Source: Muribaculaceae bacterium (lineage in GTDB: Bacteria > Bacteroidota > Bacteroidia > Bacteroidales > Muribaculaceae). From it: a stretch of 64,000 nucleotides of DNA. The position numbers and the translations under genes are program-made. The stretch covers positions 1 to 64,000 of the forward strand of contig JAFYYU010000017.1 of the NCBI GenBank assembly GCA_017557425.1. Reading direction: 5' to 3'. Positions 1 through 64,000 of the stretch are shown here, piece after piece. The notes under the pieces were generated by a model that saw nothing but the letters and a program-made list of their open reading frames with translations, was not told the DNA's origin and did no database searches. Positions within the stretch are counted from its first letter, which is position 1. The number at the start of each line of letters is the position of its first letter.

Positions 1-34
1 GTTCATCCTGAGCCAGGATCAAACTCTTCGTTGT
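1..34 (-). rRNA. rrs: 16S ribosomal RNA, 5' end only (partial)
   Basis: Read on the minus strand, bases 27 to 1 give the universal start of small-subunit rRNA (AGAGTTTGATCCTGGCTCAG followed by GATGAAC, the form usual in Bacteroidota). Counting back from the E. coli position-8 primer site puts the mature 5' end near base 34. The rest of the gene, and presumably the rRNA operon, lies beyond the left edge. Confidence 0.95.
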
Positions 35-286
35 TGTATTATCGTTTCTTCTTTTACAAAAAGATTAAATGAAAACGCAACACTCGACCTGAGTTCCAGT
101 ATTAATGTCCCGGCCTCTTATCATCAGGGTGAATCTCGTATCTTACTGCCTGTTGTACATCGTTTTAAACGATTTGGAATCGACGGGAACAACTATTACA
201 TTGTCCCTTGTTCTCTTGTACTACTCGTTGCTGCAAACATGTCAAAGAGCTATTGTTTAGCGCCACACCAGTGGCGAAAAGCGGTG
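35..286 (-). other. rRNA operon leader
   Basis: This is the noncoding stretch between the rRNA promoter and the 16S 5' end. It is low in coding signal and holds a short perfect palindrome, ATCGTTT-T-AAACGAT, at 159-173. By analogy with other rRNA operons it should carry processing and antitermination signals, but I could not identify a specific boxA or RNase III stem. The partner strand downstream of 16S is outside the window. Confidence 0.6.
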
Positions 287-317
287 CAAAGGTACTGCCA
301 TTTTTGAAACTGACAAA
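287..317 (-). promoter_or_regulatory. rRNA operon promoter
   Basis: On the minus strand there is a -33 element TTTG (314-317), a 19-base spacer, and a -7 element TACCTTTG (287-294), an exact match to the Bacteroidota housekeeping sigma consensus. The region upstream is T/A rich, as expected for a strong rRNA promoter. It predicts a start site near base 280 and a leader of about 245 bases. Confidence 0.8.
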
Positions 318-445
318 TTTTTTCGCTACTTTTTTTCATCGAAGTTATCAACATTACGACGAAAAACAAGCACAACAAATTGAATTTCAATCTATTGTGC
401 TAAACAAAAAATTTATAATTTTTACTGAAATTGGCAGTAAAGCCA

Positions 446-1330
446 TCAAGGCATCATGCGAAAGACGCGCACGCCAATATTTGTCTTGGATTTTTCGAGG
501 TATTTGAACAGAGGCTTGGGCTCCAGCATTACCTTTCCGCCGGACATTGATGCGTCCAGCAGATAAGGGTCGCCTTTCTCGTCAACAATGATGATGCCGT
601 TGTGGGACACATCCAAGCCTTCTATCTTAGTTACCAGCGAGACAAAGTCTCCCGAGCGCAATGCCGCTTTCACGGCCTTGTCGTCAAGCCACGAGCGCTT
701 GAGATAGGGGAAGCGGTGGTTACGCAGCTCAAACCGGCGTATCTTCTCCACCATGGCGCTGTCGTCCTTGAGCTGGCGGTAGCTATCGGTGTGATGTGTC
801 ATGTAGTCAATGTTCTTGACCATGTAATCGACATGGGGCAGGTCGGGAGTGATTTCGACAAGATTGCCGCGCACATGGTTGTCGATAATCCATTCGCTGA
901 TGTAGTGGATCCTGCTGGAGTAGTCCCCCATCTCACCACCACGGTAACGAACATTCAGGATGTTGGCGGCAAAATCGCGCCAAGAGTACCGCCTGTCAAG
1001 CGTTGCCCTCGTGAGCGAATAAAGCGTTTCGATAAAGGTGAGGCAGTCCAACTCATGAATGTTGATGGTCAGCACCTCCTCGTCGGCCTCCAGAGTGTGG
1101 GCTACATATGGCGTGCCCAGCAGCTGACGGGCGTAGAACTCGACGAGGGCATTGGCCTCGTTTATACCGCTCTCGTAGCCCTTCATCAAGAGTTTATTGA
1201 TCACAATAGTGTCGCTATCGCAATGAAAACGCAAGCGGGTAGTCGTTGCCGCACGGGCGGTCTGTTGCGAGCCCTGCCTGGGAGAACAGGCGACGAGCAA
1301 TAGAATTATCAAGAATAAACAGTGTTTCAT
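446..1330 (-). CDS. DUF1460 family lipoprotein, amidase/peptidase-like
   Basis: This 294-residue lipoprotein has a short signal peptide with a lipobox ending at Cys15 (LLVAC). The rest matches the DUF1460 family, whose members have an NlpC/P60-like fold and are thought to act on peptidoglycan. Candidate catalytic residues are Cys96 in HELDCLTF and His243 in DVSHNG, followed by the strand GDPYLLDAS. The protein probably sits in the envelope facing the periplasm. It stands alone, convergent with the rRNA operon only through shared direction. Substrate is inferred from family only. Confidence 0.85.
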   Translation of the reverse strand: MKHCLFLIILLLVACSPRQGSQQTARAATTTRLRFHCDSDTIVINKLLMKGYESGINEANALVEFYARQLLGTPYVAHTLEADEEVLTINIHELDCLTFIETLYSLTRATLDRRYSWRDFAANILNVRYRGGEMGDYSSRIHYISEWIIDNHVRGNLVEITPDLPHVDYMVKNIDYMTHHTDSYRQLKDDSAMVEKIRRFELRNHRFPYLKRSWLDDKAVKAALRSGDFVSLVTKIEGLDVSHNGIIIVDEKGDPYLLDASMSGGKVMLEPKPLFKYLEKSKTNIGVRVFRMMP

Positions 1331-1354
1331 CTCGTTGTTGTATTATTTCCGGTA

Positions 1355-1362
1355 CAAAGGTA
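1355..1362 (-). promoter_or_regulatory. -7 element for the DUF1460 gene
   Basis: The minus strand reads TACCTTTG, a perfect -7 box, 24 bases before the start codon. I see no good TTTG at the expected -33 distance, so the promoter is only half supported. Confidence 0.45.
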
Positions 1363-1427
1363 ATGTTTTTTTCGGTTCTCCTGAATACAGAGAAGCATTT
1401 TTGGCCATATCCTCACATTATCTAATA

Positions 1428-1469
1428 TAAGAAACAACAAGGCAGCCGCCCAAAACTGGTCGCCTGCCT
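1428..1469 (-). terminator. Terminator after the amylase gene
   Basis: Twenty-six bases past the amylase stop, the minus strand forms an imperfect GC-rich hairpin (arms AGGCAG and CTGCCT with further inner C-G pairs), followed by TTGTTGTTT. This is consistent with a rho-independent terminator, though the stem has mismatches. Confidence 0.5.
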
Positions 1470-1494
1470 AATGATTGAGTTTTAAGTCTCCGGT

Positions 1495-4400
1495 TTAGTT
1501 ACCACTCAATAACATGTCGATCAAGGCAGTAACATCGCCAATGTTGATTGCGCCATCTTGGCTAACATCTGCATTGATCAGGTTGATGCTTTGAGGATCA
1601 CCGCCCAACAGGTAGTCAATCAGGCTCGTGACATCAGCGATGTTGACCACGCCATCATCGTTTACATCACCAAGGAGGCCTGCTGCCATCGTCTCGTTCA
1701 CGCTGATCACATACAGCTCCCACTTGTCGCTCACGGGCGAATGGTCTGCGGGATCGGGACCAGCCGACAGTTGAACGCCACCGTCAATAGCCCTAACGAT
1801 GCCGGTCATCTCATATCCGTAATTCACCCGTATCGGGCTACCGGCATTATCCTCCCAATAGCCCTGCTTAACAGTCGCCAAGAAAGCTCCGGGCAGATTC
1901 TCGCTGTTGATATCGCCATCGCTCTTCGGCATAACCATCACAAAGGTACTGTCATTGATCTGCTCACGGCATATTGCGCCGACGACGTTCACATACTCCT
2001 GCGGCTTGGGCTGAACCATGAAGTATTCGGACTGCTCAACGAAGTTGGCGGGCAGGAATGTATTAGGCGTGTAGGGAGCAGCCGTCGTCGCGATAGGATT
2101 GGCGCGCAGCTCGATGGTGGGATTGACACGGTCGGTGAGGATACCGATCACTGTCTGTCCCAGCAACAAGCGGCCCTGGATGTCCTGTGCTTCATCACCG
2201 TTAGCTATTGCCTCTTTGAGGATGAGTTGAGCCCAGTTGCTCTGGTCATACTCCTCGTCGGCAGACTCGGGAACGGGCAATGACCGTGTGTTGTAACTGG
2301 GATTGACGGCATCGCCGTTCTCATCCTTTACCCACAGCCACTGGTTCTGGTCATTCAGCCATACGCTTGACAAGTCATTGGCAACGACATATTCCTTGCC
2401 CACTTCGCCCTTGCTGACGATGTCGGCAAGCGCCATCACGTGGTTGTTGACGACACCCACCAGTCCGTTAGCGTTATAATAACCGCCGTTGACGAAGGCA
2501 AAGTCAGTAGTCTGCGTATATTGATTGCCCTTGTCGCTGAAGATCACGTTGGCGGGCAAGGCAGTGATATCGCCATTGTAAACCCATCCATAGACGAGGT
2601 TTCCGTTAGGAGCCACTCCGACGGGGGAACCAAGCGCGTCGCCAGGCCAACTTCCGCCGGTGTAGATTGTAGTCTGGTCGGTCACCCAGGTATAGGGTTC
2701 GGTATAGTGGGCATTGTTCTCGAAATAGCAGTAGAACACATCATCACCCATTCCCGTGGCACACGACGGCACAACTGTCGATTCCTCCATCTGGACAACG
2801 GTATAACCCGAATTGCCATCATAAGTGAAGTAATGGTCGCCTGGTGTGAGGCCATTAATATTTTCTGTCTGGCCACCGTTGCCGTTGTTGAAGATGACGT
2901 TGAGCGACGTAGCCTCTTGAGCGTAATGATACCATCCTTCCTCGTCCTTCTCGGTCAACAGTGTACCGGGCCAACCCACGGGAATCACATCCTGGCCATC
3001 AATCACCTCCCAAGCATAGATGTAGGGATTATTATCGGCCTTGACGTAGATGTTCACCGTATTGTTACCGGTAACATAGTAGGTCCTGGCCACCTGATTG
3101 ATCACCTCACCATTGTGGAGGACGCCAGCCCTGAGTACATGGTTGCCATCGGTGTCAAACGTCACGGTGCCTTGATAGTCGATCTGTGCGCCATTGGTCG
3201 CCGTGGGCTCGCTGCCGTCGGTGGTATAGACGATCACCGCATTGCTGTTGCTGGCCGTGAGAACGGGCGAGATCGTGTGATCATACTCGCCACTGGCCAG
3301 GTCGATGGAAACAATGGGATTGTGGAGTGCACGCGTATAGACAGCGGTCACGTCATTAGCCACGCCATCGCCAAAGCTGTAGAACACGTCGCTGGTCACG
3401 CCGTTGATGTCGGCCGTCTTGGTCGCGTCATTGCCATAGCTCAAGATAAGATTGATCCTATCGGCATTCAGCGCAGCATGGAGCCAGGTCACGCCACCGA
3501 TGATGACGCGGTTGTCATAACTGTATTGCCAACCGGGGAAATTGCCGGTGTAGCTGTTGCCACCATCGTCATAGGCATAGAGCCAAGGCAAATTGCCGCC
3601 ATCATACTTGACATAGACCATGATGCGTCCGTCATCGGGCTCGCTATCCATGACATATTCGCGTGTCACAATGCTGTTGGGACGCACCTCGCCGTTGGCC
3701 AGCACACCCACCTTGAGCGTCGTTGTGCGGTCGAACGAGAAGTCCATACCCGCGGTATCGGTAATCTGCTTGCTGTAGGCATTGGGCTCACGGCCATCGG
3801 TCGAATAAACCAGTACAGTGCCCTCGGTCGAAGGCTTCACATTCACTGCCAAGGGCGCATTGTAGTTGCCACTGGCCCTGTCAATGACGGGATAGCCATA
3901 GACCAGATCCTGCTTGATGTTGCCGTCCACCTGGTCGGCCAGCGACTCGGTGATGCACAGGCGGCAAGTGCCCTGGGTGTTGCACCACACCTCGGCAAAT
4001 CCGTCGGGGACGCCGGCGCCGACTGCTTCATCGCCCAACTGCAGATACAACTCACCCTTATCGCCCGTCACGCGCCATGCGATGCTGTAATAGCCGATCT
4101 CCTCGGGAGACCAAGCGGTACTCTCATTGGTGATGCCGGCGGTGCGGCGTGCCTTGATAAAGCGGGTGATGATGTCATGCCACTCGGGGTGCATGAAGTG
4201 AGGATAGAACAGGCACGGTGTGCCAGGCATCGACAGGATAAAGCAGTTGGCCTCGACAATCTGGGTATTGACGCGGTGCTGATAATTGCTGTTGCTGGCA
4301 TCCGTCGGCAGGTCCTTGAATGTGTCGTGGTTGTCGATAAACGTCACGGCATAGCGCCTGAATCGATAATCCCAGATAAGGCCGTCATTCTTAAGTTTGC

Positions 4401-5505
4401 GGAAACTGTGCCCGCTCAGGTCACCAAAGGCCTGACGGATCTGCTCCTGCAAGGGGAAGTCAAACGCGGCACTCTGGAAACCGCCCTCGTCATACACGCC
4501 CTTGATCCACGACTTGATCTCGTCGGCAGAGCCCCAGAACTCACCCACCGAGAAAGTGGGCCTTACCTGGGTGTTGTAATAAGCGAAATGCTTGGGCTCA
4601 AAGCCTCGCGCGTAGTCATAACGGAAGCCGGTGTAGCCTAACTCGTCCTTAAGGTAACGCAGATAGGTGAGAATCTTTTGCTGCGTCACTTTGCTGTGAT
4701 GGTCAAGGTCACGTGCCCACGGGCCCTTGCCGGCATCGCCGCCGCAGTCTCCGTTTCCGCTGCCCATGCCGCACTCGTCATCCCAGCAGATGTCCCTGCA
4801 CTTGCCGTCCCAGTCCCAGTCCCACTGGATACTGTAGGTCTTGCCCGTTGTGGGTCCGACAACGTCAACCTCATCCACGAAGTCGTAGGCATACTTCACA
4901 TTATCATCCCAAGTGCTCAAACCTCCCTTGTGGTTGGCGACCACATCCTCCATGGCTGCAGTTCCGGCCTGCTTATAGGCACTAATGAGGTTAATGAGCT
5001 CGGCTTCGGTACCGAAATAGCTCTTAGGATTCCATGTCCTGCCGTTGATGTTATAGGTCTGTCCACGGCCATGGTCCAGATAGAACACGGGCACAAAGCC
5101 CATGCAGTCCGGGTTGTTGATGATGTCACCATAATGGGTGCACACCCACGAGCCGTTATGGCCCGCACGCCAGGCCTCGCCTTCGGTAACGAACACACTC
5201 TGGTCAGAGCAAACCGTCGCGCCGCTCTGCGGCAGCCACAGCAGGTCGATATAGGGAGCGATGTTGTCCTTCTGGTTCAACAGCTCGGCCCAGGTGGTAA
5301 CGGGGAGATACCACTCGTCGTTCTCACCCCACCCTGCACCATACATCGTCGCCATCGTCATGTTGGGCTGACCCTCAACAGGACGGAAACTGTCCCAGAA
5401 GAAGCCCTGCAGCGCTACGCCACCATAGCCGGCAGGCCATCCCTGAGACATCATGCTTAACGGCGCCATCAGCGCCACAGTAATAATCAGTAAAAACTTT
5501 TTCAT
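1495..5505 (-). CDS. Secreted modular alpha-amylase (GH13) with starch-binding modules and C-terminal dockerin pair
   Basis: This 1336-residue protein begins with a signal peptide (about residues 1-20). The GH13 catalytic domain shows the four classic regions: DVVANH (187-192), GFRYD with nucleophile Asp297, GEFWG with acid/base Glu322, and DNHD (391-394). After about residue 500 come two chitobiase-C-terminal-like segments (each with YSTDG or YTTDG) alternating with about three starch-binding modules of the CBM26 kind. The last 64 residues hold two dockerin-type calcium loops (DVNDDGVVNIAD and DVSQDGAINIGD). It should cleave alpha-1,4 glucans outside the cell or on its surface. No SusC/SusD partners lie next to it, which is unusual for starch genes in this phylum. 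Confidence 0.9.
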   Translation of the reverse strand: MKKFLLIITVALMAPLSMMSQGWPAGYGGVALQGFFWDSFRPVEGQPNMTMATMYGAGWGENDEWYLPVTTWAELLNQKDNIAPYIDLLWLPQSGATVCSDQSVFVTEGEAWRAGHNGSWVCTHYGDIINNPDCMGFVPVFYLDHGRGQTYNINGRTWNPKSYFGTEAELINLISAYKQAGTAAMEDVVANHKGGLSTWDDNVKYAYDFVDEVDVVGPTTGKTYSIQWDWDWDGKCRDICWDDECGMGSGNGDCGGDAGKGPWARDLDHHSKVTQQKILTYLRYLKDELGYTGFRYDYARGFEPKHFAYYNTQVRPTFSVGEFWGSADEIKSWIKGVYDEGGFQSAAFDFPLQEQIRQAFGDLSGHSFRKLKNDGLIWDYRFRRYAVTFIDNHDTFKDLPTDASNSNYQHRVNTQIVEANCFILSMPGTPCLFYPHFMHPEWHDIITRFIKARRTAGITNESTAWSPEEIGYYSIAWRVTGDKGELYLQLGDEAVGAGVPDGFAEVWCNTQGTCRLCITESLADQVDGNIKQDLVYGYPVIDRASGNYNAPLAVNVKPSTEGTVLVYSTDGREPNAYSKQITDTAGMDFSFDRTTTLKVGVLANGEVRPNSIVTREYVMDSEPDDGRIMVYVKYDGGNLPWLYAYDDGGNSYTGNFPGWQYSYDNRVIIGGVTWLHAALNADRINLILSYGNDATKTADINGVTSDVFYSFGDGVANDVTAVYTRALHNPIVSIDLASGEYDHTISPVLTASNSNAVIVYTTDGSEPTATNGAQIDYQGTVTFDTDGNHVLRAGVLHNGEVINQVARTYYVTGNNTVNIYVKADNNPYIYAWEVIDGQDVIPVGWPGTLLTEKDEEGWYHYAQEATSLNVIFNNGNGGQTENINGLTPGDHYFTYDGNSGYTVVQMEESTVVPSCATGMGDDVFYCYFENNAHYTEPYTWVTDQTTIYTGGSWPGDALGSPVGVAPNGNLVYGWVYNGDITALPANVIFSDKGNQYTQTTDFAFVNGGYYNANGLVGVVNNHVMALADIVSKGEVGKEYVVANDLSSVWLNDQNQWLWVKDENGDAVNPSYNTRSLPVPESADEEYDQSNWAQLILKEAIANGDEAQDIQGRLLLGQTVIGILTDRVNPTIELRANPIATTAAPYTPNTFLPANFVEQSEYFMVQPKPQEYVNVVGAICREQINDSTFVMVMPKSDGDINSENLPGAFLATVKQGYWEDNAGSPIRVNYGYEMTGIVRAIDGGVQLSAGPDPADHSPVSDKWELYVISVNETMAAGLLGDVNDDGVVNIADVTSLIDYLLGGDPQSINLINADVSQDGAINIGDVTALIDMLLSGN

Positions 5506-5549
5506 AAGCCTAAAAATTTAGAGTTAATCCATCATTTGTTTTACAATGG

Positions 5550-5584
5550 CAAAAGTAAGAAAAAAATTGATAATATATTACAAA
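5550..5584 (-). promoter_or_regulatory. Possible promoter of the amylase gene
   Basis: On the minus strand the -7 box TACTTTTG (5550-5557) lies 44 bases before the start codon. A TTTG (5581-5584) sits 23 bases further up, slightly beyond the preferred 19-21 spacing. Confidence 0.45.
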
Positions 5585-5683
5585 AACTGGCACTAATTTT
5601 ACAATTTATTGACACATGCGCAAATTAAACGATTTTTGAGACGATTTGTCTAAAAAAAAGTGTAATTTAGCAGTTCGAAACAG

Positions 5684-6310
5684 ATGAAGACAAAACGTTT
5701 CTGCATAGCAGTGGCTGCCATGGTGCTGACGGTGTGCAGCCTGTGGGCTAAGGATGACGAGGTGATCGTCACCCGACAGCTCCATATGGGCCAGCGCAAC
5801 AGCCTGCCCGAGAAGACAATCCAGGTGGAGACAAAACGGCTGGTTTTCAACAAAAAAGCCGATGCGGGCCTCATCGACGCCATCAATCTGGTCATGGACA
5901 CCATCGCCAGCGAGGATTACCAGAACCGCACCTTCGTGCTGCTGCTCGAGAACAAGCCTGGCGGTGAAATCGCCATCGGCGCCCGCAACGACGACATCGT
6001 GACTCGCGGCAGCAAGGACGGGACCATCTACTATGGCGATCTGGAACACAAGCGCTACCATTTCGTCGTACTCACGGGCAAGGACAACCTGCCGCTACTG
6101 GAAAAGACGTTCAAGCGACAGGGAAAAGTACAGTTTGTACAGGAGTTCGAGTTTGTGGACTTCCCCACCCCGCGCTATCCCACCAACGTCATCGGCGAGT
6201 GGTCTCGAGACAAGGGATTCAAGTGGCTCACGGTGATCATCAACGAGGACCCCAATGCCGACCGCGACTCGTTTGACACGCCGGCAAGACTTCATGACTT
6301 AAACCAATAG
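5684..6310 (+). CDS. Secreted protein of unknown function
   Basis: The 208-residue product has a clear signal peptide (MKTKRF, hydrophobic core, cleavage near residue 22 after SLWA). I do not recognise the family. The mature part is mixed alpha/beta with many charged residues, one short hydrophobic strand (FVLLLENK) and no cysteines, so it is probably a soluble periplasmic protein. It is followed after 11 bases by a cytidylate-kinase-like gene in the same direction, so the two are likely cotranscribed, although no functional link is obvious. Confidence 0.75.
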   Translation: MKTKRFCIAVAAMVLTVCSLWAKDDEVIVTRQLHMGQRNSLPEKTIQVETKRLVFNKKADAGLIDAINLVMDTIASEDYQNRTFVLLLENKPGGEIAIGARNDDIVTRGSKDGTIYYGDLEHKRYHFVVLTGKDNLPLLEKTFKRQGKVQFVQEFEFVDFPTPRYPTNVIGEWSRDKGFKWLTVIINEDPNADRDSFDTPARLHDLNQ

Positions 6311-6321
6311 ACTATATAACG

Positions 6322-6966
6322 ATGAACGAAGACCTTAAAAACAACCAAAATTATGTGATTGCCATCGGGCGCCAGTTCGGCAGCGGTGGCCGCGAGGTGG
6401 GTCAGCGCGTGGCCCAACTGCTCGACATCAACTACTTTGACAAGCAACTGCTGCTCGAAGCTTCCAAGGCCAGTGGCATCAACCCCGAGATGTTTGAGGC
6501 CGCCGACGAGCGCACGCCCAAGTTCTTCCCCAGCCTGTGGCCCCTGAACCTGGCCATGGCAGGCTCGACCTTCGTGGGCGACGTGACGACGAGCGACGAC
6601 AGCATCTACAAGGCACAGTGCCAGGTGATGAAAGATCTGGTGGAGCGTAAGTCCTGCGTCATTGTGGGCCGCACCGCCGACTATGTGCTGCGCGACTACT
6701 GCCCCGTCATCAGCGTCTTCCTGCACGCCCCCATCGACGACCGGGTGGCACGCATCATGCAGCGCGGAGACTGCGACACACGCGAAGCCGCCGAAAAGCG
6801 CGCCGACAAGGCTAATAAGCTGCGTGCCGAGTACTACAACTTCTACACCGATAAGTTGTGGGGCCACGCCGACAGTTATGACCTGTCGATAGATTCCAGC
6901 CTACTGGGCATCGAGGGCACCGCACAACTCATCGTCGAATTCGTCAAGCGCCGCCTCTCAAAATAA
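6322..6966 (+). CDS. Cytidylate-kinase-like P-loop protein
   Basis: This 214-residue protein belongs to the cytidylate-kinase-like family found in many Bacteroidales in addition to true Cmk. The nucleotide-binding loop reads GRQFGSGGRE near residue 14-23, where canonical kinases have GxxGxGK. Further kinase-like features are FDKQLL, IVGRTADYVL and a lid-like segment AEKRADKANKLRAEYY. It presumably phosphorylates a nucleotide, but the substrate is not known and the missing Lys in the loop argues against simple equivalence with CMP kinase. A shared terminator follows directly. Confidence 0.8.
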   Translation: MNEDLKNNQNYVIAIGRQFGSGGREVGQRVAQLLDINYFDKQLLLEASKASGINPEMFEAADERTPKFFPSLWPLNLAMAGSTFVGDVTTSDDSIYKAQCQVMKDLVERKSCVIVGRTADYVLRDYCPVISVFLHAPIDDRVARIMQRGDCDTREAAEKRADKANKLRAEYYNFYTDKLWGHADSYDLSIDSSLLGIEGTAQLIVEFVKRRLSK

Positions 6967-6980
6967 AAAACAAGAAATAC

Positions 6981-7014
6981 AATAAGCGACTAGGGAATTC
7001 CCTAGTCACTTATT
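6981..7014. terminator. Bidirectional terminator between convergent genes
   Basis: A near-perfect inverted repeat has arms AATAAG-c-GACTAGGG and CCCTAGTC-a-CTTATT around an AATT loop. The stem carries A-rich and T-rich flanks on both sides, so it can stop transcripts from either direction. Its right arm contains the stop codon of the YoeB-type toxin gene (7010-7012). Confidence 0.85.
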
Positions 7015-7285
7015 TGTCGCCGTAATGGCCGTATGCTGTCAGAACAAGCACAAGAACCTCATCATCAAAGACACGATAGACCATTCTGTGCTTTTTTGTA
7101 ATCTTGCGGCTCCAACGACCATCTGGCTTTCCTTTTAATGGTTCAGGGTGTCCCGTCCCAGTCGTGGGGTGCTCTCGCAACTCTTCAATAAAAAGCAATG
7201 CCTTCTTAAAAGCCTTGGGTTCACTCTTCGCAAGACGAGCCAACCCCTCATTGGCTAAAGGGGTAAATCTCAGCTCATACATCAT
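7010..7285 (-). CDS. YoeB-type mRNA interferase toxin
   Basis: This 91-residue protein has the Txe/YoeB layout: the ending GHYGDK with catalytic His87-Tyr88, Glu48 in GHPEPLKG, and basic residues R60 and R67 in WSRKITKKHRMVYR. Family members cleave mRNA at the ribosome and are held inactive by an antitoxin. I chose ATG 7285 (MMYEL). A GTG two codons upstream (7291) is also possible. The gene overlaps the antitoxin end by 11 bases, typical of translationally coupled type II modules. Confidence 0.9.
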   Translation of the reverse strand: MMYELRFTPLANEGLARLAKSEPKAFKKALLFIEELREHPTTGTGHPEPLKGKPDGRWSRKITKKHRMVYRVFDDEVLVLVLTAYGHYGDK

Positions 7286-7535
7286 ATCCACTTCTCCTAA
7301 GCATGTCTTCCACAGATTCGCCAGGCATCAGGGTTGAATAATGCCCCTGACGATATTGTTCTTCGGCCTCCTCCACACGGGAAAAGAATTCTTCCTCGGT
7401 CATCGAGGTCGGATCATTCTGCTTCTCGGCAACCACACGGCGTAGATATTTCGCCACTCGCTTGAGCAGATTCTCGTCCTCGGCCACAATACTTAGGTTG
7501 CGTAGCACTTCGGCATTTAATTCTGAAGTAGTCAT
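7275..7535 (-). CDS. Type II antitoxin partner of the YoeB-type toxin
   Basis: This acidic 86-residue protein is placed directly before and overlapping the toxin gene, so it should be the antitoxin. The C-terminal half is rich in Glu (TMTEEEF, EEAEEQYRQGHYST) like the toxin-wrapping tails of YefM/Axe-type antitoxins. I cannot assign its DNA-binding N-terminus to a family by eye. It probably represses its own promoter together with the toxin. Confidence 0.8.
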   Translation of the reverse strand: MTTSELNAEVLRNLSIVAEDENLLKRVAKYLRRVVAEKQNDPTSMTEEEFFSRVEEAEEQYRQGHYSTLMPGESVEDMLRRSGYDV

Positions 7536-7559
7536 AATTATTCTTGTGTTTTACAGGTG

Positions 7560-7567
7560 CAAAGTTA
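7560..7567 (-). promoter_or_regulatory. -7 element of the YoeB-type module
   Basis: The minus strand reads TAACTTTG 25 bases before the antitoxin start. The best -33 candidate is 25 bases further upstream, so spacing is poor. Within the 309-base gap 7536-7844 the only other structured elements are the palindrome at 7611-7636 and the rightward promoter at 7781-7812. Confidence 0.45.
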
Positions 7568-7610
7568 CTATTTTCTTTTGAAACGGGAAAAACAAGTGCG
7601 CTATTCTTAT

Positions 7611-7636
7611 CCAATTACGCAAATATGCGTAATTGG
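7611..7636. promoter_or_regulatory. Operator-like palindrome
   Basis: A perfect inverted repeat has 11-base arms (CCAATTACGCA and TGCGTAATTGG) around AATA. It lies 76 bases upstream of the antitoxin gene and shares the core CGCAAA-NN-TGCG with the palindrome in front of higB at 14,051. A repressor-binding site is the likely use, because neither side has the T-run expected for a terminator. Confidence 0.55.
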
Positions 7637-7780
7637 CAAAATCCAGTGACTATTCGGTCAAAAACGCCCATTTATGTATTGCAGAACAAGGGAAGCCCCA
7701 ACATTTTTGCAGAATGAATATTTTGTTCCTCAAACAGCTATATTTCAGCTATTTACAAAATATGAAATGAACTGTAATTA

Positions 7781-7812
7781 TTTGCTGGTTTCGGTAATTG
7801 TCATTAACTTTG
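7781..7812 (+). promoter_or_regulatory. Promoter of the double TonB-domain gene
   Basis: TTTG (7781-7784), a 20-base spacer and TAACTTTG (7805-7812) match the Bacteroidota consensus exactly. The predicted start site is near 7820, giving a leader of about 25 bases before ATG 7845. It argues against longer upstream start codons for the gene. Confidence 0.8.
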
Positions 7813-7844
7813 CAGCGAATCAAAAACCTAAAACAATTGAACAC

Positions 7845-8570
7845 ATGAACATAACTAAGAAACTGATGACGCTATTGCTAGCTATGCTGGCATGCATGAG
7901 CGCAAGCGCGCAAGATACGATGATAGACGAAACGTGTCCGCCTCAATTCCCTGGTGGCGATGCTGCGTTAATCAGTTTTCTCAATGAAAACATTATGTAT
8001 CCTCCCACAGCTGCCCAGGACAAGGTAGAAGGCAAGGTCATTGTGCAGTTTATGGTGAAGAAGACGGGAAAAATCGACAAAGTCAAAGTCCTGCGTTCGG
8101 TACATAAGGATCTCGACGAAGAGGCTGTCAGAGTCATCAAGATGATGCCCGACTTCATTCCGGCCAAACAAAATGGGGAAGTCGTCGACATGTTGTACAC
8201 AGTGCCCGTATCTTTCAAATTGTTCGATGAAATGAAGCCGCTCATAGTGAGTGAAGGCTCCGATGTGCCCGATGATTTCCAACCGCCGATGTTCCCCGGG
8301 GGAGAGGAGGCTCTGATGCTGTTCCTCAAGGTGAATGTCAAATACCCGCAAAGTGCTGCAAAAAGAAACGTTCAAGGCAGAGTCGTCATGCAGTTCGTTG
8401 TGGACAAGACAGGCAAAGTAGGGGAAATCAAAGTCGCCAAATCGGTCGATAAGGCTCTGGATGCCGAAGCCACTCGTGTCTGCAAGCAACTGCCTGATTT
8501 CTATCCGGCCATGGAGAATGGTGAACCCGTCAGCGTTTGGTTCACCCTCCCCATCACATTCAAATTGTAG
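7845..8570 (+). CDS. Periplasmic protein with two TonB C-terminal domains
   Basis: ATG 7845 gives a 241-residue protein with a signal peptide (MNITKKLMTLLL..., cleaved near SASAQ). The frame is open further upstream, but the promoter at 7781-7812 rules out an earlier start. The mature part holds two copies of a TonB C-terminal-like domain of about 90 residues, each with the run FPGG, YP, GKV or GRV, V.KTGK.... and P.F.PA..NGE. A lone pair of such domains without the TonB membrane anchor is common in Bacteroidales. Its job is unclear; an envelope adaptor is an inference. The beta-barrel gene follows 66 bases later. Confidence 0.85.
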   Translation: MNITKKLMTLLLAMLACMSASAQDTMIDETCPPQFPGGDAALISFLNENIMYPPTAAQDKVEGKVIVQFMVKKTGKIDKVKVLRSVHKDLDEEAVRVIKMMPDFIPAKQNGEVVDMLYTVPVSFKLFDEMKPLIVSEGSDVPDDFQPPMFPGGEEALMLFLKVNVKYPQSAAKRNVQGRVVMQFVVDKTGKVGEIKVAKSVDKALDAEATRVCKQLPDFYPAMENGEPVSVWFTLPITFKL

Positions 8571-8636
8571 CAGGGAAAACAGGGACGGTCCTTTTGATGT
8601 TATTATTTATTGACAAAACTGGAAATGTATCATCAC

Positions 8637-9308
8637 ATGAACACGACAAAGAAACTGATGACTCTGCTGCTGGCTGCGCTGGCTTGCATGAGCGCTAACG
8701 CCCAAGACCATGGCCGTGAGAATGGATTTGGAATCCGTCTCACTGGAGAAATGACCTCGAAAATTGACGTGAACGACCATCTGCTCAGGAGCGAGGTGTT
8801 TGATGATACGGCCTATCTCTTTTTCCCGACTACCGGATTCAAAAGTGTTCAGCTCAGCGCCTTTTACAAGGCTTTCGTCTATCAAACCCGGGCATTTGTT
8901 GAGGCTCAGTTAGGCGGTTATTACATGGGGCAGAAAAAATCTGATTTAATGTTCTTTCCAGGTCCGGGATACACGATTGAGTACCATGTTGTCAATATTG
9001 ATATGGACGAATGGGGAGCATCGGCTTCGCTCGTGGTGGGTTACAATTTCCCTATCAAGAAATCATCAAGCGTGGATGTGTTCACGGGGCCAGAGGTGCG
9101 TGGTGCTATCTCATGTAAAAACCAAGCAGACCAAGACCTGCTCAAATGGCACTTCTACCGATGGCAGACGAGGTGGAAACTGGGCGTGGGCTACAACTTC
9201 AAGCACGTGGGAGCGCAAGTTAGCGGATCATACGACCTTACCGAGAAGGCCAAGCAGATGAAAAGCCGCGAATTCACGTTCTCCCTCAGCCTGGGCTACA
9301 AGTTCTGA
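8637..9308 (+). CDS. Outer-membrane beta-barrel protein
   Basis: This 223-residue protein starts at ATG 8637, where the signal peptide MNTTKKLMTLLL begins. The mature part is a series of amphipathic strands with aromatic ends (AFYKAFVYQTRAFVEAQL, ASLVVGYNFPI, RWKLGVGYNF) and a terminal Phe in LSLGYKF, the usual signal for outer-membrane insertion. It resembles small porin-like barrels. Its leader peptide is nearly the same as that of the preceding gene, and the two probably share a transcript. Confidence 0.8.
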   Translation: MNTTKKLMTLLLAALACMSANAQDHGRENGFGIRLTGEMTSKIDVNDHLLRSEVFDDTAYLFFPTTGFKSVQLSAFYKAFVYQTRAFVEAQLGGYYMGQKKSDLMFFPGPGYTIEYHVVNIDMDEWGASASLVVGYNFPIKKSSSVDVFTGPEVRGAISCKNQADQDLLKWHFYRWQTRWKLGVGYNFKHVGAQVSGSYDLTEKAKQMKSREFTFSLSLGYKF

Positions 9309-9760
9309 ATCAAGAACGGTTTTGTGACATAAACACGAATGACCATGAATCGATCATGAATATCATTATTGATGGATAATTCGTGGACATTTCCGGCCAT
9401 TCATGTAAAAACAGGGGCACAATTCCCCGGATTCTGCTTTTTGACATTGACTTCAGTTTGCCAATGGTAATACCTTTGTGGCACGAGGGGATAAATACAC
9501 TTTTAACAATTCATTAACAGTTCCGACCCACCTCTTTGATAAGGGAACCTGTAACAGTTCGCCTGGAAATCAGCATATTAGCAAGCCACCCCACAAAACC
9601 GCTAAATTGCTTTTTGACGGACAGGGGTTCGCGAATGAGCTATATGGCATAATGAAAAAGGCAACGATCAGAACAACCTCTATCACTGCTTGTCCTTTAA
9701 ACTCGGCATCGAGTTCTAAATTTTCTTTCTTTGGGTTTTCACATCTTTTACGGTGAAAAG
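9309..9760. other. Noncoding gap with an orphan promoter-like site
   Basis: This stretch of about 450 bases holds no convincing gene. After the barrel gene there is a weak GGGG/CCCC hairpin near 9414-9428. At 9446-9478 the bases ATTG, 21-base spacer, TACCTTTG resemble a rightward promoter, yet no supported reading frame follows. A small untranslated RNA or a decayed gene are both possible. Confidence 0.4.
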
Positions 9761-9792
9761 GTTGCGCGGACGGAAGATTATGTGTATCTTTG
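9761..9792 (+). promoter_or_regulatory. Promoter of the ATPase-CYTH gene
   Basis: TATCTTTG (9785-9792) is a full -7 match, and GTTG (9761-9764) lies 20 bases upstream as an imperfect -33. The start site would be near 9799, leaving about 30 bases before ATG 9829. Confidence 0.65.
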
Positions 9793-9828
9793 GCATTCTT
9801 TTTTTGACAACGATAATTGAGACAAGAA

Positions 9829-10926
9829 ATGACTGACAAGATCACCAATAAAATCACCAAGATTGTGTTGACCGGCGGACCCTGCGCCGGCAAGACCACC
9901 GCAATGGCCAGGATCATCGAGCACTTCAGCGGCTTGGGCTTCCAGGTATTTGCCATTCCCGAGGTGCCCACGATGTTCAGCAGTGCCGGCATCAACTACC
10001 TGACGCATAACAAGGCCCTCTTCTTCGAGGCCGAGAAATCGACGCTCAACATCCAGCTGGCGCTCGAGGACCACTTCGCCAAGATGGCCGCACAGTGCAG
10101 CAAGCCCGTGCTCATCGTGTGCGACCGCGGTACGATGGACATCAGCGCATACGTCTCGCCCGAGCTGTGGGAGGCCCTGACCGAGGAGATGGGCACCAAC
10201 ACCGTCAAGCTGCGTGACGCCCGCTACGAGGCCATCCTGCACATGGTAACCGCTGCCGCCGGCGCCGAGCAGTTCTACACCAACGAGAACAACAAGTTCC
10301 GCAGCGAGGACGTAGAATTAGCACGCGAACTCGACCGCAAGGTGCTGAGCGCATGGACGGGACATCCTCACCTGCGCGTCATCGGTAACCACATGGACTT
10401 CGACGAGAAGCTGCGCCAAGTGCTCAACGAAATTTCAACTGTGCTGGGCGTTCCCAGTCCCATCGAGCAGGAGCGCAAATACATCGTCAAGGTCGTGGGC
10501 GACATTCCCGAATACACCGAAAGCGAGATCACCCAGACCTATCTGCTGAGCGAGCCAGGTACTGAGATGCGCGTGCGCAAACGCGGCTGGCAGGGCAGCT
10601 ACGTTTATTTCCAGACCATTAAAAAGACCGTCAGCAGCGACAAGCAGATCGAGACAGAGCGCCGCATCACTGCCCAGCAATATGTGGACCTGCTGCAAAT
10701 CGCCGATCCCAACCGCAAGCCCATCAGCAAGATGCGCAAGTGCTTCGTGTGGAAAAACCGCTACTTCGAGCTGGACACCTACATCGAGCCCAAACTGGGC
10801 ATGCAGATCCTGGAACTCGAAGGCATCAAGGAGGGCGACGAGGTAGAATTCCCGCCGTTCATCAAAGTCGTCGAGGACATCACCGGCAACGAGAAATACT
10901 ACAACTACCAGCTGTCCCTCAGATAA
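9829..10926 (+). CDS. P-loop ATPase fused to a CYTH domain (Ttd14-like)
   Basis: This 365-residue protein starts with a nucleotide-binding domain: Walker A GGPCAGKTT at residues 16-24 and a Walker-B-like strand VLIVCDRG near 94-101. From about residue 210 it continues as a CYTH (triphosphate tunnel) domain, starting with the signature E213-x-E215-x-K217 and ending in ELEGIKEGDEVEFP. The same domain order occurs in animal Ttd14 proteins. CYTH domains bind inorganic or organic triphosphates, so a phosphotransfer role is plausible, but no substrate is visible here. A TTG four codons upstream is a possible alternative start. The gene appears monocistronic and ends at a strong terminator. Confidence 0.85.
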   Translation: MTDKITNKITKIVLTGGPCAGKTTAMARIIEHFSGLGFQVFAIPEVPTMFSSAGINYLTHNKALFFEAEKSTLNIQLALEDHFAKMAAQCSKPVLIVCDRGTMDISAYVSPELWEALTEEMGTNTVKLRDARYEAILHMVTAAAGAEQFYTNENNKFRSEDVELARELDRKVLSAWTGHPHLRVIGNHMDFDEKLRQVLNEISTVLGVPSPIEQERKYIVKVVGDIPEYTESEITQTYLLSEPGTEMRVRKRGWQGSYVYFQTIKKTVSSDKQIETERRITAQQYVDLLQIADPNRKPISKMRKCFVWKNRYFELDTYIEPKLGMQILELEGIKEGDEVEFPPFIKVVEDITGNEKYYNYQLSLR

Positions 10927-10978
10927 GAGATAAGAGATAAAAGATAAGGCGGTTCATGCCGCCCAACTAAAGACTAAA

Positions 10979-11028
10979 GCCAATTAACAAGAAAGCCAAC
11001 TTTTCAGTTGGCTTTCTTGTTAATTGGC
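10979..11028. terminator. Bidirectional terminator overlapping the FKBP stop codon
   Basis: This is a perfect 22-base-pair inverted repeat (left arm 10979-11000, right arm 11007-11028) around a TTTTCA loop, containing GAAAGCCAAC paired with GTTGGCTTTC. It separates two convergent genes, and the right arm includes the stop codon of the FKBP gene (11020-11022). Stem length and position indicate a terminator used in both directions. Confidence 0.8.
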
Positions 11029-11556
11029 TTTGTACTTGTAGATGTCCACTAGCTTGACGTCAAAGACGAGGGTGCTATAGGGCACGAGAAGATCCGACAT
11101 CTTGGTCGAACCATAACCCTGCGGATAAGGGACGATGACGGTACAACTGTCACCCACGTGCATGCGGGTTAATGCAATCATCCAGCCTTCGACGGTCTGT
11201 TTCACCACTGTACGATAAACGCTGTCGGCAGGCGACGTCAGCACGTAAGACGAGTCAACAGGCGAGCCGTCATAAAGGCTCAAGTGGTATTTCACATCAA
11301 CGGTCGAAGTGATGAGGGGCTTGAGGTTGCCCTTGGTCAACATCGTGTCATTGTGCCAGCGGATAAGTGTCTTTGCCGAGGGGTCCCAAGGCGCGGTCAA
11401 CATGGTATATTGGCCCGATGAGGCCTGTTGCTGGAACCAGGCTTCATTCTTCTCTCGCCAGTCCTTGTACTCGTCCTCAAGACTGGTACCCAGACAGGAA
11501 TCCAACATCGTGATGGCCATGACAGCCATGATGACGGTATATAAAAACTTCTTCAT
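11020..11556 (-). CDS. FKBP-type peptidyl-prolyl isomerase lipoprotein
   Basis: This 178-residue protein has a lipoprotein signal ending at Cys21 (MLDSC). After a helical linker, residues about 70-175 form an FKBP domain: VKYHLSLYDGSPVDSSY, the helix VEGWMIALTRMHVGDSC, and the ending LVFDVKLVDI. It should help fold exported proteins at the envelope. Such FKBP lipoproteins are common in Bacteroidales. It lies 90 bases downstream of glycyl-tRNA synthetase in the same direction, with TTAGG-type repeats in between. Confidence 0.9.
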   Translation of the reverse strand: MKKFLYTVIMAVMAITMLDSCLGTSLEDEYKDWREKNEAWFQQQASSGQYTMLTAPWDPSAKTLIRWHNDTMLTKGNLKPLITSTVDVKYHLSLYDGSPVDSSYVLTSPADSVYRTVVKQTVEGWMIALTRMHVGDSCTVIVPYPQGYGSTKMSDLLVPYSTLVFDVKLVDIYKYKAN

Positions 11557-11563
11557 TATTTCA

Positions 11564-11640
11564 GGTTTTAGGTGTTAGGCATTAGGTGTTAGGTTTATAG
11601 TGGTCTAAGCTAATGCCTAAAACCTAACGCCTAAAGCCTT
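11564..11640. repeat. Short TTAGG-type repeat block
   Basis: The block contains repeated units of the form TTAGGTG/TTAGGCA followed by their inverted counterparts (CCTAAAACCTAACGCCTAAA). It can fold back on itself and lies between two genes of the same strand. It may act as a weak terminator for glyS. Origin unknown. Confidence 0.6.
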
Positions 11641-11646
11641 AAAAAA

Positions 11647-13191
11647 TTACATGAGTTTGCGGAGGACGTTGTTCAAGCTGCACTCCTTGGCCAGAATGGC
11701 GGGCAGGTCGGCGATGGCAACGCGCTCCTGCTGCATGGTGTCACGGTCACGCAGGGTGACGGTGTTGTCCTCGAGGGTCTGGCCATCGACGGTGATGCAA
11801 TAGGGAGTGCCGATGGCATCCTGGCGGCGGTAGCGCTTGCCCACGGTGTCCTTGTCCTCGTAGTGGCAGGCGAAGTCAAACTTCAGCATATTCATGATCT
11901 CGTGGGCCTTCTCGGGCATGCCGTCTTTGCGGACGAGCGGCAGGATGGCGCACTTGATGGGAGCCAGAGGCTTGGGCAGGTGAAGCACCACGCGGGTGTC
12001 GCCACCTTCAAGCTGCTGCTCCTCGTAGCTGGAACACATCACCGACAGGAACATGCGGTCCACGCCAATCGAGGTCTCGATGACGTAGGGGGTGTAGCTC
12101 TCGTTCAGCTCGGCGTCGAAGTACTGGATCTTCTTGCCCGAGTACTTGGCGTGCTGGCTCAAGTCGAAATCGGTGCGGCTGTGGATGCCCTCAACCTCCT
12201 TGAAGCCGAACGGCATCTTGAACTCGATGTCGGTGGCGGCGTTGGCATAGTGGGCCAATTTCTCGTGGTCGTGGAAACGGTATTTCTCGTCACCCAGACC
12301 GAGGGCCTTGTGCCAGCGCAGGCGCTGCTCACGCCAATAGTCGAACCACTTCAGCTCCTCGCCGGGACGCACAAAGAATTGCATCTCCATCTGCTCGAAC
12401 TCGCGCATGCGGAAGATGAACTGACGGGCTACAATCTCGTTGCGGAAGGCCTTTCCGATTTGTGCAATACCAAAGGGGATGCGCATACGGCCGGTCTTCT
12501 GCACGTTGAGGAAGTTGACAAAAATGCCCTGGGCGGTCTCGGGACGCAGATACACGTCCATCGTAGCGTCGGCACTGCTGCCCATCTGGGTCTTGAACAT
12601 GAGGTTGAACTGACGCACGTCTGTCCAGTTCTTGGTGCCGCTCACGGGATCCACGATCTCATAGTCCACGATAATCTGCTTGAGCTCGGCGAGGTCGTTG
12701 GCGTTCATCGCTTTCTCGTAGCGGGCGTGCAGCTCGTCACGCTTTTTCTGGTTCTCGAGCACGCGCGGATTGGTAGCGCGGAACATTGCCTCGTCAAACT
12801 TGTCACCGAAACGCTTAGCGGCCTTCTCACACTCCTTGTTCATCTTCTCCTCGATCTTGGCGATCTCGTCCTCGATGAGCACGTCGGCACGGTAGCGCTT
12901 CTTGCTGTCGCGGTTGTCGATCAAGGGATCGTTAAACGCGTCAACGTGGCCCGAAGCCTTCCAGATAGTGGGGTGCATGAAGATGGCGCTGTCGATGCCC
13001 ACGATATTCTCGTGCAGCAGGGTCATCGCCTCCCACCAGTAACGCTTGATATTGTTTTTCAGCTCTACGCCGTTCTGTGCATAGTCATAAACCGCGCCCA
13101 AGCCGTCATAAATCTCACTTGAGGGGAACACAAAGCCATATTCCTTGGCGTGCGACACGATTTTCTTGAAAACGTCTTCCTGTTTTGCCAT
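11647..13191 (-). CDS. glyS: Glycyl-tRNA synthetase, single-chain type
   Basis: This 514-residue class II synthetase charges tRNA-Gly. It is the homodimeric, eukaryote- and archaea-like form rather than the alpha2-beta2 GlyQ/GlyS form of E. coli. Class II signatures visible are motif 2 around FRNEI...FRMREFEQME and motif 3 around GVDRMFLS. The C-terminal anticodon-binding domain begins near KPLAPIKCAILPLV. The N-terminal start MAKQEDVFKKI is typical. Preceded by a -7 box. Confidence 0.97.
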   Translation of the reverse strand: MAKQEDVFKKIVSHAKEYGFVFPSSEIYDGLGAVYDYAQNGVELKNNIKRYWWEAMTLLHENIVGIDSAIFMHPTIWKASGHVDAFNDPLIDNRDSKKRYRADVLIEDEIAKIEEKMNKECEKAAKRFGDKFDEAMFRATNPRVLENQKKRDELHARYEKAMNANDLAELKQIIVDYEIVDPVSGTKNWTDVRQFNLMFKTQMGSSADATMDVYLRPETAQGIFVNFLNVQKTGRMRIPFGIAQIGKAFRNEIVARQFIFRMREFEQMEMQFFVRPGEELKWFDYWREQRLRWHKALGLGDEKYRFHDHEKLAHYANAATDIEFKMPFGFKEVEGIHSRTDFDLSQHAKYSGKKIQYFDAELNESYTPYVIETSIGVDRMFLSVMCSSYEEQQLEGGDTRVVLHLPKPLAPIKCAILPLVRKDGMPEKAHEIMNMLKFDFACHYEDKDTVGKRYRRQDAIGTPYCITVDGQTLEDNTVTLRDRDTMQQERVAIADLPAILAKECSLNNVLRKLM

Positions 13192-13234
13192 TGTAATTTA
13201 TCTGTTATTACGTTATTTTCTCTTTTTCAAGCCG

Positions 13235-13264
13235 CAAAGGTAATAAAAATCCCTCAAAGCCAAA
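13235..13264 (-). promoter_or_regulatory. Promoter of glyS
   Basis: The minus strand has TACCTTTG (13235-13242) with TTTG at 13261-13264, an 18-base spacer. The start codon is 43 bases downstream of the -7 box. Confidence 0.6.
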
Positions 13265-13309
13265 GCCCCTTGAAGGATATTAGCGTTATTTAACGGGGCA
13301 ATACTTCAA

Positions 13310-13675
13310 CTAGAGCATACAGGCCCAACCAAACTTGCGTGCGATCTCTTTCAACAAGCCACGGTCACGAACTGGAATTGTCACTTTGACAGTTTCACGC
13401 TGATTATCACGCTCGGCAATGCTGGCAACATCCAGGTCATACTGCATCTGCATGTTCAACCAGATATCGGCAGGAATTCCTAATGCTTTCTCTAGCGCCA
13501 AAGCCATGTTGACAGATATTGCTCGCTTTCCATTCACCGTTTCGCTCAATACCGATGGCTTGACCCCCATCTCGTCAGCCAATTGTTTTTGAGACACACC
13601 ACGCTCCTTGAGCTCATCCCGAATCAATTCACCGGGATGAGTGGCAACCACTGGAGTAAATTCTTTCTTATTCAT
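13310..13675 (-). CDS. higA: HigA-type antitoxin
   Basis: This 121-residue protein carries a helix-turn-helix of the HigA/XRE kind: HPGELIRDELKERG, QKQLADEMGVKPSVLSE, NGKRAISVNMALALEKALG, then the HigA-typical IPADIWLNMQ. It should neutralise the adjacent HigB-type toxin and repress the operon. I chose ATG 13675; it overlaps the toxin gene end by 8 bases. A 28-base palindrome that could be its operator lies in front of higB. Confidence 0.92.
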   Translation of the reverse strand: MNKKEFTPVVATHPGELIRDELKERGVSQKQLADEMGVKPSVLSETVNGKRAISVNMALALEKALGIPADIWLNMQMQYDLDVASIAERDNQRETVKVTIPVRDRGLLKEIARKFGWACML

Positions 13676-13985
13676 AATGCTTAGATATTTCAAACAACAA
13701 TGCGTTAACGATAATACCAGTTTCATCAGGAGAACTGTGAAACAATAAGCGATACTGAGCATTTATCCACACCGCATCCACCCCGTTCAAGTCTCCTTTC
13801 TTTTTCTCGTAATGCAGTGATTTGATAAAAAACAAATCCTCGATGCGACGTGCCGCTTTGAGGTAGTTTACTACCTTGACATACCGCTTGACAACATCCT
13901 TAGACAAGCGCTTGTAACTGCTGTCAGACGTGGTACCTGTAGTATAGAGCTCCTCTAAAGCTTTTGTTTCAAATGAAATATTCAT
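13668..13985 (-). CDS. higB: HigB-type RelE/ParE-superfamily toxin
   Basis: This 105-residue protein lies immediately upstream of and overlaps higA, the toxin-first order typical of higBA. Features of the RelE-like fold are KRYVKVVNYLKAARRIEDL, the central LHYEKKKGDLNGVDAVWINAQYR with the basic strand, and the C-terminal EISKHYE. Members cleave translated mRNA. The gene is visibly more AT-rich than its neighbours, in keeping with a mobile module. Confidence 0.88.
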   Translation of the reverse strand: MNISFETKALEELYTTGTTSDSSYKRLSKDVVKRYVKVVNYLKAARRIEDLFFIKSLHYEKKKGDLNGVDAVWINAQYRLLFHSSPDETGIIVNALLFEISKHYE

Positions 13986-14030
13986 TGTTCAAGTTTTGTT
14001 CTCAATAGGAAACAAGCTCAAATTCAACCG

Positions 14031-14064
14031 CAAAGATACAAACAGTTTTTAAATTATTCGCAAA
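14031..14064 (-). promoter_or_regulatory. Promoter of the higBA pair
   Basis: The minus strand has TATCTTTG (14031-14038) and TTTG (14061-14064) with a 22-base spacer. The -33 element lies inside the palindrome 14051-14078, so repressor binding there would block the polymerase. Confidence 0.65.
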
Positions 14065-14078
14065 ATTGCGAATAATTT
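14051..14078. promoter_or_regulatory. HigA operator candidate (perfect palindrome)
   Basis: A perfect palindrome has 13-base arms, AAATTATTCGCAA and TTGCGAATAATTT, separated by two bases. It covers the -33 region of the higBA promoter, the expected place for autorepression by a helix-turn-helix antitoxin. Confidence 0.7.
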
Positions 14079-14114
14079 TCTTATCATTTGCTGATTTTAC
14101 TCGATTAAAAGCCG

Positions 14115-15590
14115 TTAGAACTTGGAGTAGAGGAAGGGCTGGACAGTCGCGCTGGCGAACTGGAGTACGAGCTGGACGAGAAAGATGAAGATGACAAGTT
14201 TGAGCCACCAGGGTGCATCGATGAAGCGGTCGCGCAGCTTGTCCCAGATGCGGCGGGGCACAAAATGCAGCCCGAAGATAATAGCCAGCATGAGGCACCA
14301 GGTCGAGCGCCGCTCAATAAATACACGCACATAAGCCCACTCAAAATCAGTGAAAATGCCGCTGATGATTTGGCCTGCCGCATGGAATGAGCTGGCACGG
14401 AAGAATATCCAAAGGAACGCCACGAAGCAGAACGTCAAGAGCCATGAGACAAAGCGTGTGGGACGTGTGCTCTCTATGCAATCCAGCCAGGGCTTGCAGA
14501 TCTTGTGCACACACAGGGCGATGCCATGTCCGGCGCCCCAAACGACAAAAGTCCATGCCGCACCATGCCACAGGCCGCCAAGCAGCATGGTCACCATGAG
14601 GTTGACATACTGGCGGGCCCTGCCCTTGCGATTGCCGCCAAGTGGGATATAGAGATAATCACGCAGCCACGACGACAGGGTGATGTGCCAACGCCTCCAG
14701 AATTCAGTGACGTTCAACGAGCGGTAAGGATAGTTGAAGTTGATGCCTAAATCAAAGCCCATGATGCTGCCCAGGCCGATGGCCATGTCGCTGTAGCCCG
14801 AGAAATCGCAGTAAATCTGCATCGTGAAGCCCAGCACCGCCATGAGCAGCTCAAAGCCCGTGTAGCCCGACGGATTGCCAAAGGCGATGTTGTTATACTG
14901 AGCGATATAATCGGCAAAGACAGCCTTCTTCAATATTCCCAGCATGACCAGGAACAGACCGCCGTAGATCATCTCGCGCGTGGCAGGCTTGTTCTCCCTC
15001 AACTGCGGCATGAAATCGCATGCGCGGACGATCGGGCCTGCTACCAGGCAAGGGAAGTAGGACAGGAAGAAGAGATAATCGATATAGTCATCGACAGGCT
15101 GGATCTTGCCCCTATAGACGTCAACAACATAGCTGATGGTGCGGAAGGTGTAGAACGAAACGCCAACTGGCATAATCAGGTCCAATGGCTGGAAATTGCC
15201 CTTAATGAGCGCTTCAAAATTCCACATCACGAAGTTGCTGTACTTGAAGAACAGCAGGATGCCCAACGAGAACACCAACGACACCGTCAGCGCGGTTCGC
15301 CGTTCGGTGCGGTTCTTGCTGGACTCTATGAATTGTGCTACCCACCAATCAAAGAAGGATGTTGCGACGAGCAGGAGAAAGAAGATACCACTGGACTTGT
15401 AGAAGAAATAAAGGCTGAAGGCGATGACAAAAAGCATCATCTTCTTGCGACGCGACTTGAGCAGGGAATATACCGGCAGGAACAGCAGGAACAGAACCCA
15501 AAACAGTCCGCTGGTGAACAGCATGGGCTCATCGCGGTTGAAGGCCAGCAGCGACAGCAGTTGCGTTATGTCAATCGCGCCTAATATCAT
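14115..15590 (-). CDS. MBOAT family O-acyltransferase (AlgI-like)
   Basis: This 491-residue protein has about ten or more membrane segments and belongs to the membrane-bound O-acyltransferase family. Visible signatures are FWRRWH with His302 and GGLWHGAAW with His342, the catalytic region, plus IYCDFSGYSDMA. AlgI, PatA and DltB relatives pass acyl groups across the membrane to exported polymers. Its start lies four bases after the SGNH hydrolase gene, so the two form an acylation pair as in alginate or peptidoglycan O-acetylation systems. The polymer here is not known. Confidence 0.92.
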   Translation of the reverse strand: MILGAIDITQLLSLLAFNRDEPMLFTSGLFWVLFLLFLPVYSLLKSRRKKMMLFVIAFSLYFFYKSSGIFFLLLVATSFFDWWVAQFIESSKNRTERRTALTVSLVFSLGILLFFKYSNFVMWNFEALIKGNFQPLDLIMPVGVSFYTFRTISYVVDVYRGKIQPVDDYIDYLFFLSYFPCLVAGPIVRACDFMPQLRENKPATREMIYGGLFLVMLGILKKAVFADYIAQYNNIAFGNPSGYTGFELLMAVLGFTMQIYCDFSGYSDMAIGLGSIMGFDLGINFNYPYRSLNVTEFWRRWHITLSSWLRDYLYIPLGGNRKGRARQYVNLMVTMLLGGLWHGAAWTFVVWGAGHGIALCVHKICKPWLDCIESTRPTRFVSWLLTFCFVAFLWIFFRASSFHAAGQIISGIFTDFEWAYVRVFIERRSTWCLMLAIIFGLHFVPRRIWDKLRDRFIDAPWWLKLVIFIFLVQLVLQFASATVQPFLYSKF

Positions 15591-15594
15591 GGTA

Positions 15595-16398
15595 TTATTT
15601 AGGTGGTTGGTATATCACGATATGTTTGGCACGGTTGATCCCCTCGTCAGGCTTGTCAAGACGGATAGGATGAGCGCCATGGTCACCTATCCACTTCACC
15701 ACGCGGTCCATCCACAGGTGGGCCGAGGCACGGGTGGGATGGGCACCGTCACGGCTCCGCTCAAAATGGTCGTGGGCGCTCAAGTAGAAACAGTTCTCGT
15801 CAACTTCCTGCTCCAGCAGGTCGTTGATGCCCGTATCCTCGTCCCAGTTGGGCGGACCAATCCACACATATGGAATATCGCCTATCTCGGCCAGAATCTT
15901 CTTGAGATGAGGGCGGCGAGCATTCTTGATGTCGGGGACATACAATTCGTTGGCTCCCAGACACACAAAAATATAGTTGGGGTGATACTTGTTGATGAGC
16001 TCGGTAAGACGCGCCGTCTCGCCCCAGCACAGGGTGGAACTGCTGTACCAGATGACCTCGACCAATGTGTGGCCGTTCTTGTCACAGTATTTTGCCAGAC
16101 GCGGGGCCAGTCCCTCCAGCATCGAGTCACCGATAAAGAGAATGTTCTTGGCTGTGGTATCCAACGGGGCACGCCAGCCCTGGGGATGTTTCCCGTCGGG
16201 CAGGCGTCCGCTGGCGTCTAAAGTATCCGTGACCTTTTCAGGTCGCTTCTTCATCTGGGCACCCAGATCCCGCGCAAAAGACGCCGTCTTGATTTCCAGG
16301 CCACCTACACGGAAGCCGTCCTGCCAAAAAGACAAGACCACAAAGAAAACAAGCGCAGCAAGCAGCAGGGTCCACAGGCCCCAAGATGGTTTGTTCAT
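15595..16398 (-). CDS. Membrane-anchored SGNH/GDSL hydrolase, acyl-transfer partner
   Basis: This 267-residue protein has one N-terminal membrane segment (about residues 8-24) and a periplasmic SGNH domain: block I FIGDSM with Ser92, block III GAN with Asn150, and block V DGAHPT with Asp217 and His220. Such proteins act with an MBOAT partner to place or remove acetyl groups on exported glycans. The gene lies directly upstream of the MBOAT gene and 31 bases downstream of the dipeptide epimerase, which suggests a peptidoglycan-related target, but that is inference. Confidence 0.88.
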   Translation of the reverse strand: MNKPSWGLWTLLLAALVFFVVLSFWQDGFRVGGLEIKTASFARDLGAQMKKRPEKVTDTLDASGRLPDGKHPQGWRAPLDTTAKNILFIGDSMLEGLAPRLAKYCDKNGHTLVEVIWYSSSTLCWGETARLTELINKYHPNYIFVCLGANELYVPDIKNARRPHLKKILAEIGDIPYVWIGPPNWDEDTGINDLLEQEVDENCFYLSAHDHFERSRDGAHPTRASAHLWMDRVVKWIGDHGAHPIRLDKPDEGINRAKHIVIYQPPK

Positions 16399-16429
16399 TC
16401 AGTTGTTCAATCGTGTGATGATAACAGGG

Positions 16430-17596
16430 TTACTTGAGCAATTCGATGCCCAAGCCGGGACGGTCGTGCAAGGTGATCTTGCCGTTCTCGACAGTCATGC
16501 CCGTGAAGCGGTCGTTAGCAATGAGCAGGTTACCGTCAAGGTCGGCGAAATCCACAACAGGCGACAGGTTGGCGGCAGCGGTCACGGCACACGAGGTCTC
16601 GGTCATGCAACCGATCATCACCTTCATGTCGAGGGCACGTGCCAAGGTCACCATCTTGTGGGCCTCATACAAGCCGGTGCTCTTCATCAGCTTGATGTTG
16701 ATGCCGTCATAAACCCCCTTGAATCTCACGATATCGGGCAGGCGCTGGAAAGCCTCATCGGCGATGATGGGCAGCGGCGAGCGCTCACGCAGCCATGCGG
16801 TCTCGTCAATCCACGTCTTGTCAAAGGGCTGCTCCACAAACACGCAATTGCGCTCATTGAGCCAGTGGCACATTTCAAGGGCATATTCCTTGTTGTTCCA
16901 ACCCTGGTTGCAATCGACGCAGATGGGCACATCGGGCATCATCTCGCGAATGATATCGATAGTTGCCTGGTCCTGGTCAAGACCCATCTTTACCTTGATG
17001 AGCTTATAAGGACGAGCTTCCTCGACTTTCTGGCGAACCACCTCGGGAGTGTCGATACCGATGGTGAAACTGGTTACCGGCGTCTTCTCGGGGTTGTAGC
17101 CCCAAATCTTGTACCAGGGCTGGCCCATGATCTTGCCCAGCAGGTCATGCAGGGCGATGTCAATACTGGCCTTGGCGGCGCGGTTGTTCTCTTCAACGCT
17201 GTCCACATAGCTCAGGATGTCCTCGATGCAGAAGGGATCCTTGAACTGCTCCAGGTCAAGCTTGTTGAGGAACGTGGTCACGCTCTCAACGCTCTCGCCC
17301 AGATAAGGCGGCATCGATGCCTCGCCATAGCCCTTAATGCCCTCATATTCCAGCGTCACCTGGACGTCGGGGGTAGTAGTGCGGCTGTAACGCGCCAGAT
17401 TAAAGGCGTGGCGCAACTTGAGCTCATAGGGGAAAAACGACAGTTTCAGCTTGCCGGTCTTGGGGATTTGGTTGACCTGAGGCACAGCTTTTTTACTCTT
17501 TTTCTTGGCCACGCTCTCTACAGCGTTGATTGACACGGGTGATGCGGCGGCAATCGCCGTCAGACCCATTCCTGCAATAAATTTTCTACGATCCAT
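16430..17596 (-). CDS. Dipeptide epimerase (L-Ala-D/L-Glu type), exported
   Basis: This 388-residue member of the enolase superfamily has the K-x-K catalytic pair (Lys201, Lys203), metal ligands Asp228, Glu255 and Asp280, and the second-face Lys302. A DLDG sequence near the end is typical of L-Ala-D/L-Glu epimerases. The N-terminus has a twin-arginine-like signal (MDRRKFIAGMGLTA), pointing to export after folding. It should convert L-Ala-D-Glu from muropeptides to L-Ala-L-Glu. Its neighbour is an NlpC/P60 hydrolase, the same pairing as ykfB and ykfC in Bacillus. Confidence 0.92.
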   Translation of the reverse strand: MDRRKFIAGMGLTAIAAASPVSINAVESVAKKKSKKAVPQVNQIPKTGKLKLSFFPYELKLRHAFNLARYSRTTTPDVQVTLEYEGIKGYGEASMPPYLGESVESVTTFLNKLDLEQFKDPFCIEDILSYVDSVEENNRAAKASIDIALHDLLGKIMGQPWYKIWGYNPEKTPVTSFTIGIDTPEVVRQKVEEARPYKLIKVKMGLDQDQATIDIIREMMPDVPICVDCNQGWNNKEYALEMCHWLNERNCVFVEQPFDKTWIDETAWLRERSPLPIIADEAFQRLPDIVRFKGVYDGINIKLMKSTGLYEAHKMVTLARALDMKVMIGCMTETSCAVTAAANLSPVVDFADLDGNLLIANDRFTGMTVENGKITLHDRPGLGIELLK

Positions 17597-17666
17597 AATT
17601 ATATAGTTTTTAGCTCTTAGTTTCTAGTTTTTAGTGCGATTACTTTCGCCTGGAAATTCTCCTGAT

Positions 17667-18821
17667 TTAGAAGTACCACGGGTGGTTCTTCAGGGCAACG
17701 ATGCCCTTGGTGCCCACCATGCCCTTGATGCGGCTGGCGCTCAGAGGCGAATACAGGTAGGGATAGTCGCTGGCCGTGGGAATCAGGCTATTGATTTTCA
17801 CCTGACCTGAGCAATGGATGTACTTGCCGTCGCGCAGGTAAATGCCCACATGGGTAACGCGGCCCGTCTTCTCGTTGCCGAAGAACAGGAGGTCGCCCGT
17901 CTCATACTGGCGCCAGTCGGTGCCCTTCTTCATGATTTTGCCGGTCAAAGCCTGTTGCGAGGCATCCCGTTGCAGGATGATGCCGTTGCTCAGGTAGCTC
18001 ACTTTGGAAAGTCCCGAGCAGTCGGTCACCTTGGTCGAGGTGCCGCCCCACAGGTAGCTCGAACCCATCATGCGGCGCGCGGTTTTCTCGATCTGGGCGG
18101 CGCTGAAGCCCTGCTGGCTCCACTGCGACAGTTCGGCGCAATCAGCGGCATCGACCCACCCCACTCGGCCATCAGGCGTCGCAAGTTTGAGCCAGCCGCT
18201 CTGTGACGTTTTGTATTCCAGGATGTTGCCCATTACCAGGTCGCTCACGGTCTCATCGCCGTGAGGCTCGGTTACCAATCGTGAGTCATAGGCGGTAACG
18301 ATATATCTTTTAGCCTTGCGCCAGGCCTTCATCTGTGCTTCGGTCTTGAACGAGAGCGAACTCTCGGGCACGTAGGCGATGTAGTCGTCGGCCATCTGCA
18401 CGCGATACCAGTCGTCATCCTTCTGCAAGACCTTGACGGGAGCGCCCATGATGCCCTGGGTGGCGATTTCGGCGCTGTGTTTAGGCTCGGTTCGCAGCGT
18501 GGCGATGCTCAGCTTCACCTGGGCCCACTTGCGAGAGGCAGGGATGCCGTCCTCCAGAACAGTGATTTTGTCGTCGTACCTACTGTAGCCGTTCTTGAGC
18601 ATGGCGGCCTGAATGGCTTTTTTCTGGGCCTGGGTGCCCACAGTGCCGGTCAACACCCATTTGCCAGCCTGTTGAGAGGCTTTCACGTCCCAGATGGCAG
18701 TGCGCTTGTCAGGGGCGATGCGCTGCTTGAGGTCTGCCAGCGTCTCCTCGGGCGTAACCGCCATCGCGGCGATACCCGTCAGGGCCAGCATCAACACTAG
18801 AATAAATGATTTGATGTTCAT
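17667..18821 (-). CDS. Secreted NlpC/P60 peptidase with SH3-like domains (YkfC-like)
   Basis: The 384-residue protein has a signal peptide (MNIKSFILVLMLALTG...). Residues about 100-230 hold two SH3b-like domains, and the C-terminal NlpC/P60 domain has the triad Cys268 (TDCSG), His324 (THVG) and His336 (IHC). Relatives cut the D-Glu to diamino-acid bond of peptidoglycan peptides. I chose ATG 18821, which overlaps the stop of the transglutaminase gene by four bases (ATGA). The released dipeptide is the substrate of the epimerase encoded next. Confidence 0.92.
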   Translation of the reverse strand: MNIKSFILVLMLALTGIAAMAVTPEETLADLKQRIAPDKRTAIWDVKASQQAGKWVLTGTVGTQAQKKAIQAAMLKNGYSRYDDKITVLEDGIPASRKWAQVKLSIATLRTEPKHSAEIATQGIMGAPVKVLQKDDDWYRVQMADDYIAYVPESSLSFKTEAQMKAWRKAKRYIVTAYDSRLVTEPHGDETVSDLVMGNILEYKTSQSGWLKLATPDGRVGWVDAADCAELSQWSQQGFSAAQIEKTARRMMGSSYLWGGTSTKVTDCSGLSKVSYLSNGIILQRDASQQALTGKIMKKGTDWRQYETGDLLFFGNEKTGRVTHVGIYLRDGKYIHCSGQVKINSLIPTASDYPYLYSPLSASRIKGMVGTKGIVALKNHPWYF

Positions 18822-20239
18822 TTCTTTATCGGAGTTATTGAATTTACTTTGAGATGGCTGTTCCACTTGTCATAGAACAGGTTACCCTTGCGCCACTCGA
18901 CCTCGCCAGGCTGGAAATCAACAGTCTCGCTACGGATATAGGTCTTGGCAGGGCTCAACTTGTCGCCCACACCCTCGTTGGTCGCCATGCGATACACGTC
19001 GATACCTGTAGCATAGTAGTCGTTTAGCGTCGTTCCCACGGCGCTACGACCGAATGACGGGTCAGTAGGAATCCAGCCGATACCCTCGAAATAGGTCTCG
19101 CACCAGTCATGCCAGTTGATCTCGTCAGGATGCAGCATCCAGCCGCTCTCCCAGCGGGCGGGTATGCCCAGCGAGCGCGCCAGTGTGATGTAAAGCAGGC
19201 CCACCTGCCCACAGTCGCCGTGACCGTTCTCCATCACATATTGCGGGATGTTGGCCAGCGTACTGTATTCTCTGGCTCCTGCCCACGGCAGGTTATAGCC
19301 TATCCATTCATAAATCTTAGCAGCCTGCAACACGGGATTGGTCTCGTTGCCCACAATCTTGCGGGCTAGAGCACGCATCTCGTCGGTAATGATGACGTGG
19401 CGAGGTTCGTCACCCGTGAAACGCTTGTACACCTCGCTATTGGTATTATAAGGCTCCAGCATGGCGATGAGGTCCTGCTGGCTGTAGTGACGCTCGCCCA
19501 CGTCGTATGAGAAGGTGTACTCAAAGTGTGTCGGCTTGCCCTTCTCGGCCACAGCTTCCATATAGACGGTGTGGTGCTTGCTGCCCTCGCTGAAGGTCAC
19601 AGGGCGGTTGCTGCTCTCGAGGCGGATGTTCTTCTGTCGCAGGTTCTCATAGGGGAACGGCATCCACACGCGCAGTGTCTCGCCGGCGGGAACAGCATCG
19701 GCATCGACGTCGAGGGTAAATGTGATGTTCATGCGGCGCCAGTCGCGCACGTTGTTCTTGTCGGCGGGCGTCTGCATGGCTTCCAGGTAATACTTGCGGC
19801 GGGTGAGGAAACTCTCGTGGTTGTCGGCGGCATTCTGGGCGGCAAATTCCTTGCCCAGCAGCCACAGGTTGCCCACACTCTTGCGGAACCACATTTCCTT
19901 GCCGTCGATGTTCATCACCTCCAGGGCACGGGTACGTTTCCAGTTCTCAATCTGGGCATCGGTGGCCTCGGGCATCTTCTCGCGGATCTTTTTCACGCCC
20001 TCCTCGGGGGTGATGCGGAAGTCGGTGCGGATGCGCTGCATGATGGTGCGCAACGAGTCGATGCGCACGGCATCGGCCTGACGCACCTTCTTGGGCAGGG
20101 ATTTCATCACTTTCTCGGCACGGGCAAACTCACCCTGTGCGATTAACTGGTCCACTTGGGCTTGCCAGTCGGGGGCAGCCATAGCCGTCAGTGCCAATGC
20201 GCTAACAGCAAATGCCAACAAACATTTTTTTGCTTTCAT
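18818..20239 (-). CDS. Secreted transglutaminase-like protein
   Basis: This 473-residue protein has a signal peptide (cleaved near AMAAP) and an N-terminal helical part (about 25-150). The transglutaminase-like core carries the triad Cys343 (GHGDCGQ), His377 (NWHDWCETYF) and Asp393 (PTDPSFG). Bacterial members mostly act as peptidases or peptide-binding enzymes rather than cross-linkers. It is the first gene of a leftward operon with an NlpC/P60 hydrolase and a dipeptide epimerase, so peptidoglycan peptides are a reasonable substrate guess. Confidence 0.88.
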   Translation of the reverse strand: MKAKKCLLAFAVSALALTAMAAPDWQAQVDQLIAQGEFARAEKVMKSLPKKVRQADAVRIDSLRTIMQRIRTDFRITPEEGVKKIREKMPEATDAQIENWKRTRALEVMNIDGKEMWFRKSVGNLWLLGKEFAAQNAADNHESFLTRRKYYLEAMQTPADKNNVRDWRRMNITFTLDVDADAVPAGETLRVWMPFPYENLRQKNIRLESSNRPVTFSEGSKHHTVYMEAVAEKGKPTHFEYTFSYDVGERHYSQQDLIAMLEPYNTNSEVYKRFTGDEPRHVIITDEMRALARKIVGNETNPVLQAAKIYEWIGYNLPWAGAREYSTLANIPQYVMENGHGDCGQVGLLYITLARSLGIPARWESGWMLHPDEINWHDWCETYFEGIGWIPTDPSFGRSAVGTTLNDYYATGIDVYRMATNEGVGDKLSPAKTYIRSETVDFQPGEVEWRKGNLFYDKWNSHLKVNSITPIKK

Positions 20240-20264
20240 TACTTGAAAAATTTGATCTAACGGG

Positions 20265-20295
20265 CAAATTTACGGTGATTTTTTGAATACCCAAA
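20265..20295 (-). promoter_or_regulatory. Promoter of the muropeptide operon
   Basis: On the minus strand TTTG (20292-20295), a 19-base spacer and TAAATTTG (20265-20272) match the consensus. The start codon follows 25 bases later. This is the only strong promoter seen for the five-gene leftward run ending at 14115. Confidence 0.8.
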
Positions 20296-20332
20296 AAGTT
20301 GGCCCAAATAGTTATCAACACAACGCCAGTTG

Positions 20333-21739
20333 TCACTTCTTTTCCAGCAAGGCGACGTTCTCGACATGGTGGGTATGGGGGAACATATCCACGGGCTGGA
20401 TTTCCACGACACGATATTTCACGTCAAGCATGGCGATGTCGCGTGCCTGGGTCGCGGGATTGCAGCTCACATAAACCAACCTGTCGGGCTCGGCGTTGAG
20501 GATGACCTGGACCACGTCCTCATGCATGCCGGCGCGCGGCGGGTCGATAATCATCGCCTCGGGACGGCCGTGCTCGGCGATGAAACCGTCGGTCAACACA
20601 TCTTTCATGTCACCGGCATAGAACAATGTATTATCTATATTGTTGACGCGCGAGTTCAGTTTAGCATCCTCGATGGCCTCGGGCACATACTCGATGCCGA
20701 TGACCTGACGGGCCTGGCGGGCCACAAAGTTGGCGATGGTACCCGTGCCGGTGTAGAGGTCATAGACGAGTTCATCGCCCGTGAGAGCGGCCATGCGGCG
20801 GGCCACCTTATAGAGTTCGTAGGCCTGACGGGAATTGGTTTGATAGAAAGACTTAGGACCTACACGGAACTTCAGACCTTCCATTTCTTCCTCTATGTAG
20901 TCACGGCCGCTATAGGTCACAAATTCCTGATCGGCCAGCGAATCATTGACCTTGAGGTTGACGACATAAAGTAATGACGTGATTTGCGGGAAACGGTCGT
21001 GCACAGCACTCATCACGTCCTCGATGGCGGTGCGGTCATCTTGACCGAACACGATGACCTCCATTACCTCACCCGTGCTGGCGGTACGCGTCATGGTCAT
21101 GCGGATGAAGCCTTGCTGGCCACGGATGTCGTAAAAGGAGTAACCCTTCTCGACACAATAATTGCGGATGAACAGGCGCAACTTGTTGCTGATGTCGTCC
21201 TGCAGCCAGCAACGCTTGATATCGAGCACCTTGTCAAAGGCGCCAGGGATATGGAAACCCGCCGCGTTACGGTCGGGGAACTCTACCCCACTCTCAAGCA
21301 GCTCGCGGGTGAGCCAGCACTTGTTCGAGAAAGTGAATTCCAGCTTGTTGCGGTAGTAGGTCGTCGCCGCCGAGCCCAAAATGGGATTAATGGCAGGGAT
21401 GGGCACCTTGGCGATGCGTTCCATCGCGTCCACAACCTGCTGCTGCTTGCACTGCAGCTGGTACTCATAAGGCAGGTGCTGCCACTTGCAGCCGCCACAC
21501 AGGCCAAAGTGCTCACACATCGGCTCCACACGCAGCTCGCTGGGCTTGACCAGCCGCTCGATATGCCCCTCGGCATAGCTGTGCTTCTTGCGGTCAATCT
21601 TCAGGTCGATCACATCGCCAGGAGCACCAAACGGCACAAACACCACCAGGTCGTTCCAGCGGCCCAGGCTCTTACCCTCGGCCGCCACACCTGTTATCTC
21701 AAAATTCTCAATTACCGGAATATCTTTTTTCTTTCTCAT
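20333..21739 (-). CDS. rlmD: 23S rRNA (uracil-5-)-methyltransferase
   Basis: This 468-residue RumA/RlmD-type enzyme has an N-terminal TRAM domain (about 10-65), four iron-sulfur ligands Cys75, Cys81, Cys84 and Cys177, a SAM-binding region (YDLYTGTGTIANF), the DPPRAGM strand, and the catalytic Cys426 in VSCNPAT. It makes 5-methyluridine in 23S rRNA using SAM. Bacteroidales often carry more than one paralogue, so the exact base (U1939 or U747) cannot be fixed by eye. Confidence 0.9.
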   Translation of the reverse strand: MRKKKDIPVIENFEITGVAAEGKSLGRWNDLVVFVPFGAPGDVIDLKIDRKKHSYAEGHIERLVKPSELRVEPMCEHFGLCGGCKWQHLPYEYQLQCKQQQVVDAMERIAKVPIPAINPILGSAATTYYRNKLEFTFSNKCWLTRELLESGVEFPDRNAAGFHIPGAFDKVLDIKRCWLQDDISNKLRLFIRNYCVEKGYSFYDIRGQQGFIRMTMTRTASTGEVMEVIVFGQDDRTAIEDVMSAVHDRFPQITSLLYVVNLKVNDSLADQEFVTYSGRDYIEEEMEGLKFRVGPKSFYQTNSRQAYELYKVARRMAALTGDELVYDLYTGTGTIANFVARQARQVIGIEYVPEAIEDAKLNSRVNNIDNTLFYAGDMKDVLTDGFIAEHGRPEAMIIDPPRAGMHEDVVQVILNAEPDRLVYVSCNPATQARDIAMLDVKYRVVEIQPVDMFPHTHHVENVALLEKK

Positions 21740-21747
21740 CGTGCCTG

Positions 21748-21755
21748 CAAAATTA
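21748..21755 (-). promoter_or_regulatory. -7 element of rlmD
   Basis: The minus strand reads TAATTTTG nine bases before the rlmD start codon. The -33 region lacks a clear TTTG, so support is partial. Confidence 0.4.
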
Positions 21756-21811
21756 CAAAAAGCTTGGAAGACAAGAAAGGCAAGGGAGGCAAAAAACGCA
21801 CATTATCGACC

Positions 21812-22741
21812 TTACTTCTCCTCATTGAGGGCTTGGTTGATGTAGTCGCGGGAGAGACCGAGGGAGACAGCAGTGTCGATGTCACGGTTCATGTCGTCGC
21901 GCTGGAAGCGCAGTTTGTTCAATTTAGCGCGCAACAGGTACAGATAGGGGTCGTCGGGGGTCATCTCGAGGGCAGTGCGGATGTCGGCCTCGGCATCGTT
22001 GAGGCGTTTCATCGCCAAATAACAATCAGCACGATGACCTAAGAGTTGGGCGCTGGGCTGGACTTTGATGACCTGGGTAAACAGTTCGGCAGCGCGGGCG
22101 TGGTTGCCGTTGCGCTTATGAAGCAAGCCCATACCCTCGTGATAAAGACCCGAATTGGGGTTGATGCGCTTGATTTCGTTGAAGAGGTCCTCGGCACGCT
22201 TGGTGTCGCCGCGTTCCATGGCCAACACGCCCAGCGAATAGCGAGCCTCGGTGTTATAGAGGTCAAGTTCGCACACGCGCTCATAGTCATCAATCGCACG
22301 CTGCGTGCTATCCATCTCGATGTACAGGGCTGCGCGGTTCAGCAGCAGCGTCACGGCATGGGGCGTCATGTCGAGGGCAAGAGAGTAGTTCTTCACCGCA
22401 TCAGCCAGTTTTCCCTGGTAGCGCTGCAGCGTGGCGATATTGCTCAGCACCATCGAGTTAGACGGGTTGTCGGGGTCGGTCTTGAAGGCCTTCATGAGCC
22501 ATTGCTCGGCCATCGGCCAGTCGTGACTATAAATATAGGTCTGCGCCGAATCGATATACTGGAAATAAGGCGTCTCAGTGTCCAGGTCGGCGACATAGGG
22601 CTTTTCAGCCTTCTGGGTCTGCGGCTTCATACCCTGCGGCACCTTCAAATTCTCCTCACCAATGGAATTAACCACCTGCGCCCCACCCTGCAGCCAAGCC
22701 AGCACAACAGCCAGGACAACGAAGGATATATAGTTTCTCAT
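21812..22741 (-). CDS. Exported tetratricopeptide-repeat protein
   Basis: Starting at ATG 22741 gives 309 residues with a signal peptide (MRNYISFVVLAVVLAW). About six TPR units follow (for example AQTYIYSHDWPMAEQWLMKA, GKLADAVKNYSLALDM, GDTKRAEDLFNEIKRINP, GNHARAAELFTQVIKV). It is a likely periplasmic scaffold. An upstream in-frame start would add 16 lysine-rich residues before the signal peptide and is less likely. The partner proteins are not evident from the context. Confidence 0.85.
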   Translation of the reverse strand: MRNYISFVVLAVVLAWLQGGAQVVNSIGEENLKVPQGMKPQTQKAEKPYVADLDTETPYFQYIDSAQTYIYSHDWPMAEQWLMKAFKTDPDNPSNSMVLSNIATLQRYQGKLADAVKNYSLALDMTPHAVTLLLNRAALYIEMDSTQRAIDDYERVCELDLYNTEARYSLGVLAMERGDTKRAEDLFNEIKRINPNSGLYHEGMGLLHKRNGNHARAAELFTQVIKVQPSAQLLGHRADCYLAMKRLNDAEADIRTALEMTPDDPYLYLLRAKLNKLRFQRDDMNRDIDTAVSLGLSRDYINQALNEEK

Positions 22742-22794
22742 CTCGATCTTTTTTAATGCGAATTTCGCTAATTTTTCAAATTTTGCCAACCCGG

Positions 22795-23184
22795 TTATCT
22801 AAGTAACAAATTATTTGAATTGCAAACACGCGCCGTTTCCAAACTCGGACCTCCAAAGTTTGCAATCAACCCCAGTTGAAATCCTGTGGCTTTAAGATAG
22901 TTCTTGACTTGGACCTTGTGAATATCAGCAAGTTGCGAGACAGCCTTCAATTCCACAATAATCTTATCATAACAGACAAAATCTGCAAAATACTCCTTTT
23001 TAAGAGTGACTCCATTATACTGAATGCGTAAAGGGACCTCTCGTTTATAAGGAATGCCAGCAGCTATGAATTCCAGCTCTAAAGCCTCTTGATAAACAGC
23101 CTCCAGGAAGCCGGAACCCAGCCCATTGTAAACTTTTAATAAACAGCCCGTTATATCATATGATTCTTTAGGATATAATAGCAT
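22795..23184 (-). CDS. GxxExxY family protein
   Basis: This 129-residue protein has the name-giving motif GFLEAVY (residues 24-30) and a PD-(D/E)xK nuclease-like core: Asp68 in YFADF and Glu78-x-Lys80 in IVELKA. The family is widespread and its function is not established. It is about 50 bases upstream of the TPR gene and about 50 bases downstream of the MscS gene in the same direction. It is clearly more AT-rich than both, which suggests recent arrival. Confidence 0.85.
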   Translation of the reverse strand: MLLYPKESYDITGCLLKVYNGLGSGFLEAVYQEALELEFIAAGIPYKREVPLRIQYNGVTLKKEYFADFVCYDKIIVELKAVSQLADIHKVQVKNYLKATGFQLGLIANFGGPSLETARVCNSNNLLLR

Positions 23185-23236
23185 TGCAATTAAGATAATT
23201 AGTCAAATTCGCGTAATTCGCATTAGCCCCGCAGGG

Positions 23237-24394
23237 TCAACTGTTCATGTGTACGTCCATTTGGGGGAAGGGGAATCGGATACCGTGCTGCGGGTACTGC
23301 TTGTAGATCTGCTCGTTGACGTCATAGAGCACATTCCAGTAATTGGCGATTTCGGTCCAGGCACGCACGATGAGCGTCACCTGGCTGTCGTCCAGGCTCT
23401 CCACGTTCACGGTGGGCGTGTAGTTGGGCTTGGGAATCAGCGCCGCCAGGTGAGCCTCCTGCGTCTCGTTCCATTGTTCCACACGCTTGCGGTGCCAGTG
23501 GAACAGGCGCTTCCACCACGCCTCTTTCCCATCTTGTTGTGGCTGCTCATGAGTTTCTTCAGGCTGCTCGGCCTCCTTGACATCGGCATCGGTGTGGACG
23601 ATGCGCTCGTCGGCGGTGAGAATGTCGAGGGCGACTTTACGGGCCATGTCCACATCGTCGCCATAGCTGATGCCCACGCGCCACTCCACGCGGTGATAGG
23701 GCTCGGCGCTGAAGTTCTTCAAAGAGCCCGTCGCCAGTCCGCCGTTGGGGATGACGATGCGGTCGTTGTTGTAGGTATTGATGACCGTATTAAAGATCTG
23801 GATTTCACGCACCGTTCCCTTCAACTCGCCAAACTCGATGTAATCACCCACCTTGTAGGGTTTCAACAGCAAGATGAGCACACCGCCGGCAAAGTTCTGC
23901 AACGTGCCGCTCATGGCCATACCGATAGCGACACCGGCACTGGCAAAGATAGCAATGAACGAACTTGTCTCGATGCCCAGCACCCCGATGACAGTGATGA
24001 TGAGCAAGAACAGCAGCGTGATCTTGATAAAGCTCAGCAGGAACGAAATAAGCGAGCGTTCAAATCCCTTGCGCACCATGATGGCGCGTGCCACGCTGTA
24101 AATCTTGTTGATGATGAACTTGCCGATGTAGAAAATCAGAATGGCAGCAAGGATGCGCAAGCCCAGCGAAATAATCTGGCTCGAAAGCGAAGTCACCAAA
24201 CTGCCCACGTCCAGATACTTGAACTTATCCACAATCTTGGCGGGTGTCATCGCCGCTATGGAGTCGGGATGCAACTGACTGGCCAGCGAATCGACCTGTG
24301 CGGTCACCACGTTGGTCGCTTCCTTGATTTTGTTGGCCGCCGTAGTGTCGGGCGTTGCCACGGGAATCTGAAGCAATATCTTGTCCAATATCAT
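23237..24394 (-). CDS. MscS family mechanosensitive channel
   Basis: The 385-residue protein starts at ATG 24394 (a TTG two codons up is possible). After a hydrophilic N-terminal part (about 1-65) come three membrane segments. The third has the Gly/Ala-rich pore helix ASAGVAIGMAMSG (151-163), followed by the beta domain (GDYIEFGELKGTVREI). MscS channels release solutes on hypo-osmotic shock. Residues about 270-318 form a charged insertion (EETHEQPQQ, WWKRLFHWHRKR) in the C-terminal domain that is not usual for the family. Confidence 0.9.
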   Translation of the reverse strand: MILDKILLQIPVATPDTTAANKIKEATNVVTAQVDSLASQLHPDSIAAMTPAKIVDKFKYLDVGSLVTSLSSQIISLGLRILAAILIFYIGKFIINKIYSVARAIMVRKGFERSLISFLLSFIKITLLFLLIITVIGVLGIETSSFIAIFASAGVAIGMAMSGTLQNFAGGVLILLLKPYKVGDYIEFGELKGTVREIQIFNTVINTYNNDRIVIPNGGLATGSLKNFSAEPYHRVEWRVGISYGDDVDMARKVALDILTADERIVHTDADVKEAEQPEETHEQPQQDGKEAWWKRLFHWHRKRVEQWNETQEAHLAALIPKPNYTPTVNVESLDDSQVTLIVRAWTEIANYWNVLYDVNEQIYKQYPQHGIRFPFPQMDVHMNS

Positions 24395-24416
24395 AATCAA
24401 TACATTTTTAAAGATG

Positions 24417-24424
24417 CAAAGGTA
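24417..24424 (-). promoter_or_regulatory. -7 element of the MscS gene
   Basis: The minus strand reads TACCTTTG 22 bases before the start codon. A TTTG lies only 12 bases up, which is too close, and the distal -33 is weak. The arrangement closely copies the one in front of glyS. Confidence 0.5.
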
Positions 24425-24592
24425 ACATCAATCCCTCAAAATAAACCTTAAAACACCGCTAAATAAAGTGAATACCCTTGTCAAAAGCCTTTTTCGGCCC
24501 GTTTCAAGCCGTTTTATTCGTGAGAATCAGCGCAGATGAGCCATTGTGTGATAAATAATCATTGTATTGACCGTAGAATGAAAACAAATGAC

Positions 24593-24600
24593 TAATTTTG
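24593..24600 (+). promoter_or_regulatory. -7 element of the acid phosphatase gene
   Basis: TAATTTTG lies about 60 bases before the phosphatase start. The closest -33 candidate (TTGA at 24567-24570) is 22 bases upstream and imperfect. Confidence 0.5.
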
Positions 24601-24659
24601 CGGGCCAAAAATACTCAGATTCAATCTGAATTTCAACAATTAATAAATACATAAAAGAG

Positions 24660-25445
24660 ATGAGAAAGACATTATTATTTGCCGTGGCCGCCTTCATGCT
24701 TGGCATGACAATGCATGCCCAGGACGAGGTAGTGCCCTATTTCACCGTTGACCAGTTACCTGACCTGATCAAGTGCCTGCCGGCTCCTCCCGCATTTGAC
24801 AGCCCTGAGTTTGCCAATGACATGATGCGTTTCGCATGGGGCAAACAACAGCGTCTGGACCCGGAACGCGCCGAAATTGCCAAACGTGACGCCGTATGGT
24901 CCTATGAGGCCTTGCTCGCCGAGTTCGCAATCCCCTTTGGGCTGGAAATCAGCCGCGAGGGAACGCCCGAAATCTGGAAGCTGATGGAAACCAGCCTTAC
25001 CACGACCGATGCCATGCGAGTGGCCCCGAAGGCCTATTACCACCGCCAACGCCCCTTTGAGCGCTTCCAGGACAAGATGCTCACCGGCGAGGAGGCAGAG
25101 TTGTCGGGCGAAGGGTCCTATCCTTCAGGTCACACCATGCGCGGATGGACCGCTGCCCTGTTGCTCGCTGAAATCAATCCAGCCGCTGCTGACACCATCT
25201 TTGCGCGCGGTTGGATGTATGGCGAGAGTCGTGTGATTGCGGGCGCACATTGGCAAAGCGACGTGGATGCCAGCCGTGTTGCCGCCAGCATCGGCTATTC
25301 CGTCCTGCATACCAGTCCTGAATTCTGTGAGCAGATGGCCAAGGCACGATACGAGTTCCTCGAGAAGACAGGTCAGCTGCCCAAGAACGATAAAAAAGGT
25401 AAAAAATCCAAGAACAATAAGGCCAAGAAAGGTCTAAAAAATTAG
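24660..25445 (+). CDS. Class A nonspecific acid phosphatase (PAP2 superfamily)
   Basis: This 261-residue protein has a signal peptide (cleaved near MHAQD). The three PAP2 phosphatase motifs are present: K124-x6-R131-P132, PSGHT (155-159), and SR-x5-H197-x3-D201. The Asp-Gln rich start and spacing fit PhoN-like periplasmic class A phosphatases, which release phosphate from many monoesters. A lysine-rich tail (KKGKKSKNNKAKKG) ends the protein. It is a single gene followed by a strong terminator. Confidence 0.92.
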   Translation: MRKTLLFAVAAFMLGMTMHAQDEVVPYFTVDQLPDLIKCLPAPPAFDSPEFANDMMRFAWGKQQRLDPERAEIAKRDAVWSYEALLAEFAIPFGLEISREGTPEIWKLMETSLTTTDAMRVAPKAYYHRQRPFERFQDKMLTGEEAELSGEGSYPSGHTMRGWTAALLLAEINPAAADTIFARGWMYGESRVIAGAHWQSDVDASRVAASIGYSVLHTSPEFCEQMAKARYEFLEKTGQLPKNDKKGKKSKNNKAKKGLKN

Positions 25446-25467
25446 TCTGTCCCCTCTCCAACGGGGG

Positions 25468-25537
25468 AAAATGGTGATTGTTATGGGTCAATTTTCAGAA
25501 AAAACGCCTATAGCAATCACCATTTTCTTCTTTTTTT
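25468..25537 (+). terminator. Terminator of the acid phosphatase gene
   Basis: Perfect 13-base arms AAAATGGTGATTG (25468-25480) and CAATCACCATTTT (25514-25526) are followed by TCTTCTTTTTTT. The loop is about 33 bases, longer than usual, and could hold a second small hairpin. Confidence 0.75.
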
Positions 25538-25559
25538 ATTATTGTAAAAAGCTTTTTTG

Positions 25560-25567
25560 TACCTTTG
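25560..25567 (+). promoter_or_regulatory. -7 element of ileS
   Basis: TACCTTTG lies 31 bases before the ileS start codon and directly after the preceding terminator. The -33 region is T-rich (TTTA at 25535-25538) without an exact TTTG. Confidence 0.55.
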
Positions 25568-25598
25568 CACCCGAATTTGAAAATGTACATGATTTAAA

Positions 25599-28500
25599 AT
25601 GAAAAAATTCAACGAGTATAGCGGGTTTAACCTGTCAGATATCAACAAGGAAGTCCTGCAGCAGTGGGACAAGGAAGATGTGTTTGGCCGCAGCATCAGT
25701 GAGCGCGAAGGCTCACCGGCCTATGTGTTCTATGAGGGTCCTCCCAGCGCTAACGGCATGCCGGGCATCCATCACGTGATGGCCAGGACAATCAAGGACA
25801 TATTCTGCCGCTACAAGACGATGCAGGGTTTCCAGGTCATGCGCAAGGCCGGTTGGGACACCCACGGCCTGCCTGTGGAGCTGGGCGTAGAAAAGGCACT
25901 GGGCATCACCAAGGAGGATATCGGCAAGAAAATCTCGGTTGATGACTATAACGCCACCTGCCGCAAGGAGGTGATGAAATACACCCGAGAATGGGAAGAC
26001 CTGACCCACCGCATGGGCTACTGGGTGGACATGAACGACCCCTACATCACGTTCAAGAACAGCTACATCGAGAGCCTGTGGTGGTTGCTGAAGCAACTCT
26101 ACAACAAGGGTCTGCTCTACAAGGGCTACACTATCCAGCCTTACTCGCCCGCTGCCGGCACCGGCCTGAGCTCGCACGAGCTGAACCTGCCGGGCTGCTA
26201 CCGCGACGTCAAGGACCAGACCGTGACGGCCCAGTTCACCGTGCTGAGTGGTGATGAGCACCCCGTCATCAAGAAAATCCACGAGGCAGCCGACGAGGGC
26301 TTCAACGACACCTATGTGCTGGCCTGGACCACCACGCCGTGGACCTTGCCCTCTAACACCGCCCTGTGCGTTGGCAACAAGATTGACTATGTTGCCGTCG
26401 AGAGCTTCAATCCCTACACGGGCAAGCCCGCCATCTACCTGCTGGCCGAGGCCCGTGTCGATGCCTACTTCAAGGCTGACGGCAAGGATCAGCCGCTGGA
26501 GTACAACGCCGGTGACAAGGTGGTGCCCTGGAAGGTTATCGCCCAGTTCAAGGGTCAAGACCTGCTGGAGATGCGCTATGCCCAGCTGTTCCCGTGGGTA
26601 AAGCCTGTGGACAAGATTGACGGTAAGGTTGTGGGTAACGACAACGGCTTCCGCGTCATCCCCGGCGACTATGTGACCACCGAGGACGGTACCGGTATCG
26701 TGCACATCGCGCCCACCTTCGGTGCCGACGACGCCCGCGTGGCCAAGGCTGCCGGCATCCCCGCCCTGTACATGATCAACAAGAAGCTGGAGACCCGCCC
26801 CATGGTGGACCTCACGGGTAAATACTACGCCATCGAGGACCTTGACGAGGACTTCGTCAAGAACTTCGTCAATGTGGACCTTTACAGCGAGTATGCCGGG
26901 CGCTGGGTCAAGAACGCTTACGACCCGCAGTACACCGTGGGCGGCAAGTTTGACGAGGACGCCGCCAACAAGGCCGAGGACTTGAACATCTACATCTGCA
27001 TCCGCATGAAGCAGGAAGGCACCGCCTTCAAGATGGAGAAGCACACCCACAACTATCCCCACTGCTGGCGCACCGACAAGCCCGTGCTCTACTACCCGCT
27101 TGACAGCTGGTTCATCCGCGACACTGCCTGCCGCGACCGCATGATTGAGCTCAACGGCCGCATCAACTGGAAACCCGAGCACACGGGCACCGGACGCTTC
27201 GGCAAGTGGCTGGAGAATCTGAACGACTGGAACCTGAGCCGCAGCCGCTACTGGGGCACACCGCTGCCCATCTGGCGCGACGAGGATGGAGAAGAAAAAT
27301 GCATCGGCAGCATCGAGGAACTCTACAACGAGATTGAGAAGGCCGTTGCCGCTGGTGTGATGAAGAGCAATCCCTACAAGGACAAAGGTTTCGTCCCCGG
27401 CGATTACAGTGAGGAGAACTATAACAAGATCGACATCCACCGCCCCTACGTTGACGACATCATCCTGGTGAGCGACAGTGGCAAGCCCATGAAGCGCGAA
27501 CTGGACCTCATCGACGTGTGGTTTGATAGCGGCGCGATGCCCTACGCCCAGCTGCACTACCCCTTCGAGAACAAGGAGGCCGTGGACAAGAACACCTTCT
27601 TCCCTGCCGACTTTATTGCCGAGGGCGTGGATCAGACGCGTGGTTGGTTCTTCACCCTGCACGCCATCGCTACCATGGTGTTTGACAACGTGGCCTACAA
27701 GAACGTCATCTCCAACGGTCTGGTGCTCGACAAGAACGGCAACAAGATGAGCAAGCGGTTGGGCAACGCCGTTGACCCGTTCGGCGCCATCGAGAAATAC
27801 GGCAGCGACCCGTTGCGCTGGTACATGATCAGCAACTCGTCGCCCTGGGACAACCTCAAGTTTGACGAGGCTGGCGTGGTCGAGGTAGCCCGTAAGTTCT
27901 TCGGCACGCTCTACAACACCTATTCGTTCTTCGCCCTGTATGCCAACGTGGACGGCTTCGATCCCGAGGCCCCGCAGGTGCCCATCGCCGAGCGTCCCGA
28001 GATCGACCGCTGGATCATCTCGCTACTGAACTCGCTCATTGCTAATGTGCAGGCCGACTTAGAAGACTATGAGCCCACCAAGGCCGCCCGTGCCATCAGC
28101 ACCTTTGTCGGCGACCACCTGAGCAACTGGCACGTTCGTCTGAACCGCAAACGCTTCTGGGGCGGCGAAATGACCCAGGACAAGCTGGCCGCCTACCAGA
28201 CCCTGCACCAGTGTCTCACTACCGTGGTGCTGCTCATGGCTCCCGTGGCACCCTTCTACAGCGACCGTCTGTACCGCGACCTCACTCACAGCGAGAATTC
28301 TGTTCACCTGGCCAAATTTCCCAAGAGTGACCCAAGCGTCATCGACAAACAACTCGAGCAGCGCATGCAGGTCGCTCAGGACGTCACCTCGATGGTGCTG
28401 TCGCTGCGCCGCAAGCAGAACCTCAAAGTGCGCCAGCCGCTGCAGGCCATCATGGTGCCCGTGCTCGACGATCGCCAGCGCACTGATGTCGAGGCCGTTG

Positions 28501-29093
28501 CCGACCTCATCCGCAACGAGGTTAATGTCAAGGAAATCAAGCTTGTCGGCAACGATGCCGGCATCCTCGTCAAGCGCGTGAAGCCCGACTTCAAGAAACT
28601 GGGCCCGAAGTACGGCAAGGTGATGAAAGCGCTCGCCGCACGCATCACCGGCATGTCGCAGGCCGAGATTGCCCAGTTCGAGAAGGACGGACAGTTCACC
28701 GTTGACCTGGACGGCCAGCAGGCCGTTGTTAAACTCGCCGACGTCGAAATCATCAGCGAGGACATCCCCGGCTGGCTCGTCGCCAACGAGGGCAACCTGA
28801 CCGTGGCACTCGACATCACCGTGACCGACGAGCTGCGCCTCGAGGGTATCGCCCGCGAACTGGTGAACCGCATCCAGAACGTGCGCAAGAGCAAAGACTT
28901 TGACATCACCGACAAAATCAATGTCACAATCGCTCCTGACGAGCGCACCGACGACGCCGTCAAGGCTTATGGTGACTACATCGCCCATCAGGTGCTGGCC
29001 AACAGCATCAACATCGCCCCTGTCGAGGGTGCCGATGTTGTCGAGTTGGACATGGACGGATGGACGCTGCCCGTAACTGTCGAGAAAGTATAA
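25599..29093 (+). CDS. ileS: Isoleucyl-tRNA synthetase
   Basis: This 1164-residue class I synthetase charges tRNA-Ile. Visible landmarks are the HIGH-equivalent PGIHH (55-59), the CP1 editing domain with TTPWTLPSNTALCV, and the KMSKR loop near residue 715. The length and sequence style are those of the longer eukaryote-like IleRS2 type, which is often less sensitive to mupirocin. It heads a rightward cluster with a dksA-like gene and lspA, a linkage common in Bacteroidota. Confidence 0.97.
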   Translation: MKKFNEYSGFNLSDINKEVLQQWDKEDVFGRSISEREGSPAYVFYEGPPSANGMPGIHHVMARTIKDIFCRYKTMQGFQVMRKAGWDTHGLPVELGVEKALGITKEDIGKKISVDDYNATCRKEVMKYTREWEDLTHRMGYWVDMNDPYITFKNSYIESLWWLLKQLYNKGLLYKGYTIQPYSPAAGTGLSSHELNLPGCYRDVKDQTVTAQFTVLSGDEHPVIKKIHEAADEGFNDTYVLAWTTTPWTLPSNTALCVGNKIDYVAVESFNPYTGKPAIYLLAEARVDAYFKADGKDQPLEYNAGDKVVPWKVIAQFKGQDLLEMRYAQLFPWVKPVDKIDGKVVGNDNGFRVIPGDYVTTEDGTGIVHIAPTFGADDARVAKAAGIPALYMINKKLETRPMVDLTGKYYAIEDLDEDFVKNFVNVDLYSEYAGRWVKNAYDPQYTVGGKFDEDAANKAEDLNIYICIRMKQEGTAFKMEKHTHNYPHCWRTDKPVLYYPLDSWFIRDTACRDRMIELNGRINWKPEHTGTGRFGKWLENLNDWNLSRSRYWGTPLPIWRDEDGEEKCIGSIEELYNEIEKAVAAGVMKSNPYKDKGFVPGDYSEENYNKIDIHRPYVDDIILVSDSGKPMKRELDLIDVWFDSGAMPYAQLHYPFENKEAVDKNTFFPADFIAEGVDQTRGWFFTLHAIATMVFDNVAYKNVISNGLVLDKNGNKMSKRLGNAVDPFGAIEKYGSDPLRWYMISNSSPWDNLKFDEAGVVEVARKFFGTLYNTYSFFALYANVDGFDPEAPQVPIAERPEIDRWIISLLNSLIANVQADLEDYEPTKAARAISTFVGDHLSNWHVRLNRKRFWGGEMTQDKLAAYQTLHQCLTTVVLLMAPVAPFYSDRLYRDLTHSENSVHLAKFPKSDPSVIDKQLEQRMQVAQDVTSMVLSLRRKQNLKVRQPLQAIMVPVLDDRQRTDVEAVADLIRNEVNVKEIKLVGNDAGILVKRVKPDFKKLGPKYGKVMKALAARITGMSQAEIAQFEKDGQFTVDLDGQQAVVKLADVEIISEDIPGWLVANEGNLTVALDITVTDELRLEGIARELVNRIQNVRKSKDFDITDKINVTIAPDERTDDAVKAYGDYIAHQVLANSINIAPVEGADVVELDMDGWTLPVTVEKV

Positions 29094-29135
29094 ACAAACA
29101 TGCCAATTTCCTAACCATCAACAGAACTTCTGATT

Positions 29136-29522
29136 ATGGCTAAAAAACAAGAAAAAACCAGATACAGTGACGAGGAGTTGCAAGAGTTCAAGGAACTCAT
29201 CCTCGCCAAGATAGAGCAAGCCGAGGAGAATTACAAACGCCTCACCGACACCATCATGGTGGACGAGTCCAACCCCACCTTCAAGATGATGGAGGAAGGC
29301 GCATCGACCCTGCAGAAGGAAGTTTCAAGCCAGCAGGCACAGCGTCAGCTGGACTTCATCCGCAAACTCCAGGCCGCTCTGGTACGCATCGAGAACAAGA
29401 CCTACGGCGTGTGCCGCATCACGGGCAAGCTCATCCCCAAGGAGCGCCTGCTGGCCGTTCCCCACGCCACCCTGTCGATCGAGGGTAAGGAAATCGAAGC
29501 CAAGAACAAGAAGAAATCTTGA
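29136..29522 (+). CDS. DksA/TraR-like protein lacking the zinc-finger cysteines
   Basis: The 128-residue protein has a coiled-coil N-terminal half (about 11-90) and the DksA/TraR C-terminal fold, YGVCRITGKLIPKERLLAVPHA. Of the four zinc-binding cysteines usual in DksA only Cys93 is present, so it probably does not bind zinc. Relatives bind RNA polymerase through the secondary channel and modulate initiation. Bacteroidota members with this pattern are common, so it is likely a functional variant. It lies between ileS and lspA. Confidence 0.88.
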   Translation: MAKKQEKTRYSDEELQEFKELILAKIEQAEENYKRLTDTIMVDESNPTFKMMEEGASTLQKEVSSQQAQRQLDFIRKLQAALVRIENKTYGVCRITGKLIPKERLLAVPHATLSIEGKEIEAKNKKKS

Positions 29523-29539
29523 CATCAGGCTGTCCTCGC

Positions 29540-30220
29540 ATGAAACTCTCTAACGGCAAACTGGCAGCGTTCATCATCGCGCTGGTTATTGTCATCGACC
29601 AAGCCGTGAAGATTTGGGTCAAGACCCATTTCTACTACGGCGAGGAGATGGAAATAACCTCGTGGTTCAAGCTGTTGTTCATCGAGAACAACGGCATGGC
29701 TTTTGGTATGGAGTTGGGCAGCAAACTGCTGCTGACGCTGTTCCGCATCATCGCGTCGGGCGCCTTCATCTATTACTTGTGGCGGATGCGCAACCGCAGC
29801 GATGTTCCCAGGGGTTACATTGTCTGCATTGCCTTGATTACAGCCGGGGCGCTGGGTAATGTCATCGACTGCATTGCCTATGGCCTGATTTTCAACAACC
29901 CCATCCCCCCTCAAGTGGCCCAGCTGTTCCCGCCCGACGGCGGCTACGCAACCCTTTTCAACGGCAGGGTCGTGGACATGCTCTACTTCCCGCTGTGCGA
30001 GTGGAACTGGCCGCAGTGGATGCCCATGATCGGTGGCGACCACTTTGTGTTCTTCCAGCCCATCTTTAATGTTGCCGACGCTTCATTGAGCGTGAGCGTC
30101 ATTGTGCTCATCCTGTTCTATGCACGCTATCTGGCCACCTTGAGCACCAAGGATGATGAGACCGAGGCCACCGAGGAAATTGAGCTGCCTCAGGAAGAAG
30201 ATACCCCCACCGACGAATAA
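29540..30220 (+). CDS. lspA: Lipoprotein signal peptidase
   Basis: This 226-residue inner-membrane aspartic protease removes signal peptides from prolipoproteins. Conserved blocks are IDQAVK (19-24), ENNGMAFG (49-56), GALGNVID, the catalytic Asp146 in GRVVDMLYF and Asp180 in FNVADAS. The four membrane helices fit. I chose ATG 29540; a TTG at 29519 would overlap the dksA-like stop. An acidic tail of about 25 residues extends beyond the usual end. The many lipoproteins in this window are potential substrates. Confidence 0.95.
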   Translation: MKLSNGKLAAFIIALVIVIDQAVKIWVKTHFYYGEEMEITSWFKLLFIENNGMAFGMELGSKLLLTLFRIIASGAFIYYLWRMRNRSDVPRGYIVCIALITAGALGNVIDCIAYGLIFNNPIPPQVAQLFPPDGGYATLFNGRVVDMLYFPLCEWNWPQWMPMIGGDHFVFFQPIFNVADASLSVSVIVLILFYARYLATLSTKDDETEATEEIELPQEEDTPTDE

Positions 30221-30232
30221 ACCCATCCCGCC

Positions 30233-31126
30233 ATGCGCCAAATCACGTCCTGCATACTGCTGCCGCTACTGGTCTTGGTGCTTCTGTCCTGTGACAGGAC
30301 CCCTATTGGCGTGATGAGTAAAGACAAGTTGGCCGACCTCATTGTTGACTTGCAGATAGCCGAGGCCTATATCGACAACCATAGTCAGGACTTTGTGGAT
30401 GACTCGAGCAAACAGGCTTTAAAACAATCCATTTTCAAAAAACACGGCATTAACCAGCATGACTATGACACGTCACTGGTGTGGTATGCCCACAATATGG
30501 ATGATTACATCAAGGCCTACGACAAGGCCTTGGGTAAGCTTCAAGCACGACACGACAAGCTGAGCAAAGCTAAAGTCGATGACAACAGCAACCCTATCGA
30601 CATGATGGGCGCAGAGGCCCAACCAGGAAACGCTCCCGGCAAACTGACTGCCCCAAAACGTAATGACAAGATGCTTACCAAGCGCCCTATCGGCACCGAC
30701 GTCAAGGGGGATTCCGCCGACTTGTGGCGAGGGAAACGCTATTACATGCTCACTCAAGGGGCTAAGCGTGGCTTTATCACCTTTGATACCCCGCCTGACG
30801 CCAATAAGCAGCCAGGCGACCGTTACCAACTGGCCTATAAACTCTATCGGGGCGGCAATGAGTTCAAGGTAAGCCTGAATGTGGATTACACCGACGGCAG
30901 CACTTCCCAAATCACCCGAAGCACCAACAGTGACGGCTGGATCACCGTGGACGTGCAGAGCGACACCACCCGTCAAGTGAGACGCATTTATGGATATGTG
31001 AGCTACGACATCAAACGCGGGCACACGGCTAACGTGGACAGCCTGATGCTCATGCGCACTCATATGAGTAAAAGCAACTACGGCTTTATCCATGCCCAGC
31101 GCCTGTTTGAGCGCGGCAGCAAATGA
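30233..31126 (+). CDS. DUF4296 lipoprotein
   Basis: The 297-residue product has a lipoprotein signal with lipobox near VLLSC (Cys20). Residues about 28-110 form the DUF4296 domain (MSKDKLADLIVDLQIAEAY), a short helical module known in Bacteroidota. The remaining C-terminal half looks like a beta-rich region (YYMLTQGAKRGFITFDTP, KVSLNVDYTDGS) without a known name. It follows lspA by 12 bases, an arrangement also common in this phylum. Function is unknown. Confidence 0.85.
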   Translation: MRQITSCILLPLLVLVLLSCDRTPIGVMSKDKLADLIVDLQIAEAYIDNHSQDFVDDSSKQALKQSIFKKHGINQHDYDTSLVWYAHNMDDYIKAYDKALGKLQARHDKLSKAKVDDNSNPIDMMGAEAQPGNAPGKLTAPKRNDKMLTKRPIGTDVKGDSADLWRGKRYYMLTQGAKRGFITFDTPPDANKQPGDRYQLAYKLYRGGNEFKVSLNVDYTDGSTSQITRSTNSDGWITVDVQSDTTRQVRRIYGYVSYDIKRGHTANVDSLMLMRTHMSKSNYGFIHAQRLFERGSK

Positions 31127-31151
31127 TTCACCCTTCTTTCCTTCTCCTGCC

Positions 31152-31736
31152 ATGAACAACCTGTACCTGCAACTGTTCCTGACATTCTGTAAGATCGGAG
31201 CGTTCACCTTTGGCGGCGGTTGGGCGATGATCAGCATCATCCAGCGGGAAATTGTCGAAAAACACAAGTGGATCGAACTCGACGAGTTCCTCGACCTGCT
31301 TGCCGTGGCACAGTCCATGCCCGGCATCCTGGCAGTCAACATCAGTGTCGTGGTGGGTGACCGCCTTAAGGGGGTAAAAGGCAGCGTCTGTGCCGCCATC
31401 GGCACTATCCTGCCGTCATTCCTAATGATTCTGGCCATTGCCATCTTCCTCACCCCCGACACCATCAAGAACAACGCTGTTGTGAGCCGCATCTTCAAAG
31501 GAATCCGCCCTGCGGTTGTCGCACTTATCGTGGCACCGGTACTCACCACCGCCCGTGCCGCGGGCATCAACTGGAAGACCGTCATTATCCCTGTCGCGGT
31601 GGCATTACTCATCTACAGCAAGATTCCCTACATTTCCAATCCCATCATCTTCATCGTGTTGGGTGCCATCGGAGGCTATATCTACTACATGCGCAGCCTG
31701 TTGACGGCTGGCAGAAAGGAGGGCGGCGATGCTTGA
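31152..31736 (+). CDS. Chromate transporter family protein, first half
   Basis: This 194-residue membrane protein equals one half of the full-length ChrA carrier. It shows the CHR signature TFGGGWAM near residue 20, QREIVEKHKW, and AQSMPGILAVN. It should pair with the following half to build one transporter. CHR proteins export chromate in some bacteria, but most anaerobes probably use them for other anions. I chose ATG 31152. The gene overlaps its partner by 8 bases. Confidence 0.9.
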   Translation: MNNLYLQLFLTFCKIGAFTFGGGWAMISIIQREIVEKHKWIELDEFLDLLAVAQSMPGILAVNISVVVGDRLKGVKGSVCAAIGTILPSFLMILAIAIFLTPDTIKNNAVVSRIFKGIRPAVVALIVAPVLTTARAAGINWKTVIIPVAVALLIYSKIPYISNPIIFIVLGAIGGYIYYMRSLLTAGRKEGGDA

Positions 31737-32271
31737 GAATTACCTGAAACTCGTCTGGGCCTACCTCAAAATCGGCCTGTTCGGCTTTGGCGGCGGCTAT
31801 GCGATGCTGTCGCTCATCCAACGTGAGGTCGTGGACTCGGGGTGGATCACCAGCCAGATGTTCACCGACATCGTCGCCATCTCACAGATGACCCCCGGCC
31901 CCATCGGCATCAACAGCGCCACTTACATCGGCTATGTGGTGACAGGCAGCGTGCTGGGATCACTGGTAACGACATTTACAGTGGTGCTCCCACCTTTCAT
32001 CCTCACGCTCATCGCAGCACATTACATCGAGCGCCACAAGCAGAGTCCTTTCATCAAGGGCGCCTTCATGGGGCTGAGGCCCGTTGTGGTCGGTCTGATT
32101 GCAGCAGCCGCGTTATTGCTGATGAACAGCGAGAACTTCGGTTATGAGGTCAATGAGCGCATGATTACCATCGCCATTTGCGTTGCCTCGTTCTGCATCG
32201 TCTATTTCACCCGTGTCCACCCCATCCTGGTCATCATCCTTGCCGGCATCACCGGCTTTCTCGTTTTCTAG
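31729..32271 (+). CDS. Chromate transporter family protein, second half
   Basis: This 180-residue partner of the preceding gene has the parallel signature GFGGGYAMLSLIQREVV and the proline-rich SQMTPGPIGINSATY. Half-size CHR pairs normally insert in opposite orientations and work together. The stop codon is two bases before the start of the GH9 fusion gene, so these genes are probably cotranscribed, with no evident functional link. Confidence 0.9.
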   Translation: MLENYLKLVWAYLKIGLFGFGGGYAMLSLIQREVVDSGWITSQMFTDIVAISQMTPGPIGINSATYIGYVVTGSVLGSLVTTFTVVLPPFILTLIAAHYIERHKQSPFIKGAFMGLRPVVVGLIAAAALLLMNSENFGYEVNERMITIAICVASFCIVYFTRVHPILVIILAGITGFLVF

Positions 32272-32273
32272 TT

Positions 32274-34793
32274 ATGAATCAACGACTGTTTTCATTTATT
32301 TCATTCGTCACTCTGGCCATCATGTCGGTTCATGCGGCCGGATGGATACGCATCAACCAGTTGGGCTATCTGCCACAAGCGAAAAAGGTGGCTGTGCTCA
32401 TCAGTCAGGAACATATTCAGGTCACCGAGTTTCAATTGGTGAACATTTACACGGGTCAGACCGCTTACCGCTCGACTGCCACACGCGACATGGGGCCATG
32501 GGGACAGATGGCATCCACTTACCGCCTGGATTTCAGTGACTTCAAGGGCGAGGGCGCTTACAGAATCGTGGCCTCAGGCATCGAGTCTCCCGTCTTTCCC
32601 ATCAACAACAGGGTTTGGGACGGCACGGCCGACTTCGTACTCAACTACATGCGCCAGCAGCGCTGCGGCTTCAACCCGTTCCAGCGCGACAGTTGCCACA
32701 CGAAGGATGCCTATGTGCGCTACCATCCCGACAAAGAGGGCCAGCACATCGACGTGACGGGAGGCTGGCACGATGCGGCCGACCTGCTGCAATACACTAC
32801 TACCAGCGCTAACGCCATCTACCAAATGATGCTTGCCTGGCAGCAATGCCCTGCGGCATTTGGCGACCACTACCAGGCCAACGGCCTGGAGGGCAGGAAC
32901 GGCATCCCCGACATCATCGACGAAATCTACTGGGGCCTGACGTGGCTCGACAAGATGAACCCCGCCCCAGGTGAACTCTACAACCAGATTGCCGACGACC
33001 GCGACCACATCGGCATGAAACTGCCCAAGGACGATCCTGCCGACTACGGCTGGGGACCCAACAACGGCAGACCTGTCTATTTCATCGACGGCAAGCCGCA
33101 GCAGCGCGGCAAATTCATGAACGCGACCATGGGAGCGGCAAGCACGGCAGGCAAGTTTGCCAGCGACTTTGCCCTGGGATCGTTGTATCTGGCACCCTAC
33201 TACACTGACTTTGCCGCAAAAATCCACGCCAAGGCCACCGAAGCCTATCAGGTGGGCATCGACAAACCGGGCAATACCCAGACTGTGAGCGTGGTATCTC
33301 CCTACATCTACGAGGAGGACAACTGGGTGGATGACATGGAACTGGGTGCCATCGAGCTATTTCATGCTACCGGCGACAGCAGTTATCTGGCACAGGCAGT
33401 GGAATATGGACGCCGTGAGCCCATCACGCCGTGGATGGGTGCCGACAGCGCCCGCCACTACCAGTGGTACCCCTTCATGAACATGGGTCACGTGCGTGTG
33501 GCCCAGGCTACAGGTCACAACCTGCGACTGCAAGCCGAATTCATCCGCAACATCAAGGCGGGCATCGAGCGTGTACAGGAACGTGCCGTGCAGACGGGTA
33601 ATCCCTTCCTGTGGGGTATTCCAGGCATCTGGTGCAGCAACAACCTGACCACGGCGATGCTCACGCAGTGCATCCTCTACCGCCAGCTCACGGGCGACCG
33701 CCAGTTCGAGGAGATGGAAGCAGCCTTGCGCGACTGGCTGCTGGGCTGCAACCCGTGGGGCACGAGCATGATTGTGGAACTGCCCCGCAGCGGCATCTAT
33801 CCCCATGCGACCCACAGCAATTTTGTCATGGAGCGTGTGGGCATGCCCACGGGCGGACTTGTTGACGGCCCCGTATATGCCACCATCTTCAACAGCCTCA
33901 AGGGCGTGAACCTGTCTGACGACATGCTCAACATCGAGGGCAACACCTATGACCTGTTCCAGCCAGGCGACGTGGTCTATCACGACAACACCCACGACTA
34001 CAGCACCAACGAGCCCACTATGGACGGCACGGCATCGCTGACATTCCCCTTCTCGTTCTATGAAACGGAAGGTAAGGGCGCTAGCGGCAGATTACTGTGG
34101 GACGAGGGAGCCATCGTGCGTGGCGACACTACCAAGAAGCAGATTTGCCTCGTATTCACAGCCAATGACCGTGCCGACGGTGCCGAACGCATCATCTCCA
34201 CGCTCAACAAGCAGGGCATTAAAGGCGCTTTCTTCTTCACGGGACGTTTCTTTGACCTTTACCCCGATGTGGTCAAGCGGCTCGTCAACGATGGTCATTA
34301 CGTGGGCAGTCACAGTTACGGCCACCTGGTCTATTGCTCATGGGAGAAGCGCGACTCGCTGCTGGTAACCAAGGAAGAATTCCGTGACGACATCATCAAG
34401 AGTTACGATAAATTGGCCGAGTTCGGCATCACCCCGCAATCAGCGCCGTACTTCATTCCGCCCTACGAGTGGCACAACGCCACCGTTGCGGCATGGGCAC
34501 GCGAGATGGGACTGCAGCTCGTGAACTATTCGCCCGGCACCCTCAGCTGCATGGATTATACCTATCCCGGCATCACCGGTGGCAACCCCTACCGCGATAA
34601 CCGCTGGCTGTGGGACCGCATCATGCGCTGTGAAAAAGAAAAAAGCCTTAACGGCCACCTGCTGATGATCCACTTCGGCACCGACGAGCGCCGCGTGGAG
34701 AAATTCTATAACCGCCTGCCCGACCTCATCAAGACGCTCAAGAAGAAGGGCTACTCGTTTGTTTCCCTCAACGAAATGCTGGAAAACCGATGA
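32274..34793 (+). CDS. Secreted GH9 glycosidase fused to a polysaccharide deacetylase (CE4)
   Basis: The 839-residue protein starts at ATG 32274 with a signal peptide. Residues about 22-110 form the immunoglobulin-like domain typical of GH9 enzymes. The GH9 catalytic domain follows with the Asp pair DAAD (Asp167, Asp170) and a probable acid Glu near residue 580 (TNEPTMDG). From residue about 620 a NodB/CE4 domain has Asp635 (RADG) and the metal histidines 680 and 684 (HSYGH). One protein thus joins a beta-glucan-type hydrolase and a deacetylase. The second gene, for a membrane acyltransferase, overlaps by four bases. Substrate cannot be read from sequence alone. Confidence 0.9.
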   Translation: MNQRLFSFISFVTLAIMSVHAAGWIRINQLGYLPQAKKVAVLISQEHIQVTEFQLVNIYTGQTAYRSTATRDMGPWGQMASTYRLDFSDFKGEGAYRIVASGIESPVFPINNRVWDGTADFVLNYMRQQRCGFNPFQRDSCHTKDAYVRYHPDKEGQHIDVTGGWHDAADLLQYTTTSANAIYQMMLAWQQCPAAFGDHYQANGLEGRNGIPDIIDEIYWGLTWLDKMNPAPGELYNQIADDRDHIGMKLPKDDPADYGWGPNNGRPVYFIDGKPQQRGKFMNATMGAASTAGKFASDFALGSLYLAPYYTDFAAKIHAKATEAYQVGIDKPGNTQTVSVVSPYIYEEDNWVDDMELGAIELFHATGDSSYLAQAVEYGRREPITPWMGADSARHYQWYPFMNMGHVRVAQATGHNLRLQAEFIRNIKAGIERVQERAVQTGNPFLWGIPGIWCSNNLTTAMLTQCILYRQLTGDRQFEEMEAALRDWLLGCNPWGTSMIVELPRSGIYPHATHSNFVMERVGMPTGGLVDGPVYATIFNSLKGVNLSDDMLNIEGNTYDLFQPGDVVYHDNTHDYSTNEPTMDGTASLTFPFSFYETEGKGASGRLLWDEGAIVRGDTTKKQICLVFTANDRADGAERIISTLNKQGIKGAFFFTGRFFDLYPDVVKRLVNDGHYVGSHSYGHLVYCSWEKRDSLLVTKEEFRDDIIKSYDKLAEFGITPQSAPYFIPPYEWHNATVAAWAREMGLQLVNYSPGTLSCMDYTYPGITGGNPYRDNRWLWDRIMRCEKEKSLNGHLLMIHFGTDERRVEKFYNRLPDLIKTLKKKGYSFVSLNEMLENR

Positions 34794-35893
34794 ATCAGCT
34801 ACAGGCAAAACGCAGTAATACCACCCTGTCGATTTGCAAGGCGATTGCCATCATCCTGATGTGTGCAGGCCATACCGAGGGGCCTAAGCTGCTCATGGAT
34901 TTCATCTACCTGTTCCACATGCCGGTGTTCTTCATCGCGGCAGGCTATTTCTTTGACAAGAAGTACTTGAGCGACCCGTGGACCTTCTGCAAGAAACGGT
35001 TTAAGGGGCTGTATGTGCCGTTCGTCAAGTGGAGCGTATTATTCCTGATTCTCCACAACCTGTTTTTCAAGATCGGGCTGTTGAACGAGCATTTCGGCAA
35101 CTGGGCGGGCGGCGTCACCCATCCATACGACTGGCATCAGTTCTGGCAACGGCTGGTACACATCGTCTTCTCGATGGCTGGCTACGACGAGTTCCTTGCC
35201 GGCGCATTTTGGTTCTTCAGAGCACTGCTGGTGGCCAGCATCGTGTTCCTCGTGCTCTACAAGCTGCTCTACAACCGCCACAAGTGGCTCAACCATGACA
35301 CCGTGCCCATTGTGATTGCGGTACTGGCTTTCGCGTTCTCGTGGTTCAAGGTTGCCAATCACCTGACCATCACCACTCTCGTGCAAGGCGGAATTCGCGA
35401 CTGTTGGGGTGTGCTGTTTTTCAGCATGGGTGTGCTCTATCGGCGACACGAGCACAACATCAGCGAGCACTCGGCCTTGACCTTGCTCTATGCCGCCCTG
35501 TTGGTTGGTGGCAGTTGTCTCGGCTTGCAGGGAATGGCGCTAAAAACCGAACTCAAGACTGTTTTCACTCTACCCGTCACGGGCGTCATCGGTTTCCTGA
35601 TGGTGCATGCCATCGCCTCATGGCTCGACCGACACGAGGGTGCGGTAAAGCGTTTCCTGGTCTATTGCGGCAACAACACGCTCTATATCTTCGTGTTCCA
35701 CATTATTTCATTTAAGATTGTGTCGGCGCTCAAGATTTGGTATTACGGCCTCGACTGGGGCCAGATCGGTTGCCACATGGTCATCCACGAGCACAGCACC
35801 ACCGACCTATTCTGGGTGCTATATACCATCGTCGGCACTGCCGTCCCCCTGCTCGGCATCACCCTCTACCGCCGCCTCAATGCCGCACACTGA
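34790..35893 (+). CDS. Membrane acyltransferase, family 3
   Basis: This 367-residue protein has about ten membrane helices and the acyltransferase-3 start ICKAIAIILMCAGHTEGP with the conserved His, then YLFHMPVFFIAAGYFF. Such enzymes put acetyl or other acyl groups on sugars. The gene overlaps the GH9-deacetylase gene by ATGA, so its product may modify the same glycan that the fusion protein processes. That is inference. Confidence 0.88.
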   Translation: MNQLQAKRSNTTLSICKAIAIILMCAGHTEGPKLLMDFIYLFHMPVFFIAAGYFFDKKYLSDPWTFCKKRFKGLYVPFVKWSVLFLILHNLFFKIGLLNEHFGNWAGGVTHPYDWHQFWQRLVHIVFSMAGYDEFLAGAFWFFRALLVASIVFLVLYKLLYNRHKWLNHDTVPIVIAVLAFAFSWFKVANHLTITTLVQGGIRDCWGVLFFSMGVLYRRHEHNISEHSALTLLYAALLVGGSCLGLQGMALKTELKTVFTLPVTGVIGFLMVHAIASWLDRHEGAVKRFLVYCGNNTLYIFVFHIISFKIVSALKIWYYGLDWGQIGCHMVIHEHSTTDLFWVLYTIVGTAVPLLGITLYRRLNAAH

Positions 35894-35927
35894 TAAAGCA
35901 GCACAACCACATTAAAAGACATTTGGG

Positions 35928-35955
35928 CCCCACGCTAAGGCGCTAAGGCGCGAAG
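35928..35955. repeat. GCTAAG-type intergenic repeat, copy 1
   Basis: This site reads CCCCACGCTAAGG followed by two further GCGCTAAGG-like units, a nine-base periodic array. Near-identical arrays occur at 40657-40683, 40800-40826 (inverted) and 45166-45183 (inverted). It lies 34 bases after the acyltransferase gene. A small hairpin, TCGGCC-TAAA-GGCCGA, follows at 35965-35980. Confidence 0.65.
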
Positions 35956-36088
35956 ACTTTTTGATCGGCCTAAAGGCCGAGAAATTGAACAAATTAAATA
36001 AAAAATATTTTTATTTCTCGCGAGTTTTGCGAGCGATCCCTTTTCAGACGTTATGCACACGCGTGGGGCAAATCGAGCGCGGATGCCG

Positions 36089-37042
36089 TCAAGCATTCTT
36101 TTCATATTCGGGTCTGGATGTCATTGGGGCTCTTGCTTCCTTGACGCGAGGCTTGCTAATCCTGAAAGAGATCCACAAGATGGCAACGAATAAGATGACA
36201 CATAGCGGGATGAATATGAAGAGAATGCCCATGGCCACGTCAAATGTGCCAGCGCGTAACAAATGAATACTGTAATCGATGAATAACAAAAACAGCAACA
36301 ACAGTAAAGCACATGCAAAAGATGCCACCACACGCCATGCCGTTCCCCAAATGCCATAGCCGAACAGTTGCTTGTAAGTGATCAAAAGCCCGACCAACGC
36401 CAAGACGAACACGAACCATCCCATTGAAGTGATGTCATAAATCATATTCAGCACCAAAAATACTACCGAACTGAACACCTGGATGAAAAATCCCTGAGGC
36501 AGGGTGTGGAACGTGTTGCGCGGGGCGTAGCGGAAGATGAAATAGTTGGGGATGATCAAGAAGGACAAAACAATCATCGACATCAAGTCAGGATGGGTAT
36601 TTATCCACATGAAGACATTGTCAAGAAACAACATCTTGTCCTCCTCAATCGTCAAATCGAACACGCCGTCGATCGCTCCTGTCAGGTAATCGACAACGAC
36701 ACCCAACAGGGCGATAATCGCCAGCATCTTGACAGGCGGGAAACTCACCTGCCGCTTTCCGCTGATGTAGTCACTGATGAAGTAGCCAGGACGCAAAAAC
36801 AACTGCACCACCGAATAGAACAGTGAACGGTTGTGCAAACCCCACACCTCGGCGACGCTCTGAGCCACGCTCTTCCACGTGATGCGGCCCACGTTCTCCT
36901 TCTGGGAACAGATGGGACAGAAATTGCCCACGTAGTAGGTACCGCAATTGTTGCAAGGGTGCGAGGCCTGACTGCCGAGCTTATATTTAAAGGGGTCAAG
37001 CTGCCATTGCCTGAAACGTCTGTATGTTGTCCTGAAATCCAC
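36089..37042 (-). CDS. DUF3667 family membrane protein
   Basis: This 317-residue protein begins with a short zinc-ribbon-like part (CNNCG near residue 30 and FCPICSQK near 42), then WKSVAQSVAEVWGLHNRSL, and a membrane part of about five helices. This is the DUF3667 layout. Function is unknown. The only start available is GTG 37042 because a TAG stop directly precedes it. The gene is more AT-rich than neighbours. It lies downstream of the PepSY-like pair, separated by a terminator. Confidence 0.85.
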   Translation of the reverse strand: MDFRTTYRRFRQWQLDPFKYKLGSQASHPCNNCGTYYVGNFCPICSQKENVGRITWKSVAQSVAEVWGLHNRSLFYSVVQLFLRPGYFISDYISGKRQVSFPPVKMLAIIALLGVVVDYLTGAIDGVFDLTIEEDKMLFLDNVFMWINTHPDLMSMIVLSFLIIPNYFIFRYAPRNTFHTLPQGFFIQVFSSVVFLVLNMIYDITSMGWFVFVLALVGLLITYKQLFGYGIWGTAWRVVASFACALLLLLFLLFIDYSIHLLRAGTFDVAMGILFIFIPLCVILFVAILWISFRISKPRVKEARAPMTSRPEYEKNA

Positions 37043-37063
37043 CTAAGTTCAAGAGATTACATC

Positions 37064-37108
37064 AAAAAACAAGGAGGAGTGAACATCAGCGATGACACTC
37101 CTTCCTTG
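37064..37108 (-). terminator. Terminator of the PepSY-like pair
   Basis: On the minus strand AAGGAAGGAGTG pairs with CACTCCTCCTT with one bulge, followed by GTTTTTTG. It starts 16 bases after the stop of the 37124-37564 gene. Confidence 0.75.
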
Positions 37109-37123
37109 ATGGGTCAGTCATGA

Positions 37124-37564
37124 TTAATCATCATAGTCCACGTCAATGACCTGGAAGTTGCGGTTGAACTCAATCTCCATGCCATTGCTAAGCTTCACCT
37201 CATAGACGCTGCGATGGCGGTCCAACTTGACCACGCTCTTGCCCGGGTAATTCTGCTGGAGGTAAGACTTGATTTGCTGGGGCACCACGTCAGAAGGCAC
37301 TTTGGACGTGCGGCAGACAATCTCTTTCCAGTTGCCTTTCTTGTCAAACTCCACCTTCTCGCCACTCTCATAGACAATGGTATAGTCATCCCAATCGGCA
37401 GTCACCACGAGGGGCACTTTCTTGGCAAAATGCTGCTTGAGGAACGTCTGCGCAGTCTGGGGCAACTGCTGATAGGTGATGACGCGATCATCATCGTCGG
37501 CGCTCATCGTCAGGCTCATGGTCATGACCATAGCCATCAACAAATAAAACTTGATATTCTTCAT
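37124..37564 (-). CDS. Secreted PepSY-like protein
   Basis: This 146-residue protein has a signal peptide and two PepSY-like repeats of about 55 residues, with the typical run LPQTAQTFLKQHF, DDYTIVYESGEKVEFDKKGNW, and PQQIKSYLQQNYPGKSVVKLD. The PepSY-like family (once called beta-lactamase-inhibitor-like) is common in the Bacteroidales periplasm, and its role is not defined. It is the second gene of a pair with a paralogous lipoprotein 29 bases upstream. Confidence 0.9.
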   Translation of the reverse strand: MKNIKFYLLMAMVMTMSLTMSADDDDRVITYQQLPQTAQTFLKQHFAKKVPLVVTADWDDYTIVYESGEKVEFDKKGNWKEIVCRTSKVPSDVVPQQIKSYLQQNYPGKSVVKLDRHRSVYEVKLSNGMEIEFNRNFQVIDVDYDD

Positions 37565-37593
37565 AAAACAAATTATTATAATTGTTTACGGTT

Positions 37594-38028
37594 TTAATCG
37601 TCCATCTCGGTGAGCACACCTTGCTTGTTGAACTTCAATTCCAGGCCATTAGCCAGTTCCACCTCATAACCGTAATGATCCTTGTCAATCTTGAGAATCA
37701 TCGCATCGGGGAAATTGGTCTGGATGTGGGTCACAATAGGCGCAGGAATCAATGCCGTGGGGACAGGGCTCGCCATAGTGCACTCAATCTTGTCCCACAC
37801 GTTATCGGTGTCAAAATCAACACGAGTGCCGTCGGCAAGAACTACATCGTACTTTGAGCCTGCCAGTTCAACATCCTTCTCGGCATAGGTGATGGTCTGG
37901 CCAGGAAAATGCTGTTGAATAAACGCCTTGACCGGCTGGGGCAACTGCTCGACTGCAACAGGCTTGTCGCTGCAAGCAGTCATCATTAATACTAAGGCAA
38001 AAATGCCTACTGCAATAAAATTCTTCAT
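37594..38028 (-). CDS. PepSY-like lipoprotein
   Basis: The 144-residue protein has a lipobox near LMMTAC (Cys19) and two PepSY-like repeats: LPQPVKAFIQQHFPGQ, then PAPIVTHIQTNFPDAMI with strands GLELKFNKQG. It is a paralogue of the next gene. The pair differs in anchoring, one lipidated and one soluble, which suggests two locations for the same binding activity. Confidence 0.9.
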   Translation of the reverse strand: MKNFIAVGIFALVLMMTACSDKPVAVEQLPQPVKAFIQQHFPGQTITYAEKDVELAGSKYDVVLADGTRVDFDTDNVWDKIECTMASPVPTALIPAPIVTHIQTNFPDAMILKIDKDHYGYEVELANGLELKFNKQGVLTEMDD

Positions 38029-38050
38029 ATATCTTTCATTTTAGTCGCTG

Positions 38051-38058
38051 CAAATGTA
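38051..38058 (-). promoter_or_regulatory. -7 element of the PepSY-like pair
   Basis: The minus strand reads TACATTTG 23 bases before the lipoprotein start codon. No exact TTTG lies at the -33 position. Confidence 0.5.
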
Positions 38059-38155
38059 CACTTTTCCATTCTAAAATATGGTCTTCAGCGACACAAAAAT
38101 TCAAAAAAGCGCTTATTTGACGACGGATTTTGAGGAAATGCATCAGTCGTCCCAA

Positions 38156-38196
38156 CAAAAAAACGAGCGCCGCGGCGGATGAGCCTCGGCGCTTGT
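38156..38196 (-). terminator. Terminator of pnp
   Basis: On the minus strand ACAAGCGCCG pairs with CGGCGCTCGT (one G-U pair), followed by a run of seven T. It begins 23 bases past the pnp stop codon, a textbook rho-independent site. Confidence 0.9.
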
Positions 38197-38218
38197 TATT
38201 GTCGGTATGAATGAGTTT

Positions 38219-40513
38219 TTACTCGTCGTCGCGACGGTCGTCACGGCGGGGACGACGCGGGCCGTTGGGACGCGGGCCGCGGTTGTTGCCGCCACCCATG
38301 GGGCGATTGCCACCGGGACGGGGACCACGGTTGCCACCGTTGCCGTTACCACCGGGACGGGGACCGCGGTTGCCACCATTCTGGCGACGCTCGTCATAAC
38401 CCTCGGGCTTCTCCTGCAGGGCGCGCATCGACAGGCGGAACTTGCCGGTCTTCTTGTCAATCTCGATGAGTTTGACAGTGACCTCATCGCCCTCGTGCAG
38501 GCCGCTGGCCTCCATGTTCTCAAGACGCTCCCAGCTGATTTCGCTGATGTGCAGCAGACCGTCTCGGCCGGGCATAAATTCAACGAATGCGCCGAACTCG
38601 AGGATGCTGACCACCTTACCGGTGTAGATCTGTCCCTCCTCGGGCACTGCGATGATGGCCTCGATGCGTGCCACGGCAGCCTGGATGCTGTCCTTGTTGG
38701 CGGCAGCGATCTCAACGATTCCCTTGCCGTCAATCTCTTCGATACTGATGGTTGTACCAGTCTCTTCCTGCAAGCCCTGGATAACCTCGCCACCCTTGCC
38801 GATGATAGCACCGATGAACTCCTTGTCCACGGTCATGGTGACAATGCGCGGCACGTGAGGCTTGTAGTCCTCGCGAGCCTCGGGAATAGCCTCGTTGATG
38901 AGGTTGAGGATATGGAGACGGCCTTCCTTGGCCTGGTGCAAAGCCTGCTCGAGAATCTCGTAGGGCAGACCGTCGCACTTGATGTCCATCTGAGTGGCGG
39001 TGATACCGTCGACGGTACCCGTCACTTTGAAGTCCATATCACCCAGGTGGTCCTCATCGCCCAGGATGTCGCTCAGCACGGCGTGCTTCACGTTGCCCTC
39101 ATCGGTGATCAGACCCATCGCGATACCGGCAACGGGCTTCTTGAGCTTGATACCTGCATCGAGCAGTGCCATGCAGCCGGCGCAAACGGTAGCCATCGAC
39201 GAGGAGCCGTTACTGCTCAGAATATCGCTGACGATGCGGATGCAGTAGGGGTTGTCCTCGGGGATCATGCGCTTGAGGGCGCGGTGGGCCAGGTTGCCGT
39301 GGCCGATCTCGCGGCGGCTCACGCCACGGGGTGCGCGGGCCTCACCCGTCGAGAAAGAGGGGAAGTTATAGTGCAACAGGAAGCGCTCGTTCTCGTGACG
39401 CAGCACGTCGTCGATGAGTTTCTCGTCGTCCTTGGTACCCAGAGTAACGGTTGCCAGTGCCTGGGTCTCGCCACGCTTGAACAGGGCCGAGCCGTGGGGA
39501 TAAGGCAGGTAGTCGGGCTCGCACACGATGGGACGGATCTCGTTGGTCTTGCGGCCATCCAGACGGATGTGCTCGTCGAGGATGCAACGGCGAACAGCGT
39601 CGCGCTGCACTTCCTCGTAGTAGCGCTTGATCATCGGTTCCTTCTCCTCACGCTCCTCCTCGGGAATGGTCTCCATGAAGTCGTCAAAGGCCTTCTGGAA
39701 CGTCTCGTTACGCCACTGCTTGTCGGCCTTGCCGGCCTGAGCCACAGCGTAGCACTTGGGATAAATCTCCTTGCGCACGCGCTCGTGGAGTTCCTCATCG
39801 TCGGTCTCGTGGCAGTACTCGCGCTTGGTAACACCGAGTTCGGCCATCATTTCCTTCTGGATCAGGCACATGGGCTTGATGGCCTCATGGGCAGCCTTCA
39901 AGGCGGCAATCAGGTCATCCTCGCTCACTTCGTCCATTTCGCCCTCGACCATCATAATATTATCGTAAGTCGCACCTACCATCAATTCCATGTCAGCTTT
40001 CTCAATCTGCTCAAACGTCGGGTCGATAACGAATTCGCCGTCGATGCGTGCGACACGCACCTCGGCAATGGGCTCTTCAAAGGGCACATCGCTCACTGCG
40101 ATGGCTGCCGATGCGGCAAGACCTGCCAGAGCATCGGGAGCGTCAACGCCGTCGCTCGAGAACATGATGATATGAACGATGGTGTTGGCGTGATAGTTCG
40201 AGGGGAACAAGGGCCTGAGGACACGGTCCACCAGGCGCGCGGTGAGCACCTCGTAATCACTGGCGCGACCCTCGCGGCGGGTAAAACCGCCGGGGAAACG
40301 GCCATAAGCGGAGAATTTCTCCTTGTATTCAACAGTCAGGGGCATGAAGTCCACACCCTCGTCGGCCTCCTGGGCCGAGCATACGGTGGCCAACAACATC
40401 GTGTTGTTCAGCCTCAATTCAACAGCTCCATCGGCTTGCTCAGCAAGCTTTCCAGTCTGCAGAGTGATCTCACGTCCGTCACTCAGTACGATGGTTTTTG
40501 TAGTAGGTGTCAT
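38219..40513 (-). CDS. pnp: Polynucleotide phosphorylase
   Basis: This 764-residue enzyme degrades RNA from the 3' end with phosphate and can also add tails. Two RNase PH domains flank a helical middle. A KH domain with loop GKGG and an S1 domain ([15 protein letters not shown]) follow. The last 56 residues (about 709-764) are an Arg/Gly/Pro-rich tail with repeats of NRGPRPGG ending in acidic and basic residues. It resembles RNA-binding RGG tails and is longer than in E. coli PNPase. I chose ATG 40513, which starts the usual MTPTTK.. sequence. Confidence 0.97.
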
Positions 40514-40546
40514 AAAATTTACTCTAATATTTTGTAAAAAATCGGG

Positions 40547-40554
40547 CAAAGGTA
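40547..40554 (-). promoter_or_regulatory. -7 element of pnp
   Basis: The minus strand reads TACCTTTG 33 bases before the start codon. The next TTTG upstream is 25 bases away, longer than preferred. The 423-base gap 40514-40936 otherwise holds the inverted-repeat element and the terminator listed next. Confidence 0.5.
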
Positions 40555-40656
40555 GTAATAATTTTCCATATCGACACCACAAAGCACTAGTTTTAAATAT
40601 AATTTACATGATAATCAGCCAGTCATAAATTTTCAGCCAAATGCCTTCTGTTATGA

Positions 40657-40826
40657 CCCACGCTAAGGCGCAAAGGCGCTAAGTTTTTGTTTTATAGTTG
40701 TTTGCAGTAGTAAGAAATGTATTGTTGATGACGAAATAAAGATTGATTGTTTGATGAAACATGCTGAATATTTGAGTTCATTTAATTGAATATTAATATC
40801 TTAGCGACTTAGCGGCTTAGCGTGGG
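40657..40826. mobile_element. 170-base element with 27-base inverted ends (MITE-like candidate)
   Basis: The left end (40657-40683) starts CCCACGCTAAGGCGC and the right end (40800-40826) is its inverse, with 24 of 27 positions identical. Both ends are built from the nine-base unit GCTAAGNCG. The 116 bases between are AT-rich and noncoding. The structure fits a miniature inverted-repeat element or a BIME-like folded repeat. No target-site duplication is evident, and no transposase is present in the window. Confidence 0.5.
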
Positions 40827-40869
40827 GTTATATCGAACAGTTATCAGCCTGTCCGGCATGCTGCACGAC

Positions 40870-40901
40870 AAAAAGCAGGCCCCTGGAAACCAGGAGCCTG
40901 C
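40870..40901 (-). terminator. Terminator of the Omp28/dockerin gene
   Basis: On the minus strand GCAGGCTCCTGG pairs with CCAGGGGCCTGC (one G-U pair) around TTTC, followed by TTTTTG. It lies 36 bases after the stop codon. Confidence 0.9.
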
Positions 40902-40936
40902 TCTAATCATTGAGTCAAACTATTAGCGATAATGCC

Positions 40937-42919
40937 TTACTCGGTCCACTCGCCTGACAGCAGGTAGTCGATCAAAGAAGTCACATCGGCGATGTTGATC
41001 TCGCCGTCCAGGTCGCAATCGGCCATGTCCAAGTTGACGCCAGTGGCATCACCGCTCAGCAGGTAGTCGATCAAGGTGGTCACGTCGGCAATGTTGACGT
41101 CGCCGTCACCATCCACGTCGCCACGCAGGCCAACGGGCTCGTCAAACTCGCCGAGTTTGCGCTTGTTGGTCTGGTTGACATACATGTCGGTGTAAACACC
41201 AGTTGCGCCATTAGCAAGCGGGCGGCTGATGAAGGCCACAACCTCAATTTTGTCAGTATTCCAGCCCGAAGGAATAGTAATCTCGAAGGTGTTGGAATAC
41301 TTGTCGCCGTCAACCTTGTTGATTTCCACGCCGAATACCGAGCCAAGGGCCTTACGATAAACGTGATTGTGTTCATAGTTGCTTACCCATGTACCCAAAT
41401 TCAACTGGCGATAAACCAAGCCGTCCTCGGTAAGGAATACCGACAATTTAGCGTCCTCGCCCATCATCTGGTCGAAATCAGAAGTCAGGTCGCCATCGAC
41501 GGTAACGACGGCCTCGCGGGTGTCAGGATCCAGGGTACTGTTGATGTGAACCGTAGCAAAACTGGGCGTTTCCTCAGCCAAAACATCCAGGAAGCTGCTT
41601 ATTGCTTCAGCAACCATCTGATGATATGACTCATTATAACCGATACCAGTGGCAATGGTCTTATCGTCTTCCCAACCGGTAGAACGGTTAAATGCTGCAT
41701 AAGGCCAACCGCCAGCGCCCATGTAACTGAACAGATCGTCACATTCTGAAGTATTACAGGGGTCAACAGCAGCCTGGTTGCCATGGATGGCCACCATAGC
41801 GATATCGTCACGCATATTCATGAGGATATTGAGCATGGAGGCACCAAGCGGGCAATAGGTGCACGAGTTGGAGGTGAATTCCTCAATCAGGTGCATCTGA
41901 CGGTCAAAGCTGTCCACATACAGGAAGAAGTTGCAGCTGACTGAGATAGGATTCTCGATAGGCTCCCCGTTAAGCTTGCTGGCCACAACTGTGAGGGTGT
42001 GCTTGCCAGAGGCCATTCCATCGGAGGGGATGGAGATGTCATAGTCATCATAGGTACGGGTGAGATCACGGGTATTGGTCATGGTGGCCATCAATTCGCC
42101 ATCAATGTAGATGTCGTAGGTGCAGGCGCCAGCGGGCACATTATTGGCAACACCTGAATTGCGGGTGGCGAAAAGAACGAAGATGTCCTCGCCCAACTTT
42201 GTATAGTTGGGTGTGTAGAGATCGCCCACGCTGATCATATACTCGGGGAAGTTGTCATTCTCAACCACGCACTGAACACTCAGATTGCCATAAGAACTCA
42301 AACCAACATCCTGCCAAGAGTTCTGGTAATATAAATAAGTGGTATAAATCGTACCTACGTCTACCGCCGAGATGGGATAGTTAGAATTGGTCTGACGATA
42401 GTCAAAACCAATCATCAGACTCTGGTCGGGATCGAGATTGAGATCATAAGGAGTAGCCAGTTCAATCTCATTCCAGCCTGCGGCACTGGCGTTGCATGAC
42501 CATGTTTTCAAGGTACCAACTGCGCCCGTAGAGCTCACAGGAGCGACAAATACCGTCGAGATGGTGGTGGCATTGGCCAGACCCACACGGAATTTGACAA
42601 TCTTGCCACCTTGGAAGACTTCCATTTCCGAAGGCGTAAGGATGGTACCGAGGCGACGGGTACCGGTAAGGCTGGTGATGCCCAAGCCATCTTCAGAGGT
42701 TGCGACGTCGTCGGTGTCATAGTGACCCATAATCATCTGGTTGTCAGCCAGGTCAGCACGGGCAGGAACCATACGTCCAGGTGCCATCATCTTAGTGGTG
42801 TAGTTCTTAAAGGCAAAAGGTGCCTTTTGCATCTTCAACTCGCCGTTGCCCAGCAACTGGGCAGACATGGCTACGGGCAGCAACATAATCACTGCCAAGA
42901 GTAACAAAGCTTTTCTCAT
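40937..42919 (-). CDS. Omp28-related secreted protein with C-terminal dockerin pair
   Basis: The 660-residue product has a signal peptide (MRKALLLLAVIMLLPVAMSAQ). The N-terminal third is beta-rich. Residues about 340-560 match the Omp28 family, which has a thioredoxin-like fold with C353-TY-C356 in SCTYCPLG. The last 63 residues hold two dockerin-type calcium loops (DVDGDGDVNIAD and DCDLDGEINIAD), nearly the same as those ending the amylase at 1495. It is likely displayed or secreted. A role in redox or protein binding is only suggested by the fold. Confidence 0.88.
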   Translation of the reverse strand: MRKALLLLAVIMLLPVAMSAQLLGNGELKMQKAPFAFKNYTTKMMAPGRMVPARADLADNQMIMGHYDTDDVATSEDGLGITSLTGTRRLGTILTPSEMEVFQGGKIVKFRVGLANATTISTVFVAPVSSTGAVGTLKTWSCNASAAGWNEIELATPYDLNLDPDQSLMIGFDYRQTNSNYPISAVDVGTIYTTYLYYQNSWQDVGLSSYGNLSVQCVVENDNFPEYMISVGDLYTPNYTKLGEDIFVLFATRNSGVANNVPAGACTYDIYIDGELMATMTNTRDLTRTYDDYDISIPSDGMASGKHTLTVVASKLNGEPIENPISVSCNFFLYVDSFDRQMHLIEEFTSNSCTYCPLGASMLNILMNMRDDIAMVAIHGNQAAVDPCNTSECDDLFSYMGAGGWPYAAFNRSTGWEDDKTIATGIGYNESYHQMVAEAISSFLDVLAEETPSFATVHINSTLDPDTREAVVTVDGDLTSDFDQMMGEDAKLSVFLTEDGLVYRQLNLGTWVSNYEHNHVYRKALGSVFGVEINKVDGDKYSNTFEITIPSGWNTDKIEVVAFISRPLANGATGVYTDMYVNQTNKRKLGEFDEPVGLRGDVDGDGDVNIADVTTLIDYLLSGDATGVNLDMADCDLDGEINIADVTSLIDYLLSGEWTE

Positions 42920-43014
42920 AATAAAAAATGAAAGATTTAGATAAATTAGTTTTGGTTTATATTGCATTATTGCACTTTCTCAGATTTAGAATTTGATTTC
43001 TTCAAACACGACCA

Positions 43015-43046
43015 CAAAAATATAACAAATCAACGGATAGGCCAAA
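43015..43046 (-). promoter_or_regulatory. Promoter of the Omp28/dockerin gene
   Basis: On the minus strand TTTG (43043-43046), a 20-base spacer and TATTTTTG (43015-43022) fit the consensus, giving a leader of roughly 90 bases. Confidence 0.7.
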
Positions 43047-43147
43047 CATCAGCTTTCTTTTTTCAAAAAAGACATAATTCAAGCCACCTTGCGAGAGCTC
43101 AAAACATCCACTGCATTATTAATCTCCAAAAAATGGCTGGGATATGG

Positions 43148-43178
43148 TTTGGTTGTTTCTAGATATTGTGTAAATTTG
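43148..43178 (+). promoter_or_regulatory. Promoter of the TPR gene
   Basis: TTTG (43148-43151), a 19-base spacer and TAAATTTG (43171-43178) match the consensus exactly. The start codon is 32 bases downstream. Together with the leftward promoter at 43015 this makes a divergent intergenic region. Confidence 0.8.
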
Positions 43179-43209
43179 CTGAGCAAAAAACAACAAATTA
43201 CAGACAGAT

Positions 43210-44994
43210 ATGAAAAAAATATTGTTTTCGATGGTTTGCTTTGCCATTGCCTTAACCGTAGGCGCACAACAACAGGGAGTAAATGTCAGGACGCTGGAAA
43301 AGGCCAATCGTCCCAGTCAGGGCCTCGAGGGTGTCACCGTGAACATCCTTGAATACCCCAACACGCTTGTGAGCAAGAAGGGCGGCAAACTCTCGTTCTC
43401 AATATCTGGCAAGAAGCAGGGCGACTCCTTTAAGGTGTCACGAGTGCAGAAGAAAGGTTACACCCTTGCTGATAAACTCCTTATTGGACGCAAGTATTCC
43501 TATTCAGCCACCGTGCCCATCGAAATTGTCATGGTTTCGGACAAACAGTTGGCTCAGGACAAAAAACTGGTTGAGGACAAAGCTTACGCTAAGGCCAAAA
43601 AGACCTATGAGACCCGTATCGCTGAACTGGAACGCAAACTCAACGAAAAGACCATCAGTGAGCAGGCCTTCTATGCCGAGCGAGAGCGTCTGAGCGACGA
43701 TTACGACAGTTATGTCAAACTGATTGGCGATATGGCTGAACGCTATGCGATGACCGACTACAAGGGGCTGAGTGACATCAACCGCGAGATTCTGCAATGC
43801 ATCGAGAATGCCGAACTGGAACGTGCAGACTCTCTCATCAACAGCAAGGGTGACTTTGACAAACGTGAGCAGGAACTCCGCTCCCAGATGGAACTGAATC
43901 AAGCCACCGCCGAATTCCTAGCACAATCCCAGCATGATGCCGAGGTCAAACTCAACGACCTGGCCGAGGACTACTACAACAAATTCACAATCCTCTCTGC
44001 AAAATATCAAAACGACTCCGCCGCCTACTACCTGATGCGTCGTGCTGCCCTCGACACCACTAAAGTCCAGTGGCAGAACGAAGCGGCCGGTTTTATTAGA
44101 GATTATTTGGCGGATTATGAATTAGCCTTGGATTACTTTCAGCTAGGCTTGAATCAGGCTATCGTCCAGTATGGAGAGCAAAGTGAATGGGCTGCTTGGT
44201 CTTTCTATGACATCGGAGAGATTTACTACTTCCAAGGCGATCTTGCCTTGGCAATGGAGTTCTTCCAGAAATCCCTGAGCATTTTTGGCACTGAACATCC
44301 CGATGTCCCCTTGGTCTATAACCGCATCGGCAACATTCATTTAGGCCAAGGAAATGAAGCCCTGGCCATGGAATGTTACCAGAAAGCCTTGACGATTGGT
44401 GAGCGGCTTTTAGGCACGGAGCATCCCTATGTCGCCGGGGCTTACAACAACATCGCTGAAGTTTATTACAACAATGGTGATTTTGCACAGGCATTGGAAT
44501 ACAGCCAGAAGTCTTTGTCCATCCGTGAAAAGTTCTTGGGCACAGAAGATCCCGAGGTCGCTGCGTCTTACGACAACATAGGCATCCTTTACTCGAGCCT
44601 AGGCGATTTTACTAAGGCAATGGATTGTTATCAGAAGGCTCTGGCCATCACAGAACAGGTTTTTGGCACGATACATCCCGATATCGCTTTGACCTACGAT
44701 CATATTGGTACGCTGTATTCCCGCCAAGGCGATTTTGCCAAAGGGTTGGAATATTTGAAAAAGGCTTTGGACATCCGTGAGCGAGTCTATGGCACTGAAC
44801 ATCTGTCTGTCGGCAAGAGCTACTCCAATATTGGACGTAATTACTATGAGCAAGGTGATATTATCCATGCATTGGAGTACTACAAGAAATCACTGGACAT
44901 TTTTGAGCAAACTTTGGGTTCCGATGATCATCTAACGCAACAACTGAAGACTTTGGTCGATTTACTGAATCTGAAAAAATTAATGGGCATATAG
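43210..44994 (+). CDS. Secreted TPR protein with kinesin-light-chain-like repeats
   Basis: This 594-residue protein has a signal peptide (cleaved near VGAQQ). A short beta domain of the carboxypeptidase-regulatory kind (VTVNILEYPNTLVSKKGG) is followed by a long charged coiled coil (about 110-260). Then come six to seven 42-residue TPR units with the kinesin-light-chain pattern, for example GDFAQALEYSQKSLSIREK and GTEHP..A..YNNI. Such repeats mediate protein binding. Each unit is similar at the DNA level too, so repeat number may vary between strains. The partner is unknown. Confidence 0.85.
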   Translation: MKKILFSMVCFAIALTVGAQQQGVNVRTLEKANRPSQGLEGVTVNILEYPNTLVSKKGGKLSFSISGKKQGDSFKVSRVQKKGYTLADKLLIGRKYSYSATVPIEIVMVSDKQLAQDKKLVEDKAYAKAKKTYETRIAELERKLNEKTISEQAFYAERERLSDDYDSYVKLIGDMAERYAMTDYKGLSDINREILQCIENAELERADSLINSKGDFDKREQELRSQMELNQATAEFLAQSQHDAEVKLNDLAEDYYNKFTILSAKYQNDSAAYYLMRRAALDTTKVQWQNEAAGFIRDYLADYELALDYFQLGLNQAIVQYGEQSEWAAWSFYDIGEIYYFQGDLALAMEFFQKSLSIFGTEHPDVPLVYNRIGNIHLGQGNEALAMECYQKALTIGERLLGTEHPYVAGAYNNIAEVYYNNGDFAQALEYSQKSLSIREKFLGTEDPEVAASYDNIGILYSSLGDFTKAMDCYQKALAITEQVFGTIHPDIALTYDHIGTLYSRQGDFAKGLEYLKKALDIRERVYGTEHLSVGKSYSNIGRNYYEQGDIIHALEYYKKSLDIFEQTLGSDDHLTQQLKTLVDLLNLKKLMGI

Positions 44995-45031
44995 TTCGTT
45001 CGGCAAACTGCTTAATGGCTTAGCTGTTGAG

Positions 45032-45082
45032 TGTGAAATACTTGGCGAGGATACTTGTTGAAGTATCCTCTCCAATTTCACA
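45032..45082. repeat. Long stem-loop after the TPR gene
   Basis: Nested arms TGTGAAA/TTTCACA, TTGG/CCAA and GAGGATACTT/AAGTATCCTC close on a GTTG loop, with only small bulges. It starts 38 bases after the TPR stop codon. Neither side has a T-run, so it is not a standard terminator. Confidence 0.7.
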
Positions 45083-45165
45083 TGAGTCCCGCAGGGCAAA
45101 AGCCTTGGTGGCCATTCGCCTTGCCGTAAGGTTCAGAATGCGGATGCCAATTCAAAACTTGGTGG

Positions 45166-45183
45166 CTTAGCGGCTTAGCGTGG
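45166..45183. repeat. GCTAAG-type intergenic repeat, partial copy
   Basis: CTTAGCGGCTTAGCGTGG matches the right end of the element at 40657-40826 in the same orientation. It lies about 60 bases upstream of the nuo promoter. The 411-base gap 44995-45405 holds this repeat, the stem-loop, the promoter and a leader hairpin, and no gene. Confidence 0.65.
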
Positions 45184-45243
45184 TGGCTTCCTGCCGTTGT
45201 TGGGTGACTTGTTAACAAGTGCGAAAAATAGGTGGTCAAAAGG

Positions 45244-45275
45244 TTTGGTCGTTAGATAAGTTTTATGTATATTTG
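45244..45275 (+). promoter_or_regulatory. Promoter of the nuo-atp operon
   Basis: TTTG (45244-45247), a 20-base spacer and TATATTTG (45268-45275) match the consensus exactly. The predicted start near 45282 leaves a leader of about 120 bases before nuoA. I found no comparable promoter inside the 17-kb operon in the short gaps I checked by eye. Confidence 0.85.
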
Positions 45276-45289
45276 CACCGTATTTAGGG

Positions 45290-45346
45290 GTTCTACTGCT
45301 TTGCTTTACGTGCGCGTGCGTGCGTAAGGTGTTGTGTAGTAGGAAC
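45290..45346 (+). promoter_or_regulatory. Leader hairpin of the nuo-atp operon
   Basis: The leader can fold with outer arms GTTCTACT/AGTA-g-GAAC (one bulge) and inner arms CTTTACG (45304-45310)/CGTAAGG (45323-45329) around a TGCGCGTGCGTG loop. No T-run follows, so it may affect RNA stability or translation rather than end transcription. No known riboswitch class is recognised. Confidence 0.5.
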
Positions 45347-45405
45347 TTTGGATGCGCCAGTGTTTAAAACCTGCCAAAAATTCAACCAAAATACTAACAT
45401 CATTT

Positions 45406-45780
45406 ATGGATTTATCAATTTTCGGAGTACAGAGCACGACGATGGCGATTACGGCGGCGTTGACCGGTGTGTTGCTGGTAGTCGGCGCCCTGGTTATCGC
45501 GTGGCTGGTTGGCCCGCGTAGCTACACTAAAAAGAAAGGCGAACCGTTTGAGTGCGGTATCCCCACCCGAGGCGACTCTATGGCCCAGTACCATGTGGGC
45601 TATTACCTGTTTGCCATCCTGTTCCTGATGTTTGACGTGGAGACGGTCTTCCTGTTCCCGTGGGCAACCATCTGCAAGAACATCGGCAGCCAGGCGCTGC
45701 TTGCCGTGGGCACTTTCCTTGTTATTCTGGTTTTAGGTCTGGCTTATGCCTGGAAGAAAGGAGCGTTGAGATGGAAGTAA
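45406..45780 (+). CDS. nuoA: NADH-quinone oxidoreductase subunit A
   Basis: This 124-residue membrane subunit of complex I has three helices and the conserved loop FECGIPTRGDS, followed by FDVETVFLFPWA. It links the membrane arm to the quinone-binding module. I chose ATG 45406; upstream in-frame sequence lies in the leader. It overlaps nuoB by 10 bases. Confidence 0.95.
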   Translation: MDLSIFGVQSTTMAITAALTGVLLVVGALVIAWLVGPRSYTKKKGEPFECGIPTRGDSMAQYHVGYYLFAILFLMFDVETVFLFPWATICKNIGSQALLAVGTFLVILVLGLAYAWKKGALRWK

Positions 45781-46370
45781 AAATCAAGTCGATGAAGCAT
45801 GAAGACTTCAAGGACAACGAATATATCGATAACCTGGTAGAGCAATTGCGTGCTGGCGGCACCAACATCATCGTGGGCAAGCTGGACCAGCTGATGAACT
45901 GGGGCGTGAGCAACTCGTTGTGGCCGCTGTGTTTCGGCACCAGCTGCTGCGCCATCGAGTTCATGTGCCTGGGCGCCGCGCGCTACGATATGGCGCGTTA
46001 CGGCTTCGAGGTAGCCCGCAACAGCCCCCGCCAAGCCGACTACATCATGTGCCAGGGTACCATCAACTACCGCATGGCCCCCGCACTGAAACGTCTGTAC
46101 GAGCAGATGGCCGAGCCCAAGTACGTTATTGCCTGCGGCTCGTGTACCGTTAGCGGCGGTCCCTTCAAGAACAGCTACTGCGTGGTCAAGGGTGTTGACG
46201 AGATCATCCCCGTTGACGTTTACCTGCCCGGCTGCCCGCCGCGTCCCGAGGCCTTCTTCTATGCCCTGATGCAGCTGCAGCGCAAGATCAAGGTGCAGAA
46301 GTACTTTGGCGGCGTGAACCGCAAGGAGAAACTGGACAACCTGCAGTACTTGCCTGAGGAGTCCAAATAA
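45771..46370 (+). CDS. nuoB: NADH-quinone oxidoreductase subunit B
   Basis: The 199-residue subunit carries the N2 iron-sulfur cluster, the last electron carrier before quinone. The ligands are seen as the paired cysteines in GTSCCAIEF, the Cys in GSCTVSGGP and the Cys in LPGCPPRPE. Start ATG 45771 lies inside the end of nuoA, which implies coupled translation. Confidence 0.96.
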   Translation: MEVKIKSMKHEDFKDNEYIDNLVEQLRAGGTNIIVGKLDQLMNWGVSNSLWPLCFGTSCCAIEFMCLGAARYDMARYGFEVARNSPRQADYIMCQGTINYRMAPALKRLYEQMAEPKYVIACGSCTVSGGPFKNSYCVVKGVDEIIPVDVYLPGCPPRPEAFFYALMQLQRKIKVQKYFGGVNRKEKLDNLQYLPEESK

Positions 46371-46395
46371 ATAACCCGATAAAATCCATTCATTT

Positions 46396-48030
46396 ATGGC
46401 AGATATAGAGAACAAAATCATCCAGTTGTGCCCCCAGGCCCAAGTTGACACCACCGGCGAGTTCCCGCTAGTGACCGTTGATGACGCGCAGTGGCACGAC
46501 TTGGCCCGCGCCCTCAAGACCCAGTTGCACTATGACGTGCTGAGCGCCGTGGTCGGCATGGACTGGACCGAAGCCCTGGGCTGCGTATATTACCTGACCA
46601 ACACCAGCACGCATGAGCTGCTGCACGTCAAGGTCGCCACTACCGACCGCGAGAATCCTCGCCTGCACTCGGTATGTGACCTGTGGCCCGTTGCCAACTT
46701 CCAGGAGCGCGAGGTGTATGACTTCTTCGGCATCGTGTTCATCGGCCATCCCGACATGCGCCGCATGTTCTTGCGCACCGACTGGGTAGGTTACCCCCTG
46801 CGCAAGGATTACGACCCCGCAACCAATCCCCTGCGTCTCGAGGACGAGACCAACGAGGACTACACCTGCCGCTGGGTTGAGGACGAGAACGGCAAGGTCA
46901 CGAAAGTGGACGGCAAGGTCTTTGAGGACGATGAGTATGTTGTCAACGTGGGCCCGCAGCACCCGTCAACCCACGGTGTGATGCGTTATCGCGCCAGCAT
47001 TGACGGCGAGGTGGTCAAGAAGATAGACGTCGTGAGCGGATATATCCACCGCGGCATCGAGAAGATGTGTGAGGACCTGACCTATCCCCAGATGCTCCTG
47101 TACACCGAGCGCATGGACTACATGGCCGCCCACATCAACCGCCACTGCATGTGCATGTGTGTGGAGAAGGCCCTCGGCCTGGAGGTTCCCCGCCGCGCCG
47201 AGCTCATCCGCCTAATGATGGACGAGCTGATGCGTCTTTCCTCCCACTTGTTGAGCTACGGCTGCTTGACTATGGACCAGGGAGCCACGACGGCGTTCTT
47301 CTACGGTTTCCGTGAACGCGAATTGATTTATGATATCTTTGACCGCACGTGCGGCGCCCGCATGTCGATGAGCTACAGCACCATTGGCGGTGTGGTTGCC
47401 GATGTGCACGAGGACTTCATCAAGGATGTGCGCCACGCGTGTGACGTGATTGAGAAGAGCCTCAAGGAATACCACAAGCTGTTTACCGGCAACGTCATCG
47501 CCGTGAACCGCATGACGGGAGTGGGCATCTTGACCAAGCAGCAGGCCATCGACTACGATATCACCGGTCCTTCGGGCCGCGCCAGCGGCTGGCACTGCGA
47601 CGTGCGCAAGACCAACCCCTACTCGCTGTACAACGAGTTCGACTTCGACGAGATTACCTATGAGAACGGTGACTCGATGGACCGCTACATGGTCCGCATG
47701 AAGGAGATGGAAGAGAGCATCAAGATTCTGCGCCAGGCCTGCGACAAGCTCGAGGTTGAGGGCATTCAGGGCGAATACATCGCTCCCAAGGTGCCCAAGA
47801 TGATGAAGCTGCCCGCCGGACACTGGTACCAGCAGGTAGAGGCCAGCCGTGGCGCCTTTGGCGTGTACATCGAGAGTGACGGCAACACCAAGCCCGTGCG
47901 CGTCCACTTCCAGTCGCCATGCTTCAACCTGGTTGGTGTGGTTGACCTGACGTGCCGTGACAACCTGATTGCCGACCTGATCACCATCACGGCGTCGCTC
48001 GACTTCGTCATCCCCGATATCGACCGCTAA
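46396..48030 (+). CDS. nuoCD: NADH-quinone oxidoreductase fused subunit CD
   Basis: This 544-residue fusion joins NuoC (about residues 1-165, with the motif REVYDFFGIVFIGHPD) to NuoD (from about 180, with VGPQHPSTHGV). NuoD forms the quinone-reduction site with NuoB. Such fusions occur in several groups, including Bacteroidota and E. coli. The next gene is nuoH; the nuoE, nuoF and nuoG genes that usually follow are absent. Confidence 0.96.
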   Translation: MADIENKIIQLCPQAQVDTTGEFPLVTVDDAQWHDLARALKTQLHYDVLSAVVGMDWTEALGCVYYLTNTSTHELLHVKVATTDRENPRLHSVCDLWPVANFQEREVYDFFGIVFIGHPDMRRMFLRTDWVGYPLRKDYDPATNPLRLEDETNEDYTCRWVEDENGKVTKVDGKVFEDDEYVVNVGPQHPSTHGVMRYRASIDGEVVKKIDVVSGYIHRGIEKMCEDLTYPQMLLYTERMDYMAAHINRHCMCMCVEKALGLEVPRRAELIRLMMDELMRLSSHLLSYGCLTMDQGATTAFFYGFRERELIYDIFDRTCGARMSMSYSTIGGVVADVHEDFIKDVRHACDVIEKSLKEYHKLFTGNVIAVNRMTGVGILTKQQAIDYDITGPSGRASGWHCDVRKTNPYSLYNEFDFDEITYENGDSMDRYMVRMKEMEESIKILRQACDKLEVEGIQGEYIAPKVPKMMKLPAGHWYQQVEASRGAFGVYIESDGNTKPVRVHFQSPCFNLVGVVDLTCRDNLIADLITITASLDFVIPDIDR

Positions 48031-48082
48031 AAAGCAACGAGTTAATCAAAACGAACAAAACCACTAAAAAAGGAAACGAGAT

Positions 48083-49165
48083 ATGTTTGACTTCGGAATA
48101 GTCACGAAATGGTTGGATGACTGGATGAACGGCTTCATGCCCGGCTGGTTGACCACTACAATCGAATGTGTGCTGGTGGCCGTAGGCCTGCTGGTCGCTT
48201 ATTCGCTCATCGCCATGTTCTACATTTTCTACGAGCGCAAGGTGTGCGGTTGGATCCAGTGCCGTCTGGGCCCGATGCGCGTGGGCAAGTGGGGCTTGCT
48301 CCAGGTGTTTGCCGACGTAATCAAGATTCTCCAAAAGGAGCTGATTACCCTGTGGCACACCGACAAGTTCCTGTTCAAGCTGGCGCCGTATCTGGTGCTT
48401 ATCGCTTCGATGCTTACCTTCGCCTGTCTGCCTTGGGGCAAGGGCCTGCAAGTCATCGACATGAACATCGGCGTATTTTTCATTATCGCCGTGTCGTCGA
48501 TTGGCGTGCTTGGCATCCTGCTCGCCGGTTGGGCCAGTAACAGCAAATACACGCTTATCGGTGCAATGCGCAGTGGCGCCCAGATGATCAGCTACGAGCT
48601 GTCGTGCGGCATCTCCATCCTGACCATCGTGTGCCTGGCGGGCACCATGTCGATCACAGGCATCGTCGAGGCGCAGCAAGACGGCTGGTTCCTGTTCAAG
48701 GGCCACCTGCCCGCCATTTTGGCGTTCATTATCTATATGATTGCCGCCAATGCCGAGAACAACCGCGGCCCGTTTGACCTCCCCGAGGCCGAGCATGAGT
48801 TGACCGCCGGTTACCACACCGAGTATTCCGGTATCCACTTCGGATTCTTCTATCTGGCCGAGTACCTGAACCTGTTCATCGTGTCGGGCATCGCCACGCT
48901 CCTGTTCCTGGGCGGCTGGATGCCGTTGCACATCCCCGGCTGGCAAGGCTTCAACCACATCATGGACTACATTCCCAGTGTGGTATGGTTCCTGGGCAAG
49001 GCTTTCTTCATCACGTTCATCTTCTTCTGGATCCGCTGGTCGTTCCCGCGCGTGCGCATCGACCAGATGCTGGCATTGGAGTGGCGTTACTTAATGCCCA
49101 TCGGCCTGGTCAACCTGGTTGTGATGGCAATTATCGTTACCCAAGGCTGGTATTTCGGTTCCTAA
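48083..49165 (+). CDS. nuoH: NADH-quinone oxidoreductase subunit H
   Basis: The 360-residue membrane subunit has about eight helices and the quinone-channel signatures [14 protein letters not shown] and [17 protein letters not shown]. It ties the quinone site to the proton-pumping arm. The gene is followed after 60 bases by atpD instead of nuoI. That short gap has no hairpin with a T-run and no exact promoter match. Confidence 0.96.
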
Positions 49166-49213
49166 TGGTGAGTCCCTATACATTATATTATAAAAACAAC
49201 CAACATCACATAA

Positions 49214-50725
<1,512 letters not shown>

Positions 50726-50762
50726 TTCACCGTTTAGTGACTTTTCATTATAACTAGATAAA

Positions 50763-50996
50763 ATGACACTCAAAATCATATCGGCTGAACAGATTGAGTT
50801 TGAAGGCACCGTCGAGCAAGTGACGCTCCCTGGCGTCATGGGCATGTTCCAGGTGCTCAAGAACCACGCCGCCCTCATTGCCGCCCTCACGGCAGGACGC
50901 ATGAGCTATGTGACCGATGGCGAGACCGTGGAACGCGATATCCACGGTGGTGTGGCCGATGTAAAGGATAATGTGGTGTCGGTTTGCTTATATTGA
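50763..50996 (+). CDS. atpC: F-type ATP synthase subunit epsilon, short form
   Basis: Only 77 residues long, it contains the N-terminal beta-sandwich (LKIISAEQIEFEG, TLPGVMGMFQVLKNHAALIA) and ends with VSVCLY. The C-terminal helical domain of the usual 130-140-residue protein is absent. In other bacteria that domain inhibits ATP hydrolysis. Short epsilon subunits are usual in Bacteroidota, so it is probably intact rather than truncated. Confidence 0.93.
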   Translation: MTLKIISAEQIEFEGTVEQVTLPGVMGMFQVLKNHAALIAALTAGRMSYVTDGETVERDIHGGVADVKDNVVSVCLY

Positions 50997-50998
50997 TT

Positions 50999-52075
50999 AT
51001 GAAAAGCAAGATCATAATAGCAATTGTCGCGCTCGTGATTGTCGCGCTGATGGGATGGGGTTACTACAGCACCGCCCAGCATCGCGCCCACGGCCACACC
51101 AGCGAGCTGAACCCCAAGGAGACCATCTTTGAGCACTTGGGCGACGCTTACGGCTGGGAAGTGCCGTTCAATCACAACGCGCGCATCCCGTTGCCCATTA
51201 TCGTGTGGGGGCAGGACGGCTTGCACTGCTTCATGAGCAACCGCATCACTGGAGGCGAGACCTATGAGGGCTTCAAGATCTCAACCAGCGAGAAATACCA
51301 CGGCAAAGTGGTTCAGGTGATGGAAGACGGCTCAGAGGTGCGTCCCTGGGACTTCTCCATTACCAAAAACGTCGCTGGACTCTTCATTGCGGCTCTGCTG
51401 GTCATCTGGATGGTCTTCTCGCTCAAGCGCTGGTATGCCCGCAACAATCTCAAGGCCCCGCGTGGTGCCAAGGGCTTCCTGGAGCTGGTGGTGGACTTCG
51501 TCTATGGCGACACCATCCGTCCCATCCTGGGCAAGCATGCGCCCAAGTATGCTCCCTACCTGCTCACAGCGTTCTTCTTCATCCTGACGATGAACCTGCT
51601 GGGACTGATCGTCATCTTCCCCGGTGGCGCCAACCTGACGGGTAACATCGCCGTGACACTGGTACTTGCCCTGTTGACGTTCCTGATCACCACCTTCAGC
51701 GGCACCCGCGAATACTGGAAGGAAATCCTGTGGCCCGAGGTCCCCATGGCCCTCAAGTGCCCTGTTCCCATGATGCAGCTCATCGAGGTGTTGGGTATGT
51801 TCACCAAGCCATTGGCCCTGATGGTCCGTCTCTTTGCCAACATGATGAGCGGCCACATGGTGGTTCTGGTGCTCGTACTGCTCATCTTCATTTTCACCAG
51901 CCTGTTCGGTGTGGGTGTGGGCATCGGCACAAGCATCTTCTCGGTAGCATTCACCCTGTTCATGCTCTTGCTCGATGTGCTGGTGAGCTTCATCCAGGCG
52001 TATGTGTTCACTATCCTGAGTACCATTTTCATCTCGATGGCGCTTGTGGAGCCTCATCACAGCGAGGCAAAATAA
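50999..52075 (+). CDS. atpB: F-type ATP synthase subunit a
   Basis: This 358-residue membrane subunit forms the proton half-channels. The essential arginine lies in PLALMVRLFANMMSGHM, equivalent to Arg210 of E. coli. An N-terminal membrane helix and an extracytoplasmic stretch of roughly 100 residues before the second helix make it much longer than E. coli subunit a (271 residues), as seen in Bacteroidota. Start ATG 50999 lies two bases after the atpC stop. Small extra genes sometimes found here (atpI or a hypothetical) are absent. Confidence 0.94.
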   Translation: MKSKIIIAIVALVIVALMGWGYYSTAQHRAHGHTSELNPKETIFEHLGDAYGWEVPFNHNARIPLPIIVWGQDGLHCFMSNRITGGETYEGFKISTSEKYHGKVVQVMEDGSEVRPWDFSITKNVAGLFIAALLVIWMVFSLKRWYARNNLKAPRGAKGFLELVVDFVYGDTIRPILGKHAPKYAPYLLTAFFFILTMNLLGLIVIFPGGANLTGNIAVTLVLALLTFLITTFSGTREYWKEILWPEVPMALKCPVPMMQLIEVLGMFTKPLALMVRLFANMMSGHMVVLVLVLLIFIFTSLFGVGVGIGTSIFSVAFTLFMLLLDVLVSFIQAYVFTILSTIFISMALVEPHHSEAK

Positions 52076-52117
52076 TAACCAGACATTTACAACAAAAAAC
52101 AAAATATTAACAATTAA

Positions 52118-52369
<252 letters not shown>

Positions 52370-52384
52370 TTCTCCCGGGTTCAG

Positions 52385-52882
52385 ATGGAACTTTTCACGC
52401 CTGAATTTGGCCTGGTGTTTTGGATGTTCTTGGCATTCCTGTGCCTGTACTTCATCCTTGCCAAGTTTGCATGGCCCTACATCATCAAGAGTATGGAGGA
52501 ACGTGCCGACAAGATTGACAAGGGTGTGGCCTACTACCAGGAAGCCGAAGCACGTCTGCAAAACGCCCAGGCCGAAGCGGACAAGTTGATTGCCCAAGCC
52601 CATAATGAGCAGGCCGACATCCTGCGAGAGGCCGCCAAGATGCGCAACGAGCTCATCGAGAATGCGCGTGGCGAGGCTGCCGACGAAGCCAAGAAGGTGA
52701 CCGAAGCAGCTCAAGTGTCGCTGGAACAGGCCCGCAAGGAGGCCGAGAAGCAACTGCGCACCGAGGTGGGTGACCTGGCGCTGCAAATCGCCGAGAAAGT
52801 CATCCGCCGCAACATCGCCAACGATGATGCCCAGCGTGCGCTTGTTGAACAATATCTGAGTGAGGTTGAGACTAAAAACTAA
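52385..52882 (+). CDS. atpF: F-type ATP synthase subunit b
   Basis: The 165-residue subunit has one N-terminal membrane helix (GLVFWMFLAFLCLYFILAKF) and a long Ala/Glu/Lys-rich helix that forms the peripheral stalk. It holds F1 against rotation together with subunit delta. Only one b-type gene is present, so the stalk should be a homodimer. Confidence 0.95.
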   Translation: MELFTPEFGLVFWMFLAFLCLYFILAKFAWPYIIKSMEERADKIDKGVAYYQEAEARLQNAQAEADKLIAQAHNEQADILREAAKMRNELIENARGEAADEAKKVTEAAQVSLEQARKEAEKQLRTEVGDLALQIAEKVIRRNIANDDAQRALVEQYLSEVETKN

Positions 52883-52888
52883 TGCGAT

Positions 52889-53431
52889 ATGAGTGACGGA
52901 CTGATTCCACGCCGATACGCCAAAGCGCTGTACAAGTACGCCGTCGAGAATGGCGACTCCCAGGAGATTTATGAGCTCTTAAAGGGCCTGAGTTTCCGCT
53001 ACACCGCTATCGACGAACTCAAGCGCGCTGTACTCAATCCAGAAATCTCTGACGAGGACAAGGGATCCTATATGCTGAAACTCGCCGGTGGCAAGCCAGG
53101 CAGTTCGCTGGACAAGTTCCTGCTGCTGTGTGTGCGCAACAACCGCGCCGAATACCTGCAGAAGATCTCCCTTGCCTATGTCGATCTCTACCGCGAGGCC
53201 CACGAGATCGCCCATGTGGTCATCACCACGGCGGCTCCCCTGCCCGAGGCCGAGGTCAATGCCATTATCGACATCGTGAAGAAGCGCCTGGGCGCCATGA
53301 CCCTCGAGATAGAGCAGGTCATCGACCCCGAGCTGATCGGCGGTTTCACTGTCAAGATCAACGACCTGGTGCTTGACGCGTCGGTAAAGAGAGAATTGAA
53401 CGAATTGCGATTACAACTGCAAAAGAAATAG
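52889..53431 (+). CDS. atpH: F-type ATP synthase subunit delta
   Basis: This 180-residue subunit starts IPRRYAKALYKYAVENG, the typical OSCP/delta opening, and ends with VIDPELIGGFTVKINDLVLDASV. It links the top of F1 to the b stalk. It is six bases after atpF and nine bases before atpA, in tight order. Confidence 0.95.
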   Translation: MSDGLIPRRYAKALYKYAVENGDSQEIYELLKGLSFRYTAIDELKRAVLNPEISDEDKGSYMLKLAGGKPGSSLDKFLLLCVRNNRAEYLQKISLAYVDLYREAHEIAHVVITTAAPLPEAEVNAIIDIVKKRLGAMTLEIEQVIDPELIGGFTVKINDLVLDASVKRELNELRLQLQKK

Positions 53432-53440
53432 AACAACACG

Positions 53441-55036
53441 ATGATTAATCCCAGTGAAATATCCGATATACTGAAACAGCAGCTCGTCGAGGACATCGCC
53501 AAGCGGCAGGTAGCCTTTGAGGAAGAAGGCACCGTGCTCGAGGTGGGCGACGGCGTGGCTCACGCCTACGGCCTGCACAATGTCGAGGCCAATGAACTCG
53601 TACGGTTCGAAAACGGCGTGACCGGCGTGGCCATGAACCTCGAGGAGAGCGACGTGGGCATCATCCTACTCGATGAGGTGGACACCGTGACCGAGAACAT
53701 GAAGGTTCGACGCACCGGTGAAATCGCATCGATCGAGGTGGGTGAAGGACTGCTGGGCCGCGTAATCAACGTCCTGGCCAAGCCCATCGACGGCAAGGGA
53801 CCCATCGAGGGTGACAAGCTGCGCCTGCCTCTGGAGCGCAAGGCGCCTGGCGTCATTTTCCGTCAGCCGGTGAACCAACCGTTGCAGACGGGTCTCAAGG
53901 CCATTGACTCGATGATTCCCATCGGCCGCGGCCAGCGTGAGCTCATCATCGGTGACCGCCAGATCGGCAAGACCGCCATCGCCGTGGACACCATCATCAA
54001 CCAGCGTGAGGGATACGAGACGGGCAAACCCGTTTACTGCATCTACGTTGCCATCGGCCAGAAAGCCTCGACCGTGGCAGCCCTTGTCAACAAGCTCGAG
54101 GAGAGCGGCGCCCTGCCCTACACCATCGTTGTGGCCGCCACGGCAGCCGACTCGGCATCGATGCGCTATTATGCCCCCTTTGCGGGTGCTGCCATCGGCG
54201 AGTACTTCCGCGACACCGGCCGTGACGCACTTGTTATCTATGACGACCTTTCAAAGCACGCTGTCGCCTACCGCGAGATCTCGCTGATTCTCAAGCGCCC
54301 CTCGGGCCGTGAGGCTTATCCCGGCGATATCTTCTACCTGCACAGCCGCCTGCTGGAACGTGCCGCCAAGATTAACGAGAACCAGGATGTGGCCAGCGTG
54401 ATGAACGACCTGCCCGAGCCGCTCAAGCCCATTGTCAAGGGCGGTGGCTCATTGACGGCGCTTCCCATCATCGAGACGCAGGCCGGCGACGTGAGCGCCT
54501 ATATCCCCACCAACGTGATTTCGATTACCGACGGTCAGATTTATCTGGAGTCGGCCCTGTTCAACTCGGGAATCCGTCCTGCGGTGAACGTGGGTATCTC
54601 GGTATCGCGTGTTGGTGGTAACGCCCAGATCAAGTGCATGAAGAAGGTGGCAGGTACACTCAAGATTGCCCAGGCACAGTACCGTGAACTCGAAGCCTTC
54701 ACCAAGTTTGGCGGTGACATCGACCCCGTTACCGCGCGCACCATCGACACGGGCCGGAAGAACGAGCGTCTGCTTGTGCAGCCGCAGTACACACCCATGA
54801 AGGTCGAGGAGCAGGTTGCCATCATCTACTGCGGTGTGAACGGCCTGTTGCGCGACGTGCCTCTTGACAAGGTAGCCGAGTTTGAAAAACTGTTTATCAA
54901 TTACCTGCGCGGCAAGCACCAGAGCGATGTGCTCGACGTGCTGCGCACCGGCAAAATCGATGATGACATCATGTCCAAACTCAAGGATGCCGCTGCCGAG
55001 GTCGCTGCTAAATATGTTGAAGCTCCTGCCAGTTAA
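53441..55036 (+). CDS. atpA: F-type ATP synthase subunit alpha
   Basis: The 531-residue noncatalytic nucleotide-binding subunit of F1 has Walker [11 protein letters not shown] and the strand [19 protein letters not shown]. The C-terminal part shows the conserved Arg region [23 protein letters not shown]. It alternates with beta in the F1 hexamer. Confidence 0.98.
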
Positions 55037-55058
55037 TCCTACAATCTAAGTTCGCAAG

Positions 55059-55943
55059 ATGTCAACATTAAGAGAACTCAAGACGCGAATAGGTTCAGTA
55101 GCCTCCACGCAGAAGACGACGAGCGCCATGAAGATGATCAGCTCGTCCAAGATGCGCAAGGCTACCGGCCAGTTGCAGCGCTTGTCCCCTTACCGCCACA
55201 TGGTGCAGCATGTCATCAGCCACCTGCTTGTCACCGACCAGCAATTTGACTCGCCGCTCATCGTCGATCGCGATGTACAGCGTGTGGCGCTGGTGGTGTT
55301 CGGCAGCGATGACGGACTGTGCGGCGGCTTCAACGTCAACATCTTCAAGCAGTTGCTTGGCACTATCACCGAGGTTCGCAAGGAATACGGCGCCCAAGTG
55401 GGCATCACCGTCATACCTGTGGGCAAAAAGATGACCAAAGCGGTCCAGAAGATTGCCGGCAAAGACATCCAGATGGAGCGCGTCGCCCTGAACACCCGCA
55501 GTGACAGCGAGGACCTTTACGCCTTCACCGATTTGATGAAGACCCGCTTCCTGGAGCACACGTTTGACCGCGTGGAGATGCTGTACATGCACTTTATCTC
55601 GACCGGTAAGCAGGTGTTTACCCGCGAACAGCTGCTGCCGGTGAGCTACCAGGGCCTGGCTGACAATGTTGACCCGCGTGCCGCCAACAGCCCCTGCCTG
55701 TTTGAGCCCGACGCCAACACCATCTTCAACACCGTGCTGCCGCTGCACATCAAGTCAATGCTCCAGGATGTGTTCATCCAGAGCACAGCCAGTGAGCAGA
55801 GCGCACGCGTGATGGCGATGCAGGCAGCGAGCGACAACGCCAAGGAATTGCTCGACGAGCTGCAACTGGAGTACAACAAACTGCGTCAGCAGGGCATCAC
55901 CACCGAGCTGCTCGACATCCTGGGTGGCCAGGTGGAACGTTGA
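55059..55943 (+). CDS. atpG: F-type ATP synthase subunit gamma
   Basis: The 294-residue rotor shaft subunit has the N-terminal helix LRELKTRIGSVASTQKTT and the C-terminal SARVMAMQAASDNAKELL, both conserved. It is the last atp gene. nuoI follows after 36 bases without a terminator, so transcription should pass on. Confidence 0.97.
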   Translation: MSTLRELKTRIGSVASTQKTTSAMKMISSSKMRKATGQLQRLSPYRHMVQHVISHLLVTDQQFDSPLIVDRDVQRVALVVFGSDDGLCGGFNVNIFKQLLGTITEVRKEYGAQVGITVIPVGKKMTKAVQKIAGKDIQMERVALNTRSDSEDLYAFTDLMKTRFLEHTFDRVEMLYMHFISTGKQVFTREQLLPVSYQGLADNVDPRAANSPCLFEPDANTIFNTVLPLHIKSMLQDVFIQSTASEQSARVMAMQAASDNAKELLDELQLEYNKLRQQGITTELLDILGGQVER

Positions 55944-55979
55944 CGCTAAATGTAAAGAAAACAAGAAAAGACTAAGAAT

Positions 55980-56543
55980 ATGAGCATTAAGGAGTATTTC
56001 GTCTCAATCTTTAAAGGCTTTTACAGCCTGATCAAGGGCATGGAGGTTACCGGCAAGGAACTGGTGACCCCCAAGGTGACCGAGCAGTATCCCGAGAACC
56101 GCGCCACGCTGGAAATTCCCGAGCGGTTCAGGGCCACGCTGGAACTCATCTACGATGACAACGGCACCCACAAGTGCATTGCTTGTGGCAGCTGCGAGCG
56201 TAATTGCCCCAACCAAACTATCAGCATCACCAAGCGCATGGTGGACTTGCCCGACGGCAAGAAGAAAATGAAGCTCGACAAGTACACGTATGACTTGGGC
56301 AGCTGCACCTTCTGCGGTCTGTGTGTTCAGGTATGTCCCACCAATGCCATCAGGTTCAGCAACGACTTTGAGCAAGCGGTATTCACTCGCGAGAAGCTTG
56401 TCAAGCAGCTTAACTACCTGCCCGAGAAGGACGAGCCCGCTCCTTCACCCGCCGTCAAGCCCGCGGCCCCAGCGCTCGAGAAGCCTGCTGCCGCCCCTGC
56501 CGCTGACGAGACCAAACAAGAAACTAAAGAAAATAAGGAATAA
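55980..56543 (+). CDS. nuoI: NADH-quinone oxidoreductase subunit I
   Basis: The 187-residue ferredoxin-like subunit carries two [4Fe-4S] clusters, with ligand runs CIACGSCERNCPN and CTFCGLCVQVCPTNAI. These pass electrons to NuoB. The last 45 residues are rich in Ala, Pro, Lys and Glu, a tail longer than in E. coli. In a complex without NuoEFG this subunit is the likely entry point for electrons. It shares one base with nuoJ. Confidence 0.96.
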   Translation: MSIKEYFVSIFKGFYSLIKGMEVTGKELVTPKVTEQYPENRATLEIPERFRATLELIYDDNGTHKCIACGSCERNCPNQTISITKRMVDLPDGKKKMKLDKYTYDLGSCTFCGLCVQVCPTNAIRFSNDFEQAVFTREKLVKQLNYLPEKDEPAPSPAVKPAAPALEKPAAAPAADETKQETKENKE

Positions 56544-57058
56544 TGGAATCAGTAGGTAACATCATTTTGTATTTTATCGTTGCGATCGCCATCATCGTCT
56601 TCTCGGTGCTGACGGTTACCACGCGCAAGATTTTGCGCTCCGCAACCTATCTGCTGTTTGTGCTGTTTGCCACAGCCATCATCTACTTCCAGATGGACTA
56701 TCAGTTCCTGGGAGCGGTACAGATCGCCGTGTATGCCGGCGGCATTCTGGTGCTGTTTGTGTTTGCCATCATGCTGACACAGCAGCCCGGGAAGAGTGCC
56801 GAGGCCTTGGCTACGCATCGCCGCTGGCTGGGACTGACGGCAGCGCTGGCAGGAGTCGCCGTGTGCGGCTATGCCCTGTTCAGCTATGCCGGCTTTGGAG
56901 GCAGGCTGCTCAGCAGCGGGGTGGACGTCAATATGGAGAAGATAGGCCAGTTCTTGTTGAGTACCGACAAGTTCGGCTATCTGTTGCCTTTTGAGGCCAT
57001 CAGTGTGTTGTTATTGGCTTGTATCATTGGAGGTGTGGTTATTGCCCGTCGCCGCTAA
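56543..57058 (+). CDS. nuoJ: NADH-quinone oxidoreductase subunit J
   Basis: This 171-residue membrane subunit has five helices, with the conserved ATYLLFVLFATAIIYF and QIAVYAGGILVLFVFAIML, the pi-bulge region of helix 3. It works with NuoA, NuoK and NuoH at the base of the membrane arm. The start codon overlaps the nuoI stop (TAATG). Confidence 0.95.
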   Translation: MESVGNIILYFIVAIAIIVFSVLTVTTRKILRSATYLLFVLFATAIIYFQMDYQFLGAVQIAVYAGGILVLFVFAIMLTQQPGKSAEALATHRRWLGLTAALAGVAVCGYALFSYAGFGGRLLSSGVDVNMEKIGQFLLSTDKFGYLLPFEAISVLLLACIIGGVVIARRR

Positions 57059-57070
57059 ACATTGAAGATT

Positions 57071-57382
57071 ATGGATTTGACACTGTTTATGTATCTTATT
57101 CCCAGCCTCATCATGTTTGGCTGCGGTGTATATGGTTTCATCACCCGCAAGAACATGATTGCGATCATGATTTCACTGGAGTTGATGCTCAACTCGGTGG
57201 ATATCAACTTTGTGGTGTTTAACCGTTACCTGTTCCCCGGTCAGATGGACGGCATGTTCTTCTCGCTGTTCGCGATAGCCATCGCGGCTGCCGAGACGGC
57301 GCTTGCCCTTGCCATCATCATCAATGTGTTCCGCATTGCCAAGAACGTGGACATCAACCAAATCACTAAACTGAAATTCTAA
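57071..57382 (+). CDS. nuoK: NADH-quinone oxidoreductase subunit K
   Basis: The 103-residue subunit has three helices with the conserved GVYGFITRKNMIAIMISLELMLN region and a second acidic site in AIAAAETALALAIII, both important for proton transfer. I chose ATG 57071; a TTG three codons up is possible. It is five bases from nuoL. Confidence 0.96.
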   Translation: MDLTLFMYLIPSLIMFGCGVYGFITRKNMIAIMISLELMLNSVDINFVVFNRYLFPGQMDGMFFSLFAIAIAAAETALALAIIINVFRIAKNVDINQITKLKF

Positions 57383-57387
57383 CGATT

Positions 57388-59385
57388 ATGCCATTAAGTT
57401 TAGCAATAGTAGTTGTAGCATTACCCCTGCTGATGTTCCTGTTCCTGGGACTCGTCGGGGTGAAAATGGGTAGAAAAATCACGGGTGTGATTGGCGTGCT
57501 GGCGATGCTCGTCGATACCGTCCTTGCCTATGGCGTGGCGCTGACCTATTTCTTCGGCAGCGGTCAAGGCCAAGTGGTGGACGGAGTGCGTCAAGCCGTT
57601 GTTGTTGCCAATCCCGCCTGGTTGTCATTCACCGACACGCTGGTGGTGCGGATGGGTGTCCTGGTTGACCCCATCGCCGCGATGATGCTTGTGGTCATCA
57701 CCACGGTATCGCTGATGGTGCACCTTTACAGCCTCGGGTACATGAGCGACCATGACGGCAACGCTGAGAAGGGATTCCAGCGTTATTATGCCTTCCTGGC
57801 GCTGTTCACGTTCTCGATGCTGGGTCTGGTGGTTGCCACCAACATTTTCCAGATTTTCGTCTTCTTTGAGATGGTGGGTCTGTCATCCTACCTGCTCATT
57901 GGTTTCTATTATTCGACGCCTGCCGCCAACCATGCCAACAAGAAGGCCTTTATCGTGACCCGTCTGGCCGACCTGTTCTTCCTGTTGGGTATCATGATAT
58001 TGAGCTATTACACTGGCACCTTCGACTTCGACAAGCTGGTCTTCGGGCCCACGATGTCTGGTAGCCTGGAAACGGCCCAGAGCGCCATCAGCACTGCCGG
58101 AGGCGCTACCTTCATGGGCTGCTCGGTGATGGCATGGGCGCTGACCTTCATCTTCATCGGCGGTGCCGGTAAGAGTGCGATGTACCCGTTGCACATCTGG
58201 CTGCCCGATGCCATGGAGGGCCCGACGCCCGTCTCGGCGTTGATCCATGCCGCTACGATGGTTGTTGCCGGTGTATTCCTGGTAGCAAGGCTGTTCCCGC
58301 TGTATGTACTCGTTCAGGGTGCAATGAACATCATCCTGGTTGTTGGCGCGTTCACGGCATTCTATGCCGCCGCCATCGCTTGCACCCAGAGCGATATCAA
58401 ACGTGCGCTGGCCTTCTCGACCATCTCGCAGATCGCCTTCATGATGACTTCATTGGCTGTATCGTCTAACCAGAACGCTCTCATTGAGATTCATGAGGGT
58501 TACGGCCTGGGCTACATGGCGTCGATGTTCCACCTGTTCACCCACGCTATGTTCAAGGCGTTGCTCTTCCTGTGCGCCGGTGCCATCATCCACGCTGTTC
58601 ACAGCAATGAGAACAGCAAGATGCACGGCCTGCACAAGTACATGCCCATCACCAGCATCTGCTTCTTCATCGGCTGTCTGGCGATTGCCGGTATTCCCCC
58701 GTTCGCCGGTTTCTGGAGTAAGGACGAAATCCTTGTCGCCGCTTACCAGCGCGGCCTGGGTTGGGGCATCTGGATGTCGATGGTGGCCGGTATGACCGCC
58801 TTCTACATGTTCCGCATCTATTACCTCATCTTCTTCTGGAAGAAACATGAGGTACACGACGAACATCACAAGCCCAAGGACCAGCCCTGGACGATGACGC
58901 TGCCGTTGATCATCCTGGCTGCCATCTCGTGTGTTGCGGGCTTCGTTCCCTTCCACGACCTGGTTACCTGGGACGGCAAGGCGCTGCACACTGCCCTCGA
59001 CATGAAAGTGGCTGGCACGAGCGTCGTCATCGCTTTGTTGGGCATTGCCCTGGCCACAGTGATGTACTACAAGGAGAACAAGTTGCCCGAACGCATGGCC
59101 AATGCGATGCGTGGCCTCTGGACGGCCAGCTACAAGCGCTTCTACATGGACGAGCTCTACCAGTTCATCACCCACAAGGTGATTTTCCAGGGCATCTGTG
59201 TGCCCATTGCCTGGTTTGACCGCCACATCATCGACGGTTTTATGAACCTGATGGCCGATGCGACCAACTCGCTGTCATTCGGCATCCGTCGCATGCAGTC
59301 GGGCAGCATCCAGGCCTATGTGTATGTGTATCTGCTGGGAGCCCTGCTGCTTGGCGTAATCACCATGATATGTGTAATCTTCTAA
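57388..59385 (+). CDS. nuoL: NADH-quinone oxidoreductase subunit L
   Basis: This 665-residue antiporter-like subunit is at the far end of the membrane arm. It shows FFEMVGLSSYLLIG with the key Glu, GAGKSAMYPLHIWLPDAMEGPTP with the key Lys, and HAATMVVAGVFL. A long C-terminal amphipathic region and final membrane helix fit the lateral arm typical of NuoL. Confidence 0.97.
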   Translation: MPLSLAIVVVALPLLMFLFLGLVGVKMGRKITGVIGVLAMLVDTVLAYGVALTYFFGSGQGQVVDGVRQAVVVANPAWLSFTDTLVVRMGVLVDPIAAMMLVVITTVSLMVHLYSLGYMSDHDGNAEKGFQRYYAFLALFTFSMLGLVVATNIFQIFVFFEMVGLSSYLLIGFYYSTPAANHANKKAFIVTRLADLFFLLGIMILSYYTGTFDFDKLVFGPTMSGSLETAQSAISTAGGATFMGCSVMAWALTFIFIGGAGKSAMYPLHIWLPDAMEGPTPVSALIHAATMVVAGVFLVARLFPLYVLVQGAMNIILVVGAFTAFYAAAIACTQSDIKRALAFSTISQIAFMMTSLAVSSNQNALIEIHEGYGLGYMASMFHLFTHAMFKALLFLCAGAIIHAVHSNENSKMHGLHKYMPITSICFFIGCLAIAGIPPFAGFWSKDEILVAAYQRGLGWGIWMSMVAGMTAFYMFRIYYLIFFWKKHEVHDEHHKPKDQPWTMTLPLIILAAISCVAGFVPFHDLVTWDGKALHTALDMKVAGTSVVIALLGIALATVMYYKENKLPERMANAMRGLWTASYKRFYMDELYQFITHKVIFQGICVPIAWFDRHIIDGFMNLMADATNSLSFGIRRMQSGSIQAYVYVYLLGALLLGVITMICVIF

Positions 59386-59419
59386 CCAACGGTCTAACAA
59401 AATAGAAAGGATATATCAA

Positions 59420-60952
59420 ATGGAACTTTTCAATAATATACTGATTTACTTTGTGATCGTGCCTCTGCTGACGCTTGGAGGCCTGGCTCTTTGCCGCAAC
59501 CGCGGCATCAAGGCCATCAGGACCGTTGCAGTCATCGGCGCCAGCGTGCTGATGGTACTGGCCATCTGGTTGGTGAGCATCTTCTTGAGCGCTCGTGCCG
59601 GTGGAGACACCAGTGAGATGATCCTGCGCAGCGACGTGCTGTGGTATGCCCCGTTCAATGTCCACCTGGCATTGGGCGTGGACGGCGTGAGCGTCGTGAT
59701 GATATTACTGTCGGCATTCATTGTGTTCGCCGGTGTGTTCGCCTCGTGGAAGATGAACCCGCTACCCAAGCAGTTCTTCATGTGGTTCTTCCTGTTGTCC
59801 ACGGGTGTGTTCGGCTTCTTCATCTCGATCGACCTGTTCACGATGTTCATGTTCTATGAGGTCGCTCTGATTCCCATGTACCTGCTGATTGGCGTGTGGG
59901 GCAGCGGCAACAAGAACTACAGCGCGATGAAACTGACCCTGATGCTGATGGGTGGCTCAGCCTTCCTGATGCTCGGCCTGATCGGTATCTATTTCCACTC
60001 GGCTCCCGAGGGTCAGCCGCTGACGATGAACATTCTGGACATCGCCCATAACAATGCCATCCCGCACAGCTGGCAATACCTGCTGTTCCCGCTGACGTTT
60101 GTCGGCTTTGGCGTGCTGGGTGCCATGTTCCCGTTCCACACATGGTCTCCCGACGGTCATGCCTCGGCGCCCACGGCGGTGTCGATGCTCCACGCCGGTG
60201 TACTGATGAAGCTTGGTGGTTACGGCTGCTTCCGCATCGCCATCTACCTGATGCCTTTCGCAGCCAACCAATTGGCATGGATTTTCCTGCTGCTGACGGG
60301 CTTCAGCATCGTCTATGGTGCGTTGAGCGCCTGTGTGCAGACCGACCTCAAGTACATCAACGCTTACTCGTCGGTTAGTCACTGCGGTATGGTGCTGTTT
60401 GCCATCCTGATGTTCAACACCACTGCGATGACCGGTGCCGTGCTTCAGATGCTCTCTCACGGTCTGATGACGGCCCTGTTCTTTGCCCTCATCGGTATGA
60501 TCTATGGCCGCACCCACACGCGTGACATCCGTGACATGGGCGGTATGATGCACATCATGCCTTACTTGGGCGTGGGATATGTGATTGCCGGTCTGGCATC
60601 GTTGGGTCTGCCGTTCCTGAGCGGTTTTGCTGCCGAGATGACCATTTTCATGGGCTCGTTCCAGCACACCGACCTGTTCCACCGCGTACTCACCATCATG
60701 GCGACCACCTCGATTGTGGTGACAGCGGTTTACATCCTGCGCGTTGTCGCCAAGCTGCTCTTTGGCGAGGTACAGGATGAGCACCACCGCTCGCTGACCG
60801 ATGCCACCTGGGAGGAGCGCCTCTCGACTGCCACACTGATTCTTGCCGTGGCTGCCATCGGTTGCTTCCCCAACTTCTTTATTAACATCATCAGCAGCAG
60901 TTTTGACCCCGTCGTTAAGGCGTTGCAGGCTGCTCTGCCCAATGTGTTGTGA
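59420..60952 (+). CDS. nuoM: NADH-quinone oxidoreductase subunit M
   Basis: The 510-residue antiporter-like subunit has the key Glu in FMFYEVALIPMYLLIG, FPFHTWSPDGHASAPTAVSM and the histidine-rich region typical of NuoM. It provides one of the proton paths in the membrane arm. Confidence 0.97.
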   Translation: MELFNNILIYFVIVPLLTLGGLALCRNRGIKAIRTVAVIGASVLMVLAIWLVSIFLSARAGGDTSEMILRSDVLWYAPFNVHLALGVDGVSVVMILLSAFIVFAGVFASWKMNPLPKQFFMWFFLLSTGVFGFFISIDLFTMFMFYEVALIPMYLLIGVWGSGNKNYSAMKLTLMLMGGSAFLMLGLIGIYFHSAPEGQPLTMNILDIAHNNAIPHSWQYLLFPLTFVGFGVLGAMFPFHTWSPDGHASAPTAVSMLHAGVLMKLGGYGCFRIAIYLMPFAANQLAWIFLLLTGFSIVYGALSACVQTDLKYINAYSSVSHCGMVLFAILMFNTTAMTGAVLQMLSHGLMTALFFALIGMIYGRTHTRDIRDMGGMMHIMPYLGVGYVIAGLASLGLPFLSGFAAEMTIFMGSFQHTDLFHRVLTIMATTSIVVTAVYILRVVAKLLFGEVQDEHHRSLTDATWEERLSTATLILAVAAIGCFPNFFINIISSSFDPVVKALQAALPNVL

Positions 60953-60990
60953 TGAAAGTGTTTAACCTGATAAAAATTGCATAAAAAGAT

Positions 60991-62460
60991 ATGATGGATT
61001 ATTCACAGTTCTTATTGATGCCGCAGGAGATAGGCCTGTTGCTGGTTTTCCTGCTAGTTTTCATCTATGACACTTTCATGCCAGAGCGCTCACAGCGTTA
61101 TATGCCTATTTTCTCGGTCATCATGATGGCGCTCTACACGATATACTGCTTCTGTTTTCCCGCTGGCGTGGGTGAGGCCTTCGGCGGCATGTTCGAGTCC
61201 AACGCTCCCACCTGGGTGATGAAGAACATCCTCAATGTGGGTGTCGTGCTGGTGCTCCTGCAGGCCGTGAAATGGACCAACAATGACTTCGTGAGCGTTC
61301 GCCGCGGCGAGTTCTACGAGTTGATCCTGCTGACATTGCTGGGCATGTTCCTGATGATATCGGCCCGCCACTTCCTGCTGTTCGTCATCGGTCTGGAGAC
61401 GGCGTCACTGCCCATCGCTGCCCTGGCAGCGTTTGAGAAACGCTACTATGAGTCCCACGAGGCTGCTGCGAAGTATATCTTCACCGCCATCTTCTCGTCG
61501 GCGATTTTCCTATTGGGAATCTCGTTCGTCTATGGCATGAGTGGCTCATTGTACTTCAAGGATATCGCCACCACGCTCATCGGCAACCGCTCTGCACTGC
61601 TGATTGCCTCCCTGGCGTTTGTCATCGCCGGTGTGGGTTTCAAGCTGTCGCTTGTTCCCTTCCACCAGTGGACTGCCGACGTTTACCAGGGCGCACCCAC
61701 TGCTGTTACCAGCTACCTGTCGGTTATCAGCAAGGGCGCTGCGGCGTTCTCGTTCCTGGTGATTCTGGTGCAGGTGTTCGGCTCGGCCTACTCCCAGGTG
61801 TGGGAGTGGATGCTCTATGCCATCATCGTGCTCACCATCACTATCGGTAACCTGTTCGCCATCCGTCAGCGCAACCTCAAGCGCTTCCTGGCGTTCTCGT
61901 CAATCTCGCAGGCCGGTTACATCATGCTCGGCATCATCGCCGTGAACGTGATGGGCATGTCCTCGATGATTTACTATGTGCTGGTTTACATCTTCAGCAA
62001 CCTCGCCGCCTTCGGCGTGATTGCCGCTATTGAGCGTCAGACCGGCAAGGTGACGATGGACGACTACAACGGTCTGTTCAAGACCAATCCCTGGCTGGCC
62101 TTCACGATGATGCTGGCGATGTTCTCGCTGGGCGGTATTCCCCCGTTTGCAGGCTTCTTCAGCAAGTTCTTCATCTTTGTGGGCGCATGCCACCAGGGTA
62201 CGGTAGCCATCTACATCCTCGTGCTCATCGCGTTGATCAACACCATCATCTCGTTGTACTACTACCTGCTGGTGGTTAAGGCGATGTTCCTGCGCCAGGA
62301 CGATTGTGTGATTCCCACCATCAAGAGCCACTGGACCGAGCGTACAGGCCTCATCCTGTGCACGCTGGGCATCATCTTCATCGGCTTAATCAGCTGCATC
62401 TACGCTTACATTAACGGCACCGTTGACGCCATTGGCGCCATGTTTGCTGCCATTCAGTAA
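60991..62460 (+). CDS. nuoN: NADH-quinone oxidoreductase subunit N
   Basis: This 489-residue antiporter-like subunit contains FVIGLETASLPIAALAAFEK with the key Glu, and SLVPFHQWTADVYQGAPT. It is the last gene of the operon and is followed by a clear terminator. ATG 60991 and 60994 are both possible starts. Confidence 0.97.
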   Translation: MMDYSQFLLMPQEIGLLLVFLLVFIYDTFMPERSQRYMPIFSVIMMALYTIYCFCFPAGVGEAFGGMFESNAPTWVMKNILNVGVVLVLLQAVKWTNNDFVSVRRGEFYELILLTLLGMFLMISARHFLLFVIGLETASLPIAALAAFEKRYYESHEAAAKYIFTAIFSSAIFLLGISFVYGMSGSLYFKDIATTLIGNRSALLIASLAFVIAGVGFKLSLVPFHQWTADVYQGAPTAVTSYLSVISKGAAAFSFLVILVQVFGSAYSQVWEWMLYAIIVLTITIGNLFAIRQRNLKRFLAFSSISQAGYIMLGIIAVNVMGMSSMIYYVLVYIFSNLAAFGVIAAIERQTGKVTMDDYNGLFKTNPWLAFTMMLAMFSLGGIPPFAGFFSKFFIFVGACHQGTVAIYILVLIALINTIISLYYYLLVVKAMFLRQDDCVIPTIKSHWTERTGLILCTLGIIFIGLISCIYAYINGTVDAIGAMFAAIQ

Positions 62461-62526
62461 GAACCCATAGACTTCTGATATCATTTAGCATAACCAAATG
62501 TAGAATTGAGCATTCTTCAATTCATG

Positions 62527-62558
62527 GAGTATCGCGGACTACCGCGATACTCTTTTTT
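62527..62558 (+). terminator. Terminator of the nuo-atp operon
   Basis: Perfect arms GAGTATCGCGG and CCGCGATACTC around ACTA are followed by six T. It lies 66 bases past the nuoN stop and is the first strong rho-independent terminator seen after 45,244. Confidence 0.95.
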
Positions 62559-62655
62559 ATCCCCATGCCAGGCCGCTGATAATTACTACAGTCTAATTTG
62601 ACGTTAATTATTGCAAAATAATGGAATTTTTCGATGAATCTGTACATTATTTATG

Positions 62656-62663
62656 TAATTTTG
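62656..62663 (+). promoter_or_regulatory. -7 element of the alpha-2-macroglobulin-like gene
   Basis: TAATTTTG lies 30 bases before the start codon. The -33 region is T-rich but lacks an exact TTTG at the preferred distance. Confidence 0.55.
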
Positions 62664-62693
62664 GAGTTATAAAAACAAATCAAAACCACTATT

Positions 62694-64000
62694 ATGATGA
62701 AACAACGTATTTTTATCCTCTTTACAGCAATATTATTCGCTATGGCATTCCCATTTAATACATTGGGTAACAAAGTAATTGACTTCAATTTCCCTCAAGA
62801 TGTATCTAAACAGGCACTTGCCGACTTGAACACGGCCCTCAAGACAGGTGATGGCCAGCAGACAGTAGATGCCCTGGTGCGGTACAGCATTGCCCAGAGC
62901 GGCATTTCCCAGGACAATATGCCCGAGATCATCAAGAAAATCGAGTCGGTCATTAATAAGGAGAAACGCCCCGAATTCAAGGCGCTGCTCAACTACTTTG
63001 AGGCAATGGCCTATCAGAACTACTACGACCGCTTTGCCCGCTGGAGCAACCGCAAGAATCCCGTCGGTGAAGAACCTGACGATATAAGCGAGTGGGACAG
63101 CAAACAGTTTGAGACCAAAATCAAGCAATTGCTTGCTAAATCGCTTGAAGATCCCGAGGCGCTCAAACAGATTCCCGTGACATCACTCCCCGACATTATC
63201 AAGTGCAACGAGTTGGGAGCCACTTATGTTCCCACCCTTCATGAGTTCCTGTTGATTAAGAACTTGGAGATGTTCGAGGACATGGATATGGAAGACTCGG
63301 AGCTTTTATGCCGCATGATCAAGGAGCGATGGCTTACCGCTACCGAGGACAACATTCCTGCACACATCTACGCGCTTACCAAGACTGGCAAGAGCATAAC
63401 GCTGGATGACTACAAAAAGTATCAGGATAACGAGTTCAGCGGCTTGTTGCTAGAGAGAGCCCATTCCTATGATTCCAAAGAGTATTACCGAACACTGAAG
63501 GATCATGTAAAGCGTTTCCCGGAATCCATTTTCACGACCGCCATCAAGAACAAGATCACCGAAATGGAGAGCAAATCGGTGTATGTGGGATATCCTAGCA
63601 ACTGTTCTTCCCACGACAGCATTCCTGTCACCGTTGATGTCAATAATACCAACTCTTTCAATATCAATGTCTATCGCATCCCTGATGATTTACTGAGCGT
63701 TCACAGCTTTACTGATTCTATGTTGCTGTTGGTCAAACAGTATCCCATGACTGTACAAGGTAACATCCCCTTCAATCAGAGTTATATCAAAAAGACATTG
63801 CCACCACTGCCCTACGGAGCCTACATCCTGTGCAGCGACAACCTGTCCATGGATGAGAAATCCAACAAAACAGAAAGGTTCTACAGCTATGACATCCTGC
63901 GGGTGACCGACCTTGCCCCGATCATCATCAACCGCATCGACAATAATGACCGAATCGCCGCCGTTGACATCAACACGGGAAAGCCCGTACCCGGAGCGAC
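62694..64000 (+). CDS. Alpha-2-macroglobulin-like protein, N-terminal part (runs off the window)
   Basis: An open frame from ATG 62694 (or 62697) reaches the right edge without a stop, 435 codons so far. It has a signal peptide (MKQRIFILFTAILFAMAF), then about 270 helical residues, then beta-rich domains starting near VYVGYPSNCSSHDSIPV, and ends in VDINTGKPVPGA. This layout matches the very large alpha-2-macroglobulin-like proteins of Bacteroidota, which are anchored in the envelope and thought to trap proteases. The thioester region would lie beyond the window, so the assignment rests on the N-terminal part only. Confidence 0.7.
   Translation, partial: MMKQRIFILFTAILFAMAFPFNTLGNKVIDFNFPQDVSKQALADLNTALKTGDGQQTVDALVRYSIAQSGISQDNMPEIIKKIESVINKEKRPEFKALLNYFEAMAYQNYYDRFARWSNRKNPVGEEPDDISEWDSKQFETKIKQLLAKSLEDPEALKQIPVTSLPDIIKCNELGATYVPTLHEFLLIKNLEMFEDMDMEDSELLCRMIKERWLTATEDNIPAHIYALTKTGKSITLDDYKKYQDNEFSGLLLERAHSYDSKEYYRTLKDHVKRFPESIFTTAIKNKITEMESKSVYVGYPSNCSSHDSIPVTVDVNNTNSFNINVYRIPDDLLSVHSFTDSMLLLVKQYPMTVQGNIPFNQSYIKKTLPPLPYGAYILCSDNLSMDEKSNKTERFYSYDILRVTDLAPIIINRIDNNDRIAAVDINTGKPVPGA

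Follow-up and report, generated by a model that had tools for sequence, protein, structure and literature searches.

The window analyzed here, a 64,000-nucleotide stretch of the genome of a member of the Muribaculaceae, contains a block of 18 genes, all on the plus strand (45,352-62,460), in which the genes for the ATP synthase are nested within those for complex I in the order nuoA-B-CD-H, atpD-C-B-E-F-H-A-G, nuoI-J-K-L-M-N. Most likely, the block is a single operon that encodes both a headless 11-subunit complex I and an F-type ATP synthase. Considering all the evidence, we favor as probable the reading that the combined operon originated once, has been kept as a unit and, in the window organism, most likely yields a single message of ~17 kb. 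The layout is real, well conserved and already known for Muribaculaceae; since that one family is already covered by a publication, what is added here is the extent of the layout (a distribution over seven families), its likely single origin (trees that fit one origin), the positions of promoter motifs and the structures at the junctions. If one message carries both complexes, a branch of gut bacteria ties together the making and the spending of the proton gradient and, if so, offers a natural test of why most relatives keep the nuo and atp operons apart.

Gene content of the block

The best NCBIfam match is the expected subunit family for all 18 block genes, and 14 of the 18 proteins pass the curated cut-off, the remaining ones being NuoA, NuoI, NuoJ and AtpC (Table 1). 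Gene order, strand and profile matches agree in placing the eight atp genes between nuoH and nuoI, as originally predicted, and the co-directional genes are separated by gaps of -10 to 60 bases, so that the predicted maximum of 60 bases is also the measured one. The locus includes nuoA, nuoB, nuoCD and nuoH to nuoN and lacks nuoE, nuoF and nuoG. In a profile search, the NuoF cut-off was reached in none of 31 genomes, with some NuoF match in 26 of them; in the window genome (85% complete), this match is a NuoF-like 641-aa frame that scores 494.8 bits against a cut-off of 558.65 bits. The coupling ion of the ATP synthase may be predicted from the sodium-site motif of the c subunit. All 21 c subunits read contain EGV, and the sodium-site residues are absent after the ion-binding Glu; judged by these residues, the window enzyme is probably a proton-driven F-type ATP synthase.

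Table 1. Genes, junctions and putative signals of the nuo-atp block in the window.
Feature	Position	Strand	Basis and remarks
Promoter-like site TTTG-N20-TATATTTG before nuoA	45244..45275	+	exact, 10/10 positions of the presumed consensus
nuoA	45352..45780	+	NCBIfam NuoA families, below cut-off; start possibly ATG at 45,406
nuoB	45771..46370	+	NCBIfam
nuoCD, fused	46396..48030	+	NCBIfam
nuoH	48083..49165	+	NCBIfam
Junction 1 (nuoH-atpD), 60 bases	49166..49225	+	best promoter match 7/10; no stable hairpin predicted
atpD (beta)	49226..50725	+	NCBIfam
atpC (epsilon), 77 aa	50763..50996	+	below cut-off; covers only first 76 of 130 profile positions
atpB (subunit a)	50999..52075	+	NCBIfam
atpE (subunit c)	52130..52369	+	NCBIfam; ALIEGV surrounds ion-binding Glu
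atpF (subunit b)	52385..52882	+	NCBIfam
atpH (delta)	52889..53431	+	NCBIfam
atpA (alpha)	53441..55036	+	NCBIfam
atpG (gamma)	55059..55943	+	NCBIfam
Junction 2 (atpG-nuoI), 36 bases	55944..55979	+	best promoter match 6/10; bare, predicted energy 0
nuoI, 187 aa	55980..56543	+	NuoI family, just under cut-off; C-terminal tail rich in Pro/Ala
nuoJ	56543..57058	+	NCBIfam, below cut-off
nuoK	57071..57382	+	NCBIfam
nuoL	57388..59385	+	NCBIfam
nuoM	59420..60952	+	NCBIfam
nuoN	60991..62460	+	NCBIfam
Intrinsic-terminator-like hairpin past nuoN	62526..62553	+	12-pair stem and T run

Transcription signals and the atpG-nuoI gap

The exact promoter match ahead of the block, the terminator (here a terminator-like hairpin) at its end and the lack of either signal at the two junctions, all noted in the original prediction, were recovered in the window (Table 1), the promoter being scored against a presumed consensus. 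Among 21 genomes, a good match to this motif (at least 9 of 10 positions) precedes nuoA in 12 (250 bases searched, 1.5 expected), lies at the nuoH-atpD junction in 2 (150 bases, 0.85 expected) and at the atpG-nuoI junction in none (150 bases, 0.2 expected); the respective counts are 12, 2 and 0 when 250 bases are searched everywhere, and the count before nuoA falls to 8 with 150 bases. No good motif was found before nuoA in 9 of the 21 genomes. A sigma-70-type scan, the consensus of which is not the Bacteroidales one, yielded 25 weak sites inside the block against 12.7 expected. Downstream, a hairpin occurs within 120 bases past nuoN in 16 of 19 genomes.

Given the bare atpG-nuoI gap of the window, with a promoter-like site in front of the block and a terminator-like hairpin behind it, a single transcript from the nuoA promoter to the nuoN terminator is likely in the window organism. 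Such a message of ~17 kb would probably bring the pump and the enzyme that spends the gradient under joint control. The claim of a single unit, from one promoter to one terminator, is supported by sequence for the window but is weakened by the many relatives in which the atpG-nuoI gap is structured.

These structures are the basis of a competing reading with overlapping units, to which we assign somewhat less than an even chance. Under this scenario, the nuoA promoter would drive nuoA to atpG, and a partial stop, RNA processing or translational control in the gap would tune nuoI-N separately or to a lower level; the gap may hold a remnant of the original atp terminator. With a median of 79 bases, the atpG-nuoI gap is wider than any other in the block, and a strong hairpin (stem of at least 8 pairs) is found there in 9 of 21 genomes, compared to 4 of 329 other junctions; a strong energy z-score is seen in 6 of 18 such gaps vs 1 of 94 at other junctions. 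Several of the hairpins carry T-rich tails, so that a share of the transcripts in those species may end at the gap, and hairpins also follow atpG in several genomes with separate operons. Of 8 relatives from the window's genus, 6 carry a foldable gap (energy <= -10 kcal/mol), with z exceeding -1 in 2 of the latter, and a pseudoknot-like element is predicted in the gap of some Muribaculaceae, under a narrow definition fixed after the cases had been seen. A looser definition alone proved worthless: 493 kb of background gave 604 hits, and the 11 cases seen compare with 6.3 expected. A per-gap shuffle test gave p <= 0.05 in 9 of 44 atpG-nuoI gaps vs 1 of 31 elsewhere. Searches against Rfam yielded no match for the window, none for L207, L209 and L128 with E values allowed up to 0.5, and none above the gathering scores for seven loci that carry hairpins. 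What tells against overlapping units is the window itself, with its unstructured 36-base gap, and also the family at large: among 47 Muribaculaceae gaps, 30 are weaker than -10 kcal/mol and only 4 combine an energy <= -10 with z <= -3. Moreover, the stem sequences vary between lineages, and the promoter motif is missing before nuoI in all 21 genomes.

We are doubtful of a further version of the single-origin operon, in which the shared promoter would switch the pump and the synthase together, and a structured RNA element in the gap would set the output of nuoI-N, the latter half of the complex I genes; this element would be a terminator-like hairpin in Barnesiella and its kin and, in some Muribaculaceae, a pseudoknot of the H type not described before. 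The suggestion that the layout fixes the ratio of pump to synthase is unsupported because translation, too, influences how much of each operon product is made and because the structured gap in many relatives would let the two halves differ.

Distribution of the joined layout

A search for nuoH-atpD adjacency in an order-wide sample of Bacteroidales, with mapping of the clade, identified the joined layout in 22 of 80 genomes tested, from seven sampled families, none of which includes a counter-example: Muribaculaceae, Barnesiella, the groups of Ca. Caccoplasma and Ca. Gallibacteroides, and three families without names. The layout was not found in any of the 36 other Bacteroidales families tested, in which nuo and atp are apart as anticipated, and accordingly is not general to the order. 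Group f106, the closest one with separate operons, has nuoH at a distance from atpD in all 18 genomes tested. The complete 18-gene order is present in 18 of 20 neighbours compared, the remaining two being interrupted by a contig end or a run of N, and atpD follows nuoH in 79 of 80 further Muribaculaceae genomes; in the 80th, atpD starts at the contig end. An apparent loss of nuoJ-N in one genome (G235) was rejected: this genome is uninformative on layout because the sequence past nuoI is a run of N, and in G316, of the same genus, the genes from nuoH to nuoN are all present in order, preceded by the end of nuoCD.

A pattern scan of named genomes gave at least 119 stretches, 80 of which were examined as loci; among the matches listed, nuoH precedes atpD in 75 of the 80. 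Two of these 75, L084 and L099, have an AtpD alignment piece that begins 1.2-1.6 kb later, though the pattern itself spans the junction. Four other loci (L091, L106, L108 and L111) are chance matches and one (L077) stops short of atpD. The named isolates with the joined layout include Heminiphilus faecis and Barnesiella sp. An22.

Outside the order, 261 genomes of the phylum had a NuoH match; 80 of these were searched for AtpD and 79 matched. Visual inspection of the listed positions showed nuoH directly before atpD in none of them. Six genomes from outside the order (G503, G410, G453, G614, G603 and G516) have nuoH and atpD ~7-11 kb apart on opposite strands.

Origin and persistence of the block

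In the NuoH+NuoCD tree and in the AtpD+AtpA tree, the 21 joined genomes out of 30 fall on one side of a branch, with SH-aLRT values of 99 and 96, respectively. The joined genomes did not form a group in a FastTree analysis based on five Nuo proteins, a failure that we attribute to the missing NuoM of G278 and G193 and that is gone with NuoH+NuoCD alone. The distribution and the trees fit a single origin of the joined layout: the atp operon would have come to lie between nuoH and nuoI, most likely once, in an ancestor common to Muribaculaceae, Barnesiella and several families related to them, and would since have been kept as a unit.

We consider it rather unlikely that this was a purely neutral history, that is, a chance insertion in one ancestor, never broken up and without regulatory benefit. 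One origin suffices for the distribution, and nuoH and atpD are only ~18-45 kb apart in 4 of the 18 f106 genomes, so that a local rearrangement could have joined the operons; besides, nuo and atp operons are each seldom broken anyway. However, 79 of 80 members of the family have an intact block, yet its flanking genes are not shared between families, which suggests that it is kept together. In the stretches compared (ORFs of at least 100 aa, ~10 kb per side, with only 1.5 kb downstream in the window genome), no block-flanking ORFs are common to the window genome, G331, G292 and G259. A shared ancestral neighbourhood was rejected as well: by the same criteria, the ORFs between and around the separate operons of G720, G712 and G106 have no counterparts in the flanks of the joined block. 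That the block is an assembly or binning artefact is next to impossible: the window genome is incomplete and in 24 contigs, but the identical layout recurs in unrelated assemblies, including named isolates, 79 of 80 further family genomes and the one-contig genomes G292, G259 and G352, and therefore is not a joining error.

Comparison with known systems

The joined complex I and ATP synthase locus was described, together with a complex I without NuoEFG, in S24-7, i.e., Muribaculaceae or 'Ca. Homeothermaceae' (Ormerod et al., 2016; PMC4936053), so that the layout, presented as new in the original prediction, had been stated in print for this family. The window locus resembles the S24-7 one in that the ATP synthase genes lie within the complex I locus, in the same family. 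The accessible part of that paper devotes one sentence to the locus and contains no gene order, junctions, Barnesiella or other families; within literature largely outside subscription journals, and as far as the accessible texts go, it is the only one to state the joined layout. According to the available parts of two other reports, Bacteroides fragilis and Prevotella possess a headless 11-subunit complex I encoded by nuo genes without nuoEFG (PMC7002350, PMC6560451), and the window complex I is of the same kind. Unlike the window block, the nuo operon of B. fragilis (BF638R_0850-0841), as presented there, contains no atp genes (PMC7002350, PMC6560451). The atp order reported for Bacteroides and Prevotella, beta-epsilon-a-c-b-delta-alpha-gamma, is identical to that in the window, but in the part of the source available these genes are described as a unit of their own, with complex I genes left unmentioned (PMC5709465), whereas in the window they lie inside nuo.

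Organization of the joined gene block

The block in the window comprises 18 genes, all on the + strand: nuoA, nuoB, a fused nuoCD, nuoH, atpD-C-B-E-F-H-A-G and nuoI-J-K-L-M-N, with the ATP synthase genes lying inside the complex I operon (hereinafter the joined layout). Gene identities are based on NCBIfam: 14 of the 18 products reach a curated cut-off; the remaining four (NuoA, NuoI, NuoJ, AtpC) hit the correct families at scores below it. The original prediction described the block accurately, as gene order, strand, gaps, promoter match and terminal hairpin were all confirmed; the consensus used for the promoter is one that we take to be of the Bacteroidales type.

Features of the joined block in the window
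Feature	Coordinates	Description
Promoter match	45,244-45,275	Bacteroidales-type, before nuoA
Junction 1		nuoH-atpD gap, 60 bases, widest in this block
AtpC (epsilon)	50763-50996	77 aa; aligns to profile positions 1-76 of 130
Junction 2		atpG-nuoI gap, 36 bases
NuoI tail	56427-56543	long, Pro/Ala/Lys-rich
Hairpin	62,526-62,553	12 pairs and T run, after nuoN

The C-terminal helices of AtpC seem to be missing, and the protein is 77 or 79 aa long in all 21 joined genomes. The NuoI tail recurs in two other loci (L037, L039); NuoI measures 180-283 aa in three Muribaculaceae free of sequence gaps; in 17 joined genomes from outside the family it is 148-162 aa long.

Distribution of the joined layout

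Because the source genome is incomplete (24 contigs), relatives were checked for the same layout. NuoH was found in all 89 genomes of the family sample, the source included. AtpD was searched in 80 genomes taken from the 85 family members still to test; atpD comes directly after nuoH, in the same orientation, in 79, with 21-176 bases between match ends, and in the 80th (G337) the AtpD match begins at a contig end. From the order-wide sample of 295 genomes, 107 with a NuoH match of 50% identity or more were taken, 80 of which were searched for AtpD: the two genes are adjacent in 22 (source included) and not adjacent in 52 (49 on different contigs, three far apart on one contig), and six yielded no AtpD at threshold. 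The search for nuoH next to atpD that the original prediction proposed thus places the layout in seven sampled families (f1, Muribaculaceae; f109, Barnesiella; f28, Caccoplasma group; f88, Gallibacteroides group; f22; f60; f68), the 52 non-adjacent genomes belonging to 36 others and no family having both states; among the genomes tested, the joined layout is not general to the Bacteroidales. The complete gene order is present in 18 of the 20 adjacent genomes fetched, the other two being interrupted by a contig end (G278) and a run of N (G235), and in all 10 separate-type nuo loci fetched nuoH is followed by nuoI.

Named genomes were also scanned with a pattern spanning the nuoH-atpD junction, which yielded at least 80 loci. 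Among the 80 listed, nuoH precedes atpD in 75; four others match by chance and the remaining one is truncated. The names found among these at least 75 include Muribaculaceae, Muribaculum, Duncaniella, Heminiphilus faecis, Barnesiella, Ca. Limisoma, Ca. Caccoplasma and Ca. Gallibacteroides. A record's name can mislead, as a MAG labelled Barnesiella (L098) is closest to f1. Among the same 80, 18 contain atpG, with nuoI next in nine, the locus end within 81 bases in eight and one chance match.

Origin of the joined layout

Protein phylogenies point to a likely single origin. In quick-method trees of 30 genomes, the 21 joined genomes lie on one side of a branch both for NuoH+NuoCD (SH-aLRT 99) and for AtpD+AtpA (SH-aLRT 96). 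In three FastTree runs, the joined group was recovered with the atp proteins and with all proteins combined, and not with five Nuo proteins, where G193 falls beside G278, both without NuoM.

No nuoH-atpD adjacency was seen, judging places by eye, in 80 genomes of the phylum from outside the order; in six genomes of other classes (G503, G410, G453, G614, G603, G516) the genes lie ~7-11 kb apart on opposite strands. In f106, the nearest group with separate operons, NuoH is present in 18 of 38 genomes, with atpD adjacent in none of the 18 and on the same contig in nine. Four of these nine (G720, G106, G712, G716) have separate operons with nuoH and atpD ~18-45 kb apart, as judged by eye, distances which suggest that the nearness of nuo and atp may be older than the join. 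Of six separate atp operons from outside f106, five (L058, L060, L062, L064, L068) have a small hydrophobic ORF (~120-140 aa) between atpC and atpB; it was not seen in the sixth, L066, in the joined block or in two f106 genomes.

Transcription and the atpG-nuoI gap

With a match at nine or ten of its 10 positions required, the promoter motif stands before nuoA in 12 of 21 genomes, where 250 bases were searched and simple shuffles predict 1.5. In 150 bases at each junction, it was seen in two genomes at junction 1 (0.85 expected) and in no genome at junction 2 (0.2 expected). Searching 250 bases at all three sites leaves the counts at 12, two and none; with 150 bases before nuoA, eight remain. 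A hairpin lies within 120 bases downstream of nuoN in 16 of 19 genomes, and in the stretches compared no flanking ORF is common to the source genome, G331, G292 and G259. Promoter positions, nuoN hairpins and unshared flanks together favour a block kept together as one unit.

The atpG-nuoI gap has the largest median width in the block, 79 bases. Stems of at least eight pairs, at least four of them G-C, occur there in 9 of 21 genomes versus 4 of 329 cases at all other junctions; all nine belong to f109, f22, f60 and f68. In L034, L035, L041-L045, L047 and L048 the hairpins in this gap are 10-21 pairs long, and several are followed by T-rich tails. The hairpins of Barnesiella and the three other families are possibly a left-over atp terminator. 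Among gaps of at least 30 bases, strong folds (z of -3 or below and -10 kcal/mol or below) were found in 6 of 18 atpG-nuoI gaps versus 1 of 94 at other junctions. In 47 Muribaculaceae gaps, a second set of which was partly picked from genera with structure already seen, 17 reach -10 kcal/mol and just four of these also z -3.

An H-type pseudoknot-like element is predicted 20-51 bases upstream of nuoI in several Muribaculaceae genera, that of the window included. Under a narrow definition, drawn up after the cases had been seen, it occurs in 8 of 68 gaps (L207, L209, L128, L227, L228, L229, L235, L237; at least four are close relatives), versus a mean of 0.075 in 40 shuffling rounds and 0.33 expected from background, and in none on the antisense strand; L234, L238 and L239 are looser cases. 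Both stems vary between genera with pairing retained, and Rfam gave no match for the three loci searched (L207, L209, L128). The window's own gap lacks the element.

Given these structures in relatives, the fixed pump-to-synthase ratio originally proposed cannot be assumed to hold wherever the layout occurs. We consider it quite probable that the block is a combined operon of single origin, kept as a unit and read as one message in the window's organism, a view held slightly less firmly because in the window's genus six of eight relatives have a gap reaching -10 kcal/mol, the other two and the window having a bare gap.

Encoded enzymes

The c subunit has EGV at the ion-binding Glu in all 21 joined genomes, presumably marking the proton type. 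The complex I encoded in the block is the headless 11-subunit form, with nuoE, nuoF and nuoG absent from the locus. None of 31 genomes passes the NuoF cut-off, although 26 have some NuoF match. That of the source genome, a 641-aa frame on another contig just under the cut-off, is probably part of another enzyme. For the headless NUO of B. fragilis, a passage of PMC7002350 reports that NADH oxidation was not measurable, and a passage of PMC6560451 states that the ATP synthase of P. bryantii is proton-driven. It is therefore probable that a proton pump is combined here with a proton-driven synthase.

Comparison with known systems

The window's layout corresponds to a statement in the results of PMC4936053 that in Muribaculaceae, the same family, ATP synthase is integrated in the complex I locus; going by that passage the joined layout is already known, and the novelty originally claimed for it falls away. 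No prior statement on its occurrence in six additional families, its probable descent from one origin or the junction structures was found in the literature searched, and these, the last in the atpG-nuoI gap, are what the present analysis adds to PMC4936053.

Follow-up and report, generated by a model that had tools for sequence, protein, structure and literature searches.

The closest described system is the respiratory locus of the S24-7 family (also known as Candidatus Homeothermaceae, now called Muribaculaceae), in which, according to the excerpted text of Ormerod et al. 2016 (PMC4936053), an F-type ATP synthase is integrated within the complex I locus. In the same excerpt S24-7 is placed nearest to Barnesiella and Coprobacter. 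A second reference point is Bacteroides fragilis, whose nuo genes are given, in the excerpted text of PMC7002350, as ten consecutive locus tags (BF638R_0850-0841); because the tags are consecutive, no atp genes lie inside this operon. The expectation that Bacteroides is arranged differently from the locus described here therefore holds at least for B. fragilis, as far as that excerpt goes (PMC7002350).

The DNA analysed here (the window) is a stretch of 64,000 nucleotides that forms part of contig 15 of a 2.58 Mb assembly, which consists of 24 contigs and is 85% complete. Eighteen consecutive nuo and atp genes occupy positions 45244-62558 on one strand, in the order nuoA-B-CD-H, atpD-C-B-E-F-H-A-G and nuoI-J-K-L-M-N, with all 18 assigned by NCBIfam models (Table 1). 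This bears out the original prediction of an atp operon embedded between nuoH and nuoI, in gene content, order and strand, as well as its claim that no intergenic gap exceeds 60 bases, the maximum of 60 being reached at nuoH-atpD and the atpG-nuoI gap measuring 36. The nuoA, atpC, nuoI and nuoJ products missed the curated cut-offs, though each matched the right family. Translation of nuoA probably starts at the ATG at 45406 rather than at 45352, and nuoB starts at the ATG at 45771, overlapping nuoA by 10 bases. Upstream of the locus, an open reading frame at 43210-44994 matches tetratricopeptide-repeat models, with full-length models below their cut-offs.

Table 1. Features of the embedded nuo-atp locus (positions in the window)
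Feature	Position	Strand	Evidence
Bacteroidales-type promoter motif, TTTG-N20-TATATTTG	45244..45275	+	exact match to the consensus assumed here
nuoA	45352..45780	+	NuoA models, best E 1e-29, below cut-offs
nuoB	45771..46370	+	NF011391 above cut-off; frame scanned from 45660
nuoCD fusion	46396..48030	+	NF004739 (NuoD) above cut-off; N-terminal part matches NuoC models
nuoH	48083..49165	+	NF004741 above cut-off
nuoH-atpD junction	49166..49225	+	60 bases; promoter motif or terminator-like site not found
atpD (beta)	49226..50725	+	TIGR01039 above cut-off
atpC (epsilon, short form)	50763..50996	+	TIGR01216 54.1 bits, below cut-off 67.25
atpB (a subunit, N-terminal extension)	50984..52075	+	TIGR01131 above cut-off
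atpE (c subunit)	52130..52369	+	TIGR01260 above cut-off
atpF (b)	52385..52882	+	TIGR01144 above cut-off
atpH (delta)	52889..53431	+	TIGR01145 above cut-off
atpA (alpha)	53441..55036	+	TIGR00962 above cut-off
atpG (gamma)	55059..55943	+	TIGR01146 above cut-off
atpG-nuoI junction	55944..55979	+	36 bases, unstructured in the window
nuoI	55980..56543	+	TIGR01971 108.8 bits, below cut-off 113.05
nuoJ	56543..57058	+	NuoJ models, best E 3e-22, below cut-offs
nuoK	57062..57382	+	NF004320 above cut-off
nuoL	57388..59385	+	NF005141 above cut-off
nuoM	59420..60952	+	TIGR01972 above cut-off
nuoN	60991..62460	+	TIGR01770 above cut-off
terminator-like hairpin, 12-pair stem and T-run	62526..62553	+	hairpin scan

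The locus encodes a complete F-type ATP synthase (alpha, beta, gamma, delta, epsilon, a, b and c), and the only three PF00006 matches in the genome are its atpA, its atpD and a 692-residue frame on contig 20. Its complex I comprises 11 subunits encoded by ten genes (nuoA, B, CD and H-N), with nuoE, nuoF and nuoG absent from the locus. In both respects the locus is the same as that of S24-7, for which the excerpt describes an 11-subunit complex I without NuoEFG and an integrated F-type ATP synthase (PMC4936053); the B. fragilis operon, in the excerpted description, likewise has ten nuo genes and lacks nuoEFG (PMC7002350). The organism appears to belong to the S24-7/Muribaculaceae family. The embedded nuo-atp locus is real, and for this family it is already known from the excerpted report (PMC4936053). 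What the present analysis adds to that text is the gene-by-gene order, together with relatives of the Coprobacter and Barnesiella types and four unnamed families.

The nuoH to atpD adjacency is retained in 124 of the 128 same-family genomes that contain nuoH (129 searched, scripted count), with both genes on the same strand and the two matches 21-176 bases apart (median 55), and its retention in so many genomes argues that the junction is more than chance. In the four exceptions (G201, G203, G231 and G249) the contig ends inside nuoH or at most 136 bases beyond it, and in G249 atpD sits 81 bases from the end of a different contig. All 18 genes are found in identical order in G248, a single contig of 3.3 Mb, and on contig C1 of G213, also 3.3 Mb. 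Combined loss of the two complexes was considered for G195, the genome with no nuoH match; a contig break is likelier because the contig stops within atpD and atpG adjoins nuoI.

In records from named sources the two genes are adjacent in 51 of 71 loci, the gap reaching about 105 bases at most; the 71 loci are fewer than 71 independent genomes, as some records share a MAG (e.g. L036 and L058). Two further sequences (L087 and L092) end inside nuoH, and in the remaining 16 loci, mostly from Chitinophagaceae or more distant groups, no atp genes were found in the interval from nuoH to the following nuo gene. In one locus, L060, atpD lies about 2.4 kb after nuoH. By eye, the intervening stretch (L060:11075-13454) holds a long repeat-rich frame of about 2.3 kb, BspA-like and with a dockerin-like end; a 98%-identical stretch follows nuoH in L058 (2284-3607), a sequence from the same MAG lineage that ends before atpD. 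The nearest loci, whose NuoH is 91-98% identical to that of the window, are labelled Muribaculaceae, Prevotellaceae, Porphyromonadaceae or Bacteroidales, and where an animal is named in the title it is a ruminant, such as goat, sheep, roe deer or water buffalo. The window does come from a single MAG of 24 contigs and 85% completeness, which might suggest an assembly artefact; this reading is refuted, and its probability is negligible, because independent assemblies carry the identical order, with the junction present in 124 of the 128 family genomes, including chromosome-size contigs, and in 51 of the 71 named loci.

In a sample of 159 genomes of the order, 60 had NuoH at 50% identity or more, and nuoH and atpD were adjacent in 11 of them and not in the other 49, counted by eye among the matches listed, with the weakest matches omitted. 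The 11 genomes span seven families, most of which are represented there by one or two genomes. The proposed search and clade map give an arrangement that is embedded in seven families and not order-wide. Besides the window's own family these are a Coprobacter-type family, a Barnesiella-like family and four unnamed ones. The AtpG of G060 is a 100% match to Coprobacter tertius, and in the Barnesiella-like family (f109) the AtpG of G440 shares 99% identity with a protein listed under Barnesiella intestinihominis, with nuoI following atpG in 9/9 genomes. In family f28, nuoI follows atpG in all seven genomes with an AtpG match (8 searched), and in f22, where nine genomes have AtpG, four loci were inspected, of which two are whole and embedded and two, covering the surroundings of atpG, have nuoI next. 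The novelty implied by the original prediction is lost: every genome of the family sample that could be tested has the order, it also occurs in six more families, and the arrangement was published for S24-7 in 2016. An independent origin elsewhere in the class was also sought; among the matches listed for 149 genomes, judged by eye, nuoH and atpD were adjacent only in the window genome. In a Bacteroidales MAG (L078:1-7510) the end of the atp operon, atpH-A-G, precedes nuoA by about 4.7 kb, a proximity that differs in kind from embedding.

A tree was built from five Nuo proteins (NuoCD, H, L, M and N) of 20 loci. All 12 loci with the embedded arrangement group in one clade (support 100), and its sister group (support 96) contains three genomes with a separate nuo operon, including the Odoribacter-like G106. 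Since the embedded loci form one clade and their sister group has a separate nuo operon, the simplest explanation of the arrangement is that the atp operon entered once, between nuoH and nuoI. The AtpG of G106 is 70% identical to that of Odoribacter splanchnicus, and this genome has the same internal nuo order and the same internal atp order as the window, but its operons are both intact and lie convergently, about 11 kb apart, on contig 8 (L016 and L017), whereas in the window one is embedded in the other. Within the tree, the window's clade adjoins the Barnesiella-like and Coprobacter families, matching the placement of S24-7 in the excerpted text of PMC4936053.

The Bacteroidales promoter presumably has the form TTTG-N20-TAnnTTTG, and TTTG-N18-22-TAnnTTTG was used for scanning because the sigma-70 consensus is not that of Bacteroidales; a sigma-70 scan (25 sites, 12.7 expected) was set aside. 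An exact promoter had been predicted in front of the locus, and the motif listed in Table 1 agrees with this, measured against the assumed consensus. At the two junctions the best motif matches within 250 bases upstream have 3 (atpD) and 5 (nuoI) mismatches, and the search for terminator-like sites gave none behind either nuoH or atpG in the window, as predicted. The strong terminator proposed for the end of the locus fares less evenly: the hairpin with a T-run behind nuoN tops the 18 sites of the scan (12 pairs, 7 of them G-C), but in total the scan gives about as many sites as chance would (16.3 expected).

The comparison was extended to 53 embedded loci with matches to nuoA, nuoH, atpD, atpG and nuoI and a nuoH-atpD distance below 400 bases, a set that leaves out cut loci and L060 with its insertion and in which many members are close relatives. 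Within 250 bases upstream, the motif with at most one mismatch occurs before nuoA in 40/53, before atpD in 3/53 and before nuoI in 1/53, and exact matches number 20, 0 and 0 respectively. The junction counts equal background, because nine other internal genes of the same loci, which served as the control instead of shuffled sequence, give 0 to 4 of 48-53. Weighing against a single unit, in 13 divergent loci the corresponding counts with at most one mismatch are 6, 2 and 0, and terminator-like sites follow nuoN in 6/12, nuoH in 1/13 and atpG in 2/13. Across the 53 loci the junctions measure 26-106 bases (nuoH-atpD) and 9-179 bases (atpG-nuoI). Motif distribution and spacing favour one transcription unit for the 18 genes, and the single unit of the original prediction gains support of a comparative kind, from motifs that cluster ahead of nuoA and seldom occur at the junctions.

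Taken together, this is very probably an ordinary respiratory locus of one Bacteroidales clade, into which the atp operon was inserted once, and in which pump and synthase would be coupled under one promoter. A ten-gene, 11-subunit complex I operon lacking NuoEFG would have taken up, in one event and between nuoH and nuoI, all the genes of an F-type ATP synthase, in a clade that comprises the Muribaculaceae-type, Barnesiella-type and Coprobacter-type families and four unnamed ones. The 18 genes would then most likely be transcribed from the promoter before nuoA to the hairpin after nuoN.

The junction between atpG and nuoI bears on the coupling. In the 13 divergent loci it is the longest internal gap (median 87 bases), and against 60 mononucleotide shuffles per gap it is significantly structured in 3/10 testable loci, compared with 0/9 for nuoH-atpD and 0/9 for atpB-atpE. 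The structured gaps, in Coprobacter tertius (L013), L011 and L009, have minimum free energies of -18.3 to -28.9 kcal/mol and z scores of -3.5 to -6.1, and the Coprobacter hairpin is followed by TATATTTG, which resembles a -7 box. These features, and the presence of another gene at the nuoH-atpD junction of L060, would fit a locus whose two complexes are adjacent but independently expressed, through internal promoters, hairpins or differential mRNA decay, with the order kept by ancestry. Such a reading shares the anatomy and origin of the preferred explanation and denies the coupling alone. It appears doubtful, as the junctions are short in the 53 loci (distances of 400 bases or more being left out of that set), the promoter motifs cluster upstream of nuoA, the window's own atpG-nuoI gap has no comparable hairpin, and single structured cases at atpE-atpF (1/1) and atpA-atpG (1/2) of the divergent loci indicate that structure is not specific to the junction. 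The same hairpins could instead belong to a super-operon fixed in one Bacteroidales clade and read as one message, in which, in some lineages, they would act as a tunable site of processing or attenuation and so reset the ratio; this is improbable, the more so given the single structured gaps at atpE-atpF and atpA-atpG. Because some relatives have structured atpG-nuoI gaps, it is not safe to conclude that the pump-to-synthase ratio is fixed across the clade, and these gaps leave room for post-transcriptional tuning.

As the locus lacks nuoEFG, its complex I is not of the usual NADH-driven type. The sole NuoF-domain (PF01512) match in the genome is a 635-residue protein with ferredoxin-like ends on contig 9, encoded beside a ribosomal protein S1 gene, and NqrF is also present. 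The c subunit AtpE lacks what we take to be the Na+ ligand residues, which would suit a proton-pumping complex I. Under the preferred reading of a coupled pump and synthase, complex I would deliver electrons to menaquinone while pumping protons, and would draw them from a donor that is not NADH but perhaps reduced ferredoxin, and the co-expressed ATP synthase, presumably of the proton type, would consume the resulting gradient, a coupling from which the cell may benefit. According to the excerpted text, NADH:quinone activity was not seen for the complex of the same kind in B. fragilis, from which the authors infer a different donor (PMC7002350).

The clade map, with its seven families in one clade, modestly extends the excerpted text of PMC4936053, and an earlier mention of the wider clade is possible; the structured atpG-nuoI junction is a small addition to published knowledge. 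When the respiratory genes are fused into one locus, a single event can remove both complex I and ATP synthase, and the S24-7 genome H5 is described in the excerpt as lacking both alike (PMC4936053). The embedded locus offers a natural system for the question of how cells set the ratio of ion pump to ATP synthase.
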